From Nostoc sp. FACHB-280 (lineage in GTDB: Bacteria > Cyanobacteriota > Cyanobacteriia > Cyanobacteriales > Nostocaceae): a stretch of DNA of 64,000 bases. Position numbers and translations under genes: made by a program. This document shows positions 1-64,000 of this stretch, in pieces (the first letter of the stretch is position 1; each line of letters starts with the position of its first letter). A model generated the notes under the pieces. The model was not told where the DNA came from. It did no database searches and saw only the letters and a program-made list of their open reading frames with translations. The DNA lies in NCBI RefSeq assembly GCF_014697615.1, contig NZ_JACJSD010000017.1, positions 62,001 to 126,000 on the forward strand. The letters are read 5' to 3'.

Positions 1-1356
1 ACTTTCAACTTGAATTTGACCTTGGTGATGTTCGACAATAGCTTGAGCGATCGCTAGTCCTAATCCTGAACCTGTAGCACTGTCAGTAGCTGTGCTTTCA
101 CTTTTTTTATGAGTACGCGCCGGATCTACCCGATAAAAACGGTCAAACAACCTGGGTAATGCTTCTGTGGGAATACCAACACCAGTATCACTCACTTTAA
201 TTTGTAACTGAGCCGTGCTGACACGCATCCTCGATACACGACTGATTCCTTCTTGACGTGTCAACTCGACATTTACCTTACCACCCGCCGGAGTATAGCG
301 CAAAGCATTACTAATTAAGTTTGTCAATAGTCTGACTAGCTGATCCCAATCACCTAAGAGGGTGAACCAATTTTCTAGTAATTCAGGACTCGTTTCCGCT
401 ACTGGCGGATCAACTAAGTGTAAATTTAAAGCAATATCTTTTTCACTAGCGAGAAGTTGCTGTTCTTCAATCACTTCCATCAGTAAAGCATCTAAAGGAC
501 AAGGTGAAAATGTATCTTTACTGATGCCACTATCTTGTCTTGCTAAAAATAATAAATCATTTACCAGCTTACCTAAGCGTTGTGTCAATCGTTCCACCAC
601 CTTTAACTGTTGACGATAGTTAGTAGAACTACTCACTTCGGTTTCAACTAACTCCAATTCACTTAAGGCGACTTGTACATTAGTTTGAATCAATGTAATG
701 GGACTTCTCAATTCATGGGAAGCATCAGCCGTGAATTGCTTGAGTCTTTGATAAGAATCACCCACTGGTTCCATTGCTTTCCCCGACAGAAACCAGCCAC
801 TTGCAGCCACTGACAGTAACATTAACCAAATTCCCAATGCTAAATCTAAAATTAGCTGACGGCTGGGTTTAGTAACTTCAAACCACGGATGACTTACACG
901 CAGATATCCTAATACTTGTCGGCCAAATTCTACGCGCTGGGTAACTTGACGTAACGATAGTTCTGAGTCTCCCCACTGGTCTTGTTTAGGAATGCGGACT
1001 GTTTCGCCAGTATGATTACCATGAATGGGAATATTTAAAGGTTCTGAGAAAGTTGACCAAAGTAATTTCCCTGTAGGACTAAACCATTCCAAGTCAATGT
1101 GGTCATCATCGACATTATTGGCATTGTTGCGAAAACTGGCTTCTACATTAATACGGAGTTTATCAGTTTCGTGATTTACTGGCTCAATGACAAGCGATCG
1201 CTCGACAATTTCCACCACATGATTTAAAGTATCGTCAATTCGCTCTACCAACGTACTCCGAACATATAAGTACACACCACTAGCAAACAGCAATAACAAC
1301 ACAGCAGTTACCGCAGTGTACCAAATAGCCAACCGACGACGAGTAGCTTGAAACAT
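1..1356 (-). CDS. Sensor histidine kinase (3' end outside window)
   Basis: Membrane-bound two-component sensor kinase that should autophosphorylate on His and pass the phosphate to a response regulator. It opens with MFQATRRRLAIWY and a membrane segment (about residues 9-31), then an extracytoplasmic stretch of about 130 residues, a second membrane segment (about 165-190), the phosphoacceptor box ASHELRSPITL, an N box with NLISNALRYTPAGG, a G1 box DTGVGIP and the G2 box GSGLGLAIAQAIVEHHQG. The 452 codons present stop at the window edge shortly after the G2 box, so only a short C-terminus is missing. The layout resembles RppB/NrsS-type cyanobacterial kinases, but I cannot fix an orthologue. 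No response regulator lies upstream, so its partner may lie beyond the window edge. The stimulus is unknown. Confidence 0.9.
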   Translation of the reverse strand, partial: MFQATRRRLAIWYTAVTAVLLLLFASGVYLYVRSTLVERIDDTLNHVVEIVERSLVIEPVNHETDKLRINVEASFRNNANNVDDDHIDLEWFSPTGKLLWSTFSEPLNIPIHGNHTGETVRIPKQDQWGDSELSLRQVTQRVEFGRQVLGYLRVSHPWFEVTKPSRQLILDLALGIWLMLLSVAASGWFLSGKAMEPVGDSYQRLKQFTADASHELRSPITLIQTNVQVALSELELVETEVSSSTNYRQQLKVVERLTQRLGKLVNDLLFLARQDSGISKDTFSPCPLDALLMEVIEEQQLLASEKDIALNLHLVDPPVAETSPELLENWFTLLGDWDQLVRLLTNLISNALRYTPAGGKVNVELTRQEGISRVSRMRVSTAQLQIKVSDTGVGIPTEALPRLFDRFYRVDPARTHKKSESTATDSATGSGLGLAIAQAIVEHHQGQIQVES

Positions 1357-1861
1357 ACTTGCAACCCAAATCTACTTCAGTAGATTTATTGATAACAATA
1401 ACTAATAGCTAAGAATATAGTAGATTACAAGGTCTTACACCCCTATACCCCTTTAAACTATCCCAAATCCTTAATTTTTCATCTTACTGCTTAATTCCTG
1501 GTTAAACCAAAACCAAATATCTTGATTCTAAATTTATCAACATAGAAGTTAATTTAGTAAAAATTTTACACTAGCATCCTAAATTTAACTTATAAACTGC
1601 TTGATAAAAGTCTATATCACTTAGTAGAAAAATAGTATTTTCACTGTGGACATAAAAATATTAACTCAGCTTATATCAAAATACTTAAGAAGAAATTAGC
1701 ATAGAAAAATTATGGTTTTACAGTAGCTTTATAGAAAATTATCAGCACGGGAAATATATGTAAAATGCGTAGACTTTGGTAAATTCTCTGAGGTGCTATT
1801 TTTGCTACAACGGCTACATTGATTTTGTCATCTTTTTCTAAAGAGTAATTATTTAGCCCCC
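1357..1861. other. AT-rich divergent intergenic region
   Basis: About 500 bases between the divergent histidine kinase and fibre-locus genes. It should hold both promoters, but I could not place -10/-35 boxes with confidence. A perfect 20-base palindrome, AAATCTACT TC AGTAGATTT, lies at 1368-1387, only 11 bases upstream of the kinase start codon, and could be an operator or 5' hairpin. Nothing else recognised. Confidence 0.5.
1368..1387. promoter_or_regulatory. Palindrome upstream of the histidine kinase
   Basis: Perfect inverted repeat, 9 bases per arm with a 2-base centre, just before the kinase start. It may be a binding site for a dimeric regulator, for example the cognate response regulator, or a leader hairpin. 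The function is inferred from position only. Confidence 0.35.
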
Positions 1862-2464
1862 ATGAAAAAGAATTTCTTGTTAGCAGCATTTACTCTCGGT
1901 GCAACCTCTCTAGCCAGCACCTTGCTATCTGCACCTGTTAGAGCTCAAACATTCGTTAATGTACCAATCAATGTTGTAGTACCAGATACTATCTACATCC
2001 AAACTTACAAAAGTCTCACATTTAAACCAAGTAGTACAGAGTTTTTAGGAATTCCCCAAAACATTGACGGTAACTTTACCTCTGACGGTAATGTTGATCA
2101 ACTTCTTCCTGATCCTGCTAGTATTACAACTACCAAAGGAATAATAAAAACAAACGACATTTTAGTTTATAGAATTTGGGGTACTGGAGGTGCTGGTAGC
2201 AAGATTGAACATAGTGTTACCTATACTGGTAATACTCTTTATAAAGATGGCGATACCTCATCTCCAAATACTATTGGTATTAGTGTAGCGTCGCCAGCAG
2301 GGGCTATACAATCTGAGGCTCCTGGTCTTGATCCCGCTAATCCTGTAAAACCAATTATTGAAGGAAACGTACAGTTTCAATTTGATTTCAGTTCAGCAAA
2401 CGCATCTGGTACATACTCTGCTCCTCCTGGAGAAGCTTTGAAAATTACAGCTACAGGTATTTAG
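1862..2464 (+). CDS. Exported subunit-like protein, first gene of chaperone-usher-like locus
   Basis: A 200-residue exported protein of unknown exact function. It begins with a clear Sec signal peptide (MKKNFLLAAFTLGATSLAST, cleavage probably after VRAQ or nearby) and is rich in Thr, Ser, Gly and Asn with no Cys in the mature part, as expected of a beta-sandwich structural protein. It ends with FDFSSANASGTY then a strand-like LKITATGI. The next gene's product ends the same way (LDLSKIRTSGSYSG, then LKVTFTGI), so the two look like paralogous subunits. It is followed by a PapD-like chaperone and an usher-like protein, so a pilin-like fibre subunit is the best inference. No strong Shine-Dalgarno is visible. 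A hairpin behind the gene may limit read-through. Confidence 0.75.
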   Translation: MKKNFLLAAFTLGATSLASTLLSAPVRAQTFVNVPINVVVPDTIYIQTYKSLTFKPSSTEFLGIPQNIDGNFTSDGNVDQLLPDPASITTTKGIIKTNDILVYRIWGTGGAGSKIEHSVTYTGNTLYKDGDTSSPNTIGISVASPAGAIQSEAPGLDPANPVKPIIEGNVQFQFDFSSANASGTYSAPPGEALKITATGI

Positions 2465-2501
2465 ACATAGTAGATTTTGGGCTTGAGTTGTATTTAACAA
2501 A

Positions 2502-2527
2502 GAGCCAGAAATTGCAAGTTCTGGCTC
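2502..2527 (+). terminator. Hairpin between the two subunit genes
   Basis: GAGCCAGAA and TTCTGGCTC form a perfect 9-bp stem around an 8-base loop, 38 bases after the first subunit stop codon. There is no long U run, so it is more likely a partial terminator or mRNA-stabilising hairpin that would give excess first subunit over downstream genes. That role is inference. Confidence 0.45.
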
Positions 2528-2615
2528 AGAGCAAAATTACTATATCCGGTTAATTGCTCTTTCCAGAACTCAATTCTCTCAAGGTCATTTTTTGATTTAG
2601 TCGAGTAGACATCTG

Positions 2616-3128
2616 ATGAAACGACTATTATTTGTTGGCACATTTTTGCCTGTATTTCTCTTTTATCAGCCAAAGACTTTCGGGCAAATTAGTTTTCCAA
2701 ACAATATCCTTAATTTGGCTCCCATTCAATTAGATGAGATTTTTAATGCAGGTTCTAATCAAGTAGGTGATGCCACATTAGAAACAACGTTTATTACTCC
2801 TGCATTACCCACACCTGCAATTAAGACTGTAGTGGTAAACCGTACAGAAACAGACCTATGGCGGCTAGAACTTTCAAATCCTCAAGATTTAACTGTTAAG
2901 TATGAATTGCTTTCAGGTAACGGCAATCTTAATAGACTCAGTAGCAAAATTAGTAGTGATGAAATTAAAGTTGATATTGATCCTATAGAGCCTAAAGAAA
3001 TATCCTCTGATCCACAAAAAGGAACTAAGACTGTGCAAGGCGGAGCGACATTTACCTTAGACTTGTCAAAGATCAGAACTTCCGGTTCTTATTCAGGCAC
3101 ATTAAAGGTAACATTTACTGGAATTTGA
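2616..3128 (+). CDS. Exported subunit-like protein, second gene of chaperone-usher-like locus
   Basis: A 170-residue exported protein with a signal peptide (MKRLLFVGTFLPVFLFYQ, cleavage near TFGQ). The mature chain is predicted mostly beta, without Cys, and ends in the same pattern as the preceding gene product: a FTLDLS strand, SGSYSG turn and final LKVTFTGI. This repeated ending argues that the two are diverged copies of one subunit fold. The next reading frame starts within about 20 bases, so this gene and the chaperone are almost certainly co-transcribed. A minor or tip subunit of a surface fibre is a reasonable guess. I know of no experimentally studied homologue. Confidence 0.75.
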   Translation: MKRLLFVGTFLPVFLFYQPKTFGQISFPNNILNLAPIQLDEIFNAGSNQVGDATLETTFITPALPTPAIKTVVVNRTETDLWRLELSNPQDLTVKYELLSGNGNLNRLSSKISSDEIKVDIDPIEPKEISSDPQKGTKTVQGGATFTLDLSKIRTSGSYSGTLKVTFTGI

Positions 3129-3147
3129 ATATTAATTGACTAAACCA

Positions 3148-4038
3148 ATGAATCAGCAGCAGAAAGTAGTTAGAAGCATCTATCAAATTGGAGCTAGTGC
3201 GCTATTAACCCTGAGTACATTAGCTTTAAATTGCCATCACGCCCTAGCAATAGCCATTGGAGTTAGCCCACCTAGATTTGAGTTAAAACTGGACGACAGC
3301 AAACCAAAAACTCAGGTTTTTCGTGTTGTTAATATTGACAATCAACCAGCAACCTTTAGGATTTATATAGAAGGTTGGACACTGAATGAACGAAATGAAA
3401 TTCAACCTGTAAAGTCAACAGAGCAGTCTTTAGATAATTGGATTATCGTCAATCCTGTTACCTTTACACTGCCTCCTGGCAAAACCCAAACAATTCGCTT
3501 TTCAGTTCGTCCTCGTGTCAAACCCCAAGCGGGAGAACATCGCGCGTTAATCTTTGTAGAAGAAGTCAACGCTAACCCGCAAAAGAGAAATAGTTCTGCG
3601 GTTCAGATTTTGGGTCGTTTTGGTGTTGCTGTGTACGCCTATGTCGGTACTCCAAAAAAAGTTGGTGTTCTCAACTCTATTTCAGTTGATAGCAAGACTA
3701 ATAATATAAAAGCTAGTTTTGATATTTCTAGTCAAGGTAACGCTTACGTGCGGATGAACGGTCAATATACAATTTGGGCTGCTAACAAATACCCTGGTGC
3801 AAATTCCACTAAAAAAATAGCTAACTTGCAAGACCAAACAAATAAGAAACCAGATGGTGTTTTGGATGCTGGAACTTTACCTTCAACACCTGTTTTACCT
3901 GGTACTCGTCGTCAACTCATATTGGATATCAGTAAAAAACTACCACCAGGTCAATATGTTTTAGATGTTAATGGTGATTTAAATGGCAGTGTAATTGATA
4001 AAGGTATTCCTTTTACAGTTACAGCCAGAAGTAAATAA
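3148..4038 (+). CDS. PapD-like periplasmic chaperone
   Basis: Periplasmic immunoglobulin-fold chaperone of the P-pilus (PapD/FimC) type, which should bind fibre subunits after export and hand them to the usher. After a signal peptide (MNQQQKVVRSIYQIGASALL, cleavage near HHALA) come the first-domain features VSPPRFELKLDD, VVNIDNQPATFRIYIEGW, a long strand FTLPPGKTQTIRFSVRP, and GEHRALIFVEEV, matching the G1-strand and linker region of the family. About 290 residues is slightly longer than typical enteric chaperones (220-240). I chose ATG 3148 because the signal peptide then starts naturally. A TTG at 3136 is in frame. The gene sits between two subunit-like genes and the usher-like gene. Confidence 0.75.
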   Translation: MNQQQKVVRSIYQIGASALLTLSTLALNCHHALAIAIGVSPPRFELKLDDSKPKTQVFRVVNIDNQPATFRIYIEGWTLNERNEIQPVKSTEQSLDNWIIVNPVTFTLPPGKTQTIRFSVRPRVKPQAGEHRALIFVEEVNANPQKRNSSAVQILGRFGVAVYAYVGTPKKVGVLNSISVDSKTNNIKASFDISSQGNAYVRMNGQYTIWAANKYPGANSTKKIANLQDQTNKKPDGVLDAGTLPSTPVLPGTRRQLILDISKKLPPGQYVLDVNGDLNGSVIDKGIPFTVTARSK

Positions 4039-4177
4039 CACACTGTTTAAAAATTTATTTTCTCTCTTCTGGTAATCTTCTAATCTCTCCTCACATTATC
4101 TAGATTTTGCCAGTTATCTAACCAAAGTTCTCTAGTTTTTTCAATTAGTTACCTTGTCTGTCTCTGCAATCAACTTC

Positions 4178-4200
4178 CAGCCTATAACTTTTTTAGGCTG
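4178..4200 (+). promoter_or_regulatory. Hairpin before the usher-like gene
   Basis: CAGCCTA and TAGGCTG form a 7-bp stem around a 9-base T-rich loop, 13 bases before the possible TTG start of the large gene. It could affect translation initiation or act as a weak attenuator. This is position-based inference. Confidence 0.3.
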
Positions 4201-4212
4201 TCATACCAGCAT

Positions 4213-7200
4213 TTGTATACAAGTATGATCTACCAAGCTTCACCACCTTTACCACCAGCAGAAGTTACTACTCTACCCGCGCAAGATACTCCTATTACAG
4301 CGCCAGATAAAAATAGTGCAAACCCAGCTTATAAAACTGCGCGACATACAGTAGCTACTCCGCTTCCGCCAGAAACTACACCAGAAGCAGAATTTTCTAC
4401 CAATGGCGTAGAGGAACAAGAGTCATCTGCTGAAAGTAATTCTGGTGAAGTGCCAGTTCAACGTAGTACAAAAGGTACAATACTATCTGATATTTCGTTT
4501 ACAAGCGGCATTCCCGAAGTATCGGACACATCAACCCAAGAACTTGATAAATGCACAACACCAACAGTTTCAATTAGTGCAAGTTCAGCAATATCAGAAG
4601 AGTCTCTAGATGTATTAACTAAGCAATTAGTTAAATGCAAACCAGTCAAAGCACCTTCTAAAGTTACCACTACTAGCGAAACTTCCAAAAAACCGAGTAA
4701 CTTGGTGGCTTTGGTTACGGAACAACCAGCACAAGCATCTGTACAACAGAAAGTCAAAGCACCAACTCAAGTTGCTACGACAACTTCTGAGAACTCAGCC
4801 ACAACAACAAAAGAACCAGCACAAGCTTCGGTACAACAGAAAGTCAAAGCACCAACTCAAGTCGCTACGACAACTTCTGAGAACTCAGCCACAACAACAA
4901 AAAAACCAGCACAAGCTTCGGTACAACAGAAAGTCAAAGCACCGACTCAAGTCGCTACGACAACTTCTGAGAACTCAGCCACAACAACAAAAAAACCAGC
5001 ACAAGCTTCGGTACAACAGAAAGTCAAAGCACCGACTCAAGTTGCAGCCACAACTCCTGAACATTTAACAGAGTCAACAACAAAAAAACCAGCACAAACT
5101 TCTGTTCAACGCAAAGTCAAAGCACCGACTCAAGTTGCAGCCACAACTCCTGAACATTTAACAGAGTCAACAACAAAAAAACCAGCACAAACTTCTGTTC
5201 AACGCAAAGTCAAAGCACCGACTCAAGTTGCAGCCACAACTCCTGAACATTTAACAGAGTCAACAACAAAAAAACCAGCACAAACTTCTGTTCAACGCAA
5301 AGTCAAAGCACCAACTCAAGTTGCTACAACAACACTTGATAACAAAACCAAACCAAAAACATCCGTTCAACGTCGAAGAACTACAGCACCTGTCAAGGAT
5401 GCTAATAATGACTCAACAAAATTAAAACAACCACCACAACCACACAATACTAAAGTTGAAGTTGCCAGTAATACTGATGCAGCCAAAATACCAGAAGAAT
5501 TAACTGGTTCTTTAACTAAACAACCGCAACAGCGTCAAAATACAACAGCTTCTGCGTCAGCGACAATTGCAGCTAAAACACCAGAAGACTTAGAAACTTT
5601 TGTTCATAAACAAAGATCACAAACAATTACAGCACTCTCCGAGGTAGCTACCAAAGAAACTGATACAAATGTTGATGATTTTGGTACTTTTTTAGCTAAA
5701 CAAACATCTCAATCACAGTTTCCTGATGTTGCAACAACAGAATCTACCGCAGTAAATAGCGAAACTTCGATAAATTCTCATGACTTAACCGCTTTTTTAA
5801 CAAAACAACCAGCTAATTCATCAGTTCAACAGAAAATTGCCAATGTACCTGCTGAAATTCCAACTACCAGCCAGACATCAAAAAAATCGGAAGATTTATC
5901 AGCATTTTTAACAAAACAACCAGCTCATCAACAGATTCTGCAAAAAACAGCTACTAACACTACTCCTGCACCAAGTTCAGCCACAGAATCAACTCCCCAA
6001 CCAAACACTAAACCTGCTGAAGTACAGCCGCCAAAACCAGGCGTAGATGTTAGCAAGAATATCTTAAATATAGACGACAACTCACGTATTACTTTTACTC
6101 AAACAGCAAGCTCAAATTTAGAGAATTTATTGCTGGGAGTAATTATTAATAGGAGGGAAGTAGGAAGCTTAGATGTTATCCGTCAAGGAAATACCTTGCT
6201 ATTACCTCTGGAGGATTTTGCTAAACTTGCAGGTTTGACGGTAGAAACCAAAGATAATAATACATATTTAAATACACCTTTAGGCACAATTAATCTTGCA
6301 GAGAGTGATATTCAAAATTTTAAAGGTGTTAACTATATTAGTGATGCCTTTGTTAGAGAAAAACTCTCTGCAAACATAGAATTTAATTCTTTGGATTTAG
6401 CTTTAATTATTGGCTTGCCTTGGCGTGGTAATGGTACAGCTTATACAAGCCAAGCAGTCAACTTACAACCAGATGTATTTGCACCACTCAATGGTTTTTC
6501 TAACTTAAGGCAAGAGTTAAATATTGTTAATAACGCTGGAGATTTTAGCTTACGCAGTTCTACATTACTTGGTGGTAGATTAGCAGGTGGTTTATGGCGT
6601 GTACGGGTCAATAATAATTTTGAAAATTCTCCCGATGTCTCGGAATATTTTTACTATAAACGTAATGGAGGATTTCTTTATCAAGTTGGTCGGCAACAAA
6701 TTGGTATTAACCCCCTAGTAAATAGTCTGAATTTAACCGGATTGCAATTTGGTTATACAAATATACCAACAAATCGCTTTAATCAAACTAACAGTGCAAA
6801 TGAGTTATTACCCAGACGTTCTAGACCTTTACAAACTTTCCAAGGTGTAGTTCCACCAGCGAGTTTTGTACAACTGAGAGTTTCTGGAGTTGTTGTAGCA
6901 CAGCAACAGGTTGGGTTTGATGGTAGATACGAATTTGTTGATGTTAATTTACCTGTTGGACAAAATAACCAAATTGAAGTTTTAGTTTTTGACCGGAATA
7001 ATCTCAATGTTCCCAGTGACATTCGTTCTGTAAGAATCAATGCTTCTGATTTATTACTACCAGCAGGTGGTAATGTTCAATTAGCTGGTGTAGGTTTAAC
7101 GGGAAATTTAGTCCAAAATTCCTTGTTTGATAATAACAATAGTACTGATGCTGGTCAATTTGCAGGATTTTATCAAATTCGTCAAGGTATTTCTAATAAT

Positions 7201-8613
7201 TTAACTTTTGAAGGTTCTGTACAGGCGATACCTGATACAATTCAAAGCCAAGCTGGGTTAGTTTGGCGAGTAGCTAATCCTGTTGTTTTATCTGCAAGTG
7301 TGGGTAATTCTTTTGGTAAGTTAGCTTACAACACAGATTTAGATATTCAATTAGGAAAGTTAGATATTACAGCTAATTCTCAATCTTATCCCAATGGATA
7401 TCGGAATGGAAAAAATTCTGGGGAGTTCTTTAACCATAGTGCAGAAGTAAGTTATCGATTTAATAATAGTTTTCAGTTAGGGTTTCTAGCACGTAGTCGT
7501 AAAAGCGGTAGTGATACAAATGAATATATATCGCCTACTTTTTCTTTACGGCCTTTTGCTCGTTTATCTTTAAGCGGTAGACCTGATATTACCGGACAAT
7601 ATTTATTCAATGCTTATTATCAAGTAAATCGTGCAGCAAGGCTATCTTTTAATACTTATGGAGATAGATACTCTACTGATCTAAGTTATGACTTTAGTCG
7701 AAACTATCAACTCTCTTTAGGTACTGATTTTGGTGGTAATTATGCTAATCGCTATACGGCGACACTAAACTATAATCCTCCAAGCATTAGACAACTAAGT
7801 TGGCGTATGGGGTTAGCTTACCGTGAGGGTAATTTTGGCCCGATTGTTGGTGCTAGTATGCAGGTACTACCGGGATTGTTCGCTAGGGTTGAATATCAAG
7901 GAATTCCCTTTGCGGGGAGAAGAAATGCTTTTGGCGGATTTAATGACGATCGCCTGACAGTATCATTAGTCTCAGACTTGTCATTTGCTGGTGGTCGGGC
8001 TGTTCCTAGTAGCTTTAGTTCTCTTGGTAAAGACCGTGGTGCGATCGCGGGACGCATTGCTGTCTCAGGCGAAAATCAAGGTTATGATTTACAAGGCGCT
8101 AGTGTCAGAGTCATCAATAACCGCAATAAACCTGTGGGTGGTGCAAAAACAGACTCTAGTGGTAACTTCTTTGTTGGCGGTTTACCAGAAGGTGTTTATC
8201 GCGTCGAAGTTGACCCAGAACAATTACCTGTGGAACTCACTGTGCAAAAAACCAGCCGCGTAGCTGAGGTGGGAATGGCAGGTGTAACGAATGTAGACTT
8301 TACTGCCAGATTAGAATATGGTTTAGCAGGCAGAATTACTGATGTTGCAGGTCAACCCATGTCTGATGTCCGAGTAGAACTGGTCAATCTTGATGGTACA
8401 GAAGTTCTAGCAGCGATGACTGACGAATTTGGGTTGTATCGTGTAGATGGTGTACCTGTCGGTAAGTATACATTACGCATTCCACCCCAAGAGGCGATCG
8501 CCAATAGTGATACTCTCCCCAAACGCGATGTCACTATTCACAACGAGTTCGTCTACGACCAAAATCTGCAATTACCAATTTCTACAGCCGCGAAAGAAAC
8601 TAAAGAAAAGTAA
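4213..8613 (+). CDS. Very large usher-like outer-membrane protein with repeat-rich N-terminus
   Basis: A 1466-residue protein, probably the outer-membrane pore that receives chaperone-subunit complexes and assembles a fibre. Residues 1 to about 620 are a low-complexity Thr/Lys/Gln/Pro region containing seven tandem 30-31-residue repeats (about 170-375; core AQASVQQKVKAPTQVATTT). A small domain follows (LLLPLEDFAKLAGL, about 655-670). From about 755 to 1275 there are alternating beta-barrel strands, with a plug-like insert (PPASFVQLRVSGVVV, VGFDGRYEFVDVNLPVG) as in FimD/PapC ushers. Two carboxypeptidase-regulatory-like Ig domains (IAGRIAVSGE; YGLAGRITDVAG) end the protein. Known ushers are about 800-870 residues, so this is roughly 600 longer. 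No signal peptide is visible at either the TTG (4213) or ATG (4225) start, and the frame stays open back to 4084, so the true start or a sequencing frameshift is uncertain. Confidence 0.75.
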   Translation: MYTSMIYQASPPLPPAEVTTLPAQDTPITAPDKNSANPAYKTARHTVATPLPPETTPEAEFSTNGVEEQESSAESNSGEVPVQRSTKGTILSDISFTSGIPEVSDTSTQELDKCTTPTVSISASSAISEESLDVLTKQLVKCKPVKAPSKVTTTSETSKKPSNLVALVTEQPAQASVQQKVKAPTQVATTTSENSATTTKEPAQASVQQKVKAPTQVATTTSENSATTTKKPAQASVQQKVKAPTQVATTTSENSATTTKKPAQASVQQKVKAPTQVAATTPEHLTESTTKKPAQTSVQRKVKAPTQVAATTPEHLTESTTKKPAQTSVQRKVKAPTQVAATTPEHLTESTTKKPAQTSVQRKVKAPTQVATTTLDNKTKPKTSVQRRRTTAPVKDANNDSTKLKQPPQPHNTKVEVASNTDAAKIPEELTGSLTKQPQQRQNTTASASATIAAKTPEDLETFVHKQRSQTITALSEVATKETDTNVDDFGTFLAKQTSQSQFPDVATTESTAVNSETSINSHDLTAFLTKQPANSSVQQKIANVPAEIPTTSQTSKKSEDLSAFLTKQPAHQQILQKTATNTTPAPSSATESTPQPNTKPAEVQPPKPGVDVSKNILNIDDNSRITFTQTASSNLENLLLGVIINRREVGSLDVIRQGNTLLLPLEDFAKLAGLTVETKDNNTYLNTPLGTINLAESDIQNFKGVNYISDAFVREKLSANIEFNSLDLALIIGLPWRGNGTAYTSQAVNLQPDVFAPLNGFSNLRQELNIVNNAGDFSLRSSTLLGGRLAGGLWRVRVNNNFENSPDVSEYFYYKRNGGFLYQVGRQQIGINPLVNSLNLTGLQFGYTNIPTNRFNQTNSANELLPRRSRPLQTFQGVVPPASFVQLRVSGVVVAQQQVGFDGRYEFVDVNLPVGQNNQIEVLVFDRNNLNVPSDIRSVRINASDLLLPAGGNVQLAGVGLTGNLVQNSLFDNNNSTDAGQFAGFYQIRQGISNNLTFEGSVQAIPDTIQSQAGLVWRVANPVVLSASVGNSFGKLAYNTDLDIQLGKLDITANSQSYPNGYRNGKNSGEFFNHSAEVSYRFNNSFQLGFLARSRKSGSDTNEYISPTFSLRPFARLSLSGRPDITGQYLFNAYYQVNRAARLSFNTYGDRYSTDLSYDFSRNYQLSLGTDFGGNYANRYTATLNYNPPSIRQLSWRMGLAYREGNFGPIVGASMQVLPGLFARVEYQGIPFAGRRNAFGGFNDDRLTVSLVSDLSFAGGRAVPSSFSSLGKDRGAIAGRIAVSGENQGYDLQGASVRVINNRNKPVGGAKTDSSGNFFVGGLPEGVYRVEVDPEQLPVELTVQKTSRVAEVGMAGVTNVDFTARLEYGLAGRITDVAGQPMSDVRVELVNLDGTEVLAAMTDEFGLYRVDGVPVGKYTLRIPPQEAIANSDTLPKRDVTIHNEFVYDQNLQLPISTAAKETKEK
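4723..5335 (+). repeat. Tandem 90-93 bp repeat array inside the usher-like gene
   Basis: Seven in-frame copies of a 90-93 base unit, each encoding about PAQxSVQxKVKAPTQVAxTT plus a variable Ser/Glu/Thr tail. The first four copies end in SENSATTT and the next three in PEHLTESTT, so two sub-types expanded separately. Such arrays change copy number by recombination or slippage, and this one probably sets the length of a surface or periplasmic stalk. Confidence 0.9.
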
Positions 8614-8775
8614 CGTTTTTTGTGTTTCACTAGCAAATTAATTCAAAATCCCAAATTTAAAATCCCAATTATCTGACTTTTGTAAAAAAGCAACTTCTCG
8701 GCAATTACAAATTTCCACTACTATGTTTATTGTTCTTCAGCCTTGTGGGCTACTTCTGGCTACCCGCAGATCGTC

Positions 8776-10986
8776 ATGCCGAAATCTAAAAAGATTGCCA
8801 ATCCCATCAATCTCAACGATTCACAATACTATATCAACCGAGAGTTAAGCTGGCTGGAATTTAATAATAGAGTGTTGCATGAAGCCTTTGACTCACGCAC
8901 ACCACTGTTAGAAAGACTGAAGTTTTTAGCTATCTTCAGTTCTAATTTAGATGAATTTTTCATGGTGCGGATTGCCGCCTTAAAGCAACAGGTGGAAGCA
9001 AAGGTAACTCAGTTAACACCCGATGGTCGTACCCCGCAACAACAGTTAGATGATATTCGGTTGCATCTTAGCCCGCAAGTAGTCAAACAGCATCAGCATT
9101 TTGAAGAAGTCTTGCGTCCGCTATTAGCCAACCACGGTATTCATATCCTGGACTACATTAATTTAAACCAAAAACAACGGACTTATTTAGATAATTATTT
9201 TGAAGAACAAATATTTCCCGTTTTAACTCCTTTGGCTGTTGACCCTAGCCATCCATTCCCCTACATTTCCAATCTCAGTTTAAATTTGGCAGTGGTGGTC
9301 AAAAACCCAGATACTGAAGAAGAATTTTTTGCCAGGGTCAAAGTCCCAAATGTGTTACCCAGATTTTTGCCTTTACCGCCAGAGTTGGGTATTCGAGAAA
9401 ATGGGCAAATAGCCAACTGGACAGGTGTACCTTTAGAACAAGCGATCGCTCATAACTTACACACTCTATTTCCAGGGATGAATATTCAAGAATACCATCC
9501 CTTCCGCATTACCCGTGATGCTGATTTAGCATTGGAAGAAGATGAAGCCGATGATTTGTTGTTAGCTATTGAACAAGAATTACGCAAACGCCGGATTGGT
9601 GGTAGTCCCGTCAGAATCGAAATTCAATCCCAAACCCCAGAACCAATCCGTATCAGGTTATTACAAGATTTAGATTTAACTGACAGCGATGTTTATGAGG
9701 TCGATGGTTTATTGGGTTTACGCGATTTGATGTATTTTCTGGCTTTACCTTTGCCAGAACTGAAAGATCCTCCCCGTCAATCTGTTGTTCCTTCCCGTCT
9801 TCAAAGGTTGCGCGAACCGAATGTAGATGAAGACGTGTTGGAAATGGAAGAAGGCAAAGATTTTTTTTCGGTGATTAGGGAAAAGGATTTATTTGTCCAC
9901 CATCCTTATCAATCTTTTTCCGCAACAGTGGTGCGGTTTATCACCCATGCAGCCCATGATCCGAATGTACTCGCCATCAAAATGACCCTTTACCGGACTT
10001 CCGGTGATTCGCCAATCGTTAATGCTTTAATTGCGGCAGCTGAAAATGGCAAGCAAGTATCAGTCTTAGTAGAATTAAAAGCCCGATTTGATGAAGAAAA
10101 TAATATTTACTGGGCAAGACGTTTAGAACGGGTGGGAGTACACGTTGTCTATGGTTTAGTTGGCTTAAAAACCCATTGCAAAACCGTGATGGTAGTGCGG
10201 CGCGAAAAAGACAGAATGCGTCGTTATGTGCATATCGGCACAGGAAATTATAACCCTAAAACTGCAAGACTATATACCGATTTAGGATTGTTTAGTTGTC
10301 GTGAAGAATTAGGTGCTGATATTACAGATTTGTTTAATTTTTTAACTGGCTATTCCAGGCAAAAATCCTATCGAGAATTATTAGTTGCGCCTGTGAATAT
10401 GCGCGATCGCTTTTTGTCTTTAATTCAGCGCGAAATCGAAAATGTCAAAAAAGGCTTTTCTGGGCGCATTGTTGCCAAAATGAATTCCCTTGTTGACCCA
10501 CAAATCATCGCCACTTTATACGAAGCTTCCCGCGCTGGTGTGCAAATTGATTTGATTATTAGGGGCATTTGCTGTTTACGTCCAGGAATCAAAGACATCA
10601 GTGAAAACATTCGCATAATCAGCATTGTCGGTCGCTTTTTAGAACACTCTCGCATCTATTATTTCTACAACAATGGTCAAGAAGAAATCTATATTGGCAG
10701 TGCCGACTGGATGCGTCGCAACCTAGATCGACGAGTAGAAGTGATTACCCCAATCAAGGATCAAGATATTGCTAAAGACTTGCAAGAAATCTTAGGAATT
10801 ATGCTGGCAGATAACCGCCAAGCATGGGAATTACAAGCTGATGGTACTTATATCCAACGCCGTCCCGGAGATGATTGTCCCGAAACACATTCACAAATAA
10901 CTCTGATGAATATGGCACTACGTTCTACAGGCGGAACACCAAATTTGCTAGATGCTCAAAAGAGTCTTTCGTACACTGATAACTAA
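8776..10986 (+). CDS. ppk1: Polyphosphate kinase 1
   Basis: Reversibly transfers the gamma-phosphate of ATP onto polyphosphate, the main cyanobacterial phosphate store. The N-terminal domain is typical (INRELSWLEFNNRVLHEAFD; FSSNLDEFFMVR). The catalytic part carries the phospholipase-D-like histidine motifs HIGTGNYNPKTARLYTD (phosphoenzyme His) and FLEHSRIYYF, together with IYIGSADWMRRNLDRRVE. About 737 residues is close to the usual family size of 690-740. I place the start at ATG 8776 (MPKSKK). An upstream in-frame TTG at 8743 would add residues with no family resemblance. The gene is co-directed with the fibre locus but separated by 162 bases, and probably has its own promoter. Confidence 0.96.
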   Translation: MPKSKKIANPINLNDSQYYINRELSWLEFNNRVLHEAFDSRTPLLERLKFLAIFSSNLDEFFMVRIAALKQQVEAKVTQLTPDGRTPQQQLDDIRLHLSPQVVKQHQHFEEVLRPLLANHGIHILDYINLNQKQRTYLDNYFEEQIFPVLTPLAVDPSHPFPYISNLSLNLAVVVKNPDTEEEFFARVKVPNVLPRFLPLPPELGIRENGQIANWTGVPLEQAIAHNLHTLFPGMNIQEYHPFRITRDADLALEEDEADDLLLAIEQELRKRRIGGSPVRIEIQSQTPEPIRIRLLQDLDLTDSDVYEVDGLLGLRDLMYFLALPLPELKDPPRQSVVPSRLQRLREPNVDEDVLEMEEGKDFFSVIREKDLFVHHPYQSFSATVVRFITHAAHDPNVLAIKMTLYRTSGDSPIVNALIAAAENGKQVSVLVELKARFDEENNIYWARRLERVGVHVVYGLVGLKTHCKTVMVVRREKDRMRRYVHIGTGNYNPKTARLYTDLGLFSCREELGADITDLFNFLTGYSRQKSYRELLVAPVNMRDRFLSLIQREIENVKKGFSGRIVAKMNSLVDPQIIATLYEASRAGVQIDLIIRGICCLRPGIKDISENIRIISIVGRFLEHSRIYYFYNNGQEEIYIGSADWMRRNLDRRVEVITPIKDQDIAKDLQEILGIMLADNRQAWELQADGTYIQRRPGDDCPETHSQITLMNMALRSTGGTPNLLDAQKSLSYTDN

Positions 10987-11042
10987 TAAAAATTTGATTT
11001 TTTTAGTAAAGTTTAATTTTTCCGTATTTTCTCTATGTAAAT

Positions 11043-11070
11043 TGGTTGATAAAACAGGAGTTATCAACCA
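11043..11070. terminator. Hairpin after ppk1
   Basis: TGGTTGATAA and TTATCAACCA form a perfect 10-bp stem around an 8-base loop, between ppk1 and the response regulator. It lacks a U run, so its role as terminator is uncertain. Confidence 0.4.
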
Positions 11071-11141
11071 TAAGATAGAGTAATTATCGGGACTAGCTCT
11101 CATACACTATAAACATTGTTGTCACTAATTTTCTCCCTTGA

Positions 11142-11558
11142 ATGTTAATGCTCTCCTGTGAGTCTTCTGTGTTACGCGTTCTCGTGGTTGATGACCATGA
11201 ATTAACTCGTTTAACCCTACAATTGGCTTTTTCTTGTCAAGAGAATATTCAAGTTGTGGGGTTAGCGAGTAACGGTCAAGAAGCGATCGAAATGGTAAAA
11301 TGCTGCCAGCCTGATGTGATTGTTTTAGATTTACAAATGCCCATCATGGACGGGTGGAGTGCTTCGAGTCAAATTAAAGCCATTTCTCCCCAGACTCAAA
11401 TACTTGCTTACTCTTCAGTAGAAGAGGCTAAATCTCCTCGCGCCACAGGAATGGCTAATTTCGATGATTTTTGTAAAAAAGATGTCTCAACTTCTGAACT
11501 CATCGCTTTAGTCAGACAATTAGGCAAACGTAGAGGCGACAGTGAAATTATGCGATAA
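11142..11558 (+). CDS. Single-domain response regulator (receiver only)
   Basis: A 138-residue receiver domain with no output domain, so it probably acts by protein-protein contact or as a phosphorelay intermediate. Visible features are the acidic pair VLVVDDHELTR, the phosphoacceptor Asp in VIVLDLQMPIMDGW, the switch Ser/Thr region ILAYSS, and the conserved Lys in FCKKDVS. The family fold is complete. The start MLMLSC is the first available, and a later ATG two codons downstream is equally possible. The gene stands alone behind ppk1, with no kinase nearby. The pathway is unknown. Confidence 0.88.
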   Translation: MLMLSCESSVLRVLVVDDHELTRLTLQLAFSCQENIQVVGLASNGQEAIEMVKCCQPDVIVLDLQMPIMDGWSASSQIKAISPQTQILAYSSVEEAKSPRATGMANFDDFCKKDVSTSELIALVRQLGKRRGDSEIMR

Positions 11559-11636
11559 ATTTTGCAGATCCATTTATGTCATATTGACTTAGGCTTGGCT
11601 CATGGGTGGAGAGCTAGTAATGTTTTGTTATTGAGA

Positions 11637-11690
11637 AGCGTCGGCATTAACCTGATCCTAATCAGAGATACCGACGCAATTTTTAGTACA
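11637..11690. terminator. Probable bidirectional terminator
   Basis: GCGTCGGCAT and ATACCGACGC pair almost perfectly (one G-U type position) around about 25 bases, and a T-rich run follows. It lies between the convergent response regulator and the 60-residue protein gene, where a shared terminator is expected. Confidence 0.6.
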
Positions 11691-11692
11691 AA

Positions 11693-11875
11693 TTAATTAT
11701 TTCCCGTTTCTGGGATAGTACGTTTATATTCATCAAGTAAGTCATCTAGTTCTTCTAAAGCTTGATTGACATCAATTCTCAAAGTTCCTAAATTTGGCTG
11801 TTCTAAAAGACTCAGAAGATAGTCGCGTTTGCTTTGAACTGCCGCAACTCGTTCTTTTATAGTTTGTAAATCCAT
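11693..11875 (-). CDS. Small helical protein of unknown function
   Basis: A 60-residue, charged, Cys-free protein (MDLQTIKERVAAVQSKRDYL) that is predicted to be almost entirely helical, probably a short coiled coil. There is no membrane segment or signal peptide. It stands alone with a terminator-like hairpin behind it, and the length, composition and codon use look like a real gene rather than a chance frame. I do not recognise a function. Small proteins like this are common in filamentous cyanobacteria. Confidence 0.65.
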   Translation of the reverse strand: MDLQTIKERVAAVQSKRDYLLSLLEQPNLGTLRIDVNQALEELDDLLDEYKRTIPETGNN

Positions 11876-12032
11876 TGTTTATCTGCCTTTGATTAACTAC
11901 AGTCCAGTTTAAAGTTAACGCAAAATCAGGCAAAGCTTGAACAACTGGACGAAAGTTATGCGGCTGTCATCATCTGTGACACATAGCCGATGATAATAAA
12001 ACTAATGTCTTAATAAATATTATCTTCTGCTC

Positions 12033-12578
12033 ATGTTACGCCAAATCTCTTTGGGAACTCTAGGTTTAACAGTTGGTAGCATATTAACCCTTGTTGGCTT
12101 CATTGCCTATGCTGCGAATAATGCCACTCTAAATCTTGTGGGGTTTTTTTATGGGTTTCCCTTGTTATTGGGGGGACTAGCACTCAAAGCCAATGAACTT
12201 AAACCAATACCCTTCAGCCAAGTCACAGCACCATCAGTATTATCTCTGCGTGAGCAGCAAGCAACTGTCACGCAAAATAAAATCCGCAAAGACATCACTC
12301 GATATTGCTATGGTCAAGATGCTCACTTGGATGCAGCACTTTCTTACTTAGGTCTCAGCCCCACCGACGAAGAAAGACCAACTGTGACTGGTTTAAGGGA
12401 AGAGGAAACTAATGGTGCTTACACCTTAATTTTAGAATTTGATTCTCCTGATATACCTCTTCATGTTTGGCAACAAAAACAAGAAAAAATGACCAGTTAC
12501 TTTGGCCCTGGAGTAGAGATCAAAATCACCCAGCCCGATGCAGATCAAATTGAGTTAGCGTTGGTTACTAGTCAATAG
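12033..12578 (+). CDS. DUF2854-type membrane protein
   Basis: A 181-residue protein with two hydrophobic N-terminal segments (LGTLGLTVGSILTLVGFIAY; then a segment about residues 38-55, GFFYGFPLLLGGLALKA) followed by a soluble domain containing RYCYGQDAHLDAALSYLGL. This matches, from memory, the DUF2854 family shared by cyanobacteria and plastids, whose role is not established. Membrane location is inferred from the two segments. Its last codons (Thr-Ser-Gln-stop) fall in a run of heptameric GTCAATR repeats, so the C-terminus was shaped by a repeat insertion. Confidence 0.82.
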   Translation: MLRQISLGTLGLTVGSILTLVGFIAYAANNATLNLVGFFYGFPLLLGGLALKANELKPIPFSQVTAPSVLSLREQQATVTQNKIRKDITRYCYGQDAHLDAALSYLGLSPTDEERPTVTGLREEETNGAYTLILEFDSPDIPLHVWQQKQEKMTSYFGPGVEIKITQPDADQIELALVTSQ

Positions 12579-12627
12579 TCAATGGTCAATGGTCAATAGC
12601 AATAAATATTAATTATTAGCTATTGAC
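12571..12627. repeat. Heptameric GTCAATR repeat with inverted partner
   Basis: Four tandem copies of GTCAATA/G (12571-12598) include the stop codon of the DUF2854 gene. Then GTCAATAGC (12592-12600) and GCTATTGAC (12619-12627) form a 9-bp stem. It is typical of short tandemly repeated sequences in heterocyst-forming cyanobacteria and may serve as a terminator. Confidence 0.75.
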
Positions 12628-12646
12628 TGTGCGATCGCCTAGATTA

Positions 12647-13156
12647 ATGATTATGGACAAAAATATTTTAGACGCATCCGGTCTAGGAAAAAATTTGATC
12701 CGTGCTATCAACCAAGATGACTCTAGCGCAGCACTCGATATTTTGCACCGAGTTTCTTTTCCTAAAGGTAGCTATTATTTAACTCTGGCAATGACAAGGG
12801 CTACCGTGAAGGGAAACTATGCAGTTTCTGTTGCCTTAACCAACGCTGGATCTGATATTAACGGTGTCAATGATAGTATTCCACTGATTAATGCTGTTTT
12901 ATCTAGACAGTATGATTTAGTCAGATATTTGCTTGAAAGTGGTGCAGATACAGAACGTCAAGACGAAAACTCCCATACAGCTTTAATGCACGCAGTCTTC
13001 AATCAAGACATAGAAGCAATAATGTTATTGATAGAAGCTGGTGCAAGTTGTCAGACTGAAACCTATGATGGTGTAACAGATCAAGATATTGCTGAAAGAC
13101 AAAATGAGCCTAGCATCTGGGAATATCTCAGACACCATCAAATTCATGACCAATGA
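12647..13156 (+). CDS. Ankyrin-repeat protein
   Basis: A 169-residue soluble protein made mostly of ankyrin repeats, a protein-binding fold. Repeat signatures include NYAVSVALTNAGSDINGVND, YDLVRYLLESGADTERQDEN and HTALMHAVFNQDIEAIMLLI followed by EAGASCQTE. No catalytic domain is present, so it is likely a scaffold or inhibitor. The partner is unknown. I place the start at ATG 12647. An in-frame TTG at 12623 lies inside a repeat-derived hairpin and is unlikely. It faces the CRR7-like gene, with only 14 bases between the two stop codons. Confidence 0.85.
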   Translation: MIMDKNILDASGLGKNLIRAINQDDSSAALDILHRVSFPKGSYYLTLAMTRATVKGNYAVSVALTNAGSDINGVNDSIPLINAVLSRQYDLVRYLLESGADTERQDENSHTALMHAVFNQDIEAIMLLIEAGASCQTETYDGVTDQDIAERQNEPSIWEYLRHHQIHDQ

Positions 13157-13170
13157 TGATTGACCAAAAA

Positions 13171-13431
13171 TTACTTTTCTAACCGAACTGCATACCACTG
13201 TAAATATTTATCCTTTCCCACATCCAACTCACAACTAGTATCGATGAGATATTGAACTCTAGCTTCCAACGACTCAATATTTTGTAAATCTGGTGGTAAA
13301 TCTTGAGAATTGATGGTTTGTAAAACTGTTTTCAGCTTTTCAAATAACTCTGATGCTGTGAGAAATTGTTCTGGTTGGTTGGTTTCTAACACCACAAAGT
13401 TATCTTGTTGATACATTAAAGAGTCTGGCAT
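13171..13431 (-). CDS. CRR7-like small protein (NDH-1 associated)
   Basis: An 86-residue soluble protein with the features I associate with the chlororespiratory-reduction-7 family: an N-terminal YQQDNFVVLETNQPEQFLT, then a charged helix, then YLIDTSCELDVG and a terminal YLQWYAVRLEK. In plants CRR7 is needed for assembly of the chloroplast NDH complex, and cyanobacteria carry homologues of unclear role. The assignment rests on remembered family motifs, not on a search. It stands alone, convergent with the ankyrin gene. Confidence 0.65.
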   Translation of the reverse strand: MPDSLMYQQDNFVVLETNQPEQFLTASELFEKLKTVLQTINSQDLPPDLQNIESLEARVQYLIDTSCELDVGKDKYLQWYAVRLEK

Positions 13432-14355
13432 AGCTCTAATTGAGTTAATTTAAATTTATTTTTATTAAAGATTTATCGGTAACAAGGTTATTTAAACAAT
13501 TTTTCTTTAATTGTCCCTTCGTATATTCTAGTCTGTAAATAAAGATGATTTAAAAGCTTATCTATGATTTTTTGTTACCTCCGAATTATTCAGATTGAAA
13601 TCAGAAATTTTACTTAACTCGAAAGTAAGTTGACCTTTAAAAAATAAAGTTTTTTATACAGCTTGATATTAACACTGTTTAATCTAGGTAATTGCTCATC
13701 AATTTAAAGGGCTAAGATTTCCCTAAAGGTATTAATCAAGGACGTTCTAGCGTTTTTCAGATTTAGTTTAGTTGTTTTCTCAGCTATGACAAGGTATAGC
13801 TGAGAATCTGCTTATTATTTGTCTAAAGTCACTTGAGAGTTTAATAAGCATAGTGTAGATTTGAAGATTTGCCCAAAATAGTAATTACACTTTATGACTA
13901 GGGAAATATAATCATAAGCCTTCTTTGCAAAGCTAGAGCAACCCAAGTAAAAATTGCTTTTCCCTTGTCAGTCAATTGTCTATGAAACCGATTTATCTAA
14001 ATTTTTCTTTACTAAAGCTGATTAAATATTCTCTTTTCCTAAAAAAATCGATTGTGCAGTCAGACCGGTTGGGTAGAAAATTTCTAGCCATGATAGAACG
14101 ATTATGCGATCGCACCTTCCATTGTCAGACAGTAGTGCTAACAAGCACTTACTCGACGAGGAAAGTCAAGTGTCCTACACCACATAGACCATTGCAGTAC
14201 TGCCAGATTTTACTGCGGTCATAAACTTTCAGCCAGTCGCCTTCTAGTAAGATTTACTGTCACAAAATCTTGCTCAATGGCTACTTTTTTGTGTTATTCA
14301 GGTTTTCTCTAGCTTACCCTTCGTCGATACTTTCATTTTCTGTGGAACGCAATTC
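13432..14355. other. Long intergenic region upstream of the GGDEF gene
   Basis: About 920 bases without a convincing gene. A hairpin lies at 13778-13805 (TCTCAGCTAT and ATAGCTGAGA, 10-bp stem, 8-base loop). An open frame at 13976-14224 has irregular composition and no recognisable family, so I do not call it. The region must hold promoters for the two divergent genes. Confidence 0.5.
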
Positions 14356-15378
14356 ATGTCAGGCTTAAGCCCATTTTCTCTTCCTAAACAACCTCCAGTA
14401 ATTCTGGTGGCTGATGATGATAAGACCATCCGCTTGCTGTTGCGTGAAGCTATGGAACAAGAAGGCTATCGAGTTGTTGAGGTTGCAGATGGCAAGCAGT
14501 GTTTAGATGCCTATGAGACTGTCAAACCAGACATAGTGTTGCTAGATGCAATCATGCCCGTCATGGATGGCTTTACTTGTTGTAAACACCTGCTCCAAAT
14601 TGCCAGAAATAACCTTATGTCAGCATTGGCAAATTTTGATACTGACTCTGCTACAGGCAATACTGTGATCTCCAAATTATGGGAACGCACACCCATATTA
14701 ATGATTACTAGTTTGAATGATGCGGAATCTGTAGACCGCGCCTTTGAAGCAGGAGCCTCTGATTATGTTACCAAACCAATTCATTGGGCAGTTTTGCGCC
14801 AGCGTTTACGTCGTCTGCTACAACAAGCACAAGTCTACAAACAATTAGAAGCAGCCAACCTGGCTTTACAGCAACTTGCTAATGTTGATGGCTTAACTGG
14901 TCTGGCTAATCGCCGTCGTTTTGATGAATATCTAAATACCCAATGGATAAACTTAGTACAGGAAGGATCTCCTCTGTCATTAATTTTATGTGATATTGAT
15001 TATTTCAAGTTTTATAACGATCAATATGGTCATCCAGCTGGAGATGTTTGCTTGCAGAGGGTAGGTGCTGTTTTGAGCAGAAATGCACAAAAACATCACG
15101 ATTTAGTAGCTCGTTATGGTGGTGAAGAATTTGCTGTAATTATGCCAAATACTCATGCGGCTGGTGCATTTCATGTAGCTACAGCGATGCAAGCCGGTGT
15201 CAACAACCTACAAATTGTTCATGATGCTTCTGCAGTAAATGAGTATGTCACTCTGAGTATCGGTGTGGCTACCCTAATTCCTACATGGGAATCTTCACCT
15301 TCTGATTTGATTGTGGCCGCAGATAAAGCACTTTATACTGCCAAGGCTGAAGGGCGTAATCGAATTATTCTAAGATAA
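14356..15378 (+). CDS. Receiver-GGDEF diguanylate cyclase
   Basis: A 340-residue response regulator that probably makes cyclic di-GMP when phosphorylated. The N-terminal receiver has VADDDKTIR, the phosphoacceptor Asp in VLLDAIMPVMDGF, LMITS and the Lys in YVTKP. It contains an extra segment of about 30 residues (starting ARNNLMSALANF) between the phosphorylation site and the LMIT strand. The C-terminal GGDEF domain has ICDIDYFKFYNDQYGH-type metal and substrate residues and an intact active-site RYGGEEF. The inhibitory I-site is KHHD instead of RxxD, so product feedback inhibition may be lost. It is an isolated gene behind a long intergenic region. Related to PleD/Rcp-like regulators, but the target process is unknown. 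Confidence 0.9.
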   Translation: MSGLSPFSLPKQPPVILVADDDKTIRLLLREAMEQEGYRVVEVADGKQCLDAYETVKPDIVLLDAIMPVMDGFTCCKHLLQIARNNLMSALANFDTDSATGNTVISKLWERTPILMITSLNDAESVDRAFEAGASDYVTKPIHWAVLRQRLRRLLQQAQVYKQLEAANLALQQLANVDGLTGLANRRRFDEYLNTQWINLVQEGSPLSLILCDIDYFKFYNDQYGHPAGDVCLQRVGAVLSRNAQKHHDLVARYGGEEFAVIMPNTHAAGAFHVATAMQAGVNNLQIVHDASAVNEYVTLSIGVATLIPTWESSPSDLIVAADKALYTAKAEGRNRIILR

Positions 15379-15422
15379 AGCATCGGACTGGTAGTAGGTG
15401 ACAGGCGACAGAATGAAATTCT

Positions 15423-15450
15423 GTAGAGACTTTGTAGAGAAAGTCTCTAC
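15423..15450 (+). terminator. Hairpin behind the GGDEF gene
   Basis: GTAGAGACTTT and AAAGTCTCTAC form a perfect 11-bp stem with a 6-base loop, 45 bases after the stop. It resembles dispersed GAGAC-type palindromes seen elsewhere in this window (45198-45221). Confidence 0.5.
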
Positions 15451-15529
15451 AAGATTTCTATAGTACAGCTTCTCATCGAATTGGTATAACTGCTTTGGCT
15501 ATGGCTCTAAAAATCATGAAAATACAAAA

Positions 15530-15551
15530 AAGAAGCCTATTTAGGCTTCTT
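15530..15551 (-). terminator. Terminator of the rpl operon
   Basis: AAGAAGCCTA TT TAGGCTTCTT is a perfect 10-bp stem with T runs on both sides, 28 bases past the rplL stop. It should end the ribosomal-protein transcript and may also stop the convergent GGDEF transcript. Confidence 0.8.
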
Positions 15552-15578
15552 GATTAAAAACAAGTATTGAAACTGGAA

Positions 15579-15968
15579 CTATTTAACGGTAACTTTACCG
15601 CCAGCTTCTTCAATCCGTTTCTTAGCATCTTCAGCGGCTTCTTTAGCAATAGCTTCTTTGATTGGCTTAGGAGCAGCTTCTACCAAGTCTTTAGCTTCTT
15701 TCAAGCCTAGACCAGTCAATTCACGTACAATCTTCAGTACGGCAATTTTCTTATCAGCGGGAACAGATTCCAGAATTACGTCAAACTCGGTTTTTTCTTC
15801 AACAGGTTCAGCAGCAACAGCGCCAGTACCAGGAGCAGCAATAGCTACGCCAACGGGAGCAGCAGCACTTACGCCAAAAGCTTCTTCAATTTGCTTAACT
15901 AATTCAGCAGCTTCTAGCAAGGTCAAGGATTTCAACTGTTCTAAAATGTTATCGGTTGTAGCAGACAT
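15579..15968 (-). CDS. rplL: Ribosomal protein L7/L12
   Basis: Dimeric acidic stalk protein of the 50S subunit that recruits translation GTPases. At 129 residues it has the family layout: N-terminal dimerisation helix ([20 protein letters not shown]), Ala/Gly/Pro-rich hinge around residues 35-58, and the C-terminal domain with [31 protein letters not shown] and a final GGKVTVK. It lies 179 bases downstream of rplJ. That spacer carries repeats and may contain an extra promoter, in keeping with the higher stoichiometry of L7/L12. Confidence 0.98.
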
Positions 15969-16123
15969 TGATGTAACTCCGTAATGTTTGATTAGTTATT
16001 AGTGGTTTGTCATTTGTCATTCGTCATTTGTAATTACCACTGACTATTGACTCTTGACTAAAGAAGTCTAAAGAATGAAAAACTCAGTAAATAAACCATT
16101 TTTTCATATTTGGCTTATTTCAC

Positions 16124-16144
16124 ACTTCATACTTCATACTTCAT
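16124..16144. repeat. Tandem heptamer ACTTCAT x3
   Basis: Three perfect copies of ACTTCAT between rplL and rplJ, ending next to the rplJ stop codon. A short tandem repeat of the type scattered through heterocyst-forming cyanobacterial genomes. No function is evident. Confidence 0.8.
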
Positions 16145-16147
16145 ACT

Positions 16148-16687
16148 TTATTCAGCCGCGCTTCCTTGTTCTTGTTCAGCCACAGCTTGCAAAGCACGAG
16201 CCAAGCCACCAGGAACTTCGTTGATACCCACAGCAATTTTGGTAGCCAATGCGTTGATAGCTCCAGCAATTTGACCCATGAGTTGTTCTTTGGATGGCAA
16301 GTCTCCTAAAGCCTTGACATCTGCTTCTTTCAGCAGACGGCCTTCCATGACACCGCCACGCATTTCTGTTTTCTTGGTGGCTTTTTGGAAGTCTTGGTAA
16401 GCCTTAATTGCTGAAGAGAAATCTTCTTTGACTAACAAAAAGGCGGAAGAACCTTTCAGCAACTCGGACAGTGGTTGCCATTTTTCTTCTTCTTGAATGG
16501 CAATACCCATTAAGGTATTTTTTGTTACCTTACAAGTAGTACCAGTTGGACGCAGCCGCCGCCGTAAATCTGTGATTTCGGCAACTGTTAGCCCTTGGTA
16601 TTCAATTACTAGTGCTAAAGTTGACTCACTCAAAGATTGTTTGAGGTCAGCTACTATTTCTTGTTTGTTTTCTAACGTTCTACCCAT
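16148..16687 (-). CDS. rplJ: Ribosomal protein L10
   Basis: Base of the L7/L12 stalk. It binds 23S rRNA together with L11 and carries L7/L12 dimers on its C-terminal helix. At 179 residues it begins [19 protein letters not shown], has the [17 protein letters not shown] region typical of the family, and ends in an Ala/Glu-rich helix. The upstream region holds a recognisable L10 leader and attenuator, so expression is probably autoregulated by the L10(L12) complex. It starts 67 bases downstream of the attenuator U run. Confidence 0.97.
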
Positions 16688-16749
16688 CTTGTTTCACCTC
16701 CAAGGGCAAAATCAGCGATTTATCTGCTTGTGTGTTCTAGTTCTGACTA

Positions 16750-16787
16750 ACCAAAAACAATAAACCCCGGCTTTTCAACCGGGGTTT
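16750..16787 (-). terminator. Attenuator in the L10 leader
   Basis: Read on the minus strand, AAACCCCGG and CCGGGGTTT make a 9-bp GC-rich stem with an 8-base loop, followed by ATTGTTTTT. This is a textbook intrinsic terminator placed before rplJ rather than after a gene, which implies transcription attenuation. Confidence 0.8.
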
Positions 16788-16910
16788 CGCAGCAAAACTC
16801 TTGACGCTGTAGCGGCTACACCTTGTAGGTAGTGCTTCAGGCAATTAAAGTTTTTACCTCGGCAGGATATTAAGCTACTTGCACCTGCTGTCTCCGGTTT
16901 GAACTATTTA
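16788..16910 (-). promoter_or_regulatory. Ribosomal protein L10 leader RNA
   Basis: On the minus strand this segment contains ACCGGAGACAGCAGGTGC, then AATATCCTGCCGAGGT, the conserved core I associate with the bacterial L10 leader (rplJ 5' UTR). GCAGG and CCTGC can pair to form the kink-turn-bearing stem that mimics the L10 site on 23S rRNA. Binding of L10(L12) is expected to favour the downstream attenuator. Recognised from memory of the motif; boundaries are approximate. Confidence 0.8.
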
Positions 16911-16915
16911 GTTTT

Positions 16916-16972
16916 GTCATTAGTCATTTGTCCATTGTCCTTTGTTATTTGACTTTACAAATGACTAATGAC
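16916..16972 (-). terminator. Long hairpin between rplA and the L10 leader
   Basis: GTCATTAGTCATTTGT (16916-16931) and ACAAATGACTAATGAC (16957-16972) form a perfect 16-bp stem with a 25-base loop, 6 bases after the rplA stop. It is built from GTCATTW-type repeats and may separate rplA from the rplJ leader transcript or be processed by RNases. Confidence 0.6.
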
Positions 16973-16978
16973 TAAAAA

Positions 16979-17695
16979 TTATGCAGCTTCGGTCAGTTTT
17001 AAATCCCGTAAAGCGGTGATGTCAACTTTAATCGAAGGCCCCATAGTAGCAGATACGTAGAAGGTTCGCCAATAGCGGCCTTTTGCTCCAGAAGGACGGT
17101 TACGGTCAATTGTTTCTTGTAACGCCTTCAAGTTTACTAACAAATCTTCGGGGGAGAAAGCTGCCTTACCAAACATAACATGAACAATACCTGTACGGTC
17201 AGCCCGGAATTCTAATTTACCAGCTTTGAATTCGGCGATCGCACTTGCAATGTCAAAGGTTACTGTACCACCTTTTGGTGATGGCATCAAACCACGAGGG
17301 CCTAGTAATTTACCTAGTTTCGCTACCTGTGGCATAACATCTGGTGTCGCAATTAGCTTGTCGAAATCCATCATTCCTTTTTGGATTTCGTCAATTAGTT
17401 CTTCGGAACCAACTATATCAGCACCAGCATTGCTTGCTTCTGTGACTTTCTCACCTCTAGCGATAACTGCTACCCGGACTATTTGTCCTGTACCTTTAGG
17501 TAGTGCTACCGTTGTCCGCAATTGTTGGTCTGTATATTTGGGGTCAATTCCCAACCGAATATGTGCTTCGGCTGCTTCGGGAAATTTAGCTGTTGCTGTT
17601 TCTTTTAGTAGTGTTAAAGCGTCTAGGGGTGCGTATTCCCTATCCTCGATTTTTCCTTGCAGTTCTCGCAAGCGACGCGATACTTTTTTTGTCAT
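16979..17695 (-). CDS. rplA: Ribosomal protein L1
   Basis: Large-subunit protein at the mobile L1 stalk, acting in release of E-site tRNA. At 238 residues it starts [18 protein letters not shown] and carries the family signature around [20 protein letters not shown], with [11 protein letters not shown] near the end. Length and order rplK-rplA-rplJ-rplL match other bacteria. It follows rplK after a 141-base spacer that contains heptamer repeats. Confidence 0.98.
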
Positions 17696-17749
17696 TTTTT
17701 TCTCCTGGGGTCAGTGACGAAGCTTGGCTTCTCCCCCGATAGTTTTTTA

Positions 17750-17830
17750 AGTGCTGAGTTGAAAGTGCTGAGTGCTGAGTGCGAAGTTACAATGTTTTCC
17801 TTCTGCCTCCTGCCCTCTGCCTCCTGCCTT
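17750..17830. repeat. AGTGCTG heptamer repeats and CTGCCTCC repeat
   Basis: AGTGCTG AGTTGAA AGTGCTG AGTGCTG AGTGCGA occupy 17750-17784, followed by a CTGCCTCCTGCC-type direct repeat up to about 17830. The same AGTGCTG family recurs at 52910-52944. It lies in the rplK-rplA spacer. Confidence 0.8.
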
Positions 17831-17836
17831 CTTTTA

Positions 17837-18262
17837 CTATTCAGTAATCGTAACGCCCATATTTCTAGCAGTTCCAGCCACAATGTTCATTGCCGCATCA
17901 ATGTCGTTGGCGTTGAGGTCGGGTAACTTGGTTTGAGCAATTTCTCGCAATTGCGCTTTAGTAATGGAACCAACTTTCTTTTTGTTGGGTTCGTTGGAAC
18001 CTCTTTCGATTTTCGCGGCTTTGCGAATCAATACTGATGCTGGTGGGGTTTTGAGTACAAATGTAAAACTCCGGTCTTCATAAACGGAGATTTCTACAGG
18101 GATAACCATACCAGCTTGGTCTGCTGTTTTGGCGTTGTACTCTTTGCAGAACATCATGATGTTCACACCATGTTGACCCAATGCGGGGCCAACTGGTGGT
18201 GCTGGGTTGGCTTTTCCAGCATTCAGGGCCAGTTTAATGACCGCTACTACTTTTTTCGCCAT
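17837..18262 (-). CDS. rplK: Ribosomal protein L11
   Basis: Binds 23S rRNA in the GTPase-associated centre next to L10. At 141 residues it has the typical start [20 protein letters not shown], then [20 protein letters not shown], a C-terminal domain with [13 protein letters not shown], and [19 protein letters not shown] followed by NMGV near the end. Only 6 bases separate it from nusG, so the two are co-transcribed and possibly translationally coupled. Confidence 0.98.
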
Positions 18263-18268
18263 TTGTAT

Positions 18269-18901
18269 TTAGCTCTGTTTTTCTACCTGATTGAATTCCA
18301 ATTCAACGGGTGTATCTCGGCCAAAAATCGAGAGCAAGGCTTTGAGTTTACTACGCTCTGGACTGACTTCAATCACCTCGCCTTCAAAGTCCTTAAATGG
18401 GCCAGAAAGCACGACAATTTTATCACCTGTAGCCATGTCAATTTTGACGACTGGCTCTTGCTCGGTGGTTTGTTTGAATATCCGTTCTACTTCTGAGTAA
18501 CTCAGAGGTACTGGTTTAACGTGGCCACGACCTTTGGCACTGCCACGTTTTTGCTCTGCGCCTACAAAGTTGATCACATGAGAGGTGTTACGTACTACCT
18601 GCCATGTATCATCATTCAAGACCATCCGCACTAACACATAGCCAGGAAAAACTTTTTCTTCTGTATGCTGGCGACTGCCATCTTTCCGAATTTTTACTGC
18701 TGGCGTATGTGGAATTTCGACCTGAATGATTTTGTCGGCAACGTCAAAGGTTTGGATGCGTTGTTCCAAGTTGGTTTTGACGCGTTTTTCACAGCCGGAG
18801 GCTACTTGTACTGCATACCACCGCGCTTCTTTGAGCGCCGCTTCTGCTGTTTCCTCTGACTGCAAATTTGAGTTAAGTGGGTCGTCTGTTGCAAAAGTCA
18901 T
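18269..18901 (-). CDS. nusG: Transcription termination/antitermination factor NusG
   Basis: RNA polymerase-associated elongation factor that also links to Rho or the ribosome. A leading segment (MTFATDDPLNSNLQSEETAE) precedes the NGN domain starting ARWYAVQVASGCEKRVKTNL, with EKVFPGYVLVRM. The C-terminal KOW domain has GDKIVVLSGPFKDFEGEV. The ATG at 18901 is preferred (210 residues). The frame is open further upstream but that part overlaps secE in another frame. Stop of secE and start of nusG share a base (TGATG), indicating translational coupling. Confidence 0.96.
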   Translation of the reverse strand: MTFATDDPLNSNLQSEETAEAALKEARWYAVQVASGCEKRVKTNLEQRIQTFDVADKIIQVEIPHTPAVKIRKDGSRQHTEEKVFPGYVLVRMVLNDDTWQVVRNTSHVINFVGAEQKRGSAKGRGHVKPVPLSYSEVERIFKQTTEQEPVVKIDMATGDKIVVLSGPFKDFEGEVIEVSPERSKLKALLSIFGRDTPVELEFNQVEKQS

Positions 18902-19122
18902 CAGAACACCTGTTTTGCTGCCCAAGCAAACAATCCATCCACCAAATAAATCAAAGATGCGGAGAGTGTCACCATTAACAGCACGGCTGCTGATTCGCTC
19001 ACTAGCTGTCTGCGACTTGGCCAAACTACTTTTTCAAGTTCTTCTTTTGTGCCTTGAAAAAAGTTTTGGATGTTTAGCCCGCCAGTGTTTTCGGGCATTT
19101 CAGCTTCATTTTTTTTCGCCAC
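18901..19122 (-). CDS. secE: Preprotein translocase subunit SecE
   Basis: Small essential clamp of the SecYEG channel in the cytoplasmic and thylakoid membranes. At 73 residues it has the single-span form: a charged N-terminus (MAKKNEAEMPENTG), the conserved amphipathic helix KEELEKVVWPSRRQLV, and one C-terminal membrane segment (SAAVLLMVTLSASLIYLVDG). Position directly before nusG is the near-universal arrangement. A tRNA-Trp gene lies upstream on the same strand. Confidence 0.97.
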   Translation of the reverse strand: MAKKNEAEMPENTGGLNIQNFFQGTKEELEKVVWPSRRQLVSESAAVLLMVTLSASLIYLVDGLFAWAAKQVF

Positions 19123-19315
19123 TGTTGTTTATCCCCCCGTTTCTTGTACAGCTATATCCTGCTTGGTTGAATCTCAGGTTTACAGCTTTGATTCCAGCCT
19201 GCTGACTTGCAGCAAAAATTCTCTAAAGTATAAAACAATTATACCCGAAATGGTAAACACTAACTACGTTATGGGTAGAAGTGCTACTGTTTCGGGTTTT
19301 GTTTTTGCTTGCGAG

Positions 19316-19388
19316 CGCGCCCTGGAGGACTTGAACCCCCGACATCAGGTTTTGGAGACCTGCGTTCTACCAACTGAACTAAGAGCGC
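19316..19388 (-). tRNA. trnW: tRNA-Trp (CCA)
   Basis: A 73-nt cloverleaf on the minus strand. The acceptor stem is GCGCUCU with AGGGCGC, the D arm AGTTCAGTTGGTA, the anticodon loop TCTCCAAAA with anticodon CCA, and the T arm GGGGGTTCAAGTCCTCC. The discriminator base is G and CCA is not encoded. Location between rplS and secE matches the common bacterial trnW-secE-nusG linkage. Confidence 0.96.
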
Positions 19389-19538
19389 ACAGGTTGGTTT
19401 GGATTCGGTGATTGCGCTGAACTTTTATTTAGTTTAACGCAATTGCGATTCTGATTGTACATGATTTTTGTCGGGGAAGCAACTTAGCGGCAAAAGCCGC
19501 TTGTTAATTGAGATTTCTCTCATACCCTGAGCAAAAAA

Positions 19539-19901
19539 TTACAAAGGACGGTCGAAGCGTTGCTTGATCCGAGTTGCTTTACCAACGCGATCGCGCAGGT
19601 AGTAAAGTTTAGCACGACGTACTTTACCACGACGTAAAACTTTAATGCTGTCGATGCGTGGAGAATGTAATAAAAATACGCGCTCTACGCCTACCCCTTG
19701 AAATACACGGCGAACGGTAATAGTCTCGTTAATACCGCCGTTGCGTTTAGCAATCACAACACCTTCGTAGGGTTGGACGCGGTATTTTTCGCCTTCTTTG
19801 ATTTTCACACCGACTTTGACTGTATCGCCCACATAAATATTGGGCAAGTTAGATTTTAGTTGTTCCGCTTCAATGGAGCGGATAATCTCTTGAGCGTTCA
19901 T
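19539..19901 (-). CDS. rplS: Ribosomal protein L19
   Basis: 50S protein at the interface with the 30S subunit. At 120 residues it has the family blocks [52 protein letters not shown] and [19 protein letters not shown]. It lies on the same strand as the trnW-secE-nusG-rpl cluster, separated from trnW by 150 bases. Whether it shares the transcript is not evident. Confidence 0.97.
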
Positions 19902-20052
19902 AGCTTATCTGCTGAAAAACCCACAATCATCCATAATAAATCGAGAATCTGCTTTCAGTCTAGTGATATGTAAGATTTATAATTTTCCCCGATCCGACGT
20001 ATCCCAAAATGAAAGCTATATTGCATAAAGCTTTGCTACAGGTGTGATGTTT

Positions 20053-20991
20053 ATGAAATTTAGCATTGTGATCACTACCTATAACCGCGTCAGCTTACTG
20101 CGTCGAGCCGTTGATTCTGCTATCAACCAGACAATTCCTTGCGAAGTAATAGTAGCTGATGATTGTTCCACTGATGACACACAAGCCTACGTAGAAAGCT
20201 TAGGTGATAAAGTAATTTATCATCGCAATGAGGTCAATAAAGGTCATGCAGCGACGGTAAATGCAGGAGTGAAACAAGCCAGTGGAGACTGGATTAAGTT
20301 TTTAGATGATGATGACTATCTAGCTAGTAACTGCATCGAAGAGATGGCAAAGGCGATCGCTCTTTGTCCGAGTGCAGTGATTTGCTCTTGTGTGGCGGCT
20401 CAAGTGAATGAACATGAACTAGAACTCAGCCGCACTCCTCAGCTTGGCCCTGGTTTAGCTTTTTCCGTTCCTCAAGCCGATATTCACTACGGAATGCTGT
20501 TGGAATTATTGCCTTTTGGTACACCTGTGCAAGTTGCTTGTAGCCGTGACGCTTTTTTTAAAACAGGTGGTTGGGATTCTCAACTGGATGCTAATTGTGA
20601 TGATATAGATTCTTGGCTAAGAATTGCCCAATTTGGTGATGCGATTTTTCTGAATCAATGTTTAGCTTATCGCACCATTTGGCAGGGTGCTTATAATCAC
20701 AAATTTGCTGTCTCGAAAAGATTAGATACAAATATTTTAATTAAAGAGAAAATTTACGCTTTAGTTCATAAAAATCATTATAGTCAGCTTCCCCAAATGG
20801 TGGATATCAAAAAATATCTCATATTACATTGGGCTTTTGTCGCACTCAAACAGAAAAACTTTGCAGTTTTTTTGAGGATGTTTTATCAATCTGCCTTTTC
20901 GCTGATGGTATGGAAAATCCTATTAACTATTGTTTTCTTCCGCAATTTACATTTTCAAAATAAACTGATTCAAAAAGTTGTTTTATATTAG
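20053..20991 (+). CDS. Family 2 glycosyltransferase
   Basis: Inverting GT-A-fold sugar transferase, probably for polysaccharide or glycolipid synthesis. The N-terminus MKFSIVITTYNRVSLLRRAV and the segments VIVADDCSTDDTQ, NKGHAATVNAGVKQASGDW and FLDDDDYL give the nucleotide-binding site and the DxD metal motif. The rest is a less conserved acceptor domain with a hydrophobic C-terminal segment. The start at ATG 20053 is favoured by AGGTG 8 bases upstream; GTG 20044 and ATG 20047 are in frame. The gene is isolated, divergent from rplS, so neither donor nor acceptor can be named. Confidence 0.88.
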   Translation: MKFSIVITTYNRVSLLRRAVDSAINQTIPCEVIVADDCSTDDTQAYVESLGDKVIYHRNEVNKGHAATVNAGVKQASGDWIKFLDDDDYLASNCIEEMAKAIALCPSAVICSCVAAQVNEHELELSRTPQLGPGLAFSVPQADIHYGMLLELLPFGTPVQVACSRDAFFKTGGWDSQLDANCDDIDSWLRIAQFGDAIFLNQCLAYRTIWQGAYNHKFAVSKRLDTNILIKEKIYALVHKNHYSQLPQMVDIKKYLILHWAFVALKQKNFAVFLRMFYQSAFSLMVWKILLTIVFFRNLHFQNKLIQKVVLY

Positions 20992-21138
20992 AAGTTATTC
21001 TATTTCTGGATGAAGAGATTTATTTGTTTTAGCAGAGACGTTGTATATCTCTGCTAATGTGAATGGAAATTGTTCAAAAACCTTAGACTCTGCCTCCTGT
21101 TCTGAATAAATAAACTTTCATTTTGGCTGATGGCAAAA

Positions 21139-24100
21139 TTAGTAATATTTTTTCTTCCACTTATCAAACTTGATGAGTATTGGTTTTATCCAACCAAAAT
21201 CTAAGATATCGTGCAGCAGTGTGTAAAAACACGGAATAATAAACAGTGTCAATACAGTTGCTAAGGATAAACCAGAAAACACAACTACACCCAAGGGTTG
21301 TAAAAATTCTGATCCTTCACCAATGCCTAATGCTAAAGGAAACATACCTAAAACTGTGGTAATGGTAGTCATGAGTACAGGTCTTAAGCGTTGAGGCGCA
21401 GCTTGTAAAATTGCTGTTTTGCGATCTATATTGTCTCTTTCTCGCAGTTGGTTGGCTAACTCAACCATGATGATGGCATTGTTCACTACAATACCGACTA
21501 GTAAGACCGCACCGACAATGACGGTAGCACCAATAGCGGTTTTAGTAATATAAAGACCGAAAATTCCCCCAGCTAATGCTAAGGGAATGGTAAACATAAT
21601 TACTAAAGGGTCGATGAGGGAATTGTACTGCACTGCCATGACGACAAATACCAGAAATGTTGCTAATCCACCTAATAGTTGAAGTGAACTTTGTAGTTGT
21701 TGATTTGATTCGGCGGCGGCGCTAGGTAAGACACTTACACCTTCTGGTAAATCAAGATTATTAATTACATCCCTCACCTGTTCTATAGCTTGGCTTAAAC
21801 TTGCACCTTCGGTTAAATTCCCAGCTAAGATGACAACTTGACGCTGGTTGATGCGCTGAATTTCTCCGGGTGCTTGTCCTTCTACAATTCTGGCAACATC
21901 ACTTAAGCGGACTTGGTGATTATTATCGACAAACAACGGTAATCTTTCTAATTGAGATGGGGCTTGCACATCTGTTTCATTTAACTTGACACGCACATCA
22001 ACTAAGCGGTTGCCGCGTTGTAACTGGGTGGGAATGCTACCTTCTAAGGCAGTTTGAATGGTATCGCCAATGTCTGTAGTAGTTAAACCCAAGGCAGCAA
22101 CTCGCTCCCAGTCGGGTAGAATCTGAATTTCTGGTTGGCGCTCATCAGCATCGGGACGAAATCTAGCGAGGGTGGCTTGCTCTTCTAAGGCGGCTAAAAC
22201 TTGACGACCGGCTTGTTGTAAAGTCTCAGCGTTATTGCCTTGCAAAATCACGTCAACGTCCGCACCGCGCACAGGGGAGTTATTGAGAATCAAACCCCGC
22301 ACTTGTCCGGGGGAAAGGCGTAGGCGAATTCCGGCTAAGTTTAATTTGTCAAGTTCTTGGGTGACTCTTTCCACGTAAGCTTCGACATCTGTACCAGCTT
22401 TGAGGGTAATATTGCTGGTTCCGCGTAAAGGGTTGGCGTTGGTGGTATTACCAAATAAAGCACCGCCAGCCGTCGAAAAGATATACTCTGTTTCTGGTTG
22501 GTTGCGAAGAATTTCATCTACCGCATTCATGACTTTGAGGTTGGTTTCCAAGGGTGTACCCGGAGGAAACTGAGCATTTAAGTTAGCTTGTCCGGTATTA
22601 ATTCTGGGGAGGATTTCTTGGGGAATTTGGGGAGCCATCCACAAACTACTGCCACCAAATAAGAGGAGGGCGATCGCAACTGTTAATACCCGCCAGCGTA
22701 ATATCATACTTAAAAAGCCGCCATATCCTCTGGTGGCAGCATCAAAGCGACGGTTAAATTCTTTGAGTAACCAAAATTCACTCAAACGGCTCGAAAATTT
22801 CCACCCCAGCATCCGCGATGCCATCATCGGCACAACGGTAACAGCAATTACAATCGAAGCTGCGACGGAAAAGCTAATTGTCAAAATTAATTCGTTAAAT
22901 AACAGGGCGATAAATCCACCAATCAGTAGGAATGGCAATACTGCGACTAAGTTTGTACTAGTGGAAGCTACTAAGGCTGATTCGACTTCACGGCTACTTT
23001 GTTCTGATTGATTGATTAATTGTTGTTGATTTAATTTACTTCTGGCACTTTTGCCTGGTGTCATACCCACACCTTCGGCAATGTTCTCTAACATGACGAT
23101 GGAGTTATCCACCACAATACCCACACCCAAAGCCAAACCACCCAAACTAAAAACGTTAATGGATAAGCCAAATAATCCCATCAAAATAATTGCGGCGAGG
23201 GTGGCTAAAGGAATAGCGAGGACAATGATCAAAGTTTGTCTGATGGAACCGAGGAATAGGAGAACTGCGATCGCTGCTAGTAATGTCCCAATTAACCCAG
23301 AACTTGTAACATTAGATATAGAATTACGGATAAACCGTGATTCATCCAAAGTCGCAGTAATCACGGTTCCTTCAGGAATCACACCAGACTGGCGCAGTTC
23401 TTCTACACGTTTTTTCACACCATCAACAACGTTGATAGTATTAGCATCTGGTTGTTTTTGAATACTGACTTTAACTGCTGGTTCTCCATTCAAAGAAACG
23501 AAAACCCTTTGTAATTCTGAGCCGTCTATAACTTCGGCAAAGTCTCGCAGATAAACGCGGCGACGCGGAACTGTTGACTGAGTATTGCTCGTATTAGCCG
23601 CAGATACTTCAAAGGATAAATCACGCAATTCTTCTGCACTGCGAAACCTGCCCACAGTCCGAGTTAAAGGTTCAGAATTCTGCCCTAAAATTCGACCACC
23701 GGAAATATCTTGGTTGCGGTCTCTTAATTCATCTAAAACATCTGTTAAACCTACACCCAAAGCTTGCAGACGGTTTAAATCTATATTGACTCTGACTTCT
23801 TCGGGTACTCCTCCTGATACATCTACCCCAGCTACCCCAGGAACAACACCCAGTTCACGGGCGAGTTCTTCTTCGGCAAAAACGCGCAAATCGACACCTT
23901 GCAAAGTTGGTGAAGTTAATGCCATTTCGTAAACAGGTAACTGGGAAGGATCTACTTTAAATAAACGTGGTTCTTCTAAGGTGTCTGGTAAAGTTCCCCT
24001 GGCGCGGTTAAAGGCTGCTGTCGCATCGTTTAAAGCTTGGTCAATATTGCCTCCCGGTTGAAAGTACAAATCTAAACTAACTTGCCCTTCACGGGTTTGG

Positions 24101-24372
24101 GAAAAGACTTGTAATACACCTTCGGTTGCGGAAAAGGCTTCTTCTAAAGGTTTGGTGACTTCATCAATTGCTACTTCTGGCGAAATTCCTGGCGCTTGTA
24201 TCCGCACTCCAATCCGAGGATAGGTGATTGATGGTAGTAAATCTACGGGTAATTTCACGATAAAAAATACACCCATAACGATTACCGCTAGGGTAAGCAT
24301 CAGTGTACCGATATGTTGGCGGATAGAGATGGCGCTGATACTAAACCCACCACTTTTCTGGACTTGCTGCAT
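21139..24372 (-). CDS. RND-family efflux transporter (AcrB-like)
   Basis: Inner-membrane proton-driven pump of 1077 residues, expected to form a trimer and export hydrophobic compounds with the adaptor encoded just upstream. The first membrane segment (about 20-40) is followed by PSITYPRIGVRIQAPGISPE, typical porter-domain text, and two blocks of membrane segments around 350-560 and 890-1060. The proton-relay helix reads LGVGIVVDNSIVMLENI, with one Asp instead of the Asp-Asp of AcrB, and the TM10 motif is VGIVVNNAIIMVEL, without the AcrB Lys. It starts 29 bases after the adaptor gene and forms an operon with it. No TolC gene is nearby, so it probably shares a general outer-membrane channel. 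Confidence 0.93.
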   Translation of the reverse strand: MQQVQKSGGFSISAISIRQHIGTLMLTLAVIVMGVFFIVKLPVDLLPSITYPRIGVRIQAPGISPEVAIDEVTKPLEEAFSATEGVLQVFSQTREGQVSLDLYFQPGGNIDQALNDATAAFNRARGTLPDTLEEPRLFKVDPSQLPVYEMALTSPTLQGVDLRVFAEEELARELGVVPGVAGVDVSGGVPEEVRVNIDLNRLQALGVGLTDVLDELRDRNQDISGGRILGQNSEPLTRTVGRFRSAEELRDLSFEVSAANTSNTQSTVPRRRVYLRDFAEVIDGSELQRVFVSLNGEPAVKVSIQKQPDANTINVVDGVKKRVEELRQSGVIPEGTVITATLDESRFIRNSISNVTSSGLIGTLLAAIAVLLFLGSIRQTLIIVLAIPLATLAAIILMGLFGLSINVFSLGGLALGVGIVVDNSIVMLENIAEGVGMTPGKSARSKLNQQQLINQSEQSSREVESALVASTSTNLVAVLPFLLIGGFIALLFNELILTISFSVAASIVIAVTVVPMMASRMLGWKFSSRLSEFWLLKEFNRRFDAATRGYGGFLSMILRWRVLTVAIALLLFGGSSLWMAPQIPQEILPRINTGQANLNAQFPPGTPLETNLKVMNAVDEILRNQPETEYIFSTAGGALFGNTTNANPLRGTSNITLKAGTDVEAYVERVTQELDKLNLAGIRLRLSPGQVRGLILNNSPVRGADVDVILQGNNAETLQQAGRQVLAALEEQATLARFRPDADERQPEIQILPDWERVAALGLTTTDIGDTIQTALEGSIPTQLQRGNRLVDVRVKLNETDVQAPSQLERLPLFVDNNHQVRLSDVARIVEGQAPGEIQRINQRQVVILAGNLTEGASLSQAIEQVRDVINNLDLPEGVSVLPSAAAESNQQLQSSLQLLGGLATFLVFVVMAVQYNSLIDPLVIMFTIPLALAGGIFGLYITKTAIGATVIVGAVLLVGIVVNNAIIMVELANQLRERDNIDRKTAILQAAPQRLRPVLMTTITTVLGMFPLALGIGEGSEFLQPLGVVVFSGLSLATVLTLFIIPCFYTLLHDILDFGWIKPILIKFDKWKKKYY

Positions 24373-24401
24373 GGTTATGATTGCACTCCAAATCTAAATT
24401 C

Positions 24402-25835
24402 TTAATTTCTGGTTTGGCGCGGTGTAGAATTCGCTTCACCTGTTTCGGAGAGAATTGAAAGACGTACAGAATTGCCATCTTTTAACGGTCTACCACTGCG
24501 AGTTACGTAGCGTTCTCCTGGTTGTAAACCTGATAAAATTTCGACTTTGCTGTCGGCTTGTTTGCCCAAGGTAACGGTACGCGCTTTGACTGTTGGCTTG
24601 CCTTGGGTATCTGTAACTACAAATATGGTGCCATCTGTCTGGTTTTCCGCAGGTTGTTTGGCTGTGGCTGGTTTTTGAATTGCGGTTTGGGGAATGACAA
24701 CTCGTGGTTGGGTTAAGGTAGCAAAATTCACTCGCGCTAACAGTCCGCTACCAATATTACCGTTACTGTTGGGAACTTCCACTTCTACGGGAATGAGCCT
24801 TGCTGTCGCATCGGCGGCGGGAGATATGCGGATGACTCTACCCGTTAAGGTTGTTTGGGGAAAGGCATCTAACCGTACTTGTACAGATTGCCCAAGTTTA
24901 ATTTTTGCCAGTTCTAACTCGGAGACTTGAACAACAACTTTAACGCGGCTGAAGTCGCCAATTTGTAAAACTTCACCACCTGCTTGCAACAGGTTGCCTG
25001 GTTCTGTAACTTTGCCTGTAACTACGCCACTGATGGGGGAAACTAGTCGGGAGTAAGAACGGCGTTCTTTGGCTTGTGCCACTACTGCTTGTTGTGCCAA
25101 GACTCTTCCTTGGGCGGCGGCGACGGCTTGCTGTTCTGTACGGACTTGCTCTGTGGCAGCTCGTAAGGCTTGGGCGGCTGTTTGGGCTTGAGTACCTGCT
25201 TGTTCAGCAGTTTGCTCGGCGATCGCACCTTCTCTGTATAATTTTTGTTGTCTTTCGGAGTCGGCTTGGGCTTGCACAAGTTGTAACCGCAATCTTTCCA
25301 CTTCGGCACGGGCGTTACTTACCTGGGTTACAGCTCTCGCTACTTCCGATTTTTGGGCGGCGAGTTCGGCTTCGGCTTGTTTTAAATCTGTAAGCAGCAA
25401 AGTATCGTCTAACTGGCCAATATTCTGCCCTTTGCTGATTCGATCACCGACATCTACATTTAAGGATAATAGTCGCGCTTCTACCTGCGATCGCAACGAT
25501 ACGGTACGAAAGGGGATAGTTGTACCTGGATACTCTAAGGGCTTTTCTAGTGTATCTGTACGGGCGATCGCTACATCTACAGGTGTCGCACCACCTCGTT
25601 CTCCTCCTCGACGTTGTTGTGATTGCGCTTCGGCTGTGTCTTTCGGTAAAGAAGCACAACTAGCTGACAACAATCCTGTGCTGAATAAACACACAAATAA
25701 TGATGTGACTTTCCATATTTGCTTGTGGGGAAACATCCGCTGGTTGATTAAGTTTCCTGAGTGAATTTTGGTGGTTAAATCTAACTGGCTATTCATCACT
25801 TGGATTGGAGCTATGTAGGTTTGCTGTTTCATCAA
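24402..25835 (-). CDS. RND efflux periplasmic adaptor (membrane fusion protein)
   Basis: Adaptor that bridges the RND pump and outer-membrane channel. A hydrophobic export segment with a Cys (SLFVCLFSTGLLSASCAS, about residues 45-62) suggests membrane or lipid anchoring, although the lipobox is not ideal. Next come the barrel/lipoyl half PFRTVSLRSQVEARLL and VGDRISKGQNIGQLDD, a long coiled coil (about 130-270, Ala/Gln/Glu rich), and the second lipoyl half YSRLVSPISGVVTGKVTEPG. The beta-barrel and membrane-proximal domains end with ILSGLQPGERYVTRSGRPLK. The start shown is the longest. An internal ATG at about 25736 (MFPHKQIWKV) would place the export signal at the very N-terminus and may be the true start. 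Confidence 0.92.
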   Translation of the reverse strand: MMKQQTYIAPIQVMNSQLDLTTKIHSGNLINQRMFPHKQIWKVTSLFVCLFSTGLLSASCASLPKDTAEAQSQQRRGGERGGATPVDVAIARTDTLEKPLEYPGTTIPFRTVSLRSQVEARLLSLNVDVGDRISKGQNIGQLDDTLLLTDLKQAEAELAAQKSEVARAVTQVSNARAEVERLRLQLVQAQADSERQQKLYREGAIAEQTAEQAGTQAQTAAQALRAATEQVRTEQQAVAAAQGRVLAQQAVVAQAKERRSYSRLVSPISGVVTGKVTEPGNLLQAGGEVLQIGDFSRVKVVVQVSELELAKIKLGQSVQVRLDAFPQTTLTGRVIRISPAADATARLIPVEVEVPNSNGNIGSGLLARVNFATLTQPRVVIPQTAIQKPATAKQPAENQTDGTIFVVTDTQGKPTVKARTVTLGKQADSKVEILSGLQPGERYVTRSGRPLKDGNSVRLSILSETGEANSTPRQTRN

Positions 25836-26368
25836 TTTTTGCGGTTTTCCGTTGCAAATGATTTATTTTGCTTATATAAAGAATTTCCCCGAAAATAGCA
25901 GCCTGTTATACCCAAACCATTTTGAATATATGTCTTTAGATAGAAGAATTGAGAATAAATTAATGTTGAGAAAAATATTCTTGTGTCAATTTTTACTAAT
26001 TTTGCCAAATAAAAGTTAGCAAAATCTTCCTATATATCTTATGCAGAGATACATAGCTTATATCTTGAATAACATCAAGATACCGGTATGTTTTCCTCGT
26101 ATCTTAAGCATAAAGCTTAGACATGATAATTATAGAAAACCTAATTTGGCGCTAATGCTAGAGATAATTTTTGCATTAGTATTAAGCCAATAATGATATT
26201 TAGTTTTACTAATTATACCTAATATATACTAGCAAAGCTGCTAAGAAAGCAATCAGCCAGTCTCAGTATTTATGAGAGATATTAAAAAATCTAAACCGTA
26301 ATTGTCTTTTGTCACCATGTAGTATATGAACAAACGCTATTTTGTAAGATAGGCGAGGGCAATACCGC
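25836..26368. other. AT-rich intergenic region
   Basis: About 530 bases between the divergent efflux operon and the lyase gene. It should contain both promoters. I see no gene, repeat or clear regulator site in it. Confidence 0.5.
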
Positions 26369-26908
26369 GTGACATCACCGCTAAGACTGACTCAACCCGC
26401 TCAGGAAGCAGAAATTACAGAATTTTTCCAAAAATCAGCTGGTCAGTGGCGCTCAGAAAGACGCTACTATACTCTGCCAGAGGGCGAAACCAAAGAAATG
26501 GTAAGTATGATTACCATTCGGTTTTTAGAACCAGGATGTGCTGAATTACAAAAACTGGCACAACTGCACGACTTACCTGATACAGTCAATTTGATGTGTG
26601 GTGCAGAAGTAATTTGGCAAAGTACAGATAAACTCAAAGGTAGACAAGAATCACAAGGTTCGACATTATTTGGTGTATTAGGAAATATTTTGTACCGCGA
26701 TCGCGGTTTTGCCACATCCAAACCCATCACCGCCGAATATCATTTCCCTAATTCTGAAACGCTGTGCTTGCGAACTGAGTACAATGGCTCAGTGTTTGAG
26801 GAAGAATTAAAGTTAATTGGTAATAAATATCGCACCAGACAAACAATCATCTCTCGCGCTGGTGAACAGTTAATGATTGGTCAGTACTTAGAAAAGCGAA
26901 TTGATTAA
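26369..26908 (+). CDS. CpcS/CpeS-family phycobiliprotein lyase
   Basis: Bilin lyase-like protein of 179 residues with the lipocalin-type beta-barrel of the CpcS/CpeS/CpcT group, which attaches bilins to phycobiliprotein cysteines. Family features are the start EITEFFQKSAGQWRSERRYY, the central FLEPGCAELQKL, and the repeated barrel strands ITAEYHFPNSETLCLRTEY and RTRQTIISRAGEQLMIGQYL followed by EKR near the end. The GTG start is supported by a purine-rich GGCGAGGG about 9 bases upstream. No phycobiliprotein genes are adjacent, as usual for these lyases. Which subunit and site it serves cannot be read from the sequence. Confidence 0.85.
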   Translation: MTSPLRLTQPAQEAEITEFFQKSAGQWRSERRYYTLPEGETKEMVSMITIRFLEPGCAELQKLAQLHDLPDTVNLMCGAEVIWQSTDKLKGRQESQGSTLFGVLGNILYRDRGFATSKPITAEYHFPNSETLCLRTEYNGSVFEEELKLIGNKYRTRQTIISRAGEQLMIGQYLEKRID

Positions 26909-26964
26909 TCCCCAGGGGATAATACAGAGTAGATATCGTAGTCATCAATCATTAGTGAACCAAA

Positions 26965-26997
26965 AGATACCCGACTTCTTAAAGAAGTCGGGTATCT
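26965..26997. terminator. GATRCCCGACTT-type hairpin
   Basis: AGATACCCGACTTCTT and AAGAAGTCGGGTATCT form a perfect 16-bp inverted repeat behind the lyase gene. Nearly the same element occurs at 48489-48523 with GATGCCCGACTT arms, so this is a dispersed repeat used as a terminator. Confidence 0.75.
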
Positions 26998-27054
26998 GAG
27001 CCTCTCGATTTTCACAAATCAAATAAGATTGCTAAGTCTAATTCCTGAATTTGT

Positions 27055-27270
27055 TTAATCTACAACTTGCCACCAACCGAAGGCGGGGCCGATAAAACGG
27101 ATAGTTACCCAAGCAGCAACCATTGTACCAATACCAATCCAGGCTCCGCGAGTCGTCCAAGCCACAAATAATTCGGATTGTTTTTTGGTGATGGGAACCC
27201 AAGACAATATACGCTCATCTTGACCGTATTGTTCTCCCAATGTTTCTTTGCGACGTTTTGCTTCACCCAT
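27055..27270 (-). CDS. DUF2839-like small membrane protein
   Basis: A 71-residue protein beginning MGEAKRRKETLGEQYGQDER, followed by ILSWVPITKKQSELFVAW, one membrane segment (GAWIGIGTMVAAWVTIRFIG) and a Trp-rich tail. The N-terminal motif is the hallmark I associate with the cyanobacterial DUF2839 family, whose function is not known. Membrane location is inferred. It lies alone between the lyase and the helicase-like gene. Confidence 0.78.
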   Translation of the reverse strand: MGEAKRRKETLGEQYGQDERILSWVPITKKQSELFVAWTTRGAWIGIGTMVAAWVTIRFIGPAFGWWQVVD

Positions 27271-27390
27271 AATCAGTAATTCAAAATTTCAATTAGTGTG
27301 TGTTATTGAAAATCTGCGAACAAGCTGATAATAGCGTTTGCTCAGATGCGATCGCTATCCGTTGACAAAATGTAAATAGTTATTCGTCAT

Positions 27391-28947
27391 TTAAGCTGAA
27401 TCTTCTTCATCTGGGTTAGAGAATAAACTGGGGTCAAGATAGTTGATGCGTGCTAGAGGGCTAAGTGCTGCGAGGATTTGGGAACCATAGCTACGGTTAA
27501 TCACTCGACTATCGAGCAATGCTACTACACCTTGATTTTCGCGTACAGGAGCGATCGCTCGTTGTAGTTCATTCAATGCTGCCGGGAGTAAGTATACGCG
27601 AAACCAATCTTGGTGCGATCGCTTGTAATAAGCTACTCTGCCAGCCACCAGGGGATTTTCTAGAGATGGTAGCGGTAAAGTCGCAATAATTAACAAATGT
27701 GGCGCTGGCAAAACTTGTTGATGTTCTCGCCAATATTCCCAACCACTAATTAAAATACCATTTTCATCTAAACAGGTTTTTTCTACCTGTACCCGCGAAC
27801 CAAACTCTGAAGCTAAAATTGCGCCGACTTGCGCCTTGAGGGGGACATCTCCCACCAACACAACAGTTAACCCTGGTGCTGTTGCACTTAAACACAACAA
27901 GGTGCGGACTTTGTGAATAAAGGACGGCTGAAATTCTGGTGTATTCGGTAAAGGTAACTGATGGGGGACATACAGTTGAATGGCTTGGGCTTGACTGTCG
28001 GAGGAGAACTTGAGACAAGTAACATCATCCAAGCCCAAACGCTGTCGAAATACAGGCGCTTCGGTTTCTGGTTCTAAAGCACTACCAATTAACACCACTG
28101 GCTGTCTTTGCCAAATCGGCGAGAGTATTTCAGCTAATTCAATTGGCGTGTAATGCAAAGAAAATAAACCTTGGCGACGGGCGATAGTAGTCCAAAAAAG
28201 ATAGGGTGGCTGATTTAGTGGTGTATTTTCATGGATGTATTGAAATTGCTGCCAGAAATTTTGCCAAACATCAGGAATAGTTGCTAATTCTAATTCAGCA
28301 AACAAATTATGCAGAATTTCTGCTTCTGGTTGGGAAACAAGATAACACTCATAAGGGTTGGCTGGGTGTTGAAATACTTCTTTGGTGAGTTGTGTTCTCG
28401 CAGAAAGAATAGCTTCCCTTTGCTGCGGACAAGCTAACATCAACTCTTCCCAGTCTTGGGGTTTTACATCTTGAATAAGTTGATGACGTACCCAATCTTC
28501 TAAATCATCAACACCATCAATAATTGTGGGAATCCCTGGCGGAAAAGTATCAGAAGAAGTTAATTGCCCTTTTAACCAAGCTTCTGGAGAAGTTAGAAGT
28601 AGTCCTTGAAACTCAGAATTCGGCCAAGCATTACCTGTGCGGATGGGCTTCTGCACTTGTAACCACTGTTGTAAGCGAGGAATTTCTACTTGCAACAGAC
28701 GCTGCTGCACTGTTTCTGGCGCAACAATAATTACAGGGCCATGCCACATTAATGCTGATGCGACAAAGCTGGTGCGATATCGTCCTTGATAACCACAAGC
28801 CGCCCCGACTTGAATTAAAGCACTACGTCCTAGACGCAAGGCGCGGGCTACCAACCTTGCCATCGTCAAATGATGAGGCCAGGAAGGGAACCCCGCCTGC
28901 GATCGCAGGAAGTTATGTAGTGATAAATGAACTTCTGCCTCAATCAC
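27391..28947 (-). CDS. Degenerate DinG-like helicase
   Basis: A 518-residue protein resembling an XPD/DinG superfamily-2 DNA helicase in layout but with key motifs eroded. The N-terminal region has HHLTMARLVARALRLGRSAL, then LIQVGAACGYQGRYRTSF, where DinG has a GxGxGKT Walker A. Here there is no GKT, so ATP binding of the usual kind is unlikely. A Walker-B-like IIDGVDDLEDW follows. The C-terminus keeps the DinG-like order LPAALNELQRAIAPVRENQG, VVALLDSRV and YGSQILAALSPL, but the GR..R arginine-finger pattern is altered. No FeS cysteine cluster is evident. It is probably non-catalytic or a strongly diverged ATPase; the role is unknown. Confidence 0.75.
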   Translation of the reverse strand: MIEAEVHLSLHNFLRSQAGFPSWPHHLTMARLVARALRLGRSALIQVGAACGYQGRYRTSFVASALMWHGPVIIVAPETVQQRLLQVEIPRLQQWLQVQKPIRTGNAWPNSEFQGLLLTSPEAWLKGQLTSSDTFPPGIPTIIDGVDDLEDWVRHQLIQDVKPQDWEELMLACPQQREAILSARTQLTKEVFQHPANPYECYLVSQPEAEILHNLFAELELATIPDVWQNFWQQFQYIHENTPLNQPPYLFWTTIARRQGLFSLHYTPIELAEILSPIWQRQPVVLIGSALEPETEAPVFRQRLGLDDVTCLKFSSDSQAQAIQLYVPHQLPLPNTPEFQPSFIHKVRTLLCLSATAPGLTVVLVGDVPLKAQVGAILASEFGSRVQVEKTCLDENGILISGWEYWREHQQVLPAPHLLIIATLPLPSLENPLVAGRVAYYKRSHQDWFRVYLLPAALNELQRAIAPVRENQGVVALLDSRVINRSYGSQILAALSPLARINYLDPSLFSNPDEEDSA

Positions 28948-28998
28948 ACGCTTTTAATCCCATAAAAAGTGATTTTTCCATTAGCCCCATCTCTCTGA

Positions 28999-29062
28999 TT
29001 CAGTTATCAGTTATTAGACTGATAACTTAGACTGTTCACTGTTCACTGATAACTGTTTACTG
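28999..29062. repeat. GTTATCAGTTATTAG inverted/direct repeats
   Basis: AGTTATCAGT and ACTGATAACT elements plus two ACTGTTC(ACT) copies form overlapping inverted and direct repeats between the helicase-like gene and the M48 gene. Repeats of this kind are frequent in Nostoc-type intergenic regions. They may fold into an RNA hairpin in the M48 leader. Confidence 0.6.
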
Positions 29063-29071
29063 AATTAAATT

Positions 29072-30034
29072 ATGCCAACTTACACAGGAATTTCCAGCGA
29101 TGCTTTCCGCCATCCACTTGATCGCCAAGCTGAACAAGCTTTACGAAATTTACCGGGATTTGAGTTAGTTGCCCGCAAATTCATGGAATTTGTCTATGAA
29201 CGCCCGCAGTTAGTCTATCTAATGGGTAACACCATCCAAGTAGGGCCTAGGCAATATTCCACTATTTACCAGATATTTCGGGAATGTGTGCGGGATTTGG
29301 ACGTTTACCCAGAACCTGCACTGTTTGTCTCACAAGATCCCCAAGCAAATAGCTATGCTTTAGGGCAAGAAAATCCTTTCATTGTCATAAACACAGGCAT
29401 TCTAGACTTGTTGGAAGAAGTCGAAATTAGGGCAGTGTTAGCCCATGAACTGGGGCATATTAAATGTGGTCATACTATTTTAATTCAAATGGCGATGTGG
29501 GCGATGAGTGCTGCTTCTGCCCTAGGTGAATTGACCTTTGGTATTGGTAATTTCGTTACCCAAGCCTTAATCTATGCCTTTTTTGAATGGCGGCGAAAAG
29601 CAGAATTAACAGCAGATCGGGCGGCATTGTTAGTGCTTGATGACTTAAATCCGGTAATGTCTTCGATGATGAAGATATCTGGCGGCAGTAGCAAATATGC
29701 CCATGAATGTAGTTTACAAGAATTTATCCGTCAGTCAGAAAATTATCAAGCATTGGATGAAGATGGACTGAATCAAATTTATAAATTCTTGAATTACAAT
29801 GGCGCTCAGGGCATGATGTTAAGCCATCCCTTTGCTGTGGAAAGGATACATTACTTACGGGAGTGGGCAGTATCAGAAGAATATCAGCAAATCCGCCGAG
29901 GTCATTATCAGCGATCGCCCTCCGAAGGTGCAGTAAATGTTGCCTCAGAAACTTCCGCAAGCGAAGCCGACAATTTACGCCAACAAATTGAAGAATTACA
30001 ACAAGAAATTAACAGAATGAAAAGGTCTCAGTAG
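29072..30034 (+). CDS. M48-family zinc metallopeptidase
   Basis: A 320-residue protein of the HtpX/Ste24 peptidase group. The zinc site is AVLAHELGHIKCGHTI (HExxH) with the third ligand Glu expected in KAELTADRAALL. A hydrophobic stretch between them (about residues 145-175) may be membrane-embedded or amphipathic. There is no N-terminal signal peptide. The C-terminus ends in a coiled coil (NLRQQIEELQQEINRMK), which may mediate oligomerisation. The catalytic residues are complete, so it is probably an active protease in membrane protein quality control. The substrate is unknown. Confidence 0.9.
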   Translation: MPTYTGISSDAFRHPLDRQAEQALRNLPGFELVARKFMEFVYERPQLVYLMGNTIQVGPRQYSTIYQIFRECVRDLDVYPEPALFVSQDPQANSYALGQENPFIVINTGILDLLEEVEIRAVLAHELGHIKCGHTILIQMAMWAMSAASALGELTFGIGNFVTQALIYAFFEWRRKAELTADRAALLVLDDLNPVMSSMMKISGGSSKYAHECSLQEFIRQSENYQALDEDGLNQIYKFLNYNGAQGMMLSHPFAVERIHYLREWAVSEEYQQIRRGHYQRSPSEGAVNVASETSASEADNLRQQIEELQQEINRMKRSQ

Positions 30035-30563
30035 TTTATACGGTGGGCATAATTATGCTCACCAAACAATGGTTTATTTTGCTTGATTGTCAATAGCTGA
30101 GTTGCCTAAAATACATAAAATTCTCTTATGTTAATTTTATTAAATTTGTAACCATTATGCTGGTTCAGATACTCGACTTTTTTGAACAGTTGTGTATCTG
30201 ATTGTGTAATGGAAATTTTAGAGATAACACTTTTTAATGCTTACCTAAACATAAATTTTCTGTAGCGTGATTTATTTTTTGAGTTTACCAAATCTCAGAT
30301 AATAGTTTTTAGGGGTGCTTGGCAGAGATAGATATTCAGTAAATCTAAATCCTATTTTCTGTATTTTACTTTACGCCTTCTAGACAGAGGCAGCAAAATC
30401 ATCTAAGCTACCATCTGGTTGTGAATTTTTCCACAGTTTTAGATTTGAGATTGGCTATTTTATATTCACAAATATTGAGAGTATAAAATTTTTCTAAACT
30501 GGTTTTGTATCTAAAATGCCAACTCAATCATCTAAAACTGGCAGACTATGAAATTTCGTTTAT
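30035..30563. other. Intergenic region with GGCATAATTATGCC-type palindrome
   Basis: About 530 AT-rich bases. The palindrome at 30042-30063 (GGTGGGCATAA TTATGCTCACC) lies 8 bases behind the M48 stop and is likely its terminator. A similar core recurs at 35639-35668. Otherwise nothing recognised. Confidence 0.55.
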
Positions 30564-30575
30564 GTGTTTCTCAAA

Positions 30576-31001
30576 ATGGTAATTAACTTTCCCAAATGGC
30601 TGTCTTTGTTAGCTAATATTCTTGTCCTTGTCATCTTGATACCGGGAATTGCGTTAGCTACACCTCTACAAAATCATGCTAACTCTAGTGTGATTATTGC
30701 CCAATCTCTACCCAGTACAAGCAACTTTATTGCATATTCGGAAGCAGATTTTACCCCTCAAGAACGCCAACAGATGCAAGCATTACGTCAACGCCGCAAC
30801 AAAGAAATTAATACTATCTTAAATTTATCGCAACGCGAAAAGTTGAAAGAACAATTGCAAGCTGGTAATAATCTGTATCAAGCTTTAGAGAGTTTAGAGT
30901 TACATCCTGATCAGCAAAGTATGATTAAAGCTGTGATTCAGTTGACTAACTTAAAGATGAAGGCTATTTTATCTCGCTATTCCTTAGCAATGGAAAAGTA
31001 A
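30576..31001 (+). CDS. Exported Spy/CpxP-like helical protein
   Basis: A protein of about 141 residues with a long N-terminal signal or membrane segment (PKWLSLLANILVLVILIPGI, then ALATP) followed by a helical domain. The text FTPQERQQMQALRQRRNKEI and LNLSQREKLKEQLQAGNNLY resembles the LTxxQ-type repeats of periplasmic Spy/CpxP proteins, which bind unfolded proteins or metals. Such proteins are common and uncharacterised in Nostoc-type genomes. I chose ATG 30576; a GTG at 30564 adds four residues. A GCGATCGC-based terminator follows. Confidence 0.72.
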   Translation: MVINFPKWLSLLANILVLVILIPGIALATPLQNHANSSVIIAQSLPSTSNFIAYSEADFTPQERQQMQALRQRRNKEINTILNLSQREKLKEQLQAGNNLYQALESLELHPDQQSMIKAVIQLTNLKMKAILSRYSLAMEK

Positions 31002-31028
31002 GAGATTGTGTTCATCACTATTTCAATC

Positions 31029-31075
31029 AAAAGCGATCGCTCTTGGTTTTGTGCAGGCGATCGCTTTTTATTTTA
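31029..31075 (+). terminator. Terminator built from two HIP1 octamers
   Basis: AAAAGCGATCGC (31029-31040) and GCGATCGCTTTT (31057-31068) form a perfect 12-bp stem followed by TATTTTATTT. The stem contains two copies of the HIP1 octamer, showing that this abundant motif has been used as an intrinsic terminator. Confidence 0.75.
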
Positions 31076-31076
31076 T

Positions 31077-31469
31077 TTGTTTAACCAATTGCTAATGGCA
31101 GATAAACTATACAGTCTTGATATTCACTATCTTCTGAAGCTAAAGCAGCTAATCATTAATTCTCTAGAGTTTTACTACTCATAAATTTGACAATACTCTT
31201 ATCAAATATTTGGAAATTCACATCTGAGATTTATTATAAGTGAATGGATTTTGTGGAGCGCCGAAACCAAGAGCAAAGCTAATGCAACAACTGAGGCAAC
31301 CACCCCCAAACACCACAGAGGGAAACTACAGGCGTTGTTGGTTGCGAAAGACGTGCAATTTACTTTTATGTCAAATTTAGCTCAATAGTTGCAGCGAACT
31401 TAGTTATTTTGTCAGCGCCCATCTGATCGCAGCATCTATAATTAATCTTGCCCTATTTAGTTCGTTACC
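31077..31469 (+). other. Upstream region of lysS, possibly structured
   Basis: About 390 bases before lysS. Around 31280-31366 the sequence is GC-richer than its surroundings, and GCAACAACTGAGGCAACC can pair with GGCGTTGTTGGTTGCG across an A/C-rich loop. A frame of 32 codons (ATG at 31281) also fits there. It could be a leader RNA of lysS, a small RNA, or neither; no known riboswitch class was recognised. Confidence 0.35.
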
Positions 31470-32996
31470 ATGTCGGAAGAAGATATCCGTGCCGCGAGGC
31501 TGGAAAAAGTAGACCAGATTAAGCAGTTAGGGACTAATCCCTACGCCTATCGTTGGGAATCCACCCATAACGCCGCCCAATTGCAAGAAAAATTTGCTGA
31601 TTTAGCTAGTGGTGAAGAAGTTGATTTAGAAGTTGCGATCGCAGGGCGCATCATGGCGCGGCGTGTTTTCGGTAAACTAGCATTTTTCACCTTGCAAGAC
31701 GAAACCGGCAGCATACAGCTTTATCTGGAGAAAAATCGCATCCAAGAAAGCATGGCAGAAATTGATGCTGAAGCTTTCAACCACCTGAAACAACTCACAG
31801 ATGCAGGCGATATTCTGGGAGTTAAAGGCACGATTAAACGGACTGAAAAGGGCGAGTTATCAGTCTACGTCAAACAATACACTATCCTGACTAAATCCCT
31901 TCTGCCTCTACCCGACAAGTGGCATGGATTAACAGATGTTGCCAAACGCTACCGTCAGCGATATGTTGACTTGATTGTTAACCCCGAAGTCCGCCAAACT
32001 TTTCGCCGTCGCGCCCAAATTACCGCAGGTATTCGCCGCTATTTAGAACAGCGCGATTTTCTCGAAATTGAAACGCCTGTTTTGCAAAGTGAAGCTGGTG
32101 GTGCAGATGCACGTCCTTTCATCACCTACCACAACACTTTAGAAATGGAACTGTATCTGCGAATTGCCACAGAACTCCATCTCAAGCGGTTGATTGTTGG
32201 TGGGTTTGAAAAAGTGTTTGAAATGGGACGGATTTTCCGCAATGAAGGAATTTCCACCAGACACAACCCTGAATTTACCTCAATTGAAATTTACCAAGCT
32301 TACGCCGACTACAACGATATGATGGCGCTGATGGAAGGCATTATTACTACCGTCGCCCAAGAAGTTCTCGGCACATTGCAAATTACCTACCAAGGTGAAA
32401 CTGTAGATTTAACACCACCTTGGCGACGGGTGACAATGCACGACTTAGTTAAAGAAGTCACAGGCCTAGACTTTAATTCCTTCCAAAGTTTGTCAGATGC
32501 CAAAGCCGCAGCTAAAAATGCGGGGATTCCTGGTACAGATGAAGCCCAATCAATTGGTAAGTTACTCAATTTAGCTTTTGAAGAAAAGGTAGAAACAAAT
32601 TTAATTCAACCTACCTTTGTCATTGACTATCCTGTAGAAATTTCGCCACTCGCAAAACCGCACCGTTCTCAACCGGGTTTGGTAGAACGATTTGAGTTAT
32701 TTATTGTGGGACGCGAAACTGCTAACAGCTTCTCAGAATTAACAGACCCCATCGACCAAAGAGAACGTTTAGAAGCCCAAGCCGCCCGCAAAGCTGCTGG
32801 TGACTTAGAAGCCCAAGGTGTAGATGAAGACTTTCTCACCGCCCTGGAATATGGAATGCCACCTACAGGCGGTTTAGGTATTGGCATTGATCGGTTAGTC
32901 ATGTTATTAACTGACTCTGCAAGCATTCGGGATGTCATCGCTTTCCCCTTACTCAAGCCGGAAAAATCAGAAGCATCCGCAGAAGCAGCAAGTTAA
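31470..32996 (+). CDS. lysS: Lysyl-tRNA synthetase (class II)
   Basis: Charges tRNA-Lys. At 508 residues it has the class II LysRS order: N-terminal OB-fold anticodon domain ([20 protein letters not shown]), motif 1 region ([29 protein letters not shown]), motif 2 ([20 protein letters not shown]) and motif 3 ([15 protein letters not shown]). All three motifs are intact. The start [14 protein letters not shown] is family-like. A very strong terminator lies directly behind the stop, so lysS is probably monocistronic. Confidence 0.97.
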
Positions 32997-32998
32997 AA

Positions 32999-33042
32999 AA
33001 CCTGTAGGAACGTGAAAATTGACGTTCCTACAGGTTTTTATT
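32999..33042 (+). terminator. Strong terminator of lysS
   Basis: AACCTGTAGGAACGT (32999-33013) and ACGTTCCTACAGGTT (33022-33036) make a perfect 15-bp stem with an 8-base loop. The stem is flanked by an A run before and TTTATT after, and starts 3 bases past the stop. Confidence 0.9.
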
Positions 33043-33155
33043 GACTATCATCAAATTAACTTTTGAATAAAGCATTTGAAGTATAAATGAGGAAATTGAA
33101 AAAGCCCGAATACTAGGCATACTAATAATTTTACCTCCTGCCTTCTGTTATGAGA

Positions 33156-33890
33156 TTAAATTTGCACCACAATTCTCATTTCCTCCAGTTTTTGCTGCAA
33201 CCAACTAGCAAACAAATCTCTAAGAATTTTGCAGCGTAATTCTTCATCTAAATGAGGCTGAATAATTTCTTCAACCCAAATCAGATGAACTCCTTTATGT
33301 GTGAGAATGGGCTTAAGAATCTGTGGCGGATGAGCAGTAAAAACATAATTAGCAATCTCTGGCATCACATCACTACGATATCTGATTCCACAATATCCAC
33401 CTACACGACGTAATTCTGGTTCTTGGATGTATTGTTGAGCAAGATTTTGGAAAGATATATGATTTTCTTGCAGGTCATAAAATAGCTTCCAAGCTAAGTC
33501 TTCGTCATCTAAAACAACTTCATAAGTGACAGACTTAGCATAATCAAGTTGATGTGCAGCAAAGAAAGGTTCGACTTGTTCGGCAAAAAGATAATCAGCT
33601 AACTTGGCAGAAAGTAAAGAAACTTGAACTAATTCTTTGAACTCATTGAGAGACAGATAATGTTTTTCTAGCCATAATGCAGTATCTTTAGCTTTGATAA
33701 GTTTTTTAGCCAAACGTATTTTATCTGCTGTCTGCTGAAGCTCTCCTGCTTGAATATTGATATCTGCTTGATGAGCAGCATTAGTAATGATCTTGCGAGT
33801 TGCGATCGCCGCAATTATATCTGGAAGTTGGCAGGAAAGCTTGAGTTGATACAATATATCTTCAGAAGAGATAGTGTAAAAATCATTCAT
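33156..33890 (-). CDS. Parvulin-type peptidylprolyl isomerase
   Basis: A 244-residue protein with an N-terminal helical SurA/PrsA-like region (about 1-110) and a C-terminal rotamase region. The latter is recognised by ENHISFQNLAQQYIQEPELR, GGYCGIRYRSD, MPEIANYVFTAHPPQILKPI and KGVHLIWVEEIIQP. No signal peptide is seen, so it is cytoplasmic unless exported by another route. In cyanobacteria such isomerases often accompany double-glycine-leader peptides and their exporters, which fits the peptide gene upstream. It starts 28 bases after the helix-turn-helix gene and is therefore in one operon with it. Probable role: folding or presenting the secreted peptide (inference). Confidence 0.82.
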   Translation of the reverse strand: MNDFYTISSEDILYQLKLSCQLPDIIAAIATRKIITNAAHQADINIQAGELQQTADKIRLAKKLIKAKDTALWLEKHYLSLNEFKELVQVSLLSAKLADYLFAEQVEPFFAAHQLDYAKSVTYEVVLDDEDLAWKLFYDLQENHISFQNLAQQYIQEPELRRVGGYCGIRYRSDVMPEIANYVFTAHPPQILKPILTHKGVHLIWVEEIIQPHLDEELRCKILRDLFASWLQQKLEEMRIVVQI

Positions 33891-33918
33891 TAATTTATTC
33901 CTGTTTGAAAAATACCCT

Positions 33919-34533
33919 TTATTGAGGAGTATTCACAAAATTGAATAATTCTTCTAAACTGTTAGGCTCAGAAATTAATTGCAAATCACATATTACAATT
34001 TCGGCATCTTGAATATTGTGAGTTTCTTGTTGCGGTATGTTATTTTTTTGTTTTGTTGACAGTCCCATTTTTTTAAGTAAACGACTAATGTGACGTTCGG
34101 TAATTTTAATTCCCATTTCATTCGCTAAATGTTTGCTTAACCATTGTGCCGTCCAGTTTCTAAATGGGTAGCCATATTCACAAGGGCTATGAGTGACTAA
34201 TTCTCTTAAGCGGTCGAGATATTGCTCATTAATACTCTTTGGCCGTCCTATTTTTTGTTCTTGCCATTGGTGAGCTAACCCAGCTTTAGCAACACTAGTC
34301 CAATATCTTGCCATGTGGTAGGAACAGCCTAATATTTGACAAATTTTGCTTGGAGATTTACCTTGATCTGCCAGCAACATAATTTCGATGCGACGATGAT
34401 ATTCAGGTTGTAAATTTGTTTGCAGACTTTTCAGCAATACTTTTTTTTGAAAAGGGGTTAAAAACTTACTAACATTAACGTTATAAACTTCTAAATGTGG
34501 AAATTGATTAATTTCATGTGGCATAGCTTTCAA
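33919..34533 (-). CDS. Helix-turn-helix protein related to IS630-type DNA-binding domains
   Basis: A 204-residue protein with a two-part DNA-binding region. First is KVLLKSLQTNLQPEYHRRIE and MLLADQGKSPSKICQILGCS, followed by HMARYW (helix-turn-helix about 60-85). Second is a winged-helix-like EYGYPFRNWTAQWLSKHLAN, then EMGIKITERHISRLLKKMGL. This pair resembles the N-terminus of IS630-family transposases, but no DDE catalytic domain follows, so it looks like a domesticated regulator. The acidic C-terminus (LQLISEPNSLEELFNFVNTP) is unlike transposases. It sits between the GG-peptide gene and the isomerase gene and may regulate them. Confidence 0.78.
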   Translation of the reverse strand: MKAMPHEINQFPHLEVYNVNVSKFLTPFQKKVLLKSLQTNLQPEYHRRIEIMLLADQGKSPSKICQILGCSYHMARYWTSVAKAGLAHQWQEQKIGRPKSINEQYLDRLRELVTHSPCEYGYPFRNWTAQWLSKHLANEMGIKITERHISRLLKKMGLSTKQKNNIPQQETHNIQDAEIVICDLQLISEPNSLEELFNFVNTPQ

Positions 34534-34737
34534 AACCTTATCACAAGAGAAAAACTGTCTAAATTGCTCTTTTTTATTAAAGTAAATTTCTAGGCTAAAT
34601 AGTTAAATATCTGATAGGTTGATTAGCTTCAATGTTAGTTAAACACTTTTGTCAGTCACAGCCATAAATAGGAGTAAATTAAATAGCTGATGTGTGACAT
34701 AATTTCTGTCCCTGGAAAGATTTAAATTAATATTGAA

Positions 34738-34895
34738 TGACTTACAGAACTTACACAAGAACACGCTAAAATCCTCTTAACTTCGTGTTCTATTCTTCAA
34801 GACACAGAACGGAGAATAGGAAGCTGTTTGCGAGTCTAAATTTTTTCATGATTTTGCGTAATACCAATTCACGAAATTACTGATACAAATCAATT
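34738..34895. repeat. Dispersed Nostoc-type intergenic repeat (degenerate)
   Basis: This stretch contains ACTTACAGAACTTACAC-type and TTTTTCATGATTTTGCGTAA text, then ATACCAATTCACGAA and TGATACAAAT (34861-34890). The last part also occurs inverted at about 61995-62030. I recognise it as the kind of non-coding repeat common between Nostoc genes; boundaries are approximate. Confidence 0.5.
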
Positions 34896-34981
34896 CCTTT
34901 ACTTGTGCATTTGTATTATTTTTAAATTTGAACGGTAAAAGTTTTAACTAATATCGTATTTAGCTGAGGGAAACTCATAAC

Positions 34982-35022
34982 AAAAAAATCCTTAGCCTAA
35001 GATCAGAACTTAAAGCTAAGGA
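34982..35022 (-). terminator. Terminator of the GG-peptide gene
   Basis: On the minus strand TCCTTAGC (35015-35022) and GCTAAGGA (34989-34996) form an 8-bp stem with an 18-base loop, followed directly by seven U residues. It lies about 120 bases past the peptide stop and would make the peptide a separate short transcript, with only read-through reaching the helix-turn-helix gene. Confidence 0.75.
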
Positions 35023-35143
35023 CATTGATTAAAGGCTAACAATCATCAATAAAGCTGATTAATTAGAGCAGGATCAAGAAATTATGAACTTCATCCTACT
35101 CATGAGTTTATGAAACTAAAATTCAGCGGTTGATTGCTGAATT

Positions 35144-35440
35144 CTACTCAGTAGTACCGCCGCCAGCACCACCACCATTACCAGTACCACCGCCGCCACC
35201 AGCAGCGCCTCCGTTACCAAGACCGCCACCACCAACAGCCGCACTAAATGTCTTAGCAATGGAAACAATATTATTTAGTGCATACACATTGATACCAAAT
35301 TCCAGTAATTTCTCGATGCCAGGGCCATATCCTCCCTGCAAGTTCATAGAATCTGTATCAGCAAGGTCTTGCAGAAAACTTTCAGAATCTATGAACAATT
35401 CAGAACCAGTAGGATTCAAGGTATGCTTCTTGATATTCAT
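35144..35440 (-). CDS. Double-glycine-leader, glycine-rich secreted peptide precursor
   Basis: A 98-residue precursor likely exported by a peptidase-containing ABC transporter. The leader (residues 1-37) ends LQDLADTDSMNLQGG with Leu at -12 and -4 and Gly-Gly at -2/-1, the consensus for class II bacteriocin and microcin leaders. The predicted mature 61-residue peptide starts YGPGIEKLLEFGINVYALNN, has a central amphipathic helix, and ends in a Gly-rich tail (about residues 70-94) of GGGGLGNGG-type repeats. A strong Shine-Dalgarno GGAGG lies 10 bases before the ATG, and a terminator follows. A helix-turn-helix protein and a parvulin isomerase are downstream. No Cys is present, so it is not a lantipeptide. 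Function (toxin, signal or surface peptide) is unknown. Confidence 0.78.
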   Translation of the reverse strand: MNIKKHTLNPTGSELFIDSESFLQDLADTDSMNLQGGYGPGIEKLLEFGINVYALNNIVSIAKTFSAAVGGGGLGNGGAAGGGGGTGNGGGAGGGTTE

Positions 35441-35638
35441 GATGATTTTTCCTCCAATTATCTGTGGAACAAAAAGCTAGTTTTTTGTAATTAAGCTTTA
35501 TTGGCTTAACCTTACATTTGCATTATTAGCCTTCAAACTTCGATTTACAAGCAGAAAAACGAGATTGATTCGACACAATTTGACTAATTATGTCGAGGTA
35601 AATATTGAGTAGATATGGTTGAAATTGATATTCCAATT

Positions 35639-35668
35639 TTGAAGGGCGCATAATTATGCGCCCTTCAA
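35639..35668. terminator. Perfect 30-base palindrome
   Basis: TTGAAGGGCGCATAA and TTATGCGCCCTTCAA, 15 bases per arm with no spacer. It may act as a terminator or as a mobile palindromic repeat. The core GCATAATTATGC resembles the element at 30042-30063. Confidence 0.6.
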
Positions 35669-36052
35669 ATATATCTATATATAGCAGGGTATTAATGAAC
35701 GATTAATTATCAAGATTATGAGAAATTATCGACAATTCAGAAGGATTTTTCCCAAAAATTTTCTTAGTACAATGTTCAATCTTGCTCTGCCAATTCTTCT
35801 TTGTAGAATCAGCACTAGTTTGTAGTTTTGAGAAAAATGTATAAATTGCCAATCAATTGCCGAGACATAATTAGTAAAGTTTTGTCTTTAAAAGGGAGAA
35901 ATAACCGTGATGTAACTCATTGAAACACCTCATATAGATTTAGCCAAGATATCAGGATATTTGGCAAATATGAATGATTTGTTATAGACATACTCAACTT
36001 ATTAAGGGACTTCCAGAAAATAAATTATCTAATAATGAAGAGTAAAGACAAT

Positions 36053-36190
36053 GAGCAGATTCATTCTCCCTCCGCTCACGCCAGTTGCTACAACGGAGGG
36101 AACCTCAACGGACAGTTTGCTCAAGTCGGGAAACCCGTCCACGCAGATGTCCTCCGCAACGCACTGGCTCCCCTGCTCCCTCTGCTCACC
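36053..36190. repeat. GC-rich dispersed repeat with CTCCGTTG palindromes
   Basis: Contains CCCTCCGCTCACGCC, ACAACGGAGG, AAGTCGGGAAACCCGTCC, CCTCCGCAACG and a tail of CCCCTGCTCCCTCTGCTC. This is the composition of a widespread Nostoc intergenic repeat that I recall from many genomes. It is much GC-richer than the surrounding DNA. Confidence 0.65.
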
Positions 36191-36223
36191 ACAACAACTG
36201 TATATTTTTTTAGTTGTAAGTCC

Positions 36224-36940
36224 CTAAGCACTGGTTGCTTCCGGCAATTCAAATTTATAACCATAGCCTCGAACTGTCTTAATAAATTCAGGTACATTTT
36301 GATCAACTTCTAGTTTCTTGCGTAGTTGACCAATATGTACGTCAACAACACGTCCATCACCCACATAGTCGCAACCCCAAATTTTTTGAATAAGTTGTGG
36401 ACGACTCCAAGCTTGTCCAGGGTGACTTGCCAAAAAATGTAAAATATTAAACTCTAGAGCTGTTAAATTTAGGGGTTTATCATTGAGTGTAACTTCTCTA
36501 CCTTCTGGGTTAATTGCTAATTGCTTAAATACCAAGCGTTGTACAGGTGATGGGTTGATAGAACGGATACGTCTTAAAAGTGCTTGTACTCTGACTTCTA
36601 CCTCCGCCAGACTAAATGGTTTAGTCAAAAAGTCATCAGCACCAGCCGAAAGAATTTTAATTTTATCTTCTTCCGCATTTCTACTGGTTAGTATCATTAC
36701 TAGGACGTTCGTGCGACTCTGCATTTCTTCGCACAAATTGTAGCCACTAATATCTGGTAAATTCCAATCTAAGATGACTAAAGCTGGATTGAATTGCTCG
36801 AACAACGATAAAGCCGTTTTGCCATCTGCCGCAGACTCTATTTGATATTTACGGCCGAGAAAACGATAGATAAGATTACGGACACCAAAGTCGTCATCTA
36901 CAACAAGAATTTTGGGGTTTGTAGCAGGAAGCATGACCAT
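36224..36940 (-). CDS. OmpR/PhoB-family response regulator
   Basis: A 238-residue DNA-binding response regulator. The receiver (about 9-125) has KILVVDDDFGVRN, the phosphoacceptor Asp in LVILDWNLPDISGYN, MILTSRNAE and FLTKPFSLAEVE. The C-terminal winged helix (about 140-235) has LNLTALEFNILHFLASHPGQ and GDGRVVDVHIGQLRKKLE, then TVRGYGYKFE. All phosphorylation residues are present. No sensor kinase is adjacent. The target genes are unknown. The divergent neighbour across 520 bases is the NACHT gene. Confidence 0.93.
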   Translation of the reverse strand: MVMLPATNPKILVVDDDFGVRNLIYRFLGRKYQIESAADGKTALSLFEQFNPALVILDWNLPDISGYNLCEEMQSRTNVLVMILTSRNAEEDKIKILSAGADDFLTKPFSLAEVEVRVQALLRRIRSINPSPVQRLVFKQLAINPEGREVTLNDKPLNLTALEFNILHFLASHPGQAWSRPQLIQKIWGCDYVGDGRVVDVHIGQLRKKLEVDQNVPEFIKTVRGYGYKFELPEATSA

Positions 36941-37463
36941 AAAGTTCTAGCCTATTATTCATTGGGCAACTCGTAGTTGATATAGGTTTTTTGGCATACG
37001 AGAAGCCACTGCGGAAAAGTTTCTATGACAAAGATTTTTTAGATTGTTTTGACATTTACCTAAGTTAAGTACTTAGACATAAAACAGTTTTTGCCAGACA
37101 TGGACACTATTCTACTGAGATACACTTAATTTTCTATTAAATTTTGGAAAACTTCAGCTATCATATTGCATACCAAATGTATAAGTTTTGTATGATTTTT
37201 GTATGTTTTAGAAAATAACAGTATAATTAAGCACTATTCTCTTTCCAAGAAATTCAATTGATTGAGAATTTTTGAAGAACAAATACCCTGCAAACAAAAA
37301 GTTAGTGGCGCATCCAGCCAGCTTCAACTGAAATCTGGTAAAATATTTCACTCTCAATTTTCCAAAGTCAATGGTTTTGGAAAAGTCAGGCCATCTGTCC
37401 AGGGTGCGTCTACGTACAGCTAAATTCCTAATTGTAACCAAAAACACTTAAAAAGCTGATTGT
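36941..37463. other. Intergenic region upstream of the NACHT gene
   Basis: About 520 AT-rich bases between the divergent response regulator and NACHT genes. Promoters of both must lie here. I see no reliable repeat, hairpin or gene in it. Confidence 0.45.
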
Positions 37464-39833
37464 ATGACCAGCCAAGGACTCAGAGCTTCTTCAGAAGGTA
37501 TTAGAGCTGCAAAAACAGCTTTAACTGACAAAACTTTAAGCCAACACAAATTAGCAATAGCTTTAGGTATTACGCGTCAACCAGTATCTAAGTTTTTTGC
37601 AGGGGAACCAGTTTCTCGCAGTTGCTTTGTACAAATTTGTCAACATTTAGGGTTATCTTGGCAAAAAATTGCTGGGTTGCCGGAAGATATAATTTCAGAC
37701 ACGAGTGCTAAATCACAAACTAATCATAAAGATTTAAATATATTGGTGCAGGAAATACGTCAAAAGCGCCAAGACAAAATTCAAGACAAGTGCGGTAGTT
37801 TACAAATGATGGATATTGCTCGAACAATTCCATTGCTTGATATATATACACCTATATATGTATTAGACAAAATTACAAGTCAAAGATGGCTGGAAATTGA
37901 TGATTTAGTAAAAGAATGTGTTTCTGAATCAGGCTTTAACCAAAAAAAATTACTAGGTTCAGAAGTAGCATCACTTTACTCGAAGTTGATGGTAATGAGT
38001 AAACCATGCACAGGTAAAACTACATTCTTAAAATATTTAGCGATTGAGTGTAATCAAGGCGAATTCCAACCAAATTATGTAGCTATTTTTATTAGCCTCA
38101 AAGACTTTGCTGAAGACTTTAAAGATAATAATAATTTTAGTTTGTTGAAGTATATTAGCCAAGAATTTGTGAGTTGTGGGATTGACACAGAATCAACGCA
38201 AAATATCTTAACTGAAGGTAAAGCGTTGATTTTATTAGATGGGTTAGATGAGATACCTACGGGAGATATAAATCGAGTTAATCAAGAGATTCGGCGATGT
38301 TCTCAGACTTATTACAAAAATCGATTTGTAATTAGCTGTCGCATCGGGGTGCAGAAGTATAAGTTTCCTGGATTTACTGAGGTTGAAATTGCTGATTTTG
38401 ATATGCAGCAAGTCGAAACTTTTGTGAAGCAATGGTTCTTAGCAGTTGCCAATGAGTCTAAAGAAGATGGGGAATCTATAGGAAATTTATTCATTCATCA
38501 ATTGCATTTGCCTGAAAATAAGCAATTACGAGAATTAGCGATCGCACCAATATTATTACATCTGGTTTGTTTATTCTTTCACACAAAATCTGAATTTACA
38601 TTTAAATTAGCTAAGTTATATGAAGCTGCCTTGAATATTTTGCTTGGTAGATGGGATGAAGTGAGAGGGGTTCACAGGCAGTCAATTACAGAGAATTTCA
38701 AATTATTGAATCCGAAAAAGTTCTTGGCGCAAATAGCTGCTATTACTTTTGAATCGGGAGAGAATTTTTTTGAGCAGGAACAAATACAATCTTTAATATA
38801 TCAATATTTATGTAAATATCATTACTGTAGTGCCACTAACTTAGAATTAGTAAATCGGCAGTGGCAAGATAGTGAAACATTGTTAAAAAAAATGGAGGTA
38901 GAGTATGGTTTATTGGTGCAGCGATCGCACGGTATTTACTCTTTCTCTCATTTGGCTTTACAAGAGTATTTAACTGCGAAACATTTTGTCATCAATTACC
39001 AAGAACAGTCTGTGAATCAGCTAGTTAATCACATTGCCGAAAAACGCTGGCAAAATGTTTTCTTGCTGACTGTAAGTATGTTACCCAATGCGTCAGAAAT
39101 GCTGCGGTTAATGAAACAAAAAATAGATAATTTAGTGACTGATGACCAGAAGATTCAAGATTTCCTGTTTTGGCTCAATCAAAAGTCAAATTCAGTGGCT
39201 ACTCAATATAAAGCGGGTGCAATTCGGGCTTTTTATTTAGTTTGTGTTGGTCGCGTGTTAGAACTGTGTTCGCCAGCAAGTAATTGTCCTCAACAGCAAG
39301 TATTTGGTAATTCATCTAGTTATGGTCTGGAGCGTGCTATTTTAGGTAATTTAGCATTCAACCCAGAACTGGCAATTGATGAGTTTCTAACTAGTACTTT
39401 TGCTTGTGCGGCTGAACTGGAATTTGCCTGTCATTATATTTTGAATGATGCTATTGTTTTTGACTACGCCCATGCGTTAAATATTGCCTTTGATAAAGCA
39501 CTGAATTTAGTTGTTGAATCTAAATTTAAACAATTTCTCTACAACCTCAAAAAACAATTACCAAATGCTCAAAATTATCCACATAAATTTCGTAAGTGGT
39601 GGATAGAACATGGTAAATTCTGGAGTGGAAAATTTAGGGAACTTCTAATTGAATACCGTAATATTTGTCATGACTGGCAGTTGAGTAAACAGCAAATTGA
39701 ATTAATTCAGCAATATTATGGTGCTAATAAATTACTGATAAACTGCCTGAATGCTGCCCAGAAGATTACACCTGCAATTCGAGAAGAAATAGAAGAGACT
39801 TTATTGTTAGGAATTGCAGAAACAAAAAACTGA
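37464..39833 (+). CDS. HTH-NACHT STAND NTPase
   Basis: A 789-residue protein with an N-terminal helix-turn-helix (about 25-70: HKLAIALGITRQPVSKFFAG) and a NACHT domain (about 170-340). The P-loop reads SKPCTGKTTFLKYLA, Walker B ALILLDGLDEIP, and a sensor-like RFVISCRIG follows. Winged-helix and helical segments (about 340-520: SFSHLALQEYLTAKHFV) come next, then a long helical C-terminus without clear repeats. It belongs to the STAND class of signal NTPases; bacterial NACHT proteins of this form include anti-phage defence proteins. No separate effector domain is visible, and the N-terminal HTH suggests DNA binding. It is a monocistronic gene between AT-rich spacers. A defence role is inference. 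Confidence 0.85.
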   Translation: MTSQGLRASSEGIRAAKTALTDKTLSQHKLAIALGITRQPVSKFFAGEPVSRSCFVQICQHLGLSWQKIAGLPEDIISDTSAKSQTNHKDLNILVQEIRQKRQDKIQDKCGSLQMMDIARTIPLLDIYTPIYVLDKITSQRWLEIDDLVKECVSESGFNQKKLLGSEVASLYSKLMVMSKPCTGKTTFLKYLAIECNQGEFQPNYVAIFISLKDFAEDFKDNNNFSLLKYISQEFVSCGIDTESTQNILTEGKALILLDGLDEIPTGDINRVNQEIRRCSQTYYKNRFVISCRIGVQKYKFPGFTEVEIADFDMQQVETFVKQWFLAVANESKEDGESIGNLFIHQLHLPENKQLRELAIAPILLHLVCLFFHTKSEFTFKLAKLYEAALNILLGRWDEVRGVHRQSITENFKLLNPKKFLAQIAAITFESGENFFEQEQIQSLIYQYLCKYHYCSATNLELVNRQWQDSETLLKKMEVEYGLLVQRSHGIYSFSHLALQEYLTAKHFVINYQEQSVNQLVNHIAEKRWQNVFLLTVSMLPNASEMLRLMKQKIDNLVTDDQKIQDFLFWLNQKSNSVATQYKAGAIRAFYLVCVGRVLELCSPASNCPQQQVFGNSSSYGLERAILGNLAFNPELAIDEFLTSTFACAAELEFACHYILNDAIVFDYAHALNIAFDKALNLVVESKFKQFLYNLKKQLPNAQNYPHKFRKWWIEHGKFWSGKFRELLIEYRNICHDWQLSKQQIELIQQYYGANKLLINCLNAAQKITPAIREEIEETLLLGIAETKN

Positions 39834-39970
39834 AATATATAGGTATTAATTGTCAAAAACTAGCGAATATACCATAAGAAAGACTTTTAGAACATTCATA
39901 CCAGAGAAAGAGCAATCAAATAGCTTTATCTCGTTAAATTGCTGTTAGCAAAGTCAGTTAAGGATATTTT

Positions 39971-40423
39971 ATGAATAAATTAGTGGACGGTATTATTCCT
40001 CAACAGCCACCAATTGAGCCTGTATCAGATGCTCATGTGCTTAAGTCTCGTTTGGAATGGGGCGAACCAGCTTTTACAATTTTAGATGTGCGCGATCGCA
40101 AGACTTATAACGATGGCCATATTCTGGGAGCAATGCCTATGCCCATTGATGAGTTAGCCGAGCGGGCTGTACCATCTTTAGATAAAAGCCGTGATATCTA
40201 TGTTTACGGTGGTAATGATGAAGAATCTGCTCAAGCGGCACAAGTTCTACGTTCTGCTGGTTTTGAGCATGTTTCTCAACTCAAGGGTGGTTTAGCTGCT
40301 TGGAAGGCGATTGGCGGCCCCACAGAAGGCATTGTTGAATCTAGAACTCCCGCAGGTGCAGATGACTATAATGTTGTTTCTCGTCTGAAAAATCATACAG
40401 AAAATCAGCAAAAAGAAGTCTAG
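39971..40423 (+). CDS. Rhodanese-like protein lacking the catalytic Cys
   Basis: A 150-residue single rhodanese domain. ILDVRDRKTYNDGHILGAMP is the typical first motif, and LKGGLAAWKAIGGPTEG the typical last. The active-site loop, normally C followed by xxGxRS, reads VYGGNDEESAQAA, with no Cys, so sulfur transfer by the normal route is not possible. It may bind a partner or phosphate instead. It faces ribonuclease D, and both end at a shared inverted repeat. Confidence 0.85.
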   Translation: MNKLVDGIIPQQPPIEPVSDAHVLKSRLEWGEPAFTILDVRDRKTYNDGHILGAMPMPIDELAERAVPSLDKSRDIYVYGGNDEESAQAAQVLRSAGFEHVSQLKGGLAAWKAIGGPTEGIVESRTPAGADDYNVVSRLKNHTENQQKEV

Positions 40424-40435
40424 ATTTTTTGGGAA

Positions 40436-40481
40436 ATAGTCAATAGTCAATATTAATCATGATTTATTGACTATTGACTAT
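40436..40481. terminator. Bidirectional hairpin of AATAGTC repeats
   Basis: ATAGTCAATAGTCAATA (40436-40452) and TATTGACTATTGACTAT (40465-40481) make a perfect 17-bp stem between two convergent genes. Its arms are tandem heptamers of the AATAGTC family also seen at 12571-12627. Confidence 0.75.
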
Positions 40482-40484
40482 CAA

Positions 40485-41114
40485 TCAATGTTCAAATAAA
40501 TCTTTGAACTGTAATAAATCTAATGCAACGATTGTTGGTAATACTTGAAAGCATTCTTGTGCGAGTTGCCAACGTTCTTCTCGTTTGAGCATTTCACTCA
40601 GCTTGTGCTGAACACTAATTAAATAACGCACATCATTGGCAGCATAGCTTAATTGTGCATCTGTTAAATTAGCCGCATTTCCCCAGTCAGAACTTTGGGC
40701 GCTTTTATCAAGTTCTACTTGTTCTAACTCGTGTACTACATCTTTGAGTCCGTGACGGTTGGTATAAGTACGGGCTAACTTACTGGCAATTTTGGTGCAA
40801 AAAACAGGCTGGACGTAAATTCCTAAGTTGTGGCGTAAAGTAGCAACATCAAACCGCGCAAAGTGAAATATCTTCAGTACATTCTTGGCTTCGAGAAGCT
40901 GTTTTAAATGGGGAGATTCTGTTTGTCCTCTAGCGATGCGAATGGCTGTAACTTTACCTTCTGAGTTGCACAACTGCACAAGACACAAGCGATCGCGCTG
41001 TGGTAATAATCCCATAGTTTCTGTATCCACAGCGATCGCTTCGGCTTTTAAGTACTCAGTAAGGGTAGAGTCATTAATGTCGCGATCGCAAACCTGAAAA
41101 TCTGGTAATGTCAT
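40485..41114 (-). CDS. Ribonuclease D-type 3'-5' exonuclease
   Basis: A 209-residue DEDDy exonuclease domain without the HRDC domains of E. coli RNase D, as is common in cyanobacteria. Catalytic motifs: Exo I AIAVDTETMGL, Exo II IFHFARFDVATL, Exo III LSYAANDVRYLI (Tyr and Asp). Expected role: 3' trimming of tRNA or other small RNAs, using two metal ions. The start MTLPDFQVCDRDIND is natural. It is convergent with the rhodanese gene. Confidence 0.9.
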   Translation of the reverse strand: MTLPDFQVCDRDINDSTLTEYLKAEAIAVDTETMGLLPQRDRLCLVQLCNSEGKVTAIRIARGQTESPHLKQLLEAKNVLKIFHFARFDVATLRHNLGIYVQPVFCTKIASKLARTYTNRHGLKDVVHELEQVELDKSAQSSDWGNAANLTDAQLSYAANDVRYLISVQHKLSEMLKREERWQLAQECFQVLPTIVALDLLQFKDLFEH

Positions 41115-41321
41115 GAACTACTCAACCATAAATGCAGTGTCTTCCACAAAAGAATACCCTTAGACTCGTACCTTTATCTCCGGCAACAGGCATTGTAACA
41201 ATAATAAGATATCTGGTATGTGCGGCAATTGCTTTAACACTGACGCAGCCATACAAAAAATTCAGGGTTTGCGGTAGGGTGTAGTGGTAATTCAGTTTAA
41301 TTTTAAAAATGTCTGTGCAGT

Positions 41322-41756
41322 CTAAGAATGAGTAACTTCAACACTCTCATTCAATCTACGGATGAGCCGTGATAATTCACGAATAATGTTAACGGCAATT
41401 TCGGGAGTTTCTTCAATTGCGTCATAAAGTTGTTCTTGTGTGAGTTCTAAACATTCACAAGGTTCAATGGTGGTAGCAGTGGCAGAACGGGGTTGTGTAT
41501 CAAATACTGCCATTTCGCCAAAGTATTTTCCCTGTTCTACTTCTGCGAGGAATTTATTGCCAATGTGGACTTTAACTCTACCTGATACCACTATATAAAG
41601 CGATCGCCCTTCTTCACCTTGTCTAAAAATTGTGTAATTTGCCGGAAATGACAACTCGTGCATCACTGAAGTCAGCCGCACAATAAAATCATCCCGCAAT
41701 TCTTTAAAAATCGGGACTCGGCGCACAAATAATAATCGGTCAACACTACTCAGCAT
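41322..41756 (-). CDS. Cyclic nucleotide-binding domain protein
   Basis: A 144-residue stand-alone CAP-type sensor domain. The phosphate-binding cassette reads YFGEMAVFDTQPRSATATT, with the Gly-Glu and Arg-Ser-Ala needed for cAMP-type binding. YTIFRQGEEGRSLYIVVSGR forms the preceding beta-roll. The C-terminus has one long helix and no helix-turn-helix, so it is not a complete CRP-type regulator. It likely acts by protein contact. The ligand, cAMP or cGMP, is inferred only. Confidence 0.88.
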   Translation of the reverse strand: MLSSVDRLLFVRRVPIFKELRDDFIVRLTSVMHELSFPANYTIFRQGEEGRSLYIVVSGRVKVHIGNKFLAEVEQGKYFGEMAVFDTQPRSATATTIEPCECLELTQEQLYDAIEETPEIAVNIIRELSRLIRRLNESVEVTHS

Positions 41757-41992
41757 AATTAAGAGTTAAGATACACCCACGAAGCATATCAGGCAGTTTT
41801 GAGATTTTTGAATATGCGATCGCCATATTAACCGATAAAAATTGTAACTATAGCAGAAGACAGCCCCAATGAGATAAATTTCATCGCCAAGCATGAAAGA
41901 GGGGCTAGAGGCTGATATTCTATGTAATTTATCAGTAGAGGCGTTGTATAAACGTCTTTACCAGAATTGTAAGTCAAGCTGAGACAAAACCC

Positions 41993-42028
41993 TGACACCA
42001 AGTCTCTACAAAGAAACTTGGTGAGTCA
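41993..42028 (-). terminator. Terminator of the GH74-like gene
   Basis: CTGACACCAAGT and ACTTGGTGAGTCAG pair over about 12 bp with a small bulge, in the first 50 bases after the GH74-like stop codon. A T-rich stretch (GGGTTTTGTCTC on the minus strand) follows. Confidence 0.55.
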
Positions 42029-42042
42029 GTTATGTTACAGCT

Positions 42043-44205
42043 TTAATAAGGTGTGCCGTAGTAAATTCCCTTACCGTTAGTGCCAATAAAGACTAATCCG
42101 AATTTTTGATTGCTGGCTTCCATCACATTTGGTTCGTTACCAATGGGATTTAGGGGGTCAGAGATGTTTTTCCATGTTTTTCCCATATCCAAAGAACGGA
42201 AAATGCCATCACCCATGTAGCTAATTTTGCCATATAGATATAGTGCCGGAATTTTACTGCCTTGTTGTGGCTTACCGAAGGCAAATAAATAAGCTCTTTC
42301 TACCCCAGGTATTTTGGCAAACTTTGTCCCACCATCGGTTGAACGGTAAAGTCCTTGCCAATTGAGACTGACCCAAACTTCGCTGTTCACCCCTGGAACT
42401 GTTTTCACCGTAGACCATCCTTCCGAGGGAAGGGATGAGTTGACCAGATTGAACGATGCGCCACCATTAATACTGCGATAGAATTTACCACTCTGATAGT
42501 AGTAAAAAGAGTAGCCATTCACTTTGTCTGCGGCTAGTGGTTGACCCCAATACCACGGCGCTTTCGGCCCGTTGGGTAAACCTACGACTCCACTCCAAGA
42601 AACTCCGCCGTTAGTTGTGCGTATGGGTTGTCCCTCGCTGGTAATTGTCACAAATAGGCTGGGATAAATTGCCGACATTGCCACCCGTAAAGGTATGGTA
42701 TTTCGCGGAAAGGAGGCAAATTGTTTCCAGGTTTGTCCGCCATCTGTAGAAGTTACGCCTGTATAGGTATTGTTCCAGCGATTACCACCAACTCTGACCA
42801 TACGTAAGGGGTCACTTTCACTGTAAGCAATGCTATATGTATCCTGAAACCAAGGCCCTATCTTGCCACCCAATCGACCCTCAGGATAAGCGTTTAAATT
42901 CTGACTATGGTTAAATCCATCAACGTCAGCAACACCGCTTAGTAATTGTGAGCCTTTTGGTGGTGAGGCGAGGGCAAAGCTCACTACTTGCTCATGTCCT
43001 GTTTCATAATTAGACCAAACAGGCTCTTGAGCATTAATATTCATGGTTTGCCAGATGCCGTACCAGTCCGTTAACCAAACTCTGCCCGACACTTTTGGGT
43101 CAAATTCAATTGCGGAAGTTGCAGCGCCAAAATAGCTGGTTGACCACCAAGGTACTTGTGAGTTTAAAATATGTCTTTTTGGTTGCCATGTCAGGCCACC
43201 GTTAGTAGATTCCAGGACTTTGGCACCATTATTGGACTGACTGGCTTGCTCGTAACTAATTAAAATGTGGTTCGAGTCTTTAGGGTTGATGGAAATTGCG
43301 TTAAAGGCTATGGTTGTGGTCTTGTTGGGCGTAATATTACTCCAAGTTCCATTGACATATTTACTCACTCCTAAAGTATGAGTGACATATAATCCGCCTT
43401 TCTTATCGAGAACCATTCGATTAGCTTGTGATGGGCTACCGGCGATTCTGCTCCATGTCTGACCTGCATCTATAGATGTATAAATCCCATCGCCGTAAGC
43501 ATTGGCATACATCAAACCCGACTTTTGAGTACTAAACAAAATTCCGGCAATTCCAACGTTGGCGCTGGGTTTTCCGGGAAAAGAACGAACTTTATTCCAG
43601 GTTTCGCCACCATTTACAGATTTCCATAACCCATCCACACGCGAACCAAAGAATATGGTTTGAGTATCAAATGGATTAACTGCGAGTCTTTCACCGATGG
43701 AACGCTTAATCTCGTTACCACCCATCAGCAAATCTATATTTAATTTGCGCCAGGTTTTACCTTTATCGGTGGATTTCAAAATGGTTCCTAAGCCAGCCCA
43801 ACCACCGCTATATTTTCCTACGGCAATATAAAGAACTTTGGCATTCTTCGGATCAACTGCCAAGGCTTCTCCGCCATAGTAGTTACTTTTATTCAATCCA
43901 AAGAAGTCGGTTAAGGGAATCCATCTCTTGGTTGAGAAGTCCCAGCGATAAAAACCACCGATATCGGTTCTAATGTAGGCTAAATCTTGCTCGGTGGGAT
44001 GGGGATAAATACCTGTAACATAACCACCTCCACCAATGGAAACATTTTTCCATATATATCCAGATGTATTGACGGTAGTAGAGGGAGAAACAGTTTGGGC
44101 AATGGTTTTATGGACAGGGTAGGTAGTTAAAGCTAGGGTAGCCAAAGCGAGCAGAGAAAAACTGGCTCTTCTTGCTCCAAAAAGAGAGAAACTGCGATCG
44201 CTCAT
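42043..44205 (-). CDS. GH74-like exported glycosidase (xyloglucanase type)
   Basis: A secreted double seven-bladed beta-propeller enzyme of about 720 residues. From ATG 44205 (MSDRSFSLFGARRASFSLLA) there is a signal peptide with cleavage near TIAQ. The mature part opens YIWKNVSIGGGGYVTGIYPH, then YIRTDIGGFYRWD, the family's first catalytic Asp site. The second, GVADVDGFNHSQNL, lies at about residue 427. BNR/Asp-box repeats (STDKGKTWRKL, SVNGGETWNKV, TNGGLTWQP, STDGGQTWKQF) run through the chain. GH74 enzymes cleave xyloglucan, a plant cell-wall polymer. Both catalytic Asp residues appear present, so activity is plausible, although a sensor or unrelated Ycf48-like role cannot be excluded. An upstream in-frame ATG (44232) adds nine residues before the signal peptide. 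Confidence 0.8.
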   Translation of the reverse strand: MSDRSFSLFGARRASFSLLALATLALTTYPVHKTIAQTVSPSTTVNTSGYIWKNVSIGGGGYVTGIYPHPTEQDLAYIRTDIGGFYRWDFSTKRWIPLTDFFGLNKSNYYGGEALAVDPKNAKVLYIAVGKYSGGWAGLGTILKSTDKGKTWRKLNIDLLMGGNEIKRSIGERLAVNPFDTQTIFFGSRVDGLWKSVNGGETWNKVRSFPGKPSANVGIAGILFSTQKSGLMYANAYGDGIYTSIDAGQTWSRIAGSPSQANRMVLDKKGGLYVTHTLGVSKYVNGTWSNITPNKTTTIAFNAISINPKDSNHILISYEQASQSNNGAKVLESTNGGLTWQPKRHILNSQVPWWSTSYFGAATSAIEFDPKVSGRVWLTDWYGIWQTMNINAQEPVWSNYETGHEQVVSFALASPPKGSQLLSGVADVDGFNHSQNLNAYPEGRLGGKIGPWFQDTYSIAYSESDPLRMVRVGGNRWNNTYTGVTSTDGGQTWKQFASFPRNTIPLRVAMSAIYPSLFVTITSEGQPIRTTNGGVSWSGVVGLPNGPKAPWYWGQPLAADKVNGYSFYYYQSGKFYRSINGGASFNLVNSSLPSEGWSTVKTVPGVNSEVWVSLNWQGLYRSTDGGTKFAKIPGVERAYLFAFGKPQQGSKIPALYLYGKISYMGDGIFRSLDMGKTWKNISDPLNPIGNEPNVMEASNQKFGLVFIGTNGKGIYYGTPY

Positions 44206-44232
44206 AAATTGTGATGTTAAAGTAGAATGCAC

Positions 44233-44662
44233 CTGATAAACAGAGTATAAATTGAAACTTATTTATTTATTAATCAGCATTTATACTGAAATTAAATATA
44301 AGTATTTAGTGTTTTTCAGCATCGCCTCAATGCAAATTAACTGCGATCGCTTATACTCAGCGATATAGCTTTTCTCACCCTCGATCTGAGAATGCAGCTT
44401 CATAAAATAGTACTAATTGTGAAAAAATTCTATCTAAACTCTTAACCATCTCCAGCCCGGCTTTAGGCTACACAATCATTAATATACAGTTCATAGTTTT
44501 GTCATAATTTTGCAATAATTCTGTCAATCAGGTATGTGATGCTAAAGCTCTGGAAAGATATTCCAGTTACTAATAAGAGTTTAATCAGGGCTTGCAACTG
44601 ATTTAATTGACTCTGCAAATCAAAATTGCTAAATGCTTCATCATTTAAGTAGGAAAAAAACT
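44233..44662. other. Divergent promoter region of the GH74-like and peptidoglycan-binding genes
   Basis: About 400 AT-rich bases with one HIP1 site. It must carry both promoters. Nothing else recognised. An in-frame ATG at 44633 would extend the peptidoglycan-binding protein by ten residues but breaks its signal peptide. Confidence 0.45.
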
Positions 44663-45070
44663 ATGAATTGGAAAGTAATTGCATTAGTCCCAGCTTTAGC
44701 TTTAGCTACTACTTTACCTGCATATTCTGTAACTAAAGATAAAACAACTAATTCCACAACCACTACTCACGTAACACAGCCTCATACTCAACCAAATATT
44801 ACTGCGAAAAAAGCTAACCCTGCCCCAAAAGCTACTGCTAAAAGCAAACCAGCTAATGTAGCCAAGCGGAGTAATATACTGACCATTGGTAGCAGAGGAG
44901 AAGCTGTGAAAAATGTTCAGAATTTGTTAAAACAACAAGGTTTCTATACAGCCGATGTTAACGGTGTATTTGACAAAAATACACGCGCAGCAGTAATTAA
45001 ATTTCAAAAATCTAAAAAATTAAGAGCAGATGGCATCATTGGTAGTAGAACTTTAGCTGCATTGCAATAA
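44663..45070 (+). CDS. Exported peptidoglycan-binding protein
   Basis: A 135-residue secreted protein. The start ATG 44663 follows an AGGA purine run and begins a signal peptide (MNWKVIALVPALALATTLPA). A Thr/Lys/Pro/Ala-rich linker (about 25-70) follows. The C-terminal PG_binding_1 domain reads IGSRGEAVKNVQNLLKQQGF, VNGVFDKNTRAAVIKFQKS, then KLRADGIIGSRTLAAL. There is no catalytic domain, so it probably anchors to or regulates enzymes at the cell wall. Such single-domain proteins are common in cyanobacteria. Confidence 0.85.
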   Translation: MNWKVIALVPALALATTLPAYSVTKDKTTNSTTTTHVTQPHTQPNITAKKANPAPKATAKSKPANVAKRSNILTIGSRGEAVKNVQNLLKQQGFYTADVNGVFDKNTRAAVIKFQKSKKLRADGIIGSRTLAALQ

Positions 45071-45197
45071 TTAGCTAATATAGCAGAAGGCAGGAGGCAG
45101 AAGGAAAAGCCTTACTATTTCTGTCACTCAAGCTTTGAAATTATCCTAATATCTCTGACTACCGCTATAGCTAATAATTCGTTTCAGCCAAATTTAT

Positions 45198-45221
45198 AGA
45201 GACGTTGCACGCAACGTCTCT
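45198..45221. repeat. GAGACGTTGC palindrome
   Basis: AGAGACGTTGC AC GCAACGTCTCT, 11-base arms, followed by TATTTTGT. A dispersed palindrome of the GAGACGTTGC type common in Nostoc-group genomes. It is possibly also a terminator for the peptidoglycan-binding gene. Confidence 0.75.
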
Positions 45222-45347
45222 ATTTTGTATGGGATACAAAGATGCACTACACAAATATTGGTGTGTACACTAGTCCTTGTCTCCCTTGTCTCTCATATTC
45301 AGATATCAAATAGGACTGCTATATCAGCAATAAATCGTGAATTAGAT

Positions 45348-47627
45348 TCAACATCGCCAACGAGAAATTACACAGTGAATGACTTTAATTTCATTAATAA
45401 TGCGTTCTAGTTCTGTAGATAAGGTAGTTTGTTCTCGCACTGCTTGTAATGTGGGAGTTAAAGTGTGAGAATATCTAGGAATTTCTGATAAACGAGCAGT
45501 ATGTAACTGCTCAATTTGATTGTGAATAACTTCGAGATAATTATCCAATGGTGGTAATGGCTGGGGTGACTGTTTTTGTTGGAGACTATCTGCTAGGTCT
45601 TCTAAAATCTGCACAATAGTATCTGTAATTTGTGGGAGTTCTGTAAATTGATACTGCCCGCTAAATTCACGCAGATGTTCGGCTAAAGTTGTCACTGAAC
45701 TAAAAAAGCTACGAATGTATAAAATCACGGTCATGACAGGTTCAATTTCACCTTGGACGTGACGAGGTTCGCTAAATAATCTTTGGGCTGCGGCGGTGGC
45801 GTTGGCGTTTTCTAGTGCTGCTTGATGGCGTAAGTTATTAATGGAAGTCAATATATTTTGTTCTGGATAAAGGTAGTTAGCAATCACTTGTTGAAAGTAG
45901 GCAAGATTAGCACGAATAGTTTTTTCTAATTGTGTGGGAAGTTGTTGGCGTTCCCAACTGGGAAATAGTAAATAGCTGCCAACCAAGGCTAAAACACCGC
46001 CAAATATACTATCAATAATTCGCAAAACTCCTACTTGCCAGCCACCTGCACTAATTAAATTAAGTAATAAGATAATGGCAGGAGTCAGCAATATGGTAAA
46101 TAGGCTGTAGCTTAAAGGTCGTACTGACATAGCAATAAATACCAACAGCAGTAAACAAACTGCGATCGCATATTGGTTCTGAACTAATAAAATCAGCACA
46201 ATCCCCATCATTCCGCCTAAAATTGTACCGATGACTCTCTGCACTGTGGTTTCTGAGGTTCCGCCAAAGTTGGGTTTAAGTGCCACTAAAGCTGTTAAAG
46301 TAATCCAGTAACCTCTGGGTAGTTGTAAGATTGCAGCCAGAAATTCGGCAAATGTTGTAATTAGTGCTAAACGTAAGGCATGGCGAAAGGTGATGGAATC
46401 AAAGGTGAAATTATTACGTAATGTATCAATAATTACACCAAAATTTGATTCAGGCAGCGCAGAAATATCTGCTTGCGGAATCAGACGCTGTTTTCCTTGG
46501 TTGTAATCTGCCACAATTTCGGCATCAGTTTGGATTTGTTGGGCAAGATTCATCAAACTGCTGGTAATGTGCCGCAGATGAACTAAATCGCCATAGTCAT
46601 CTGTGTGGGGGTGAGTTGTGGAGAGGATTTGAGAACGGAGAACTTGCCATTGGTGTTGTAGTGCTTCAATGGTACGATGTAAATCCCCTAAATGAACTGA
46701 GTTTTTGCCTTTAGCGATCGCTTTTGCTAACATTTCTAGAGCAATTACCAATTGTGCGATCGCTTGTTGAATCTCGTTCTGTAACTGAGAAAATAAATGA
46801 TGTGCAGATGCGATCGCTAAGAGTTCATTGAGTGCCACAATCCCATTCAGAATTTGATTGACATCTTCAATCAACACCAATAAATTATTTCCCTGCTGAT
46901 TAGCACCTTTCTGCACAGTCCATTTCGCTGTCCATAAACTCCGCGCCGCAGTTAAATTCTGAATTACAGCATCCTGCGCTGGTAAAAATTTTTCTGTCCA
47001 CGCCTGAGTATCTTGATAATCAAAGACTCTCTCCTTCACTAAGTCCACAAATTGACTCAACGAGAGATAACAATTAGCCACAGCTTGCCTGACAAGATCA
47101 TGAGGTTGCACCGCCCAAAAGCCTAATGACAGTAAAATTGTCCATGTTCCCCCAGCTAGACATAGCAGACAGTGTAAAATCAGAGTCGAAAAATTGGTAA
47201 ATGTCGCAAATCTAGCCAAGGCAATTACAAACATAATGGAAGTCACCAAGCTAACAGATGCAGCGACATTGCCATACAAACCCGCTAAACCGGCGATAAA
47301 AATCACAACAAACGTCGTCGGGATAGCTAACCACAGATGACCACTAACCAGACTAGCAATCAGAAATACTAGCGTCACTGCAACAGTAGCTGCAATCATA
47401 GCCTGTAATTGCTGGCGGTAAGTACCATCAACATTTACCATCCCCACAAACCAAGCCGCCATAGTCGCAACTGCACTTGCAGCAGCATTTCCTGTCACAA
47501 TTCCTAACCCAATGGGAACACCCAAAATCAACAGACTCCGAACACCAGAGAAAATAGCGGGTTTTCCTGGCTTAAGTTGAAACTGTTGCAACAACCAACG
47601 AAAAGGACGTTTATTTGTGGATGGCAT
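45348..47627 (-). CDS. FUSC-family membrane protein (YccS/aromatic acid exporter-like)
   Basis: A 759-residue inner-membrane protein with two blocks of membrane segments: about 28-190 (SGVRSLLILGVPIGLGIVTG; VAVTLVFLIASLVSGHLWLA) and about 420-580 (LRLALITTFAEFLAAILQLP; YAIAVCLLLLVFIAMSVRPL). Each block is followed by a long cytoplasmic helical domain. The conserved FUSC text RGYWITLTALVALKPNFGGT, then VQRVIGTILGGMMG, is present. Related proteins export aromatic acids or fusaric acid, but many have no known substrate. No periplasmic adaptor gene is adjacent. A small overlapping forward frame at its 3' end is not credible. Confidence 0.88.
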   Translation of the reverse strand: MPSTNKRPFRWLLQQFQLKPGKPAIFSGVRSLLILGVPIGLGIVTGNAAASAVATMAAWFVGMVNVDGTYRQQLQAMIAATVAVTLVFLIASLVSGHLWLAIPTTFVVIFIAGLAGLYGNVAASVSLVTSIMFVIALARFATFTNFSTLILHCLLCLAGGTWTILLSLGFWAVQPHDLVRQAVANCYLSLSQFVDLVKERVFDYQDTQAWTEKFLPAQDAVIQNLTAARSLWTAKWTVQKGANQQGNNLLVLIEDVNQILNGIVALNELLAIASAHHLFSQLQNEIQQAIAQLVIALEMLAKAIAKGKNSVHLGDLHRTIEALQHQWQVLRSQILSTTHPHTDDYGDLVHLRHITSSLMNLAQQIQTDAEIVADYNQGKQRLIPQADISALPESNFGVIIDTLRNNFTFDSITFRHALRLALITTFAEFLAAILQLPRGYWITLTALVALKPNFGGTSETTVQRVIGTILGGMMGIVLILLVQNQYAIAVCLLLLVFIAMSVRPLSYSLFTILLTPAIILLLNLISAGGWQVGVLRIIDSIFGGVLALVGSYLLFPSWERQQLPTQLEKTIRANLAYFQQVIANYLYPEQNILTSINNLRHQAALENANATAAAQRLFSEPRHVQGEIEPVMTVILYIRSFFSSVTTLAEHLREFSGQYQFTELPQITDTIVQILEDLADSLQQKQSPQPLPPLDNYLEVIHNQIEQLHTARLSEIPRYSHTLTPTLQAVREQTTLSTELERIINEIKVIHCVISRWRC

Positions 47628-47799
47628 TATGCTGATGACGGCTAGAAAAATCCAGTTTGATTACTGACCTATTGTGCAGAAATCAGCGCCACCAGGGAAT
47701 ATCTCTCAGGGATTAAAACTGCGATCGCTAAAAAATAGTAGTGTGAACACAAGATGAGAGCGATCGTATAACTGCCTATTAATCACGATATTATTTTGA

Positions 47800-48351
47800 T
47801 TAATTGCCCGCATCTAAGTTCAGGTAAAAGCTTTTATCAACAACTCTATAACTGCCGTCCGTTTTAATTAGAGGAATCATCACTCTGTGTTGCCCTTGTG
47901 AGATTTTCCATGATTGTTGAAAATTGCTGATATTATGACAACCAGTATTAATTGGAAAACTGCTAGGAGTTGACAGCACATTTTGGTAACTTTCAATGCC
48001 ATTTTGAAATAAAACTGCTTTTGCTTCTAATCGGTTGATTTTTACTGCCAGGGGTATGCAATAACTTAAATTTAATAGTTTTAGTTTATCTCCTGCGCTT
48101 AAAGGCAACCGTTCACCATATTTAATTTGTTGTGGTTCATTACTATTAATCTGCAAAACGAGATGAGAAACACATACTTGATCGGCAATAGTTTGATGGC
48201 ATTGGAGAATATTCGCGGTTGATGAATTAGCAGGCGTGGGATTATTAAAATTATTGGTTTGAGAGCTTGTTTTATTAATTAATGCAACGCCTAAAGTTGC
48301 ACAGGCACTAATGATAGCAACTAATACAGAACTAGAAAGTTTTAGTTTCAT
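47800..48351 (-). CDS. Exported protein of unknown function
   Basis: A 183-residue protein with an N-terminal signal or anchor (MKLKLSSSVLVAIISACATL, then GVALINK). The mature domain has four Cys (LQCHQTIADQVC; LSYCIPLAVKI; NTGCHNIS), suggesting disulfides in the periplasm, and predominantly beta character. No family was recognised. It lies alone between the FUSC gene and the STAND pair, upstream of a terminator-like repeat on the other side. Confidence 0.65.
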   Translation of the reverse strand: MKLKLSSSVLVAIISACATLGVALINKTSSQTNNFNNPTPANSSTANILQCHQTIADQVCVSHLVLQINSNEPQQIKYGERLPLSAGDKLKLLNLSYCIPLAVKINRLEAKAVLFQNGIESYQNVLSTPSSFPINTGCHNISNFQQSWKISQGQHRVMIPLIKTDGSYRVVDKSFYLNLDAGN

Positions 48352-48460
48352 ATTTAAATAACTCCAGATTTTTTATCGCTTACTTATTAAGTTATCTGGA
48401 TGGCTCTCATTTAGCAGTATGTGGGCGTAGGAATAATTACTAAGGTTATTTTTTAAAGTA

Positions 48461-48523
48461 GGTAGGTCAAAGTAGGTTCAAGTAGGATAAGATGCCCGAC
48501 TTCTTAAATAAGTCGGGCATCTT
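48461..48523. repeat. Short AAGTAGG direct repeats and GATGCCCGACTT hairpin
   Basis: Three AGTAGG-containing repeats (48461-48487) precede AAGATGCCCGACTT (48489-48502) and AAGTCGGGCATCTT (48510-48523), a 14-bp perfect stem. The hairpin is the same family as at 26965-26997. Confidence 0.7.
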
Positions 48524-48622
48524 TGACATCACGATTGATTGAGGATTGGCTAAGATTTATTGTGTAAAAATATCCTCAGTTTTGGTGTAATATGATTAAT
48601 TACCAGTCATTTTCTGCAACTA

Positions 48623-49633
48623 ATGAACGGAGAAGACGCATTTTATTTTATTGAACAACTGCTTGCTTCTCAAGGAGAGGCTGGTTTTAAAGATTCTGAA
48701 AGGGATGTGTTTCTGGGAATCTGGGAAGGTAAGACTTATCCTGTTATTGCTGGAGAAATAAACTATAATTATCAATCTGTCAAAGAAATAGGAGTGAGGC
48801 TATTTAATAAAATTTCTAAACTTTCTCAAGAACAAATCAAAGTTCAGAAAGATAACTTTAAATCTTCAGTAGAGAAAATATATAAACAGCAATCTACACA
48901 AATTCCCACTATTACGCCATTAACGTTAGAATCAACTAATCCTTTTATTCCCCAACAAGGGAGAGTAGAAGACTCACAACTATTTTTTGGCAGAAAGCAG
49001 GAAATACAACGGATATTTGAATTGTTTAACAGTGGTAGTAGTGTAGTTATAGTAGGTGAAGAAGGAATTGGGAAATCTTCTTTGTTATGGGCGATTTGTC
49101 AACAGGCAGAAAATCAGCTTCAGCGTCAGTCAGCATTTTTAGATTTGAATTGGGTTAATGATGAAGAAGAATTTTATCAAGCTTTGTGCCATGAGATAGG
49201 TATCCCTGAAAGTAAGGGTTATATGCTAACTCGCAATTTACGAGATAAACGAGTACTGCTGGCTATAGATAATGTAGGTAAGTTGAGATGGAAAGGGTTT
49301 ACTCGTCAGGTGCGAGATTATTTGCGGGGTTTAGCTGAAGGTAGTAATCTGCGGTTGGCTTTAGCTGCAACTGAACCTTTAGATCAGCTATTTAAAGATA
49401 GTCAAAATTATGGTAAAACATCGCCATTAGCAGGTATTTGCCAACAGGAAAATATCAAACCTTGGGATGAAATCAGCATCCGCGATTTGATTAGCAGCCG
49501 TCTAGCTAGAACTCCGGTGAAGTTTACTGAGGAAGAAATCATCCAACTGATTCAAGAAAGTGGTGGACATCCTCGAAAATTGATGCAGTTGTGTTATCAA
49601 ACTTACTCGCGGTATTTGGCAGGTGCGAGATGA
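48623..49633 (+). CDS. HTH-STAND ATPase (vWA-MoxR-associated type)
   Basis: A 336-residue protein. An N-terminal winged-helix-like domain (about 1-70: KDSERDVFLGIWEGKTYPVI then AGEINYNYQSVKEIGVRLFN) resembles the N-terminal domain of vWA-MoxR-associated proteins. It is followed by an AAA/STAND ATPase: LFFGRKQEIQRIFELFN, Walker A VIVGEEGIGKSSLL (about 141-154), and a Walker-B-like VLLAIDNVG. It ends SGGHPRKLMQLCYQTYSRYL, a typical sensor-2/winged-helix end. Expected function: signal-sensing ATPase. The next gene, 436 bases downstream, is a second, membrane-bound STAND protein on the same strand. No effector domain is present in this one. Confidence 0.8.
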   Translation: MNGEDAFYFIEQLLASQGEAGFKDSERDVFLGIWEGKTYPVIAGEINYNYQSVKEIGVRLFNKISKLSQEQIKVQKDNFKSSVEKIYKQQSTQIPTITPLTLESTNPFIPQQGRVEDSQLFFGRKQEIQRIFELFNSGSSVVIVGEEGIGKSSLLWAICQQAENQLQRQSAFLDLNWVNDEEEFYQALCHEIGIPESKGYMLTRNLRDKRVLLAIDNVGKLRWKGFTRQVRDYLRGLAEGSNLRLALAATEPLDQLFKDSQNYGKTSPLAGICQQENIKPWDEISIRDLISSRLARTPVKFTEEEIIQLIQESGGHPRKLMQLCYQTYSRYLAGAR

Positions 49634-50069
49634 AAGGTAGTATTTTGACCTCTCCCCCTACTTCTCTTCTTCAAGATCATGGTTGGGTCATTCTAGATTT
49701 AGATCCCCCCGCCTACGGCGACCCCCTTTTTAAGGGGGTGAGTGGAAAAATAGCCCCGCTTTCTAATAATCAGCAAGAAGTTATAACGGTACAAGCCCCC
49801 CTTTTTAAGGGGGGTTGGGGGGATCAACAAGAACTTATCACGCTAAACGGAAAAATAGCTCCGTTTTCTAACAGTGATCATAGGAACCTCAAAATAATGG
49901 TCATTGCGAGGCTTCCGAAGCAATCCCAAACCCTTGCGATTGCTTCATTCCGCTTCGCTCCATTCGCAATGACAAATGTATATTTAATTTTGTATGACTA
50001 CTTAAATGGGAACCTCAATACGATATTTGGGTACTGCAAGCATAACGAAGTAAAGGCAAAGGGTAAATC
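49634..50069. repeat. Repeat-filled spacer between the two STAND genes
   Basis: Contains CCCCCCTTTTTAAGGGGGG-type elements (about 49700-49740 and 49788-49828) and a CATTGCGAGGCTTCCGAAGC to CATTCGCAATGAC segment (about 49905-49975). All belong to repeat types frequent in cyanobacterial intergenic DNA. An open frame across it is explained by these repeats and is not called. The two STAND genes are probably still co-transcribed. Confidence 0.7.
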
Positions 50070-52856
50070 ATGACATCTCCTGTACCTCGCCTCAACTTAG
50101 CACCAAAATTGAAGCGCCCCCTTTCACTGTGGAACCCCTTAGATTATTTGCGCCTGTTGTACTGGGTGTTTTTCTTTCCCCAGGCTGTGCGGTGGTATAT
50201 TGATGCCTTTGGTGGTGGATATATTTCTCCGAAGGAAATAAATTGGCAACAAGGATGGAAAGTTTTGCGCCAGCATCCTATCCAGCGTCGGTTGCTTTTC
50301 CAGGGATTGGTATTGACAATTCTGACTCCAGTGGTTTTGGGGCTAATTTTGCAGGCTCTTGACTTTCGCATTGACTGGTCTGGTGTAATGCGAGGTGTAG
50401 CGATAGGTATGGCGGGAGGCGTAGCGATAGGTATGGCGGGAGGTGTGGCGGGAGGTGTGGCGGGAGGTGTGGCGGGAGGTGTGGCGGGAGGTGTGGCGGT
50501 AGTCTTGGCGGTAGGCTTGGTGTTTGGTGTGGCGAAAGGCGTGGCGATAGGCGTGGCGAAAGACTTGGCGAAAGACTTGGCGCTAGACATGGCGGTAGGT
50601 GTGGCGGTAGGCGTGATGTTCGGTGTGGTGGTAGGCGTGACGTTTGGTGTGGCGGTAGGCTTGGTGTTTGGTGTGGCGGTAGGCGTGACGTTCGGCGTGG
50701 TGTTCGGTGTGGTGGTAGGCGTGACGTTCGGTGTGGCGGTAGGCGTGACATTCGGCGTGGTGTTCGGTGTGGCGGGAGGCATAGCGATAGGCATGACGGG
50801 AGGTGTCGCAGCAGGCGTGACACTCTGCGTGACGTTCTGCATGGCGGTAGGTGTGTCGATGATGCGTCCAGAGAATTGGCTCATTGGCTCACTATTACAC
50901 CTGCAAAGCTTCCAAAGTAGTTACTTACTCCCACGTATCAGCCCAATTCCTCTGCTGAATCTGAATAGGCACTTGCAAAATTGGCTGCAACAAGATTGGG
51001 AAGCAGGTTTGCATAACACAAATGAATTTTTAGCGTATACTCTGCAATTTATCCCTGTTGTGCAAGCAGTTAATCAGGTGCTTGCCAAAACTCCATCCGA
51101 GCAAATTATTTGGCGTGTTTCTCGGTTGGCTGCAAATCCCTTTGATTGGAAAATAGTCGGTTTTGCTTCAGCATCTTTATCAGCACAAATCAAGCAGCAA
51201 CTTATTAAAGGCTTTTTATTTTTTCGTTATCTTAAAGAGCCAAGTTCTCCTTTTACAATTGCTCCTCGTATAGACACCCCTGCTCGTGCTGCTGCTGCTG
51301 GTTTTTGGTATCTCCATAAAAAACAACCGACAAAAGCACAACAAGCTTTTGCTGTAATACGTTCTCTGCTTTATGGTGAGGAAATGTACATTCTTGCCCA
51401 AACTTTAGTAGCATTTCAATATACAAAAAAAATATCTACTATACTTACTCTGCAAATACCGACTTTTCCCCAAGAACCTCTTTTACGCCCTAGCACTTGG
51501 AAAGCTCTTAAAAGTTTAGGTCGCGTAATTGAAGATATCCAGTTTGTTAACAAAAGTGTGTCACGTTCCGCACGGTCTTTCGCTCTTAACCGTGCTTTAG
51601 GTGAACTGACAAGTATTCTAAATACAGCCGATAACTTGCCACAAGCTGAACGCGATTTAATTATAGACATTACCCAAGCTTGGCAAAAAAGCTTATTACA
51701 AATCGCTGGCGAAATTGGGGAAATTTCCATTACCAAGCCTGTAAATAATCCATATACTATAGGCGACCCAGTGCGAGGTAATCTCTTTGTTGGGCGAGAA
51801 GATATCATCAGACAACTAGAAGAACTCTGGGTGATGGGTAATCAACTCCAGTCTGTAGTCCTCTACGGTCACAGGCGTATGGGTAAAACTTCAATTTTGC
51901 TGAATGCGTCTCCATGTTTAGGTTCAGGCATACAGTTATCTTATGTAAACCTGCTGCGGTTGGGAAATGTACCCCAAGGTGTGGGTGAGGTGTTAATAGC
52001 AATTAGTGATGAAATTGCTCAAACAGTGAAACTTCCGCCACCAAATGACGCAAATTTATTAAATCTTCCTTATAGAACTTTTGAACGTTATTTAAAACAG
52101 GTAGAAACAAATTTAGAAACTGGCTTAATTATTGCCTTAGACGAATTTGAAAAAATTGAAGAACTCATCGAAGCCGGAAAAATCCCTCCAGATTTTATGG
52201 GTTATTTGCGGGGGTTGGTACAAATGAGTTCTAAAATTGCTTTTGCTTTTGCTGGGTTGCATACTTTAGAAGAAATGACCTCAGATTACTTTCAACCTTT
52301 TTTCGCCAGCATTATTCCTATTCATGTCAATTTTCAAGAACGTGCAGCTACTCGCCAAATTTTAGCTAACCCAGATGAAGATTTTCTCCTTGACTACACC
52401 CCAGAAGCTTTAGACGAGATTTATACTTTAACTCATGGTCAACCATATTTAGTGCAACTAGTAGGATTTTATTTAGTGCGGCGCTACAATGACCAAGTAT
52501 TTGAGCAAGGTAGACCCCGCGACCCTGTTTTTACAATTGAAGATGTAGAAGCTGTGATTAATGATCCTGAGTTTTTCCAGCGCGGACGCTACTATTTTGA
52601 TGGGGTTTGGGGTCAAGCAGCGCAAGGTGCAAAGGGTCAGCAAGAAATATTAAAGCTACTTGCACCTCAGATAGAAGGGTTAAGTTTTGATGCGTTAGCT
52701 GAGTCTACTGGCATGAAAAGTGATAGTTTACAGGCAGCTTTAGCTACTTTAAAGCGTCATGATGTAGTTGCAGAAATTGAGGGACGCTGGCGAATTATAG
52801 TAGAACTATTTCGTCGTTCTGTTGTGCGATGGAGAATAGGAGACTCGAACCCCTGA
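50070..52856 (+). CDS. Membrane STAND ATPase with Gly-Val-Ala repeat domain
   Basis: A 928-residue protein. Residues 1-100 contain a hydrophobic segment (about 76-97). Residues about 106-265 are an almost pure Gly/Val/Ala/Phe repeat (AGGVAGGVAGGVAGGVA, GVTFGVAVGL), hydrophobic enough to form several membrane helices. A soluble helical region (about 265-560) follows. The ATPase part has GNLFVGREDIIRQLEELWVM, Walker A GHRRMGKTSIL (about 600-610) and Walker B LIIALDEFEKIEEL (about 687-700). A winged-helix end (ILKLLAPQIEGLSFDALAES) closes the protein. The last nine codons lie inside an antisense tRNA-Ala gene. Likely a membrane-anchored sensing ATPase; defence or stress signalling is inference. 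Confidence 0.8.
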   Translation: MTSPVPRLNLAPKLKRPLSLWNPLDYLRLLYWVFFFPQAVRWYIDAFGGGYISPKEINWQQGWKVLRQHPIQRRLLFQGLVLTILTPVVLGLILQALDFRIDWSGVMRGVAIGMAGGVAIGMAGGVAGGVAGGVAGGVAGGVAVVLAVGLVFGVAKGVAIGVAKDLAKDLALDMAVGVAVGVMFGVVVGVTFGVAVGLVFGVAVGVTFGVVFGVVVGVTFGVAVGVTFGVVFGVAGGIAIGMTGGVAAGVTLCVTFCMAVGVSMMRPENWLIGSLLHLQSFQSSYLLPRISPIPLLNLNRHLQNWLQQDWEAGLHNTNEFLAYTLQFIPVVQAVNQVLAKTPSEQIIWRVSRLAANPFDWKIVGFASASLSAQIKQQLIKGFLFFRYLKEPSSPFTIAPRIDTPARAAAAGFWYLHKKQPTKAQQAFAVIRSLLYGEEMYILAQTLVAFQYTKKISTILTLQIPTFPQEPLLRPSTWKALKSLGRVIEDIQFVNKSVSRSARSFALNRALGELTSILNTADNLPQAERDLIIDITQAWQKSLLQIAGEIGEISITKPVNNPYTIGDPVRGNLFVGREDIIRQLEELWVMGNQLQSVVLYGHRRMGKTSILLNASPCLGSGIQLSYVNLLRLGNVPQGVGEVLIAISDEIAQTVKLPPPNDANLLNLPYRTFERYLKQVETNLETGLIIALDEFEKIEELIEAGKIPPDFMGYLRGLVQMSSKIAFAFAGLHTLEEMTSDYFQPFFASIIPIHVNFQERAATRQILANPDEDFLLDYTPEALDEIYTLTHGQPYLVQLVGFYLVRRYNDQVFEQGRPRDPVFTIEDVEAVINDPEFFQRGRYYFDGVWGQAAQGAKGQQEILKLLAPQIEGLSFDALAESTGMKSDSLQAALATLKRHDVVAEIEGRWRIIVELFRRSVVRWRIGDSNP
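50392..50860 (+). repeat. Degenerate GGTGTGGCG-type tandem repeat encoding Gly-Val-Ala
   Basis: About 470 bases of short repeats (units of 9-18 bases such as GGAGGTGTGGCG and GGCGTGACGTTCGGTGTG). They remain in frame with the STAND gene and encode GxVAxGVx-type text. A likely site of copy-number change. The opposite strand also stays open for long stretches, an artefact of base composition. Confidence 0.85.
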
Positions 52857-52902
52857 CCTCTGCGGTGCGATCGCAGCACTCTACCAACTGAGCTAATTCC
52901 CC
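52830..52902 (-). tRNA. tRNA-Ala (CGC)
   Basis: A 73-nt cloverleaf on the minus strand. The acceptor stem is GGGGAAU with AUUCUCC, including G3-U70, the Ala identity pair. The D arm is GCTCAGTTGGTAGAGT, the anticodon stem CTGCG/CGCAG with loop ATCGCAC (anticodon CGC), and the T arm AGGGGTTCGAGTCTCCT, with discriminator A73. CCA is not encoded. The anticodon stem-loop contains a HIP1 octamer GCGATCGC (52867-52874), giving the unusual A32. The 3' end overlaps the STAND reading frame by 27 bases. Confidence 0.9.
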
Positions 52903-52909
52903 TTAAAAT

Positions 52910-52944
52910 AGTGCTGAGTGCTGAGTTGTGAGTGCTGAGTTAAG
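52910..52944. repeat. AGTGCTG heptamer repeats
   Basis: AGTGCTG AGTGCTG AGTTGTG AGTGCTG AGTTAAG, five tandem heptamers directly upstream of the tRNA-Ala gene. Same family as at 17750-17784, showing a dispersed short tandem repeat. Confidence 0.85.
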
Positions 52945-52988
52945 AAGAATATCAGCAATTTAATCAACGCTCTGCCACCAAAAACATT

Positions 52989-53717
52989 CTAACATTCACT
53001 TACCCTTGGCTGTGGTTCTTTGCCAGAAAACACGTTCTGCACTCGTTCGAGTTCTAAATCAGTCAAATAATCTACCGTCCAGTTACAGCAACGCTGAAGC
53101 ATGTGGAAAGGATAGGTGTTGGCTACACCCACAACTTTCATGTTGGCTAGTTTTGTTGCTTGGATACCTGCGGGGGTGTCTTCAATGGCGATACATTCTT
53201 GCGGTTGCAAATTTAATTCGGGATATTTTTGGTTGAAGCGTTCAACTGCTAACAGATAACCGTCTGGCTGGGGTTTACTGGTGGTGATGTCGTCTCCTGC
53301 AACAATAACTGTAAAGTAGTCTGCGAGTTTGGCGCGGTTGAGTACTAATTCTATTTCTTTGCGGAGTGCGCCACTAACTAAACCTAAATAAAGATTTTGG
53401 GAACGCACCTGATAAATTAAATCTTCTACACCTGAATATATGGGCAGTTTCTCTAATTTTTCCAGTTCCAGCACATAAGCTTCAGCTTTGCGGTGAAGTA
53501 GCTGGTTGAGATACTCTTCCGTGACTACTCTACCGCGATTTGCCAGCAGTTCTTGAAAACAAGCGCGATCGCTCCTGCCCAAACAAGTCTGACGTTCTTG
53601 GGGTTTTTGGGGTTGGAGATTCTCATTCACGAGAATCTCATCGATTAATTGCAGGTGAATGCGTTCATCGTTAATGATGACACCATTAAAATCAAACAGA
53701 ACTGCCTTTAAACTCAT
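52989..53717 (-). CDS. HAD-superfamily hydrolase (phosphoglucomutase-like), altered motif I
   Basis: A 242-residue HAD protein of the beta-phosphoglucomutase/phosphatase group. Motif I reads AVLFDFNGVIINDE, DxN instead of DxD, so the general acid/base Asp is replaced by Asn. Motif II is LGLVSGALRKEIEL, motif III Lys is in DITTSKPQPDGYLL, and motif IV is ECIAIEDTPAGIQATKLA. The cap domain (about 15-90) is helical. With the Asp replaced, phosphatase or mutase activity may be weak or changed. Its start overlaps the methyltransferase stop by four bases, so the pair is translationally coupled. Confidence 0.87.
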   Translation of the reverse strand: MSLKAVLFDFNGVIINDERIHLQLIDEILVNENLQPQKPQERQTCLGRSDRACFQELLANRGRVVTEEYLNQLLHRKAEAYVLELEKLEKLPIYSGVEDLIYQVRSQNLYLGLVSGALRKEIELVLNRAKLADYFTVIVAGDDITTSKPQPDGYLLAVERFNQKYPELNLQPQECIAIEDTPAGIQATKLANMKVVGVANTYPFHMLQRCCNWTVDYLTDLELERVQNVFSGKEPQPRVSEC

Positions 53718-54616
53718 GCCGTTATGCCAAATACTGGAGATCCTAAACCCTCCAAATTATTATTATCTATTGTGCTGTCTATTGATCCCTGACTTGTGGC
53801 TTGCATAGCTGAACCTGTAATCAGAGTTGGTTTTATCCCACTACTTACTTGATGTATCCACCAAACATCGTCGGTGCGTACCCCTTGAAACCCAGCCGCA
53901 CCCAGACGCGCATCTACACTGTCAGCAGCATACTCATGAATATAAGGTTCCTCAAAGATATTATTCAGCCAATCTAATTGACGCAGGGTTTTTTGACTGC
54001 CATCTAAAATTAAAACCTGTCCACCAGCTACTAATAACCGAAAGCTTTCTTGCAAAATTGCTTGGGTAACTGCACTTGGGGTTTCGTGAAATAGTAAAGA
54101 CGCGGTAACTAAATCAAACGAAGCATCGGGGAAATGGGTTTGCGCGGCGTTGCCATGTCGCCAGATAATATTTAAATTGGCAGTTCTGGCTTTATCCTCT
54201 GCCCTCACCAGCATATATGGCGACAAGTCCAAACCAATCACTTCGGCTTGGGGGAAAGCTTGCTTTAACATCAAAGTTGTGGAACCCGTACCACAACCCA
54301 AATCAAGTATGCGCCTTGGTTGAACTTTTACCGCATCAATCAATGCTTGACGCACCCAAGTTTCATTCGGTGGTAGGGCGTATTCCGTAATTGGGTCATA
54401 ACTTACCGCCGCACTAGAATTGAGATATCCGCCTTTGATACCGTGAAAATTTTGCTTGTAGTACGCAGGAATTGTAACATCGGCAGAACGAATGCGATCG
54501 CCCTCTTTTTCCCAATCAATACTTAGCGCGTATCTTTGTAACTTCTCCTCATCAATCAAAAAACGCACTACCGGAGATAAAAAACGTTCCCAGATGGTAT
54601 CTTGAGCCGTTGCCAT
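53714..54616 (-). CDS. Class I SAM-dependent methyltransferase
   Basis: A 300-residue protein with an N-terminal helical extension (about 1-95) and a class I methyltransferase fold. Motif I is RRILDLGCGTGSTTLM, with EVIGLDLSPYML following. The later motifs are FDLVTASLLFHETPSAV and GQVLILDGSQK. The substrate is unknown. The C-terminus is Ser/Gly/Asn rich and disordered-looking. It is the first gene of a two-gene unit with the HAD hydrolase, so a small-molecule modification pathway is possible. Confidence 0.88.
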   Translation of the reverse strand: MATAQDTIWERFLSPVVRFLIDEEKLQRYALSIDWEKEGDRIRSADVTIPAYYKQNFHGIKGGYLNSSAAVSYDPITEYALPPNETWVRQALIDAVKVQPRRILDLGCGTGSTTLMLKQAFPQAEVIGLDLSPYMLVRAEDKARTANLNIIWRHGNAAQTHFPDASFDLVTASLLFHETPSAVTQAILQESFRLLVAGGQVLILDGSQKTLRQLDWLNNIFEEPYIHEYAADSVDARLGAAGFQGVRTDDVWWIHQVSSGIKPTLITGSAMQATSQGSIDSTIDNNNLEGLGSPVFGITA

Positions 54617-54821
54617 AATATTTATTTAGTCATTTTCTTGACAAATTTTAATGTATCTTGCCAAAATCTGCTTTGCTCACCAAGCACCAGGATTGACACC
54701 CATCTATTTTTTGTATTACAACTATATTACAAGTAATATTATGCAGGCAATTTATCGAAACTCAATGCAAAACTTGATTTACAGCAGAATTATCACCATC
54801 AAACATATCTAAATCAACAAA

Positions 54822-56969
54822 ATGCCTTACGAAAACTTAGAAATTAACACACAAACACCCGTTTTATCTTGGGCAAATCATCCTTTAGCAAGTGATGAAA
54901 CCAAGATGGCGCAAAATGTGGCATCACTACCATTTGTATTTAAACACGTCGCCTTAATGCCAGATGTGCATTTAGGAAAAGGTGCTTTAGTTGGTTCTGT
55001 AATTGCTACCAAAGATGCCATCATTCCTGCTGCCGTGGGCGTGGATATTGGTTGTTTTATAGGAGATACTTTAGTTCCTTTAGTTGATGGAAAATATTAT
55101 CGTATTCAAGAATTAGCAGAGCAATATCAAGAGTTTATTGTTTATGCTTGCACTCCTACAGGCAGAATAGTTGCATCTACAGCAACCGCAAAATTGACTA
55201 GAAAAAATGCACCACTTGTCAAGGTTATTTTAGATAATGAAGAGGAAATTATTTGTACCCCTGATCATCAATTTATGCTTAGGGATGGTAATTATCAAGA
55301 AGCTGGATTACTGCAACCAGGAACTTCTCTGATGCCCTTTTATTCTAAAGTTGACAAAGAAGGCTATACCTTAATTTCTCAACCATATTCCCAACGATGG
55401 CAGAAAGCACATTGGATTATTGCTAGGTCTGGTTTACTAGGTGAAATTCCTAAATTTTTAGGACAAAGAACAGTTATTCATCATCGAAACTTCCAAGAAT
55501 CTGATAATAGACCAGAAAATTTGGAATTTATGGGTGCTAATGATCATTCTGCTTACCATCGTTCTTTAGTAGAGCAGAATCAGCATTGGCATTCTCCTGA
55601 ATTTGAACAGAAAAGAATTGCTGCCTTAGCTAAAAAAGCCCAAACTGTAGAGGGACATAATTATTACGCAGAAAGAGGCACTAAAAACATTATAAAATAT
55701 ATGCAGCAGCAACCAGAACATTTTAAAAATGCTGTTGCAGACAATGGAAATCGAGGGAAACAATATCTAATTACCTATAATACTAGTGAAGAGGGAAGAG
55801 CTAAGTCTAAGGAAATAGCGAATAGGTATTACACTTGTGAAATCTGTGGTGCAGAAGTAAAGACACCAATTGGTCTTCATAACCACCGTAAAAAAGAACA
55901 TCAATGTAATCACAAAGTGATAGCGGTTATCCCTTTAAATTACACAGAAGATGTTTATTGTTTGACAGTACCAGAATGTCACAACTTTGCTCTGAAAGCT
56001 GGAGTTTTTGTGCATAACTGCGGTATGTCTGCTATCAAAATGCCATTTAATGGCGATAAATTAGAAGGCAAACTTAAAAAAATTCGCCTTGATATTGAAG
56101 CGGCAATCCCCACAGGTTTCAACGAAAATAAAGAAATTGAAAAATCAGTTACTAACTGGCAACGTTGGCATGATTTTCAAGATTTGCACCCTGGTGTGCA
56201 GGACTTAGAAAATAAATCGATGAAACAAATGGGTTCTCTTGGCGGAGGAAATCATTTTATTGAAGTGTGCCTCGATACAGAGAACCAAGTTTGGCTAATG
56301 TTACATTCTGGTTCACGTAACATTGGGAATAAGTTAGCTCAATGTCACATTAATACAGCCAAAGAATTAGCCAAGATGGCAGGGAATAATTTACCTGATC
56401 CAGACTTAGCTTATTTTGTGGCAAATACACCAGAATTTCAAGCTTACTGGAATGATTTGCAGTGGGCGCAAGACTATGCACGTTTCAACCGCGATGTGAT
56501 GATGATGCGTTTTAAGCACATTATTGAAAAACATTTGGCGGGTGGAAAAGTAACTAAACCTTTATTGCAGGTAAATTGTCATCACAATTACGCCGAAAAA
56601 GAAGTACATTTTGGCGAAGATGTGTATGTCACTCGTAAAGGAGCAGTCCGCGCCCAGACAGAAGATTATGGGATTATTCCTGGTTCAATGGGGGCGAAAT
56701 CTTTCATTGTCAAAGGTAAGGGTAATGCTCATAGTTTCTGTTCTTGTAGTCATGGTGCTGGCAGATTATTATCCAGAAATAAAGCCAAAAATGTTTACAC
56801 ACTTGATGACTTAATTGAGCAGACTAAAGGTGTAGAATGCCGCAAAGATAATGATGTTTTAGATGAAATTCCAGGTGCTTATAAACCAATTGAGCAAGTA
56901 ATGGAAAATCAATCTGATTTAGTCGAAGTTGTGGCGACACTCAAGCAAGTTGTGTGTGTCAAGGGTTAA
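54822..56969 (+). CDS. RtcB-family RNA ligase with intein
   Basis: A 715-residue precursor. The exteins (residues 1-77 and 400-715) make a 393-residue RtcB-type protein, an RNA repair/tRNA ligase family: VALMPDVHLGKGALVGSVIA, then GVDIG-C (interrupted), CGMSAIKMPF, MGSLGGGNHFIEVC, HSGSRNIGN, LLQVNCHHNYAEKE and GSMGAKSFIVKGKG, then SFCSCSHGAGRLLS. The intein (78-399) sits exactly before the conserved metal-binding Cys of GVDIGCGM, so the ligase cannot work until it is spliced out. The family usually uses Mn2+ and GTP, and the metal/nucleotide residues listed are intact. This is the shorter 'RtcB family' type of about 390 residues, and ligase activity on tRNA is not certain. Confidence 0.92.
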   Translation: MPYENLEINTQTPVLSWANHPLASDETKMAQNVASLPFVFKHVALMPDVHLGKGALVGSVIATKDAIIPAAVGVDIGCFIGDTLVPLVDGKYYRIQELAEQYQEFIVYACTPTGRIVASTATAKLTRKNAPLVKVILDNEEEIICTPDHQFMLRDGNYQEAGLLQPGTSLMPFYSKVDKEGYTLISQPYSQRWQKAHWIIARSGLLGEIPKFLGQRTVIHHRNFQESDNRPENLEFMGANDHSAYHRSLVEQNQHWHSPEFEQKRIAALAKKAQTVEGHNYYAERGTKNIIKYMQQQPEHFKNAVADNGNRGKQYLITYNTSEEGRAKSKEIANRYYTCEICGAEVKTPIGLHNHRKKEHQCNHKVIAVIPLNYTEDVYCLTVPECHNFALKAGVFVHNCGMSAIKMPFNGDKLEGKLKKIRLDIEAAIPTGFNENKEIEKSVTNWQRWHDFQDLHPGVQDLENKSMKQMGSLGGGNHFIEVCLDTENQVWLMLHSGSRNIGNKLAQCHINTAKELAKMAGNNLPDPDLAYFVANTPEFQAYWNDLQWAQDYARFNRDVMMMRFKHIIEKHLAGGKVTKPLLQVNCHHNYAEKEVHFGEDVYVTRKGAVRAQTEDYGIIPGSMGAKSFIVKGKGNAHSFCSCSHGAGRLLSRNKAKNVYTLDDLIEQTKGVECRKDNDVLDEIPGAYKPIEQVMENQSDLVEVVATLKQVVCVKG
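55053..56018 (+). mobile_element. Intein with HNH endonuclease and C2H2-like motif
   Basis: A 322-residue self-splicing element. N-terminal splicing block A is CFIGDTLVPL (Cys1), block B TPDHQFML, block F EDVYCLTVPECHNFAL and block G GVFVHN followed by extein Cys. A homing-endonuclease-like HNH core lies at about residues 218-246 of the precursor (VIHHRNFQESDNRPENLEF, then DHSAYH). A Cys339-x2-Cys342-x12-His355-x4-His360 motif, zinc-finger-like, follows before the C-terminal splicing region. All splicing residues appear present, so it is probably active. Confidence 0.9.
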
Positions 56970-57035
56970 AGCAGACAGAACAAGAAAGTGGTGGGTATGA
57001 ATCCTCCACTTTTTTGACAAGTTTTGTGAGCAGAA

Positions 57036-60000
57036 TTAATTTTTACCGATATCGTCGCACAGATGGCGATCGCTTTCTTCTACCGTCGAGTTATTCTGGA
57101 GATAATCTCGCGCCAAATCGCAAGCACTAACCATCAAAGAATCTAGATCCCAATCCCATAAAATCACGGTTTTGTCCCAACTAGCAGAAGCAATGGTTTT
57201 ACCGTCGGGACTAAAAGCCACATCGTATATCTCTTTTTGATGTCCTTGGAAAGTTTGTAGTAGTTTACCGCTTAAGTCCCAAAGTTTTACGGTTTTGTCA
57301 TAACTAGCAGAAGCAATAGTTTTACCATCAGGACTAAATACTACGCTTATGACTCCACTGTCATGTCCTTTGAAGGTTCGTAGTTCCTTACCGCTTAAAT
57401 CCCAAAGTTTCACATTACGATCCACATCAGCTGAAGCAATCATTTTACCATCTGGACTAAATGCAACACTTGTAACCTGCTCTTGATGTCCTTTAAAGGT
57501 TTGTAGTAGTTTACCGCTTAAATCCCAAAGTTTTATAGTGTTGTCCCAACTAGCAGAAGCAATGGTTTTACCATCGGGGCTAAATGCAACACTAAACACC
57601 GAATCTTGATGTCCTTTGAAGGTTTGCAGTAGTTTACCAGTTAAGTCCCAAAGTTTGATTGTTTTGTCCGCACTAGCAGAAGCAATGGTTTTACCATCTG
57701 GACTAAACACCACTTTATTAATCCAAGCTTGGTGTGCCTGGAAGGTTTGCAGTAGCTTGCCGTTTAAATTCCAAAGTCTTACAGTACCGTCATAACTAGC
57801 AGCAGCAATGGTTTTACCGTCTGGACTAAACGCTACGCTATAGACTGGATAGATATCTCCTTTGAAAGTTTGCAGTAGCTTGCCGTTTAAATTCCAAAGT
57901 CTTACAGTACCGTCATAACTAGCAGAAGCAATAGTTTTACTGTCTGGACTAAACACTACTCTATAGACATAATTTTCATGTCCTTTGAGGGTTTTTAATT
58001 CCTTAGTATTTAAATTCCACAGTGTCACATCATTGCCCCAACCAGCCGAAGCAATAGTTTTACCGTCTGGACTAAAAACTACACTTCTAAGTACGGTGTT
58101 CTGTTTTTTAAAGGTTTGTAGTTCTTTACCGCTTAAATCCCAAAGTTTCACAGTATTGTCAAAACTACTAGAAGCAATAGTTTTACCATCTGGACTAAAA
58201 ACGACGCTTAAGACTTGTTTTTCATGTCCTTTAAAGGTTTGCAGTAGTTTACCGTTTAAATCCCAAAGTTTCACAGTATTGTCATCACTAGCAGAAGCAA
58301 TGGCCTTACCGTCGGGACTAAAGGCTATACCAGCAATCGCAGATTGATGTCCTTTAAAGGTTTGCAGTAGTTTACCGTTTAAATCCCAAAGTTTCACAGT
58401 ATTGTCACCACTAGCAGAAGCAATGGTTTTGCCATCTGGACTAAATACCAGGTTATAGACCTTATCTTTATGCCCTTTAAAGGTTCGCAGTTCCTTGCCA
58501 TTTAAATCCCAAAGTTTTACGGTTTTGTCACCACTAGCAGAAGCAATGGTTTTACCATCTGGACTAAAGGCTACGCTATTAATCTCAGCTTGGTGTCCTT
58601 TAAAGGTTTGTAGTTCCTTACCGTTGAAATCCCAAAGTTTGATTGTTTTGTCATCACTAGCAGAGGCAATGGTTTTACCATCTGGGCTAAAAGCAACACT
58701 GATAACAGAATCTTGATGTCCTGTGAAAGTTTGCAGTAGCTTGCCTTTAAGATCCCAGAGCTTAATCGTCTTGTCTCTACCAGCAGAGGCCAATGTCTTG
58801 CCGTCGGGACTAAAGGCTATGCCATAGACTACACTGCCGTGTGTAAAATTATTGCGCTGCTTTATTCCATAAACTGCTTTTTGTAAAGTGACCATAGCTG
58901 GAATGTAGTTAATTTTTTGTTTTTTAAAGATTCTTCCAGCCTTAATTCCTTTTATCAGTGCTTCCAATTCTTGATGAGAATCAAACAGTACCAAAGAAGA
59001 TTGAGTGATAGCCTCAGCTTTAGCTATTTCGGCTTCTTGCTTTTGAAACCAAGCCAGCAGCCCCAAACTAGCACTAATAATCACAGCCACAACTGCGCCA
59101 CCAGCAACCCCCCAAGCAATTCTAATTTCTCGACGGCGACGGGCTTCTTTTTCTGCTTCCTGATGCTGGCGCAATTCTACACAAGCATTGACATAGTTAG
59201 CTTCAAGTTGATTCAAAAATCCGACTTGTTTAGATAAAATCTGGGCATCATCTAACCTACCGCCACGATGCACTAAATAATTATCATCTTTTTGTTGCTT
59301 GTCCCAATCTAACGCCGCCTGACGGATAGTTTCTCGTAGTTGTAAATTTGTGCGATTTTCATCCAACCAATTCAGCAATCTTGGCCAGTAGCGAATTAAT
59401 GCTTCGTGGGCGACTTCCACTTCTTCTTTATTTGTATAACTATCAATGCTGGTAACTACCAGTCTTGCACCTTCCCCAGCTAACCGATTAACTAATTCTT
59501 TAATTAATGCTGCTGTACTACCAGCCGGAACTAACTCATCTAACCACACCCTGCGCCTGGTATCGCGGCGGATGTCGCCTTGAATGGCGCTGTCATCTAG
59601 GCGGGTAAGGCGGATGAAAATATTTTTAACTTGTTCCTGTTCCGACAATGATAGGGTATTGTAAACATCATCGGCAGTTTGAGCGATCGCCATCCTCACA
59701 CCACCAATCGCTTCATACTCCCCCGACTGCAACCATCTGCCATGTCGCCGCTTCCATAACTCTAGCAGTGCGTGTTGCAACAATGGCATTGCCCCCGGTT
59801 CACCTTGAACATCATCAAGAATGGTGTTACTCAACCCTGGTTCAAAGCGCAAACCTACCTGTGCAGCTTGCATTTCCATTGCTTTTCGCAATTCCGTCCC
59901 ATCCATTGGCGCAATCAATTTTTGTCGGGCTTCCATCAGTTCTTTTAACTCACGGTAAGGGGCGCATTCTCCCCAAAAGTCTGCCCGCATCGTAATTACA

Positions 60001-61874
60001 ACTTTTTGCTGTTGAGTTAAGTTTAAAACTTGTGCAATAAATTCCCGACGTTCAGCCTCATCATTACACAGGGTAAAAAGTTCCTCAAACTGGTCAACGA
60101 TTAAAATAGAAGTCTGTTTAACAGTCATCTCAGTGCTGACAGCAACACCACCCTTGGCTAATTCAATGGCTGTTTCTGGTTTTGGAACCCATTCATTTTC
60201 AATATCCAACAAACACAACGACTCAACTAAAGGTGCAGGTTGTTGATTTTCCACTCCCGCAAGAGTCGCTTGTAGTTGCGCCATTGGGTTATTGCTAGGT
60301 GTCATATACGACACAACTAAATTTGGCTGTTTTTCTTGTAATGCAGGAATCAGCCCTGCTAATACTACTGATGATTTCCCACTCCCAGAAGCACCTAACA
60401 CTGCTAAAAAGTTATGTTCTGTCAGTTTTTCATTGAGTTGAATAATTAATTGTTCTCGCCCAAAGAAAAACTCGCGGTTTTCTTCGCGAAAAGGATACAA
60501 GCCCAAGAAAGGACAACAAGAATTATACGTGGGTGGTGTTTGACCTAAAGCCAAGGCATTAAAACTCAGGTCAACTATTTCTTCGCAAAGGGTATTAACT
60601 GCTGTTAAAGCTTGTTCCCGTTCTTCACGGGCTGATTTGCTTAAGGCGTTGATATCTGCACCTAAACTATTACCTAATTTCTGCGCTAGTTCTGCAAATC
60701 TTTGGCGTAATACTGGGGCGCGTTCTGACAATAACTTTTCAAACTGCTCTAAACCATACCCAATTTCGGCGTTAGTTAAGTCTCTATCTAGTTGGTCACT
60801 AAATAAAGGTCGTCCACCCAGACGACTAAATAAAGCGGGGACAGTCACATCACCCCGTTCTGCAAGTCCAGCTAAAGCTTCGTGTAATGCTGAGTCTACT
60901 TCCCCAGATTGACGCAATTGTTCGTAAAATTTTGTACCTAATGCGAGGGCGGTTTTGACGGTGACTTTTTCTGTCATGGCGATAACTGCCGGCATTCCCA
61001 AATCCCGTACGAGTCTTTGTCCTAAACCGCCAAGCCCAACTTCGGCTTCTGTACTGGCGCTTTCACAGGTGGAGAGACAAGTAAAGTGTGGTAGTCCTTT
61101 TGCGCCTGTTAATGAGCGTAGTCTTTCGATTAAACGTGTTCCTGTGACTGGTTCTACTTGATTATTTTCCTTTGCCCAGTAAAGGACTGTTTCGCCGTTT
61201 TCGATGACTCGACTATGACTGATGATGTGCAGTAATATATACTGCTTGGTTCTATCGGTTAAGTGTTTACACAGTTCATCTAAGGTTGGTTCGCCAATAG
61301 CATCTGGGACTGTGGCTAACACGTCTGATGGTATTTCGCCCAAGGCTTGACGCACGTATGAAACTGCTGCTTGGACATCAAAGGGTTCTAGGCTAAATCG
61401 TCCAATTTGTTCAGGACTGGCGACTAAGATTAAGGCGCGTAAGTCTCTGCGGCCAATGGGAGGGAAACGGCGGTCTGTAATTGCTGGAATATAAAAGGAA
61501 AATGGGGTGCGCTGTTCTAATGTTAAGAGCCGCCAACTGTCATCAATTTTGCCGCAGAGTCTTTCCCACCGTAAGGTTCTGAGTTCTGGGTCTGTGGCTT
61601 CGATAAATAATAATACTCGTAAGGCTGTGTCACTGTTGTGTAACGCCCGGACAAAGGCATCTCGAATTTCTTCTTTAAACAGTGCTTTTCCGAGATATGT
61701 GCCGTATTCTAGGGGCTGTCCCAGTAAGCTGGTGAGTTTTTGTAGGTCTTCTGCTGTGAGTTCGAGGGTTCCTTCCGAACGCGATGATAGTAGTTCACCC
61801 GGTCTGCTATGTTCTACTACTATCGGCCAGTGTTTGCCTAATTTGCGCTGGATATTAATCTCGAATGTGTTCAT
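57036..61874 (-). CDS. CHAT-STAND-WD40 protein
   Basis: A 1612-residue multidomain protein. N-terminal CHAT caspase-like protease (about 60-350): catalytic His220 in LLHIISHSRV and Cys270 in FTCLSTCESA. STAND ATPase (about 455-830): FFGREQLIIQL, Walker A GASGSGKSS (494-502), Walker B ILIVDQFEELF. Coiled coil (about 895-918), one membrane helix (about 918-943: GVAGGAVVAVIISASLGLLA), then 14 WD40 repeats (about 1010-1590), enough for two seven-bladed propellers. The layout suggests a protease held inactive until the WD40 part senses a ligand. Similar CHAT/STAND proteins are linked to programmed cell death or defence. No partner gene is adjacent. It is monocistronic on this strand. Confidence 0.9.
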   Translation of the reverse strand: MNTFEINIQRKLGKHWPIVVEHSRPGELLSSRSEGTLELTAEDLQKLTSLLGQPLEYGTYLGKALFKEEIRDAFVRALHNSDTALRVLLFIEATDPELRTLRWERLCGKIDDSWRLLTLEQRTPFSFYIPAITDRRFPPIGRRDLRALILVASPEQIGRFSLEPFDVQAAVSYVRQALGEIPSDVLATVPDAIGEPTLDELCKHLTDRTKQYILLHIISHSRVIENGETVLYWAKENNQVEPVTGTRLIERLRSLTGAKGLPHFTCLSTCESASTEAEVGLGGLGQRLVRDLGMPAVIAMTEKVTVKTALALGTKFYEQLRQSGEVDSALHEALAGLAERGDVTVPALFSRLGGRPLFSDQLDRDLTNAEIGYGLEQFEKLLSERAPVLRQRFAELAQKLGNSLGADINALSKSAREEREQALTAVNTLCEEIVDLSFNALALGQTPPTYNSCCPFLGLYPFREENREFFFGREQLIIQLNEKLTEHNFLAVLGASGSGKSSVVLAGLIPALQEKQPNLVVSYMTPSNNPMAQLQATLAGVENQQPAPLVESLCLLDIENEWVPKPETAIELAKGGVAVSTEMTVKQTSILIVDQFEELFTLCNDEAERREFIAQVLNLTQQQKVVITMRADFWGECAPYRELKELMEARQKLIAPMDGTELRKAMEMQAAQVGLRFEPGLSNTILDDVQGEPGAMPLLQHALLELWKRRHGRWLQSGEYEAIGGVRMAIAQTADDVYNTLSLSEQEQVKNIFIRLTRLDDSAIQGDIRRDTRRRVWLDELVPAGSTAALIKELVNRLAGEGARLVVTSIDSYTNKEEVEVAHEALIRYWPRLLNWLDENRTNLQLRETIRQAALDWDKQQKDDNYLVHRGGRLDDAQILSKQVGFLNQLEANYVNACVELRQHQEAEKEARRRREIRIAWGVAGGAVVAVIISASLGLLAWFQKQEAEIAKAEAITQSSLVLFDSHQELEALIKGIKAGRIFKKQKINYIPAMVTLQKAVYGIKQRNNFTHGSVVYGIAFSPDGKTLASAGRDKTIKLWDLKGKLLQTFTGHQDSVISVAFSPDGKTIASASDDKTIKLWDFNGKELQTFKGHQAEINSVAFSPDGKTIASASGDKTVKLWDLNGKELRTFKGHKDKVYNLVFSPDGKTIASASGDNTVKLWDLNGKLLQTFKGHQSAIAGIAFSPDGKAIASASDDNTVKLWDLNGKLLQTFKGHEKQVLSVVFSPDGKTIASSSFDNTVKLWDLSGKELQTFKKQNTVLRSVVFSPDGKTIASAGWGNDVTLWNLNTKELKTLKGHENYVYRVVFSPDSKTIASASYDGTVRLWNLNGKLLQTFKGDIYPVYSVAFSPDGKTIAAASYDGTVRLWNLNGKLLQTFQAHQAWINKVVFSPDGKTIASASADKTIKLWDLTGKLLQTFKGHQDSVFSVAFSPDGKTIASASWDNTIKLWDLSGKLLQTFKGHQEQVTSVAFSPDGKMIASADVDRNVKLWDLSGKELRTFKGHDSGVISVVFSPDGKTIASASYDKTVKLWDLSGKLLQTFQGHQKEIYDVAFSPDGKTIASASWDKTVILWDWDLDSLMVSACDLARDYLQNNSTVEESDRHLCDDIGKN
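57160..58900 (-). repeat. WD40-encoding DNA repeats
   Basis: Fourteen tandem units of about 123 bases with high identity, each coding for FSPDGKTIASAS-type text. Near-identical copies indicate recent duplication or gene conversion, so propeller copy number may vary between strains. Confidence 0.9.
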
Positions 61875-62301
61875 AGTTTCTTGTTTGTGGGTCTATGAAA
61901 TGAAGCACCTTATACCGTTTCACTTTAAGTTTGATACAAATAGACCGCAGGGGAGCAGGGAGCAGGGGGCAAGGGGAAAGAATAAAAAACCCGTGAATTT
62001 GTATCATTTTTTTCGTGAACTGGTATTACCTCTTGCTGGTTAATAGCCAAGGGTTGTTTGATGGTGTTTCCGTTTCAAACTCGACCCACTAGCTCTAGTA
62101 GCAAGTGCTACATACTTGCTACATAATAGCTATATACAAATCAACTAAAGTTCAGTATATACACACAATCAGATTTGCCTGTACCTACACAAGTACAACA
62201 GAAAAGTTGTAGATTACTGAAACAGAACTATGATTAATTAGTTGTCTGAATCCCTCACACTCTTGTTCTGATTCCTGAATTATTCAAGTTTCCGACTGAA
62301 A
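61875..62301. other. Intergenic region with dispersed repeat
   Basis: Contains GATACAAAT (61933-61941) and ATTTGTATC (61997-62005) flanking a GGGGAGCAGGGAGCAGGGGG stretch. This is a repeat type shared, inverted, with about 34861-34890. A separate hairpin GTAGCAAGT/ACTTGCTAC lies at 62098-62122. It includes the promoter of the CHAT gene. No gene seen. Confidence 0.6.
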
Positions 62302-63996
62302 TTACTGGGCATATCGACGCGGCGTATAAACTGAAACCCTGCCATCACTGCGTTGAATAGTCCTGGTTTGGCTAGAACCAACAATAATCACTGTTCGCAT
62401 ATCGGCAACATCTGGTGTTAATTGCTCAAGCGAAATTACCTTGATTGTTTGTCCTGGTCTACCCAAATTTTTTCCTAATACTACGGGGGTGTTGGGTGTG
62501 CGATAGCGCAGCAATATATCTCTGGTGGCTGCAAGTTGCCAAGTACGGTCTTTAGAGACAGGGTTGTAAAAGGCGATCGCAAAATCTCCTCCAGCCGCCG
62601 CCGCAATTCGTTGTTCGATAATTGACCAAGGTTTTAAAATATCTGACAGTGAAATCGCGCAAAAGTCATGCCCTAAAGGTGCGCCTACGGCTGCGGCGGC
62701 GGCTTGCATTGCAGAGATTCCCGGTGCAACATGAATTTCGATACTGTCCCATTCTGGTTTGGAATGACGATCGAGGACTTCAAACACCGCCGCCGCCATT
62801 GCATAAATTCCAGGATCACCAGAGGAAACCACAGCGACATACTTACCTGTAGCCGCCAAATCTAGCGCCATTGTAGCCCGTGCTATTTCCTCACGGTTGT
62901 CAGACTCATGGCGTTGCTTGCCATCAGCTAAAGACCCAACTAAATCGAGATAAGTTTTGTAACCTACAAGGTCAGTCGCCAACCTGAGAATTTCTTTGAC
63001 TTCTGGAGACATCCACTGTGCTGCACCAGGGCCAGTCCCAATAATGGCTAACTTACCCCGTGGCTGACCAATGGTGCTAGGGTCAATGGGTGCGGGTGCA
63101 ATAGCCAGAGCTATATCAGCAGATGTTGTTGGGATTAGTTGACCACCAGTGACAGCCAAAGCCATTGCTTGTGCGCCTTCCCACTGGTTTTGAGTAAAAA
63201 AGCGTGTAGGTACACCAAATGCCTCAGCGATATTGTAAATTTCTGGATAAGCAGCAATGTCTAGAGGTGCAAAGATGCCAGCTATAGAAGCGGGTGCAAT
63301 TCCAGTATCTGTTAGTAATTGTTTAACTATAGCTAAATTAACATGAGGTTGAGTAATGGCGATCGCTACTGTTTGGGGATGATAAACCAGACAATTGGCT
63401 GTAGAATTTACCAACCGTTCTGTAACTTTAATAGTCAATTCTCCTTGGGCATCAATTGGCAATAGACTATTACTCAACCAAGGTGCAGTTCCCTCTAATT
63501 TAACTTGCGCCCCCGCTAACAAATCGGAAATAAAAGTTTTCGCATCATCTGGGTTAGCTAAACAATAGCCAGCAGGAGGCGATAACAACGCTGTGCGAAA
63601 CCGAATATCTCCAGTAGTGGTAATTGCAGCTTTAACATCCAATACCTCAGCAATGCGGCGTGCTAAATCATTGACTCCACTCAGCCCACCCAATAGGGGA
63701 ACTACCGCACTACCATCCTCAGCCACAGCCAACACTGGCGGTTCTTGACGCTTATCAGAAATTAAAGGGGCTAAGGTTCTAATCAGAATACCAGCCGCAC
63801 AAATGCCAATTACAGGTGTTCCCGCAGCAAACAACTCGCGCAGAGTCTCGCCAAAATTGCTAAAACTAACATCAACTCCAGAAGTTCGTCCTGCTAAACC
63901 GTATAATCTTGCGCCTGGCAAGACGCTCATCATTTTACGAGCTATTGCTACACTATTTTGACCCAACACAACAACCGCAGGTGCAACCTTGATCAT
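62302..63996 (-). CDS. cobJ: CbiG-CobJ fusion (corrin ring synthesis)
   Basis: Bifunctional cobalamin-pathway protein of 564 residues. Residues about 1-310 form a CbiG-like cobalt-precorrin-5A hydrolase domain (GTPVIGICAAGILIRTLAPL, VVPLLGGLSGVNDLARRIAE, and a C-terminal half with ASIAGIFAPLDIAAYPEIYN). Residues about 315-564 form a CobJ/CbiH precorrin-3B C17-methyltransferase with the SAM-binding GKLAIIGTGPGAAQWMSPEV, VVSSGDPGIYAMA, VAPGISAMQAAAAAVGAPLG and FAIAFYNPVSKDRTWQL. The fusion is common in cyanobacteria. The start ATG is only 4 bases from the window edge, so a longer N-terminus cannot be excluded. Confidence 0.92.
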   Translation of the reverse strand: MIKVAPAVVVLGQNSVAIARKMMSVLPGARLYGLAGRTSGVDVSFSNFGETLRELFAAGTPVIGICAAGILIRTLAPLISDKRQEPPVLAVAEDGSAVVPLLGGLSGVNDLARRIAEVLDVKAAITTTGDIRFRTALLSPPAGYCLANPDDAKTFISDLLAGAQVKLEGTAPWLSNSLLPIDAQGELTIKVTERLVNSTANCLVYHPQTVAIAITQPHVNLAIVKQLLTDTGIAPASIAGIFAPLDIAAYPEIYNIAEAFGVPTRFFTQNQWEGAQAMALAVTGGQLIPTTSADIALAIAPAPIDPSTIGQPRGKLAIIGTGPGAAQWMSPEVKEILRLATDLVGYKTYLDLVGSLADGKQRHESDNREEIARATMALDLAATGKYVAVVSSGDPGIYAMAAAVFEVLDRHSKPEWDSIEIHVAPGISAMQAAAAAVGAPLGHDFCAISLSDILKPWSIIEQRIAAAAGGDFAIAFYNPVSKDRTWQLAATRDILLRYRTPNTPVVLGKNLGRPGQTIKVISLEQLTPDVADMRTVIIVGSSQTRTIQRSDGRVSVYTPRRYAQ

Positions 63997-64000
63997 GAGA

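Follow-up and report, generated by a model that had tools for sequence, protein, structure and literature searches.

Can a double-glycine (GG)-leader peptide be matured and secreted from a locus that carries no exporter, and what controls its gene? The question is raised by three minus-strand genes found, from open reading frame (ORF) calls and translations, in a stretch of 64,000 nucleotides of the Nostoc sp. FACHB-280 genome, here called the window. The genes encode a GG-leader precursor, a transposase-derived helix-turn-helix (HTH) protein, and a parvulin-like protein. The layout of the locus and its flanks is as follows.

31470..32996 (+): flanking gene, which we take from its translation to encode a lysyl-tRNA synthetase; synteny marker.
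33156..33890 (−): SurA/PrsA-like parvulin-domain protein, 244 residues, distantly related to TIGR04500; 28 nt downstream of the HTH gene.
33919..34524 (−): IS630/Tc1-type bipartite HTH protein without a DDE domain and with a C-terminal [IV]xIxDLQ motif; from an IS630 model match and alignment.
34978..35032 (−): intrinsic-terminator-like hairpin past the precursor gene; fold −15.7 kcal/mol, z −3.5, seven U after the stem.
35144..35440 (−): GG-leader precursor, 98 residues (leader 1–37, hydrophobic core about 38–68, Gly-rich tail 69–98); from the ORF call and relatives.
35572..35594: proximal dyad, GACACAATT-TGACT-AATTATGTC, perfect; candidate operator 131 bp ahead of the precursor start codon.
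35864..35886: distal dyad with a single mismatch; some 424 bp upstream of the precursor ATG.
36224..36940 (−): response regulator of the PhoB/OmpR type; flanking synteny marker, outside the locus.

The Precursor and Its Gene

The precursor is as the earlier note read it, with Leu at −12 and −4 of the leader and Gly-Gly at residues 36–37 of 98, so that the mature part is 61 residues. It lacks Cys over its whole length, as that note also said. The glycine-rich tail is present, but it is the variable part, and the conserved portion is the hydrophobic core preceding it; the core is more conserved than the leader in four of six comparisons. Three other genomes of the genus have precursors 82–85% identical over leader and core; thus, the precursor is more than a chance ORF. 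A leader-plus-core query finds matches in 150 of 217 genomes. Among 119 distinct precursor ORFs, 113 have no Cys in the last 45 residues; in this set identical ORFs are counted once, 39 of the loci were fetched because of a dyad site (see below), and many rows are related.

A Shine-Dalgarno sequence, GGAGG, at 35451–35455 (−), 10 nt ahead of the ATG, agrees with the strong ribosome site first proposed. The gene's own terminator is plausible by folding but was unlisted by a consensus scanner. The promoter scan carries little weight, as it predicted 19 promoters against a shuffle mean of 12.2.

The HTH and Parvulin-Like Proteins

The HTH gene starts at the ATG at 34524, or possibly at a TTG at 34533, giving 201–204 residues. 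Its description as a transposase-derived DNA-binding protein was well founded: the protein matches the N-terminal 120 of the 299 positions of an IS630 transposase model, with a score below the model's cut-off. The match is confined to positions 1–120, and no DDE catalytic domain was found in the protein. Like the DNA-binding domains of IS630/Tc1-mariner, Pax/paired and Tc3, the protein has two successive helical units, the likeness to the IS630 N-terminus extending to sequence. It differs from IS630/Tc1-mariner in that a conserved tail stands in place of the DDE domain; all 22 ungapped alignment rows agree on I, D, L and Q at four places of that tail. The structure model is weak (pLDDT 66); its Foldseek list is led by Pax-6, Pax-5 and paired, with Tc3 and SETMAR among the first ten, at E values of 0.06–0.17, which are not significant.

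A Rotamase domain is recognised in the third protein (Pfam score 32.2, over the cut-off of 21.7), and the protein's model (pLDDT 88) matches PrsA in Foldseek with E 2.4e-10. Calling it a peptidylprolyl isomerase agrees with the domain and the SurA/PrsA fold, but the protein looks more like a chaperone or partner protein of the SurA/PrsA type than an isomerase, and catalysis is putative. Parvulin isomerases have two conserved catalytic histidines. In the alignment of 36 parvulin-like proteins, position 202 has His in 22 sequences and Tyr in 14, and what we presume to be the place of the other catalytic histidine carries an invariant Tyr, Y123.

MirC, a PpiC-like protein (TIGR04500), is a partner protein that graspetide biosynthesis requires, according to PMC13097080. 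The window protein is likewise a distant TIGR04500 match with a SurA-like fold, but its score of 64 bits is well under the 180-bit cut-off and leaves it outside the family as modeled. No graspetide synthetase occurs among the cluster proteins scanned.

An Exporter-Less Form of a Known Cluster

A C39 exporter and a cluster-type HlyD protein are absent from the ORFs and flanks of the window locus, which rules out a self-contained exporter system there. The HlyD-type protein encoded at 24402–25835 of the window is part of an RND pump. The initial proposal had been made to depend on a C39-type exporter elsewhere in the genome, and ten C39-domain matches there pass the Pfam cut-off. The same genome has three complete HTH-C39/ABC-HlyD-parvulin clusters. 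The precursor gene is, as anticipated, conserved together with the HTH and parvulin genes in relatives. The idea of a secreted-peptide system is thereby kept in part: the GG-leader trio is real, but it represents a larger, known kind of cluster in reduced form, with the exporter missing.

That larger cluster resembles groups I and II of the cyanobacterial bacteriocin clusters of Wang, Fewer and Sivonen (2011; PMC3140520, cited here for the portions available), who had already reported incomplete clusters. The window locus has the double-glycine precursor and the SurA/rotamase protein of those groups, and the complete paralogues in this genome share with them the CAP_ED-C39-ABC exporter, HlyD and the SurA/rotamase protein. 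In contrast, the window locus has no modification enzyme, and the long-type C39-ABC exporter and HlyD are missing there and present elsewhere in the genome.

One of the exporters, of the C26 type, has precursors of its own with a leader in common with the window precursor. Sixteen other genomes have the reduced locus; 15 of them have a full-length relative of this exporter (66–98% identity), and the sixteenth has one in two pieces. Within the genus, 9 of 11 genomes have it at 91% identity at least (split in one), and a tenth has a 67% relative, whether the locus is present or not. Since the exporter is found irrespective of the locus, its co-occurrence with the locus proves little.

Might the Peptide Be Modified?

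In relatives, the orthologous loci include PREC-LanK-LanY-HTH-PPI, PREC-LanY-HTH-PPI and PREC-HTH-PPI. The LanK-like genes (NF038156, 83 bits where the cut-off is 315) and the HopA1/LanY-like genes of these orthologous clusters, and of paralogous ones, recall the class V lanthipeptides cacaoidin and lexapeptide (PMC9486802, in part). The window locus differs from that class in having neither LanK nor LanY, and most of its precursor family has no Cys; the cyanobacterial type-B LanA candidates in the same portion of that paper are among ORFs picked to contain Cys. Lanthipeptide membership of the window precursor is ruled out, there being no Cys and no enzymes.

Between the precursor and HTH genes, a remnant search with 8 queries, which gave 35 rows at E of 5 or less, turned up no convincing LanY or exporter piece. 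A weak LanK-like piece was seen at 34806–34687 of the window, with E 0.03 and 0.05 for LanK queries from two near relatives, values that are not significant. The piece is on the right strand and in the right place.

The peptide could instead be modified in trans by the LanK and LanY of another cluster, through Ser/Thr dehydration at K-[ST]-x-[ST], which would make it a Cys-free cousin of the class V lanthipeptides. We hold this to be possible but rather unlikely. LanK and LanY do adjoin Cys-free precursor relatives in other genomes, LanY is under purifying selection where the nearby LanK is missing, and a K[ST][FYIL][ST] motif is kept in 79 of the 119 precursor ORFs, the window precursor having KTFS. 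Set against this are the lack of both genes at the window locus, a core without Cys, and the absence of the motif from the other 40 ORFs. The presence of LanY in trans is uninformative, as homologues are found in 214 of 217 genomes.

A Candidate Operator

Two copies of a 23-bp dyad, GACANAATT-N5-AATTNTGTC, lie upstream of the precursor gene. At one mismatch or less, the 7.6-Mb genome has no other site, and both copies are at the precursor promoter. The counts are 2 versus 1 in the control at one mismatch, and 143 versus 99 at three. Thus, within this genome, the dyad's place carries the evidence, not the number of sites. That the two dyads are the ends of a mobile element is improbable, since the spacing between them is not constant.

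When up to two mismatches are allowed, all 17 reduced loci have the distal dyad and only 7 the proximal one. A 32-base block is matched at 26 or more positions in 15 of these loci; the other two, L148 and L149, match it at 22 and 21 positions (unrelated loci, 19–24), yet have perfect dyads at the same distance. A dyad lies 109–143 bp ahead of a GG-leader precursor in 31 cases; these are 33 rows minus one chance ORF and one at 196 bp, and many rows are related. A 45-locus scan, controlled by three single-base shuffles in 200-base blocks, gave 54 sites, with a site in 35 loci; without the duplicates L146 (of L074) and L147 (of L075), the sites number 50.

The dyad is distributed with the HTH gene. 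In 61 full-length loci (14 of 75 were omitted as too short), the two-by-two table of HTH versus site reads 20/2/2/37, with p 8e-12, kinship ignored. Across 217 related genomes, the 195 with an HTH homologue (E 1e-30) have 434 sites versus 61 for a control, the reversed dyad pattern, and the 22 without have 3 versus 9. When split at 1e-67, a cut-off chosen after seeing the data, 136 genomes with a close HTH homologue have 392 sites versus 32, and 59 with a distant one have 42 versus 29, kinship again ignored. That is, the excess over control is about 12-fold with a close homologue and little or none elsewhere. The contrast persists in precursor-negative and precursor-positive genomes alike, kinship being ignored here too.

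The spacer of the dyad also goes with the recognition helix. Loci with YH have CTAATT or AATTAG in 16 of 17 cases and loci with QE in 0 of 11, a difference that may be a single phylogenetic split; two degenerate HTHs have no dyad site alongside. Because these loci also served to define the dyad, the locus-level tests (sites in the reduced loci, the 61-locus test, the spacer and degenerate-HTH test, and the spacing in 31 cases) are partly circular. From the sequence comparisons, we infer that the HTH protein binds the dyad.

It is improbable, in our estimate, that another regulator with the same distribution binds the dyad and the HTH protein serves otherwise, for example as a mobile-element remnant. 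Neither of the window's two sites is before the HTH gene itself, and of 39 regions around other dyad sites, no more than 13 show a leader-type precursor in the 350 bp downstream, leaving 26 without. On the other hand, the sites follow the HTH gene with or without recognised precursors and go with its recognition helix, and they are missing beside the two degenerate HTHs. The flanking response regulator adjoins only some of the orthologous loci.

Our search of open-licence papers found no recognisable report of this HTH protein or dyad, and PMC3141674 had no bearing on either. In the main text of PMC3140520, "helix-turn-helix" is never used and "transposase" appears once, on rearrangements; its section 5 has no such dyad.

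Stepwise Reduction and Selection

Comparison with relatives shows a reduction in steps, the exporter genes going first and the LanK and LanY genes later. One locus, L080, retains an N-terminal exporter fragment. In the HTH tree, a branch with support 93/94 sets the 16 exporter-less rows apart on one side, next to the complete cluster L081, and the tree is consistent with a single exporter loss.

Stepwise gene loss is also what a decaying relic would display, the trio being a leftover, still uneroded, of a dying cluster and now without function. In genome G157 the parvulin gene is spread over two frames, and the C26-type exporter is found in two places. The weak piece between the precursor and HTH genes might be either a LanK remnant or a chance match. 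The selection data argue otherwise. Between the window and its orthologues, which are also exporter-less, dN/dS is 0.15–0.31 for the precursor leader plus core (6 comparisons), 0.12–0.20 for HTH (7) and 0.14–0.28 for parvulin (7). The core compared with that of L145 has pN 0.014 versus pS 0.50, and the dyads are retained. The precursors of the pair L072/L073 have a dN/dS of 2.47, at a dS of only 0.02. We regard a relic as quite unlikely. The purifying selection on the precursor, HTH and parvulin genes makes a satellite precursor locus, with its exporter in trans, the likeliest explanation.

A Probable Satellite Precursor Locus

We propose that the locus is such a satellite, its product exported in trans by a paralogous exporter and its gene under HTH-dyad control; we consider this probable. 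The proposal draws on the gene content, the reduction series, selection, the dyad and the dyad-HTH co-distribution, all shown by comparison. A complete ancestral C39/HlyD/SurA secreted-peptide cluster would have lost its exporter genes, and the window's branch would afterwards have lost LanK and LanY too. The SurA/PrsA-like partner protein would escort the precursor to a paralogous exporter, most likely that of the C26 type, which would cleave it after Gly-Gly and export it. The HTH protein, probably a dimer, would bind the dyad and control this and other GG-leader precursor genes. In many cases one dyad lies 109–143 bp ahead of the start codon, and the reduced loci have one some 400–800 bp upstream. 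The distance to a weak predicted promoter would suit an activator. The peptide may be membrane-active or a signal.

A bolder suggestion, which we advance as speculation and think unlikely to be right as a whole, is that a domesticated Tc1/IS630-type DNA-binding domain is the dedicated transcription factor of the secreted GG-peptide regulon in the Nostoc-like family searched, a bacterial parallel to Pax. Its [IV]xIxDLQ tail would mimic how many leaders begin (e.g., ARITISDL). Free leader and factor would therefore compete for the maturation or export machinery, coupling transcription to export capacity.

The new element is regulatory, i.e., a candidate regulator and a 23-bp candidate operator for GG-leader peptides; on the regulation of such peptides, nothing was seen in the open-licence papers searched. 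With the dyad, orphan precursors can be looked for through their promoters. In addition, the reduction series indicates which components of such a cluster can seemingly be supplied in trans and which remain beside the peptide gene.

Genes of the Window Locus

The earlier note described a candidate secreted-peptide system composed of a double-glycine precursor, a HTH regulator and a parvulin. The three genes are present as claimed, and two dyads lie upstream of the precursor gene, as follows:

35864–35886, distal dyad, one mismatch
35572–35594, proximal dyad, perfect
35144–35440, minus strand, precursor
33919–34524, minus strand, HTH protein
33156–33890, minus strand, parvulin-like protein

The 98-residue precursor has the GG leader, with Leu at −12 and −4, and no Cys; its gene has a GGAGG ribosome site and its own terminator-like hairpin (z −3.5). 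The HTH protein matches an IS630 transposase model (299 positions) over the N-terminal 120 positions, and the DDE part is missing. Its AlphaFold model is poor (pLDDT 66), with two helical units visible, and the first ten Foldseek matches include Pax, paired, Tc3 and SETMAR at non-significant E values (0.06–0.17). All 22 ungapped rows have the same I, D, L and Q in the HTH tail, [IV]xIxDLQ. Many precursors have a leader that begins in a similar way; that the tail might mimic a leader is only an idea.

The third protein has the Rotamase domain and a distant match to TIGR04500 (64 bits, where the cut-off is 180). A structure model built from 36 sequences (pLDDT 88) resembles those of PrsA and SurA (best E 2.4e-10), and the histidine of the GVHLI motif is replaced by Tyr in 14 of the 36. 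We infer that the protein is a chaperone or partner protein; the latter role was shown, according to PMC13097080, for its distant relative MirC. Elsewhere in the window, a RtcB RNA ligase gene (54822–56969) carries an intein splicing domain.

Complete Clusters in the Same Genome

The proposed secretion calls for a C39 exporter elsewhere in the genome. In the assembly (7.6 Mb, 113 contigs), ten matches to the C39 domain exceed the Pfam cut-off; there are also eight parvulin and four HTH matches, these two counts including the window's own. HTH, C39-ABC exporter, HlyD and parvulin genes occur together on contigs C26, C25 and C22, and related precursors with the same leader as the window's are found on C26 and C25. 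In a scan of the C26 proteins against Pfam and NCBIfam, the exporter displays an N-terminal cNMP-binding domain; the C25 and C22 exporters are 73–75% identical to it, and their HlyDs are 49% identical to that of C26. Both C26 and C25 carry HopA1/LanY-like and LanK-like genes (53% and 60% identical, respectively, between the two contigs). The three complete clusters are counterparts of the group I/II cyanobacterial bacteriocin clusters as outlined in PMC3140520, and two of them have enzymes similar to the class V LanK/LanY pair outlined in PMC9486802.

The complete C26 cluster (L032/L033, 50001–78000) combines HTH, C39 exporter, HlyD and two parvulins with LanY- and LanK-like genes and an array of precursors, most of them lacking Cys. 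For a lanthipeptide cluster, such Cys-free precursors next to a class V-type enzyme pair are unusual. On C25 (L034, 13074–14602), LanY/LanK are adjoined by three Thr/Pro-rich precursors, two of which are almost the same. All three end in TWYC, with this one Cys at the C-terminus, and are candidates for class V-like lanthipeptides. Of 217 genomes in the family, 214 have HopA1/LanY-like matches and fewer (150) have matches to the window's precursor.

Reduced Loci

Among 75 loci collected by parvulin search, 11 (L070–L080) have precursor(s), HTH and parvulin with no adjoining C39 exporter and HlyD. The trio is kept together in relatives. With further loci, these 11 form a series whose stages are as follows.

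Gene content of reduced loci
Precursor, LanK, LanY, HTH, parvulin: L072, L073, L076–L079, L168; also L080, retaining a 275-aa exporter fragment
Without LanK: L071, L145, L146, L147
Without LanK and LanY: window, L070/L151, L150
Precursor and HTH only, in the 18 kb retrieved: L148, L149

Several loci lie between the same two genes, a response regulator and lysS. A NACHT/NCH2 protein (window 37464–39833) lies beside the response regulator in orthologous loci keeping that flank. In L150 (genome G157), the orthologous parvulin gene (11709–12442) is split over two reading frames, as is the neighboring NACHT gene.

The HTH tree (maximum likelihood, 30 rows) places the 16 exporter-less rows on one side of a branch (support 93/94, 92% of bootstrap trees), adjoined by complete cluster L081. 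The window groups with L070 and L150, both also without LanY; thus, LanY was probably lost once in the window's branch. LanK may have been lost more than once. In 15 of the 16 other reduced-locus genomes, a full-length exporter related to that of C26 (66–98% identity) is encoded elsewhere; in the sixteenth, G157, it is in two pieces, far apart. Across the genus, however, the C26 exporter is found at ≥91% identity in 9 of 11 genomes (one split) and at 67% in a tenth.

The Upstream Dyad

Comparison of upstream regions revealed a short conserved block that resolves into the dyad GACANAATT-N5-AATTNTGTC, with 16 fixed letters. With up to two mismatches, the 45 loci examined, 807 kb in all, contain 54 sites, or 50 once two duplicates among the loci are removed, versus 0.67 in shuffles; the distal dyad is present in 17 of 17 reduced loci and the proximal in 7. 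Within one mismatch, the window's genome contains no sites other than the two before the precursor; with up to two mismatches there are 20, five of them at the four HTH loci, and at three 143 versus 99 for the reversed pattern, mostly background. Across 16 reduced-locus genomes, one mismatch gives 57 matches versus none reversed. Fifteen sit at the reduced locus itself; the remaining 42 fall in 39 regions, 13 with a leader-type precursor no more than 350 bp downstream and 26 without, and the cores of these 13 precursors are unlike the window's.

A dyad lies 60–220 bp upstream of 33 precursor-type ORFs (18 of 119 found by profile, 15 of 45 by leader pattern, one a chance ORF) versus 28 of the remaining 2960 ORFs of these loci; some of the loci had been picked for their dyads. 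Without the chance ORF and another whose dyad is 196 bp away, the distances for 31 ORFs, many related, cluster at 109–116 bp (11) and 125–143 bp (20), about two helical turns apart. The natural reading is that the dyad would have a fixed geometry relative to the promoter. Palindrome variants ending GATATAATT...AATTATGTC recur at L192, L194, L199, L202, L203, L210, L213 and L220, with no leader-type precursor nearby; perhaps they are another regulator's site or a repeat.

Dyad and HTH gene go together. In 61 full-length loci from the parvulin search, 20 have both and 37 neither, with two exceptions each way (Fisher 8e-12; this and the following associations ignore kinship among genomes and loci). 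Across the 217 genomes (at most one mismatch), the 195 with an HTH match at 1e-30 have 434 dyads versus 61 control sites, and the 22 without have 3 versus 9. Split at 1e-67, a value chosen once the numbers were known, 136 close-HTH genomes have 392 dyads versus 32 and 59 distant-HTH genomes 42 versus 29. Among 67 precursor-negative genomes, mean dyad counts are 1.93 with a close HTH (n = 15), 0.62 with a distant one and 0.15 with none; the 150 precursor-positive genomes display the same contrast. HTH proteins with CSYHMARYW accompany a CTAATT or AATTAG spacer in 16 of 17 loci (exception L071), those with CSQEMARYW in 0 of 11. At L118 and L123, where the HTH is degenerate and tailless, no dyad site was found.

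Selection and Interpretation

Comparing the window with its orthologues, dN/dS is 0.12–0.20 for the HTH gene and 0.14–0.28 for the parvulin (seven each), and 0.15–0.31 for precursor leader plus core (six). The neighboring response regulator gives 0.02–0.035 (five comparisons); thus, the trio is under weaker constraint than this housekeeping neighbor. The L072/L073 precursor pair has dN/dS 2.47 at a dS of just 0.02. The core is better conserved than the leader in four of six comparisons, as against L145 (pN 0.014 core, 0.158 leader), and the leader in two (L072, L073). The length of the Gly-rich tail differs among relatives, some of which have a short tail or none.

We consider it fairly probable from these sequence comparisons that the locus encodes a satellite precursor, which would be exported in trans, with regulation by the transposase-derived HTH protein through one or two dyads. 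Confidence is slightly lowered because the proximal dyad is found in just 7 of 17 reduced loci and because the core is not best conserved in every comparison. A weak LanK-like piece slightly favors the trio being the remnant of a dying cluster with no present function, which we regard as unlikely. For the satellite precursor, a weak predicted promoter (35550–35522) would place the proximal dyad center near −68, which fits an activator; that the HTH protein activates is a guess.

The type of gene cluster is already known, and the window locus is a new variant form of it. As far as limited literature searches go, the putative regulator–operator pair is undescribed, and this candidate HTH–dyad pair is open to direct testing.
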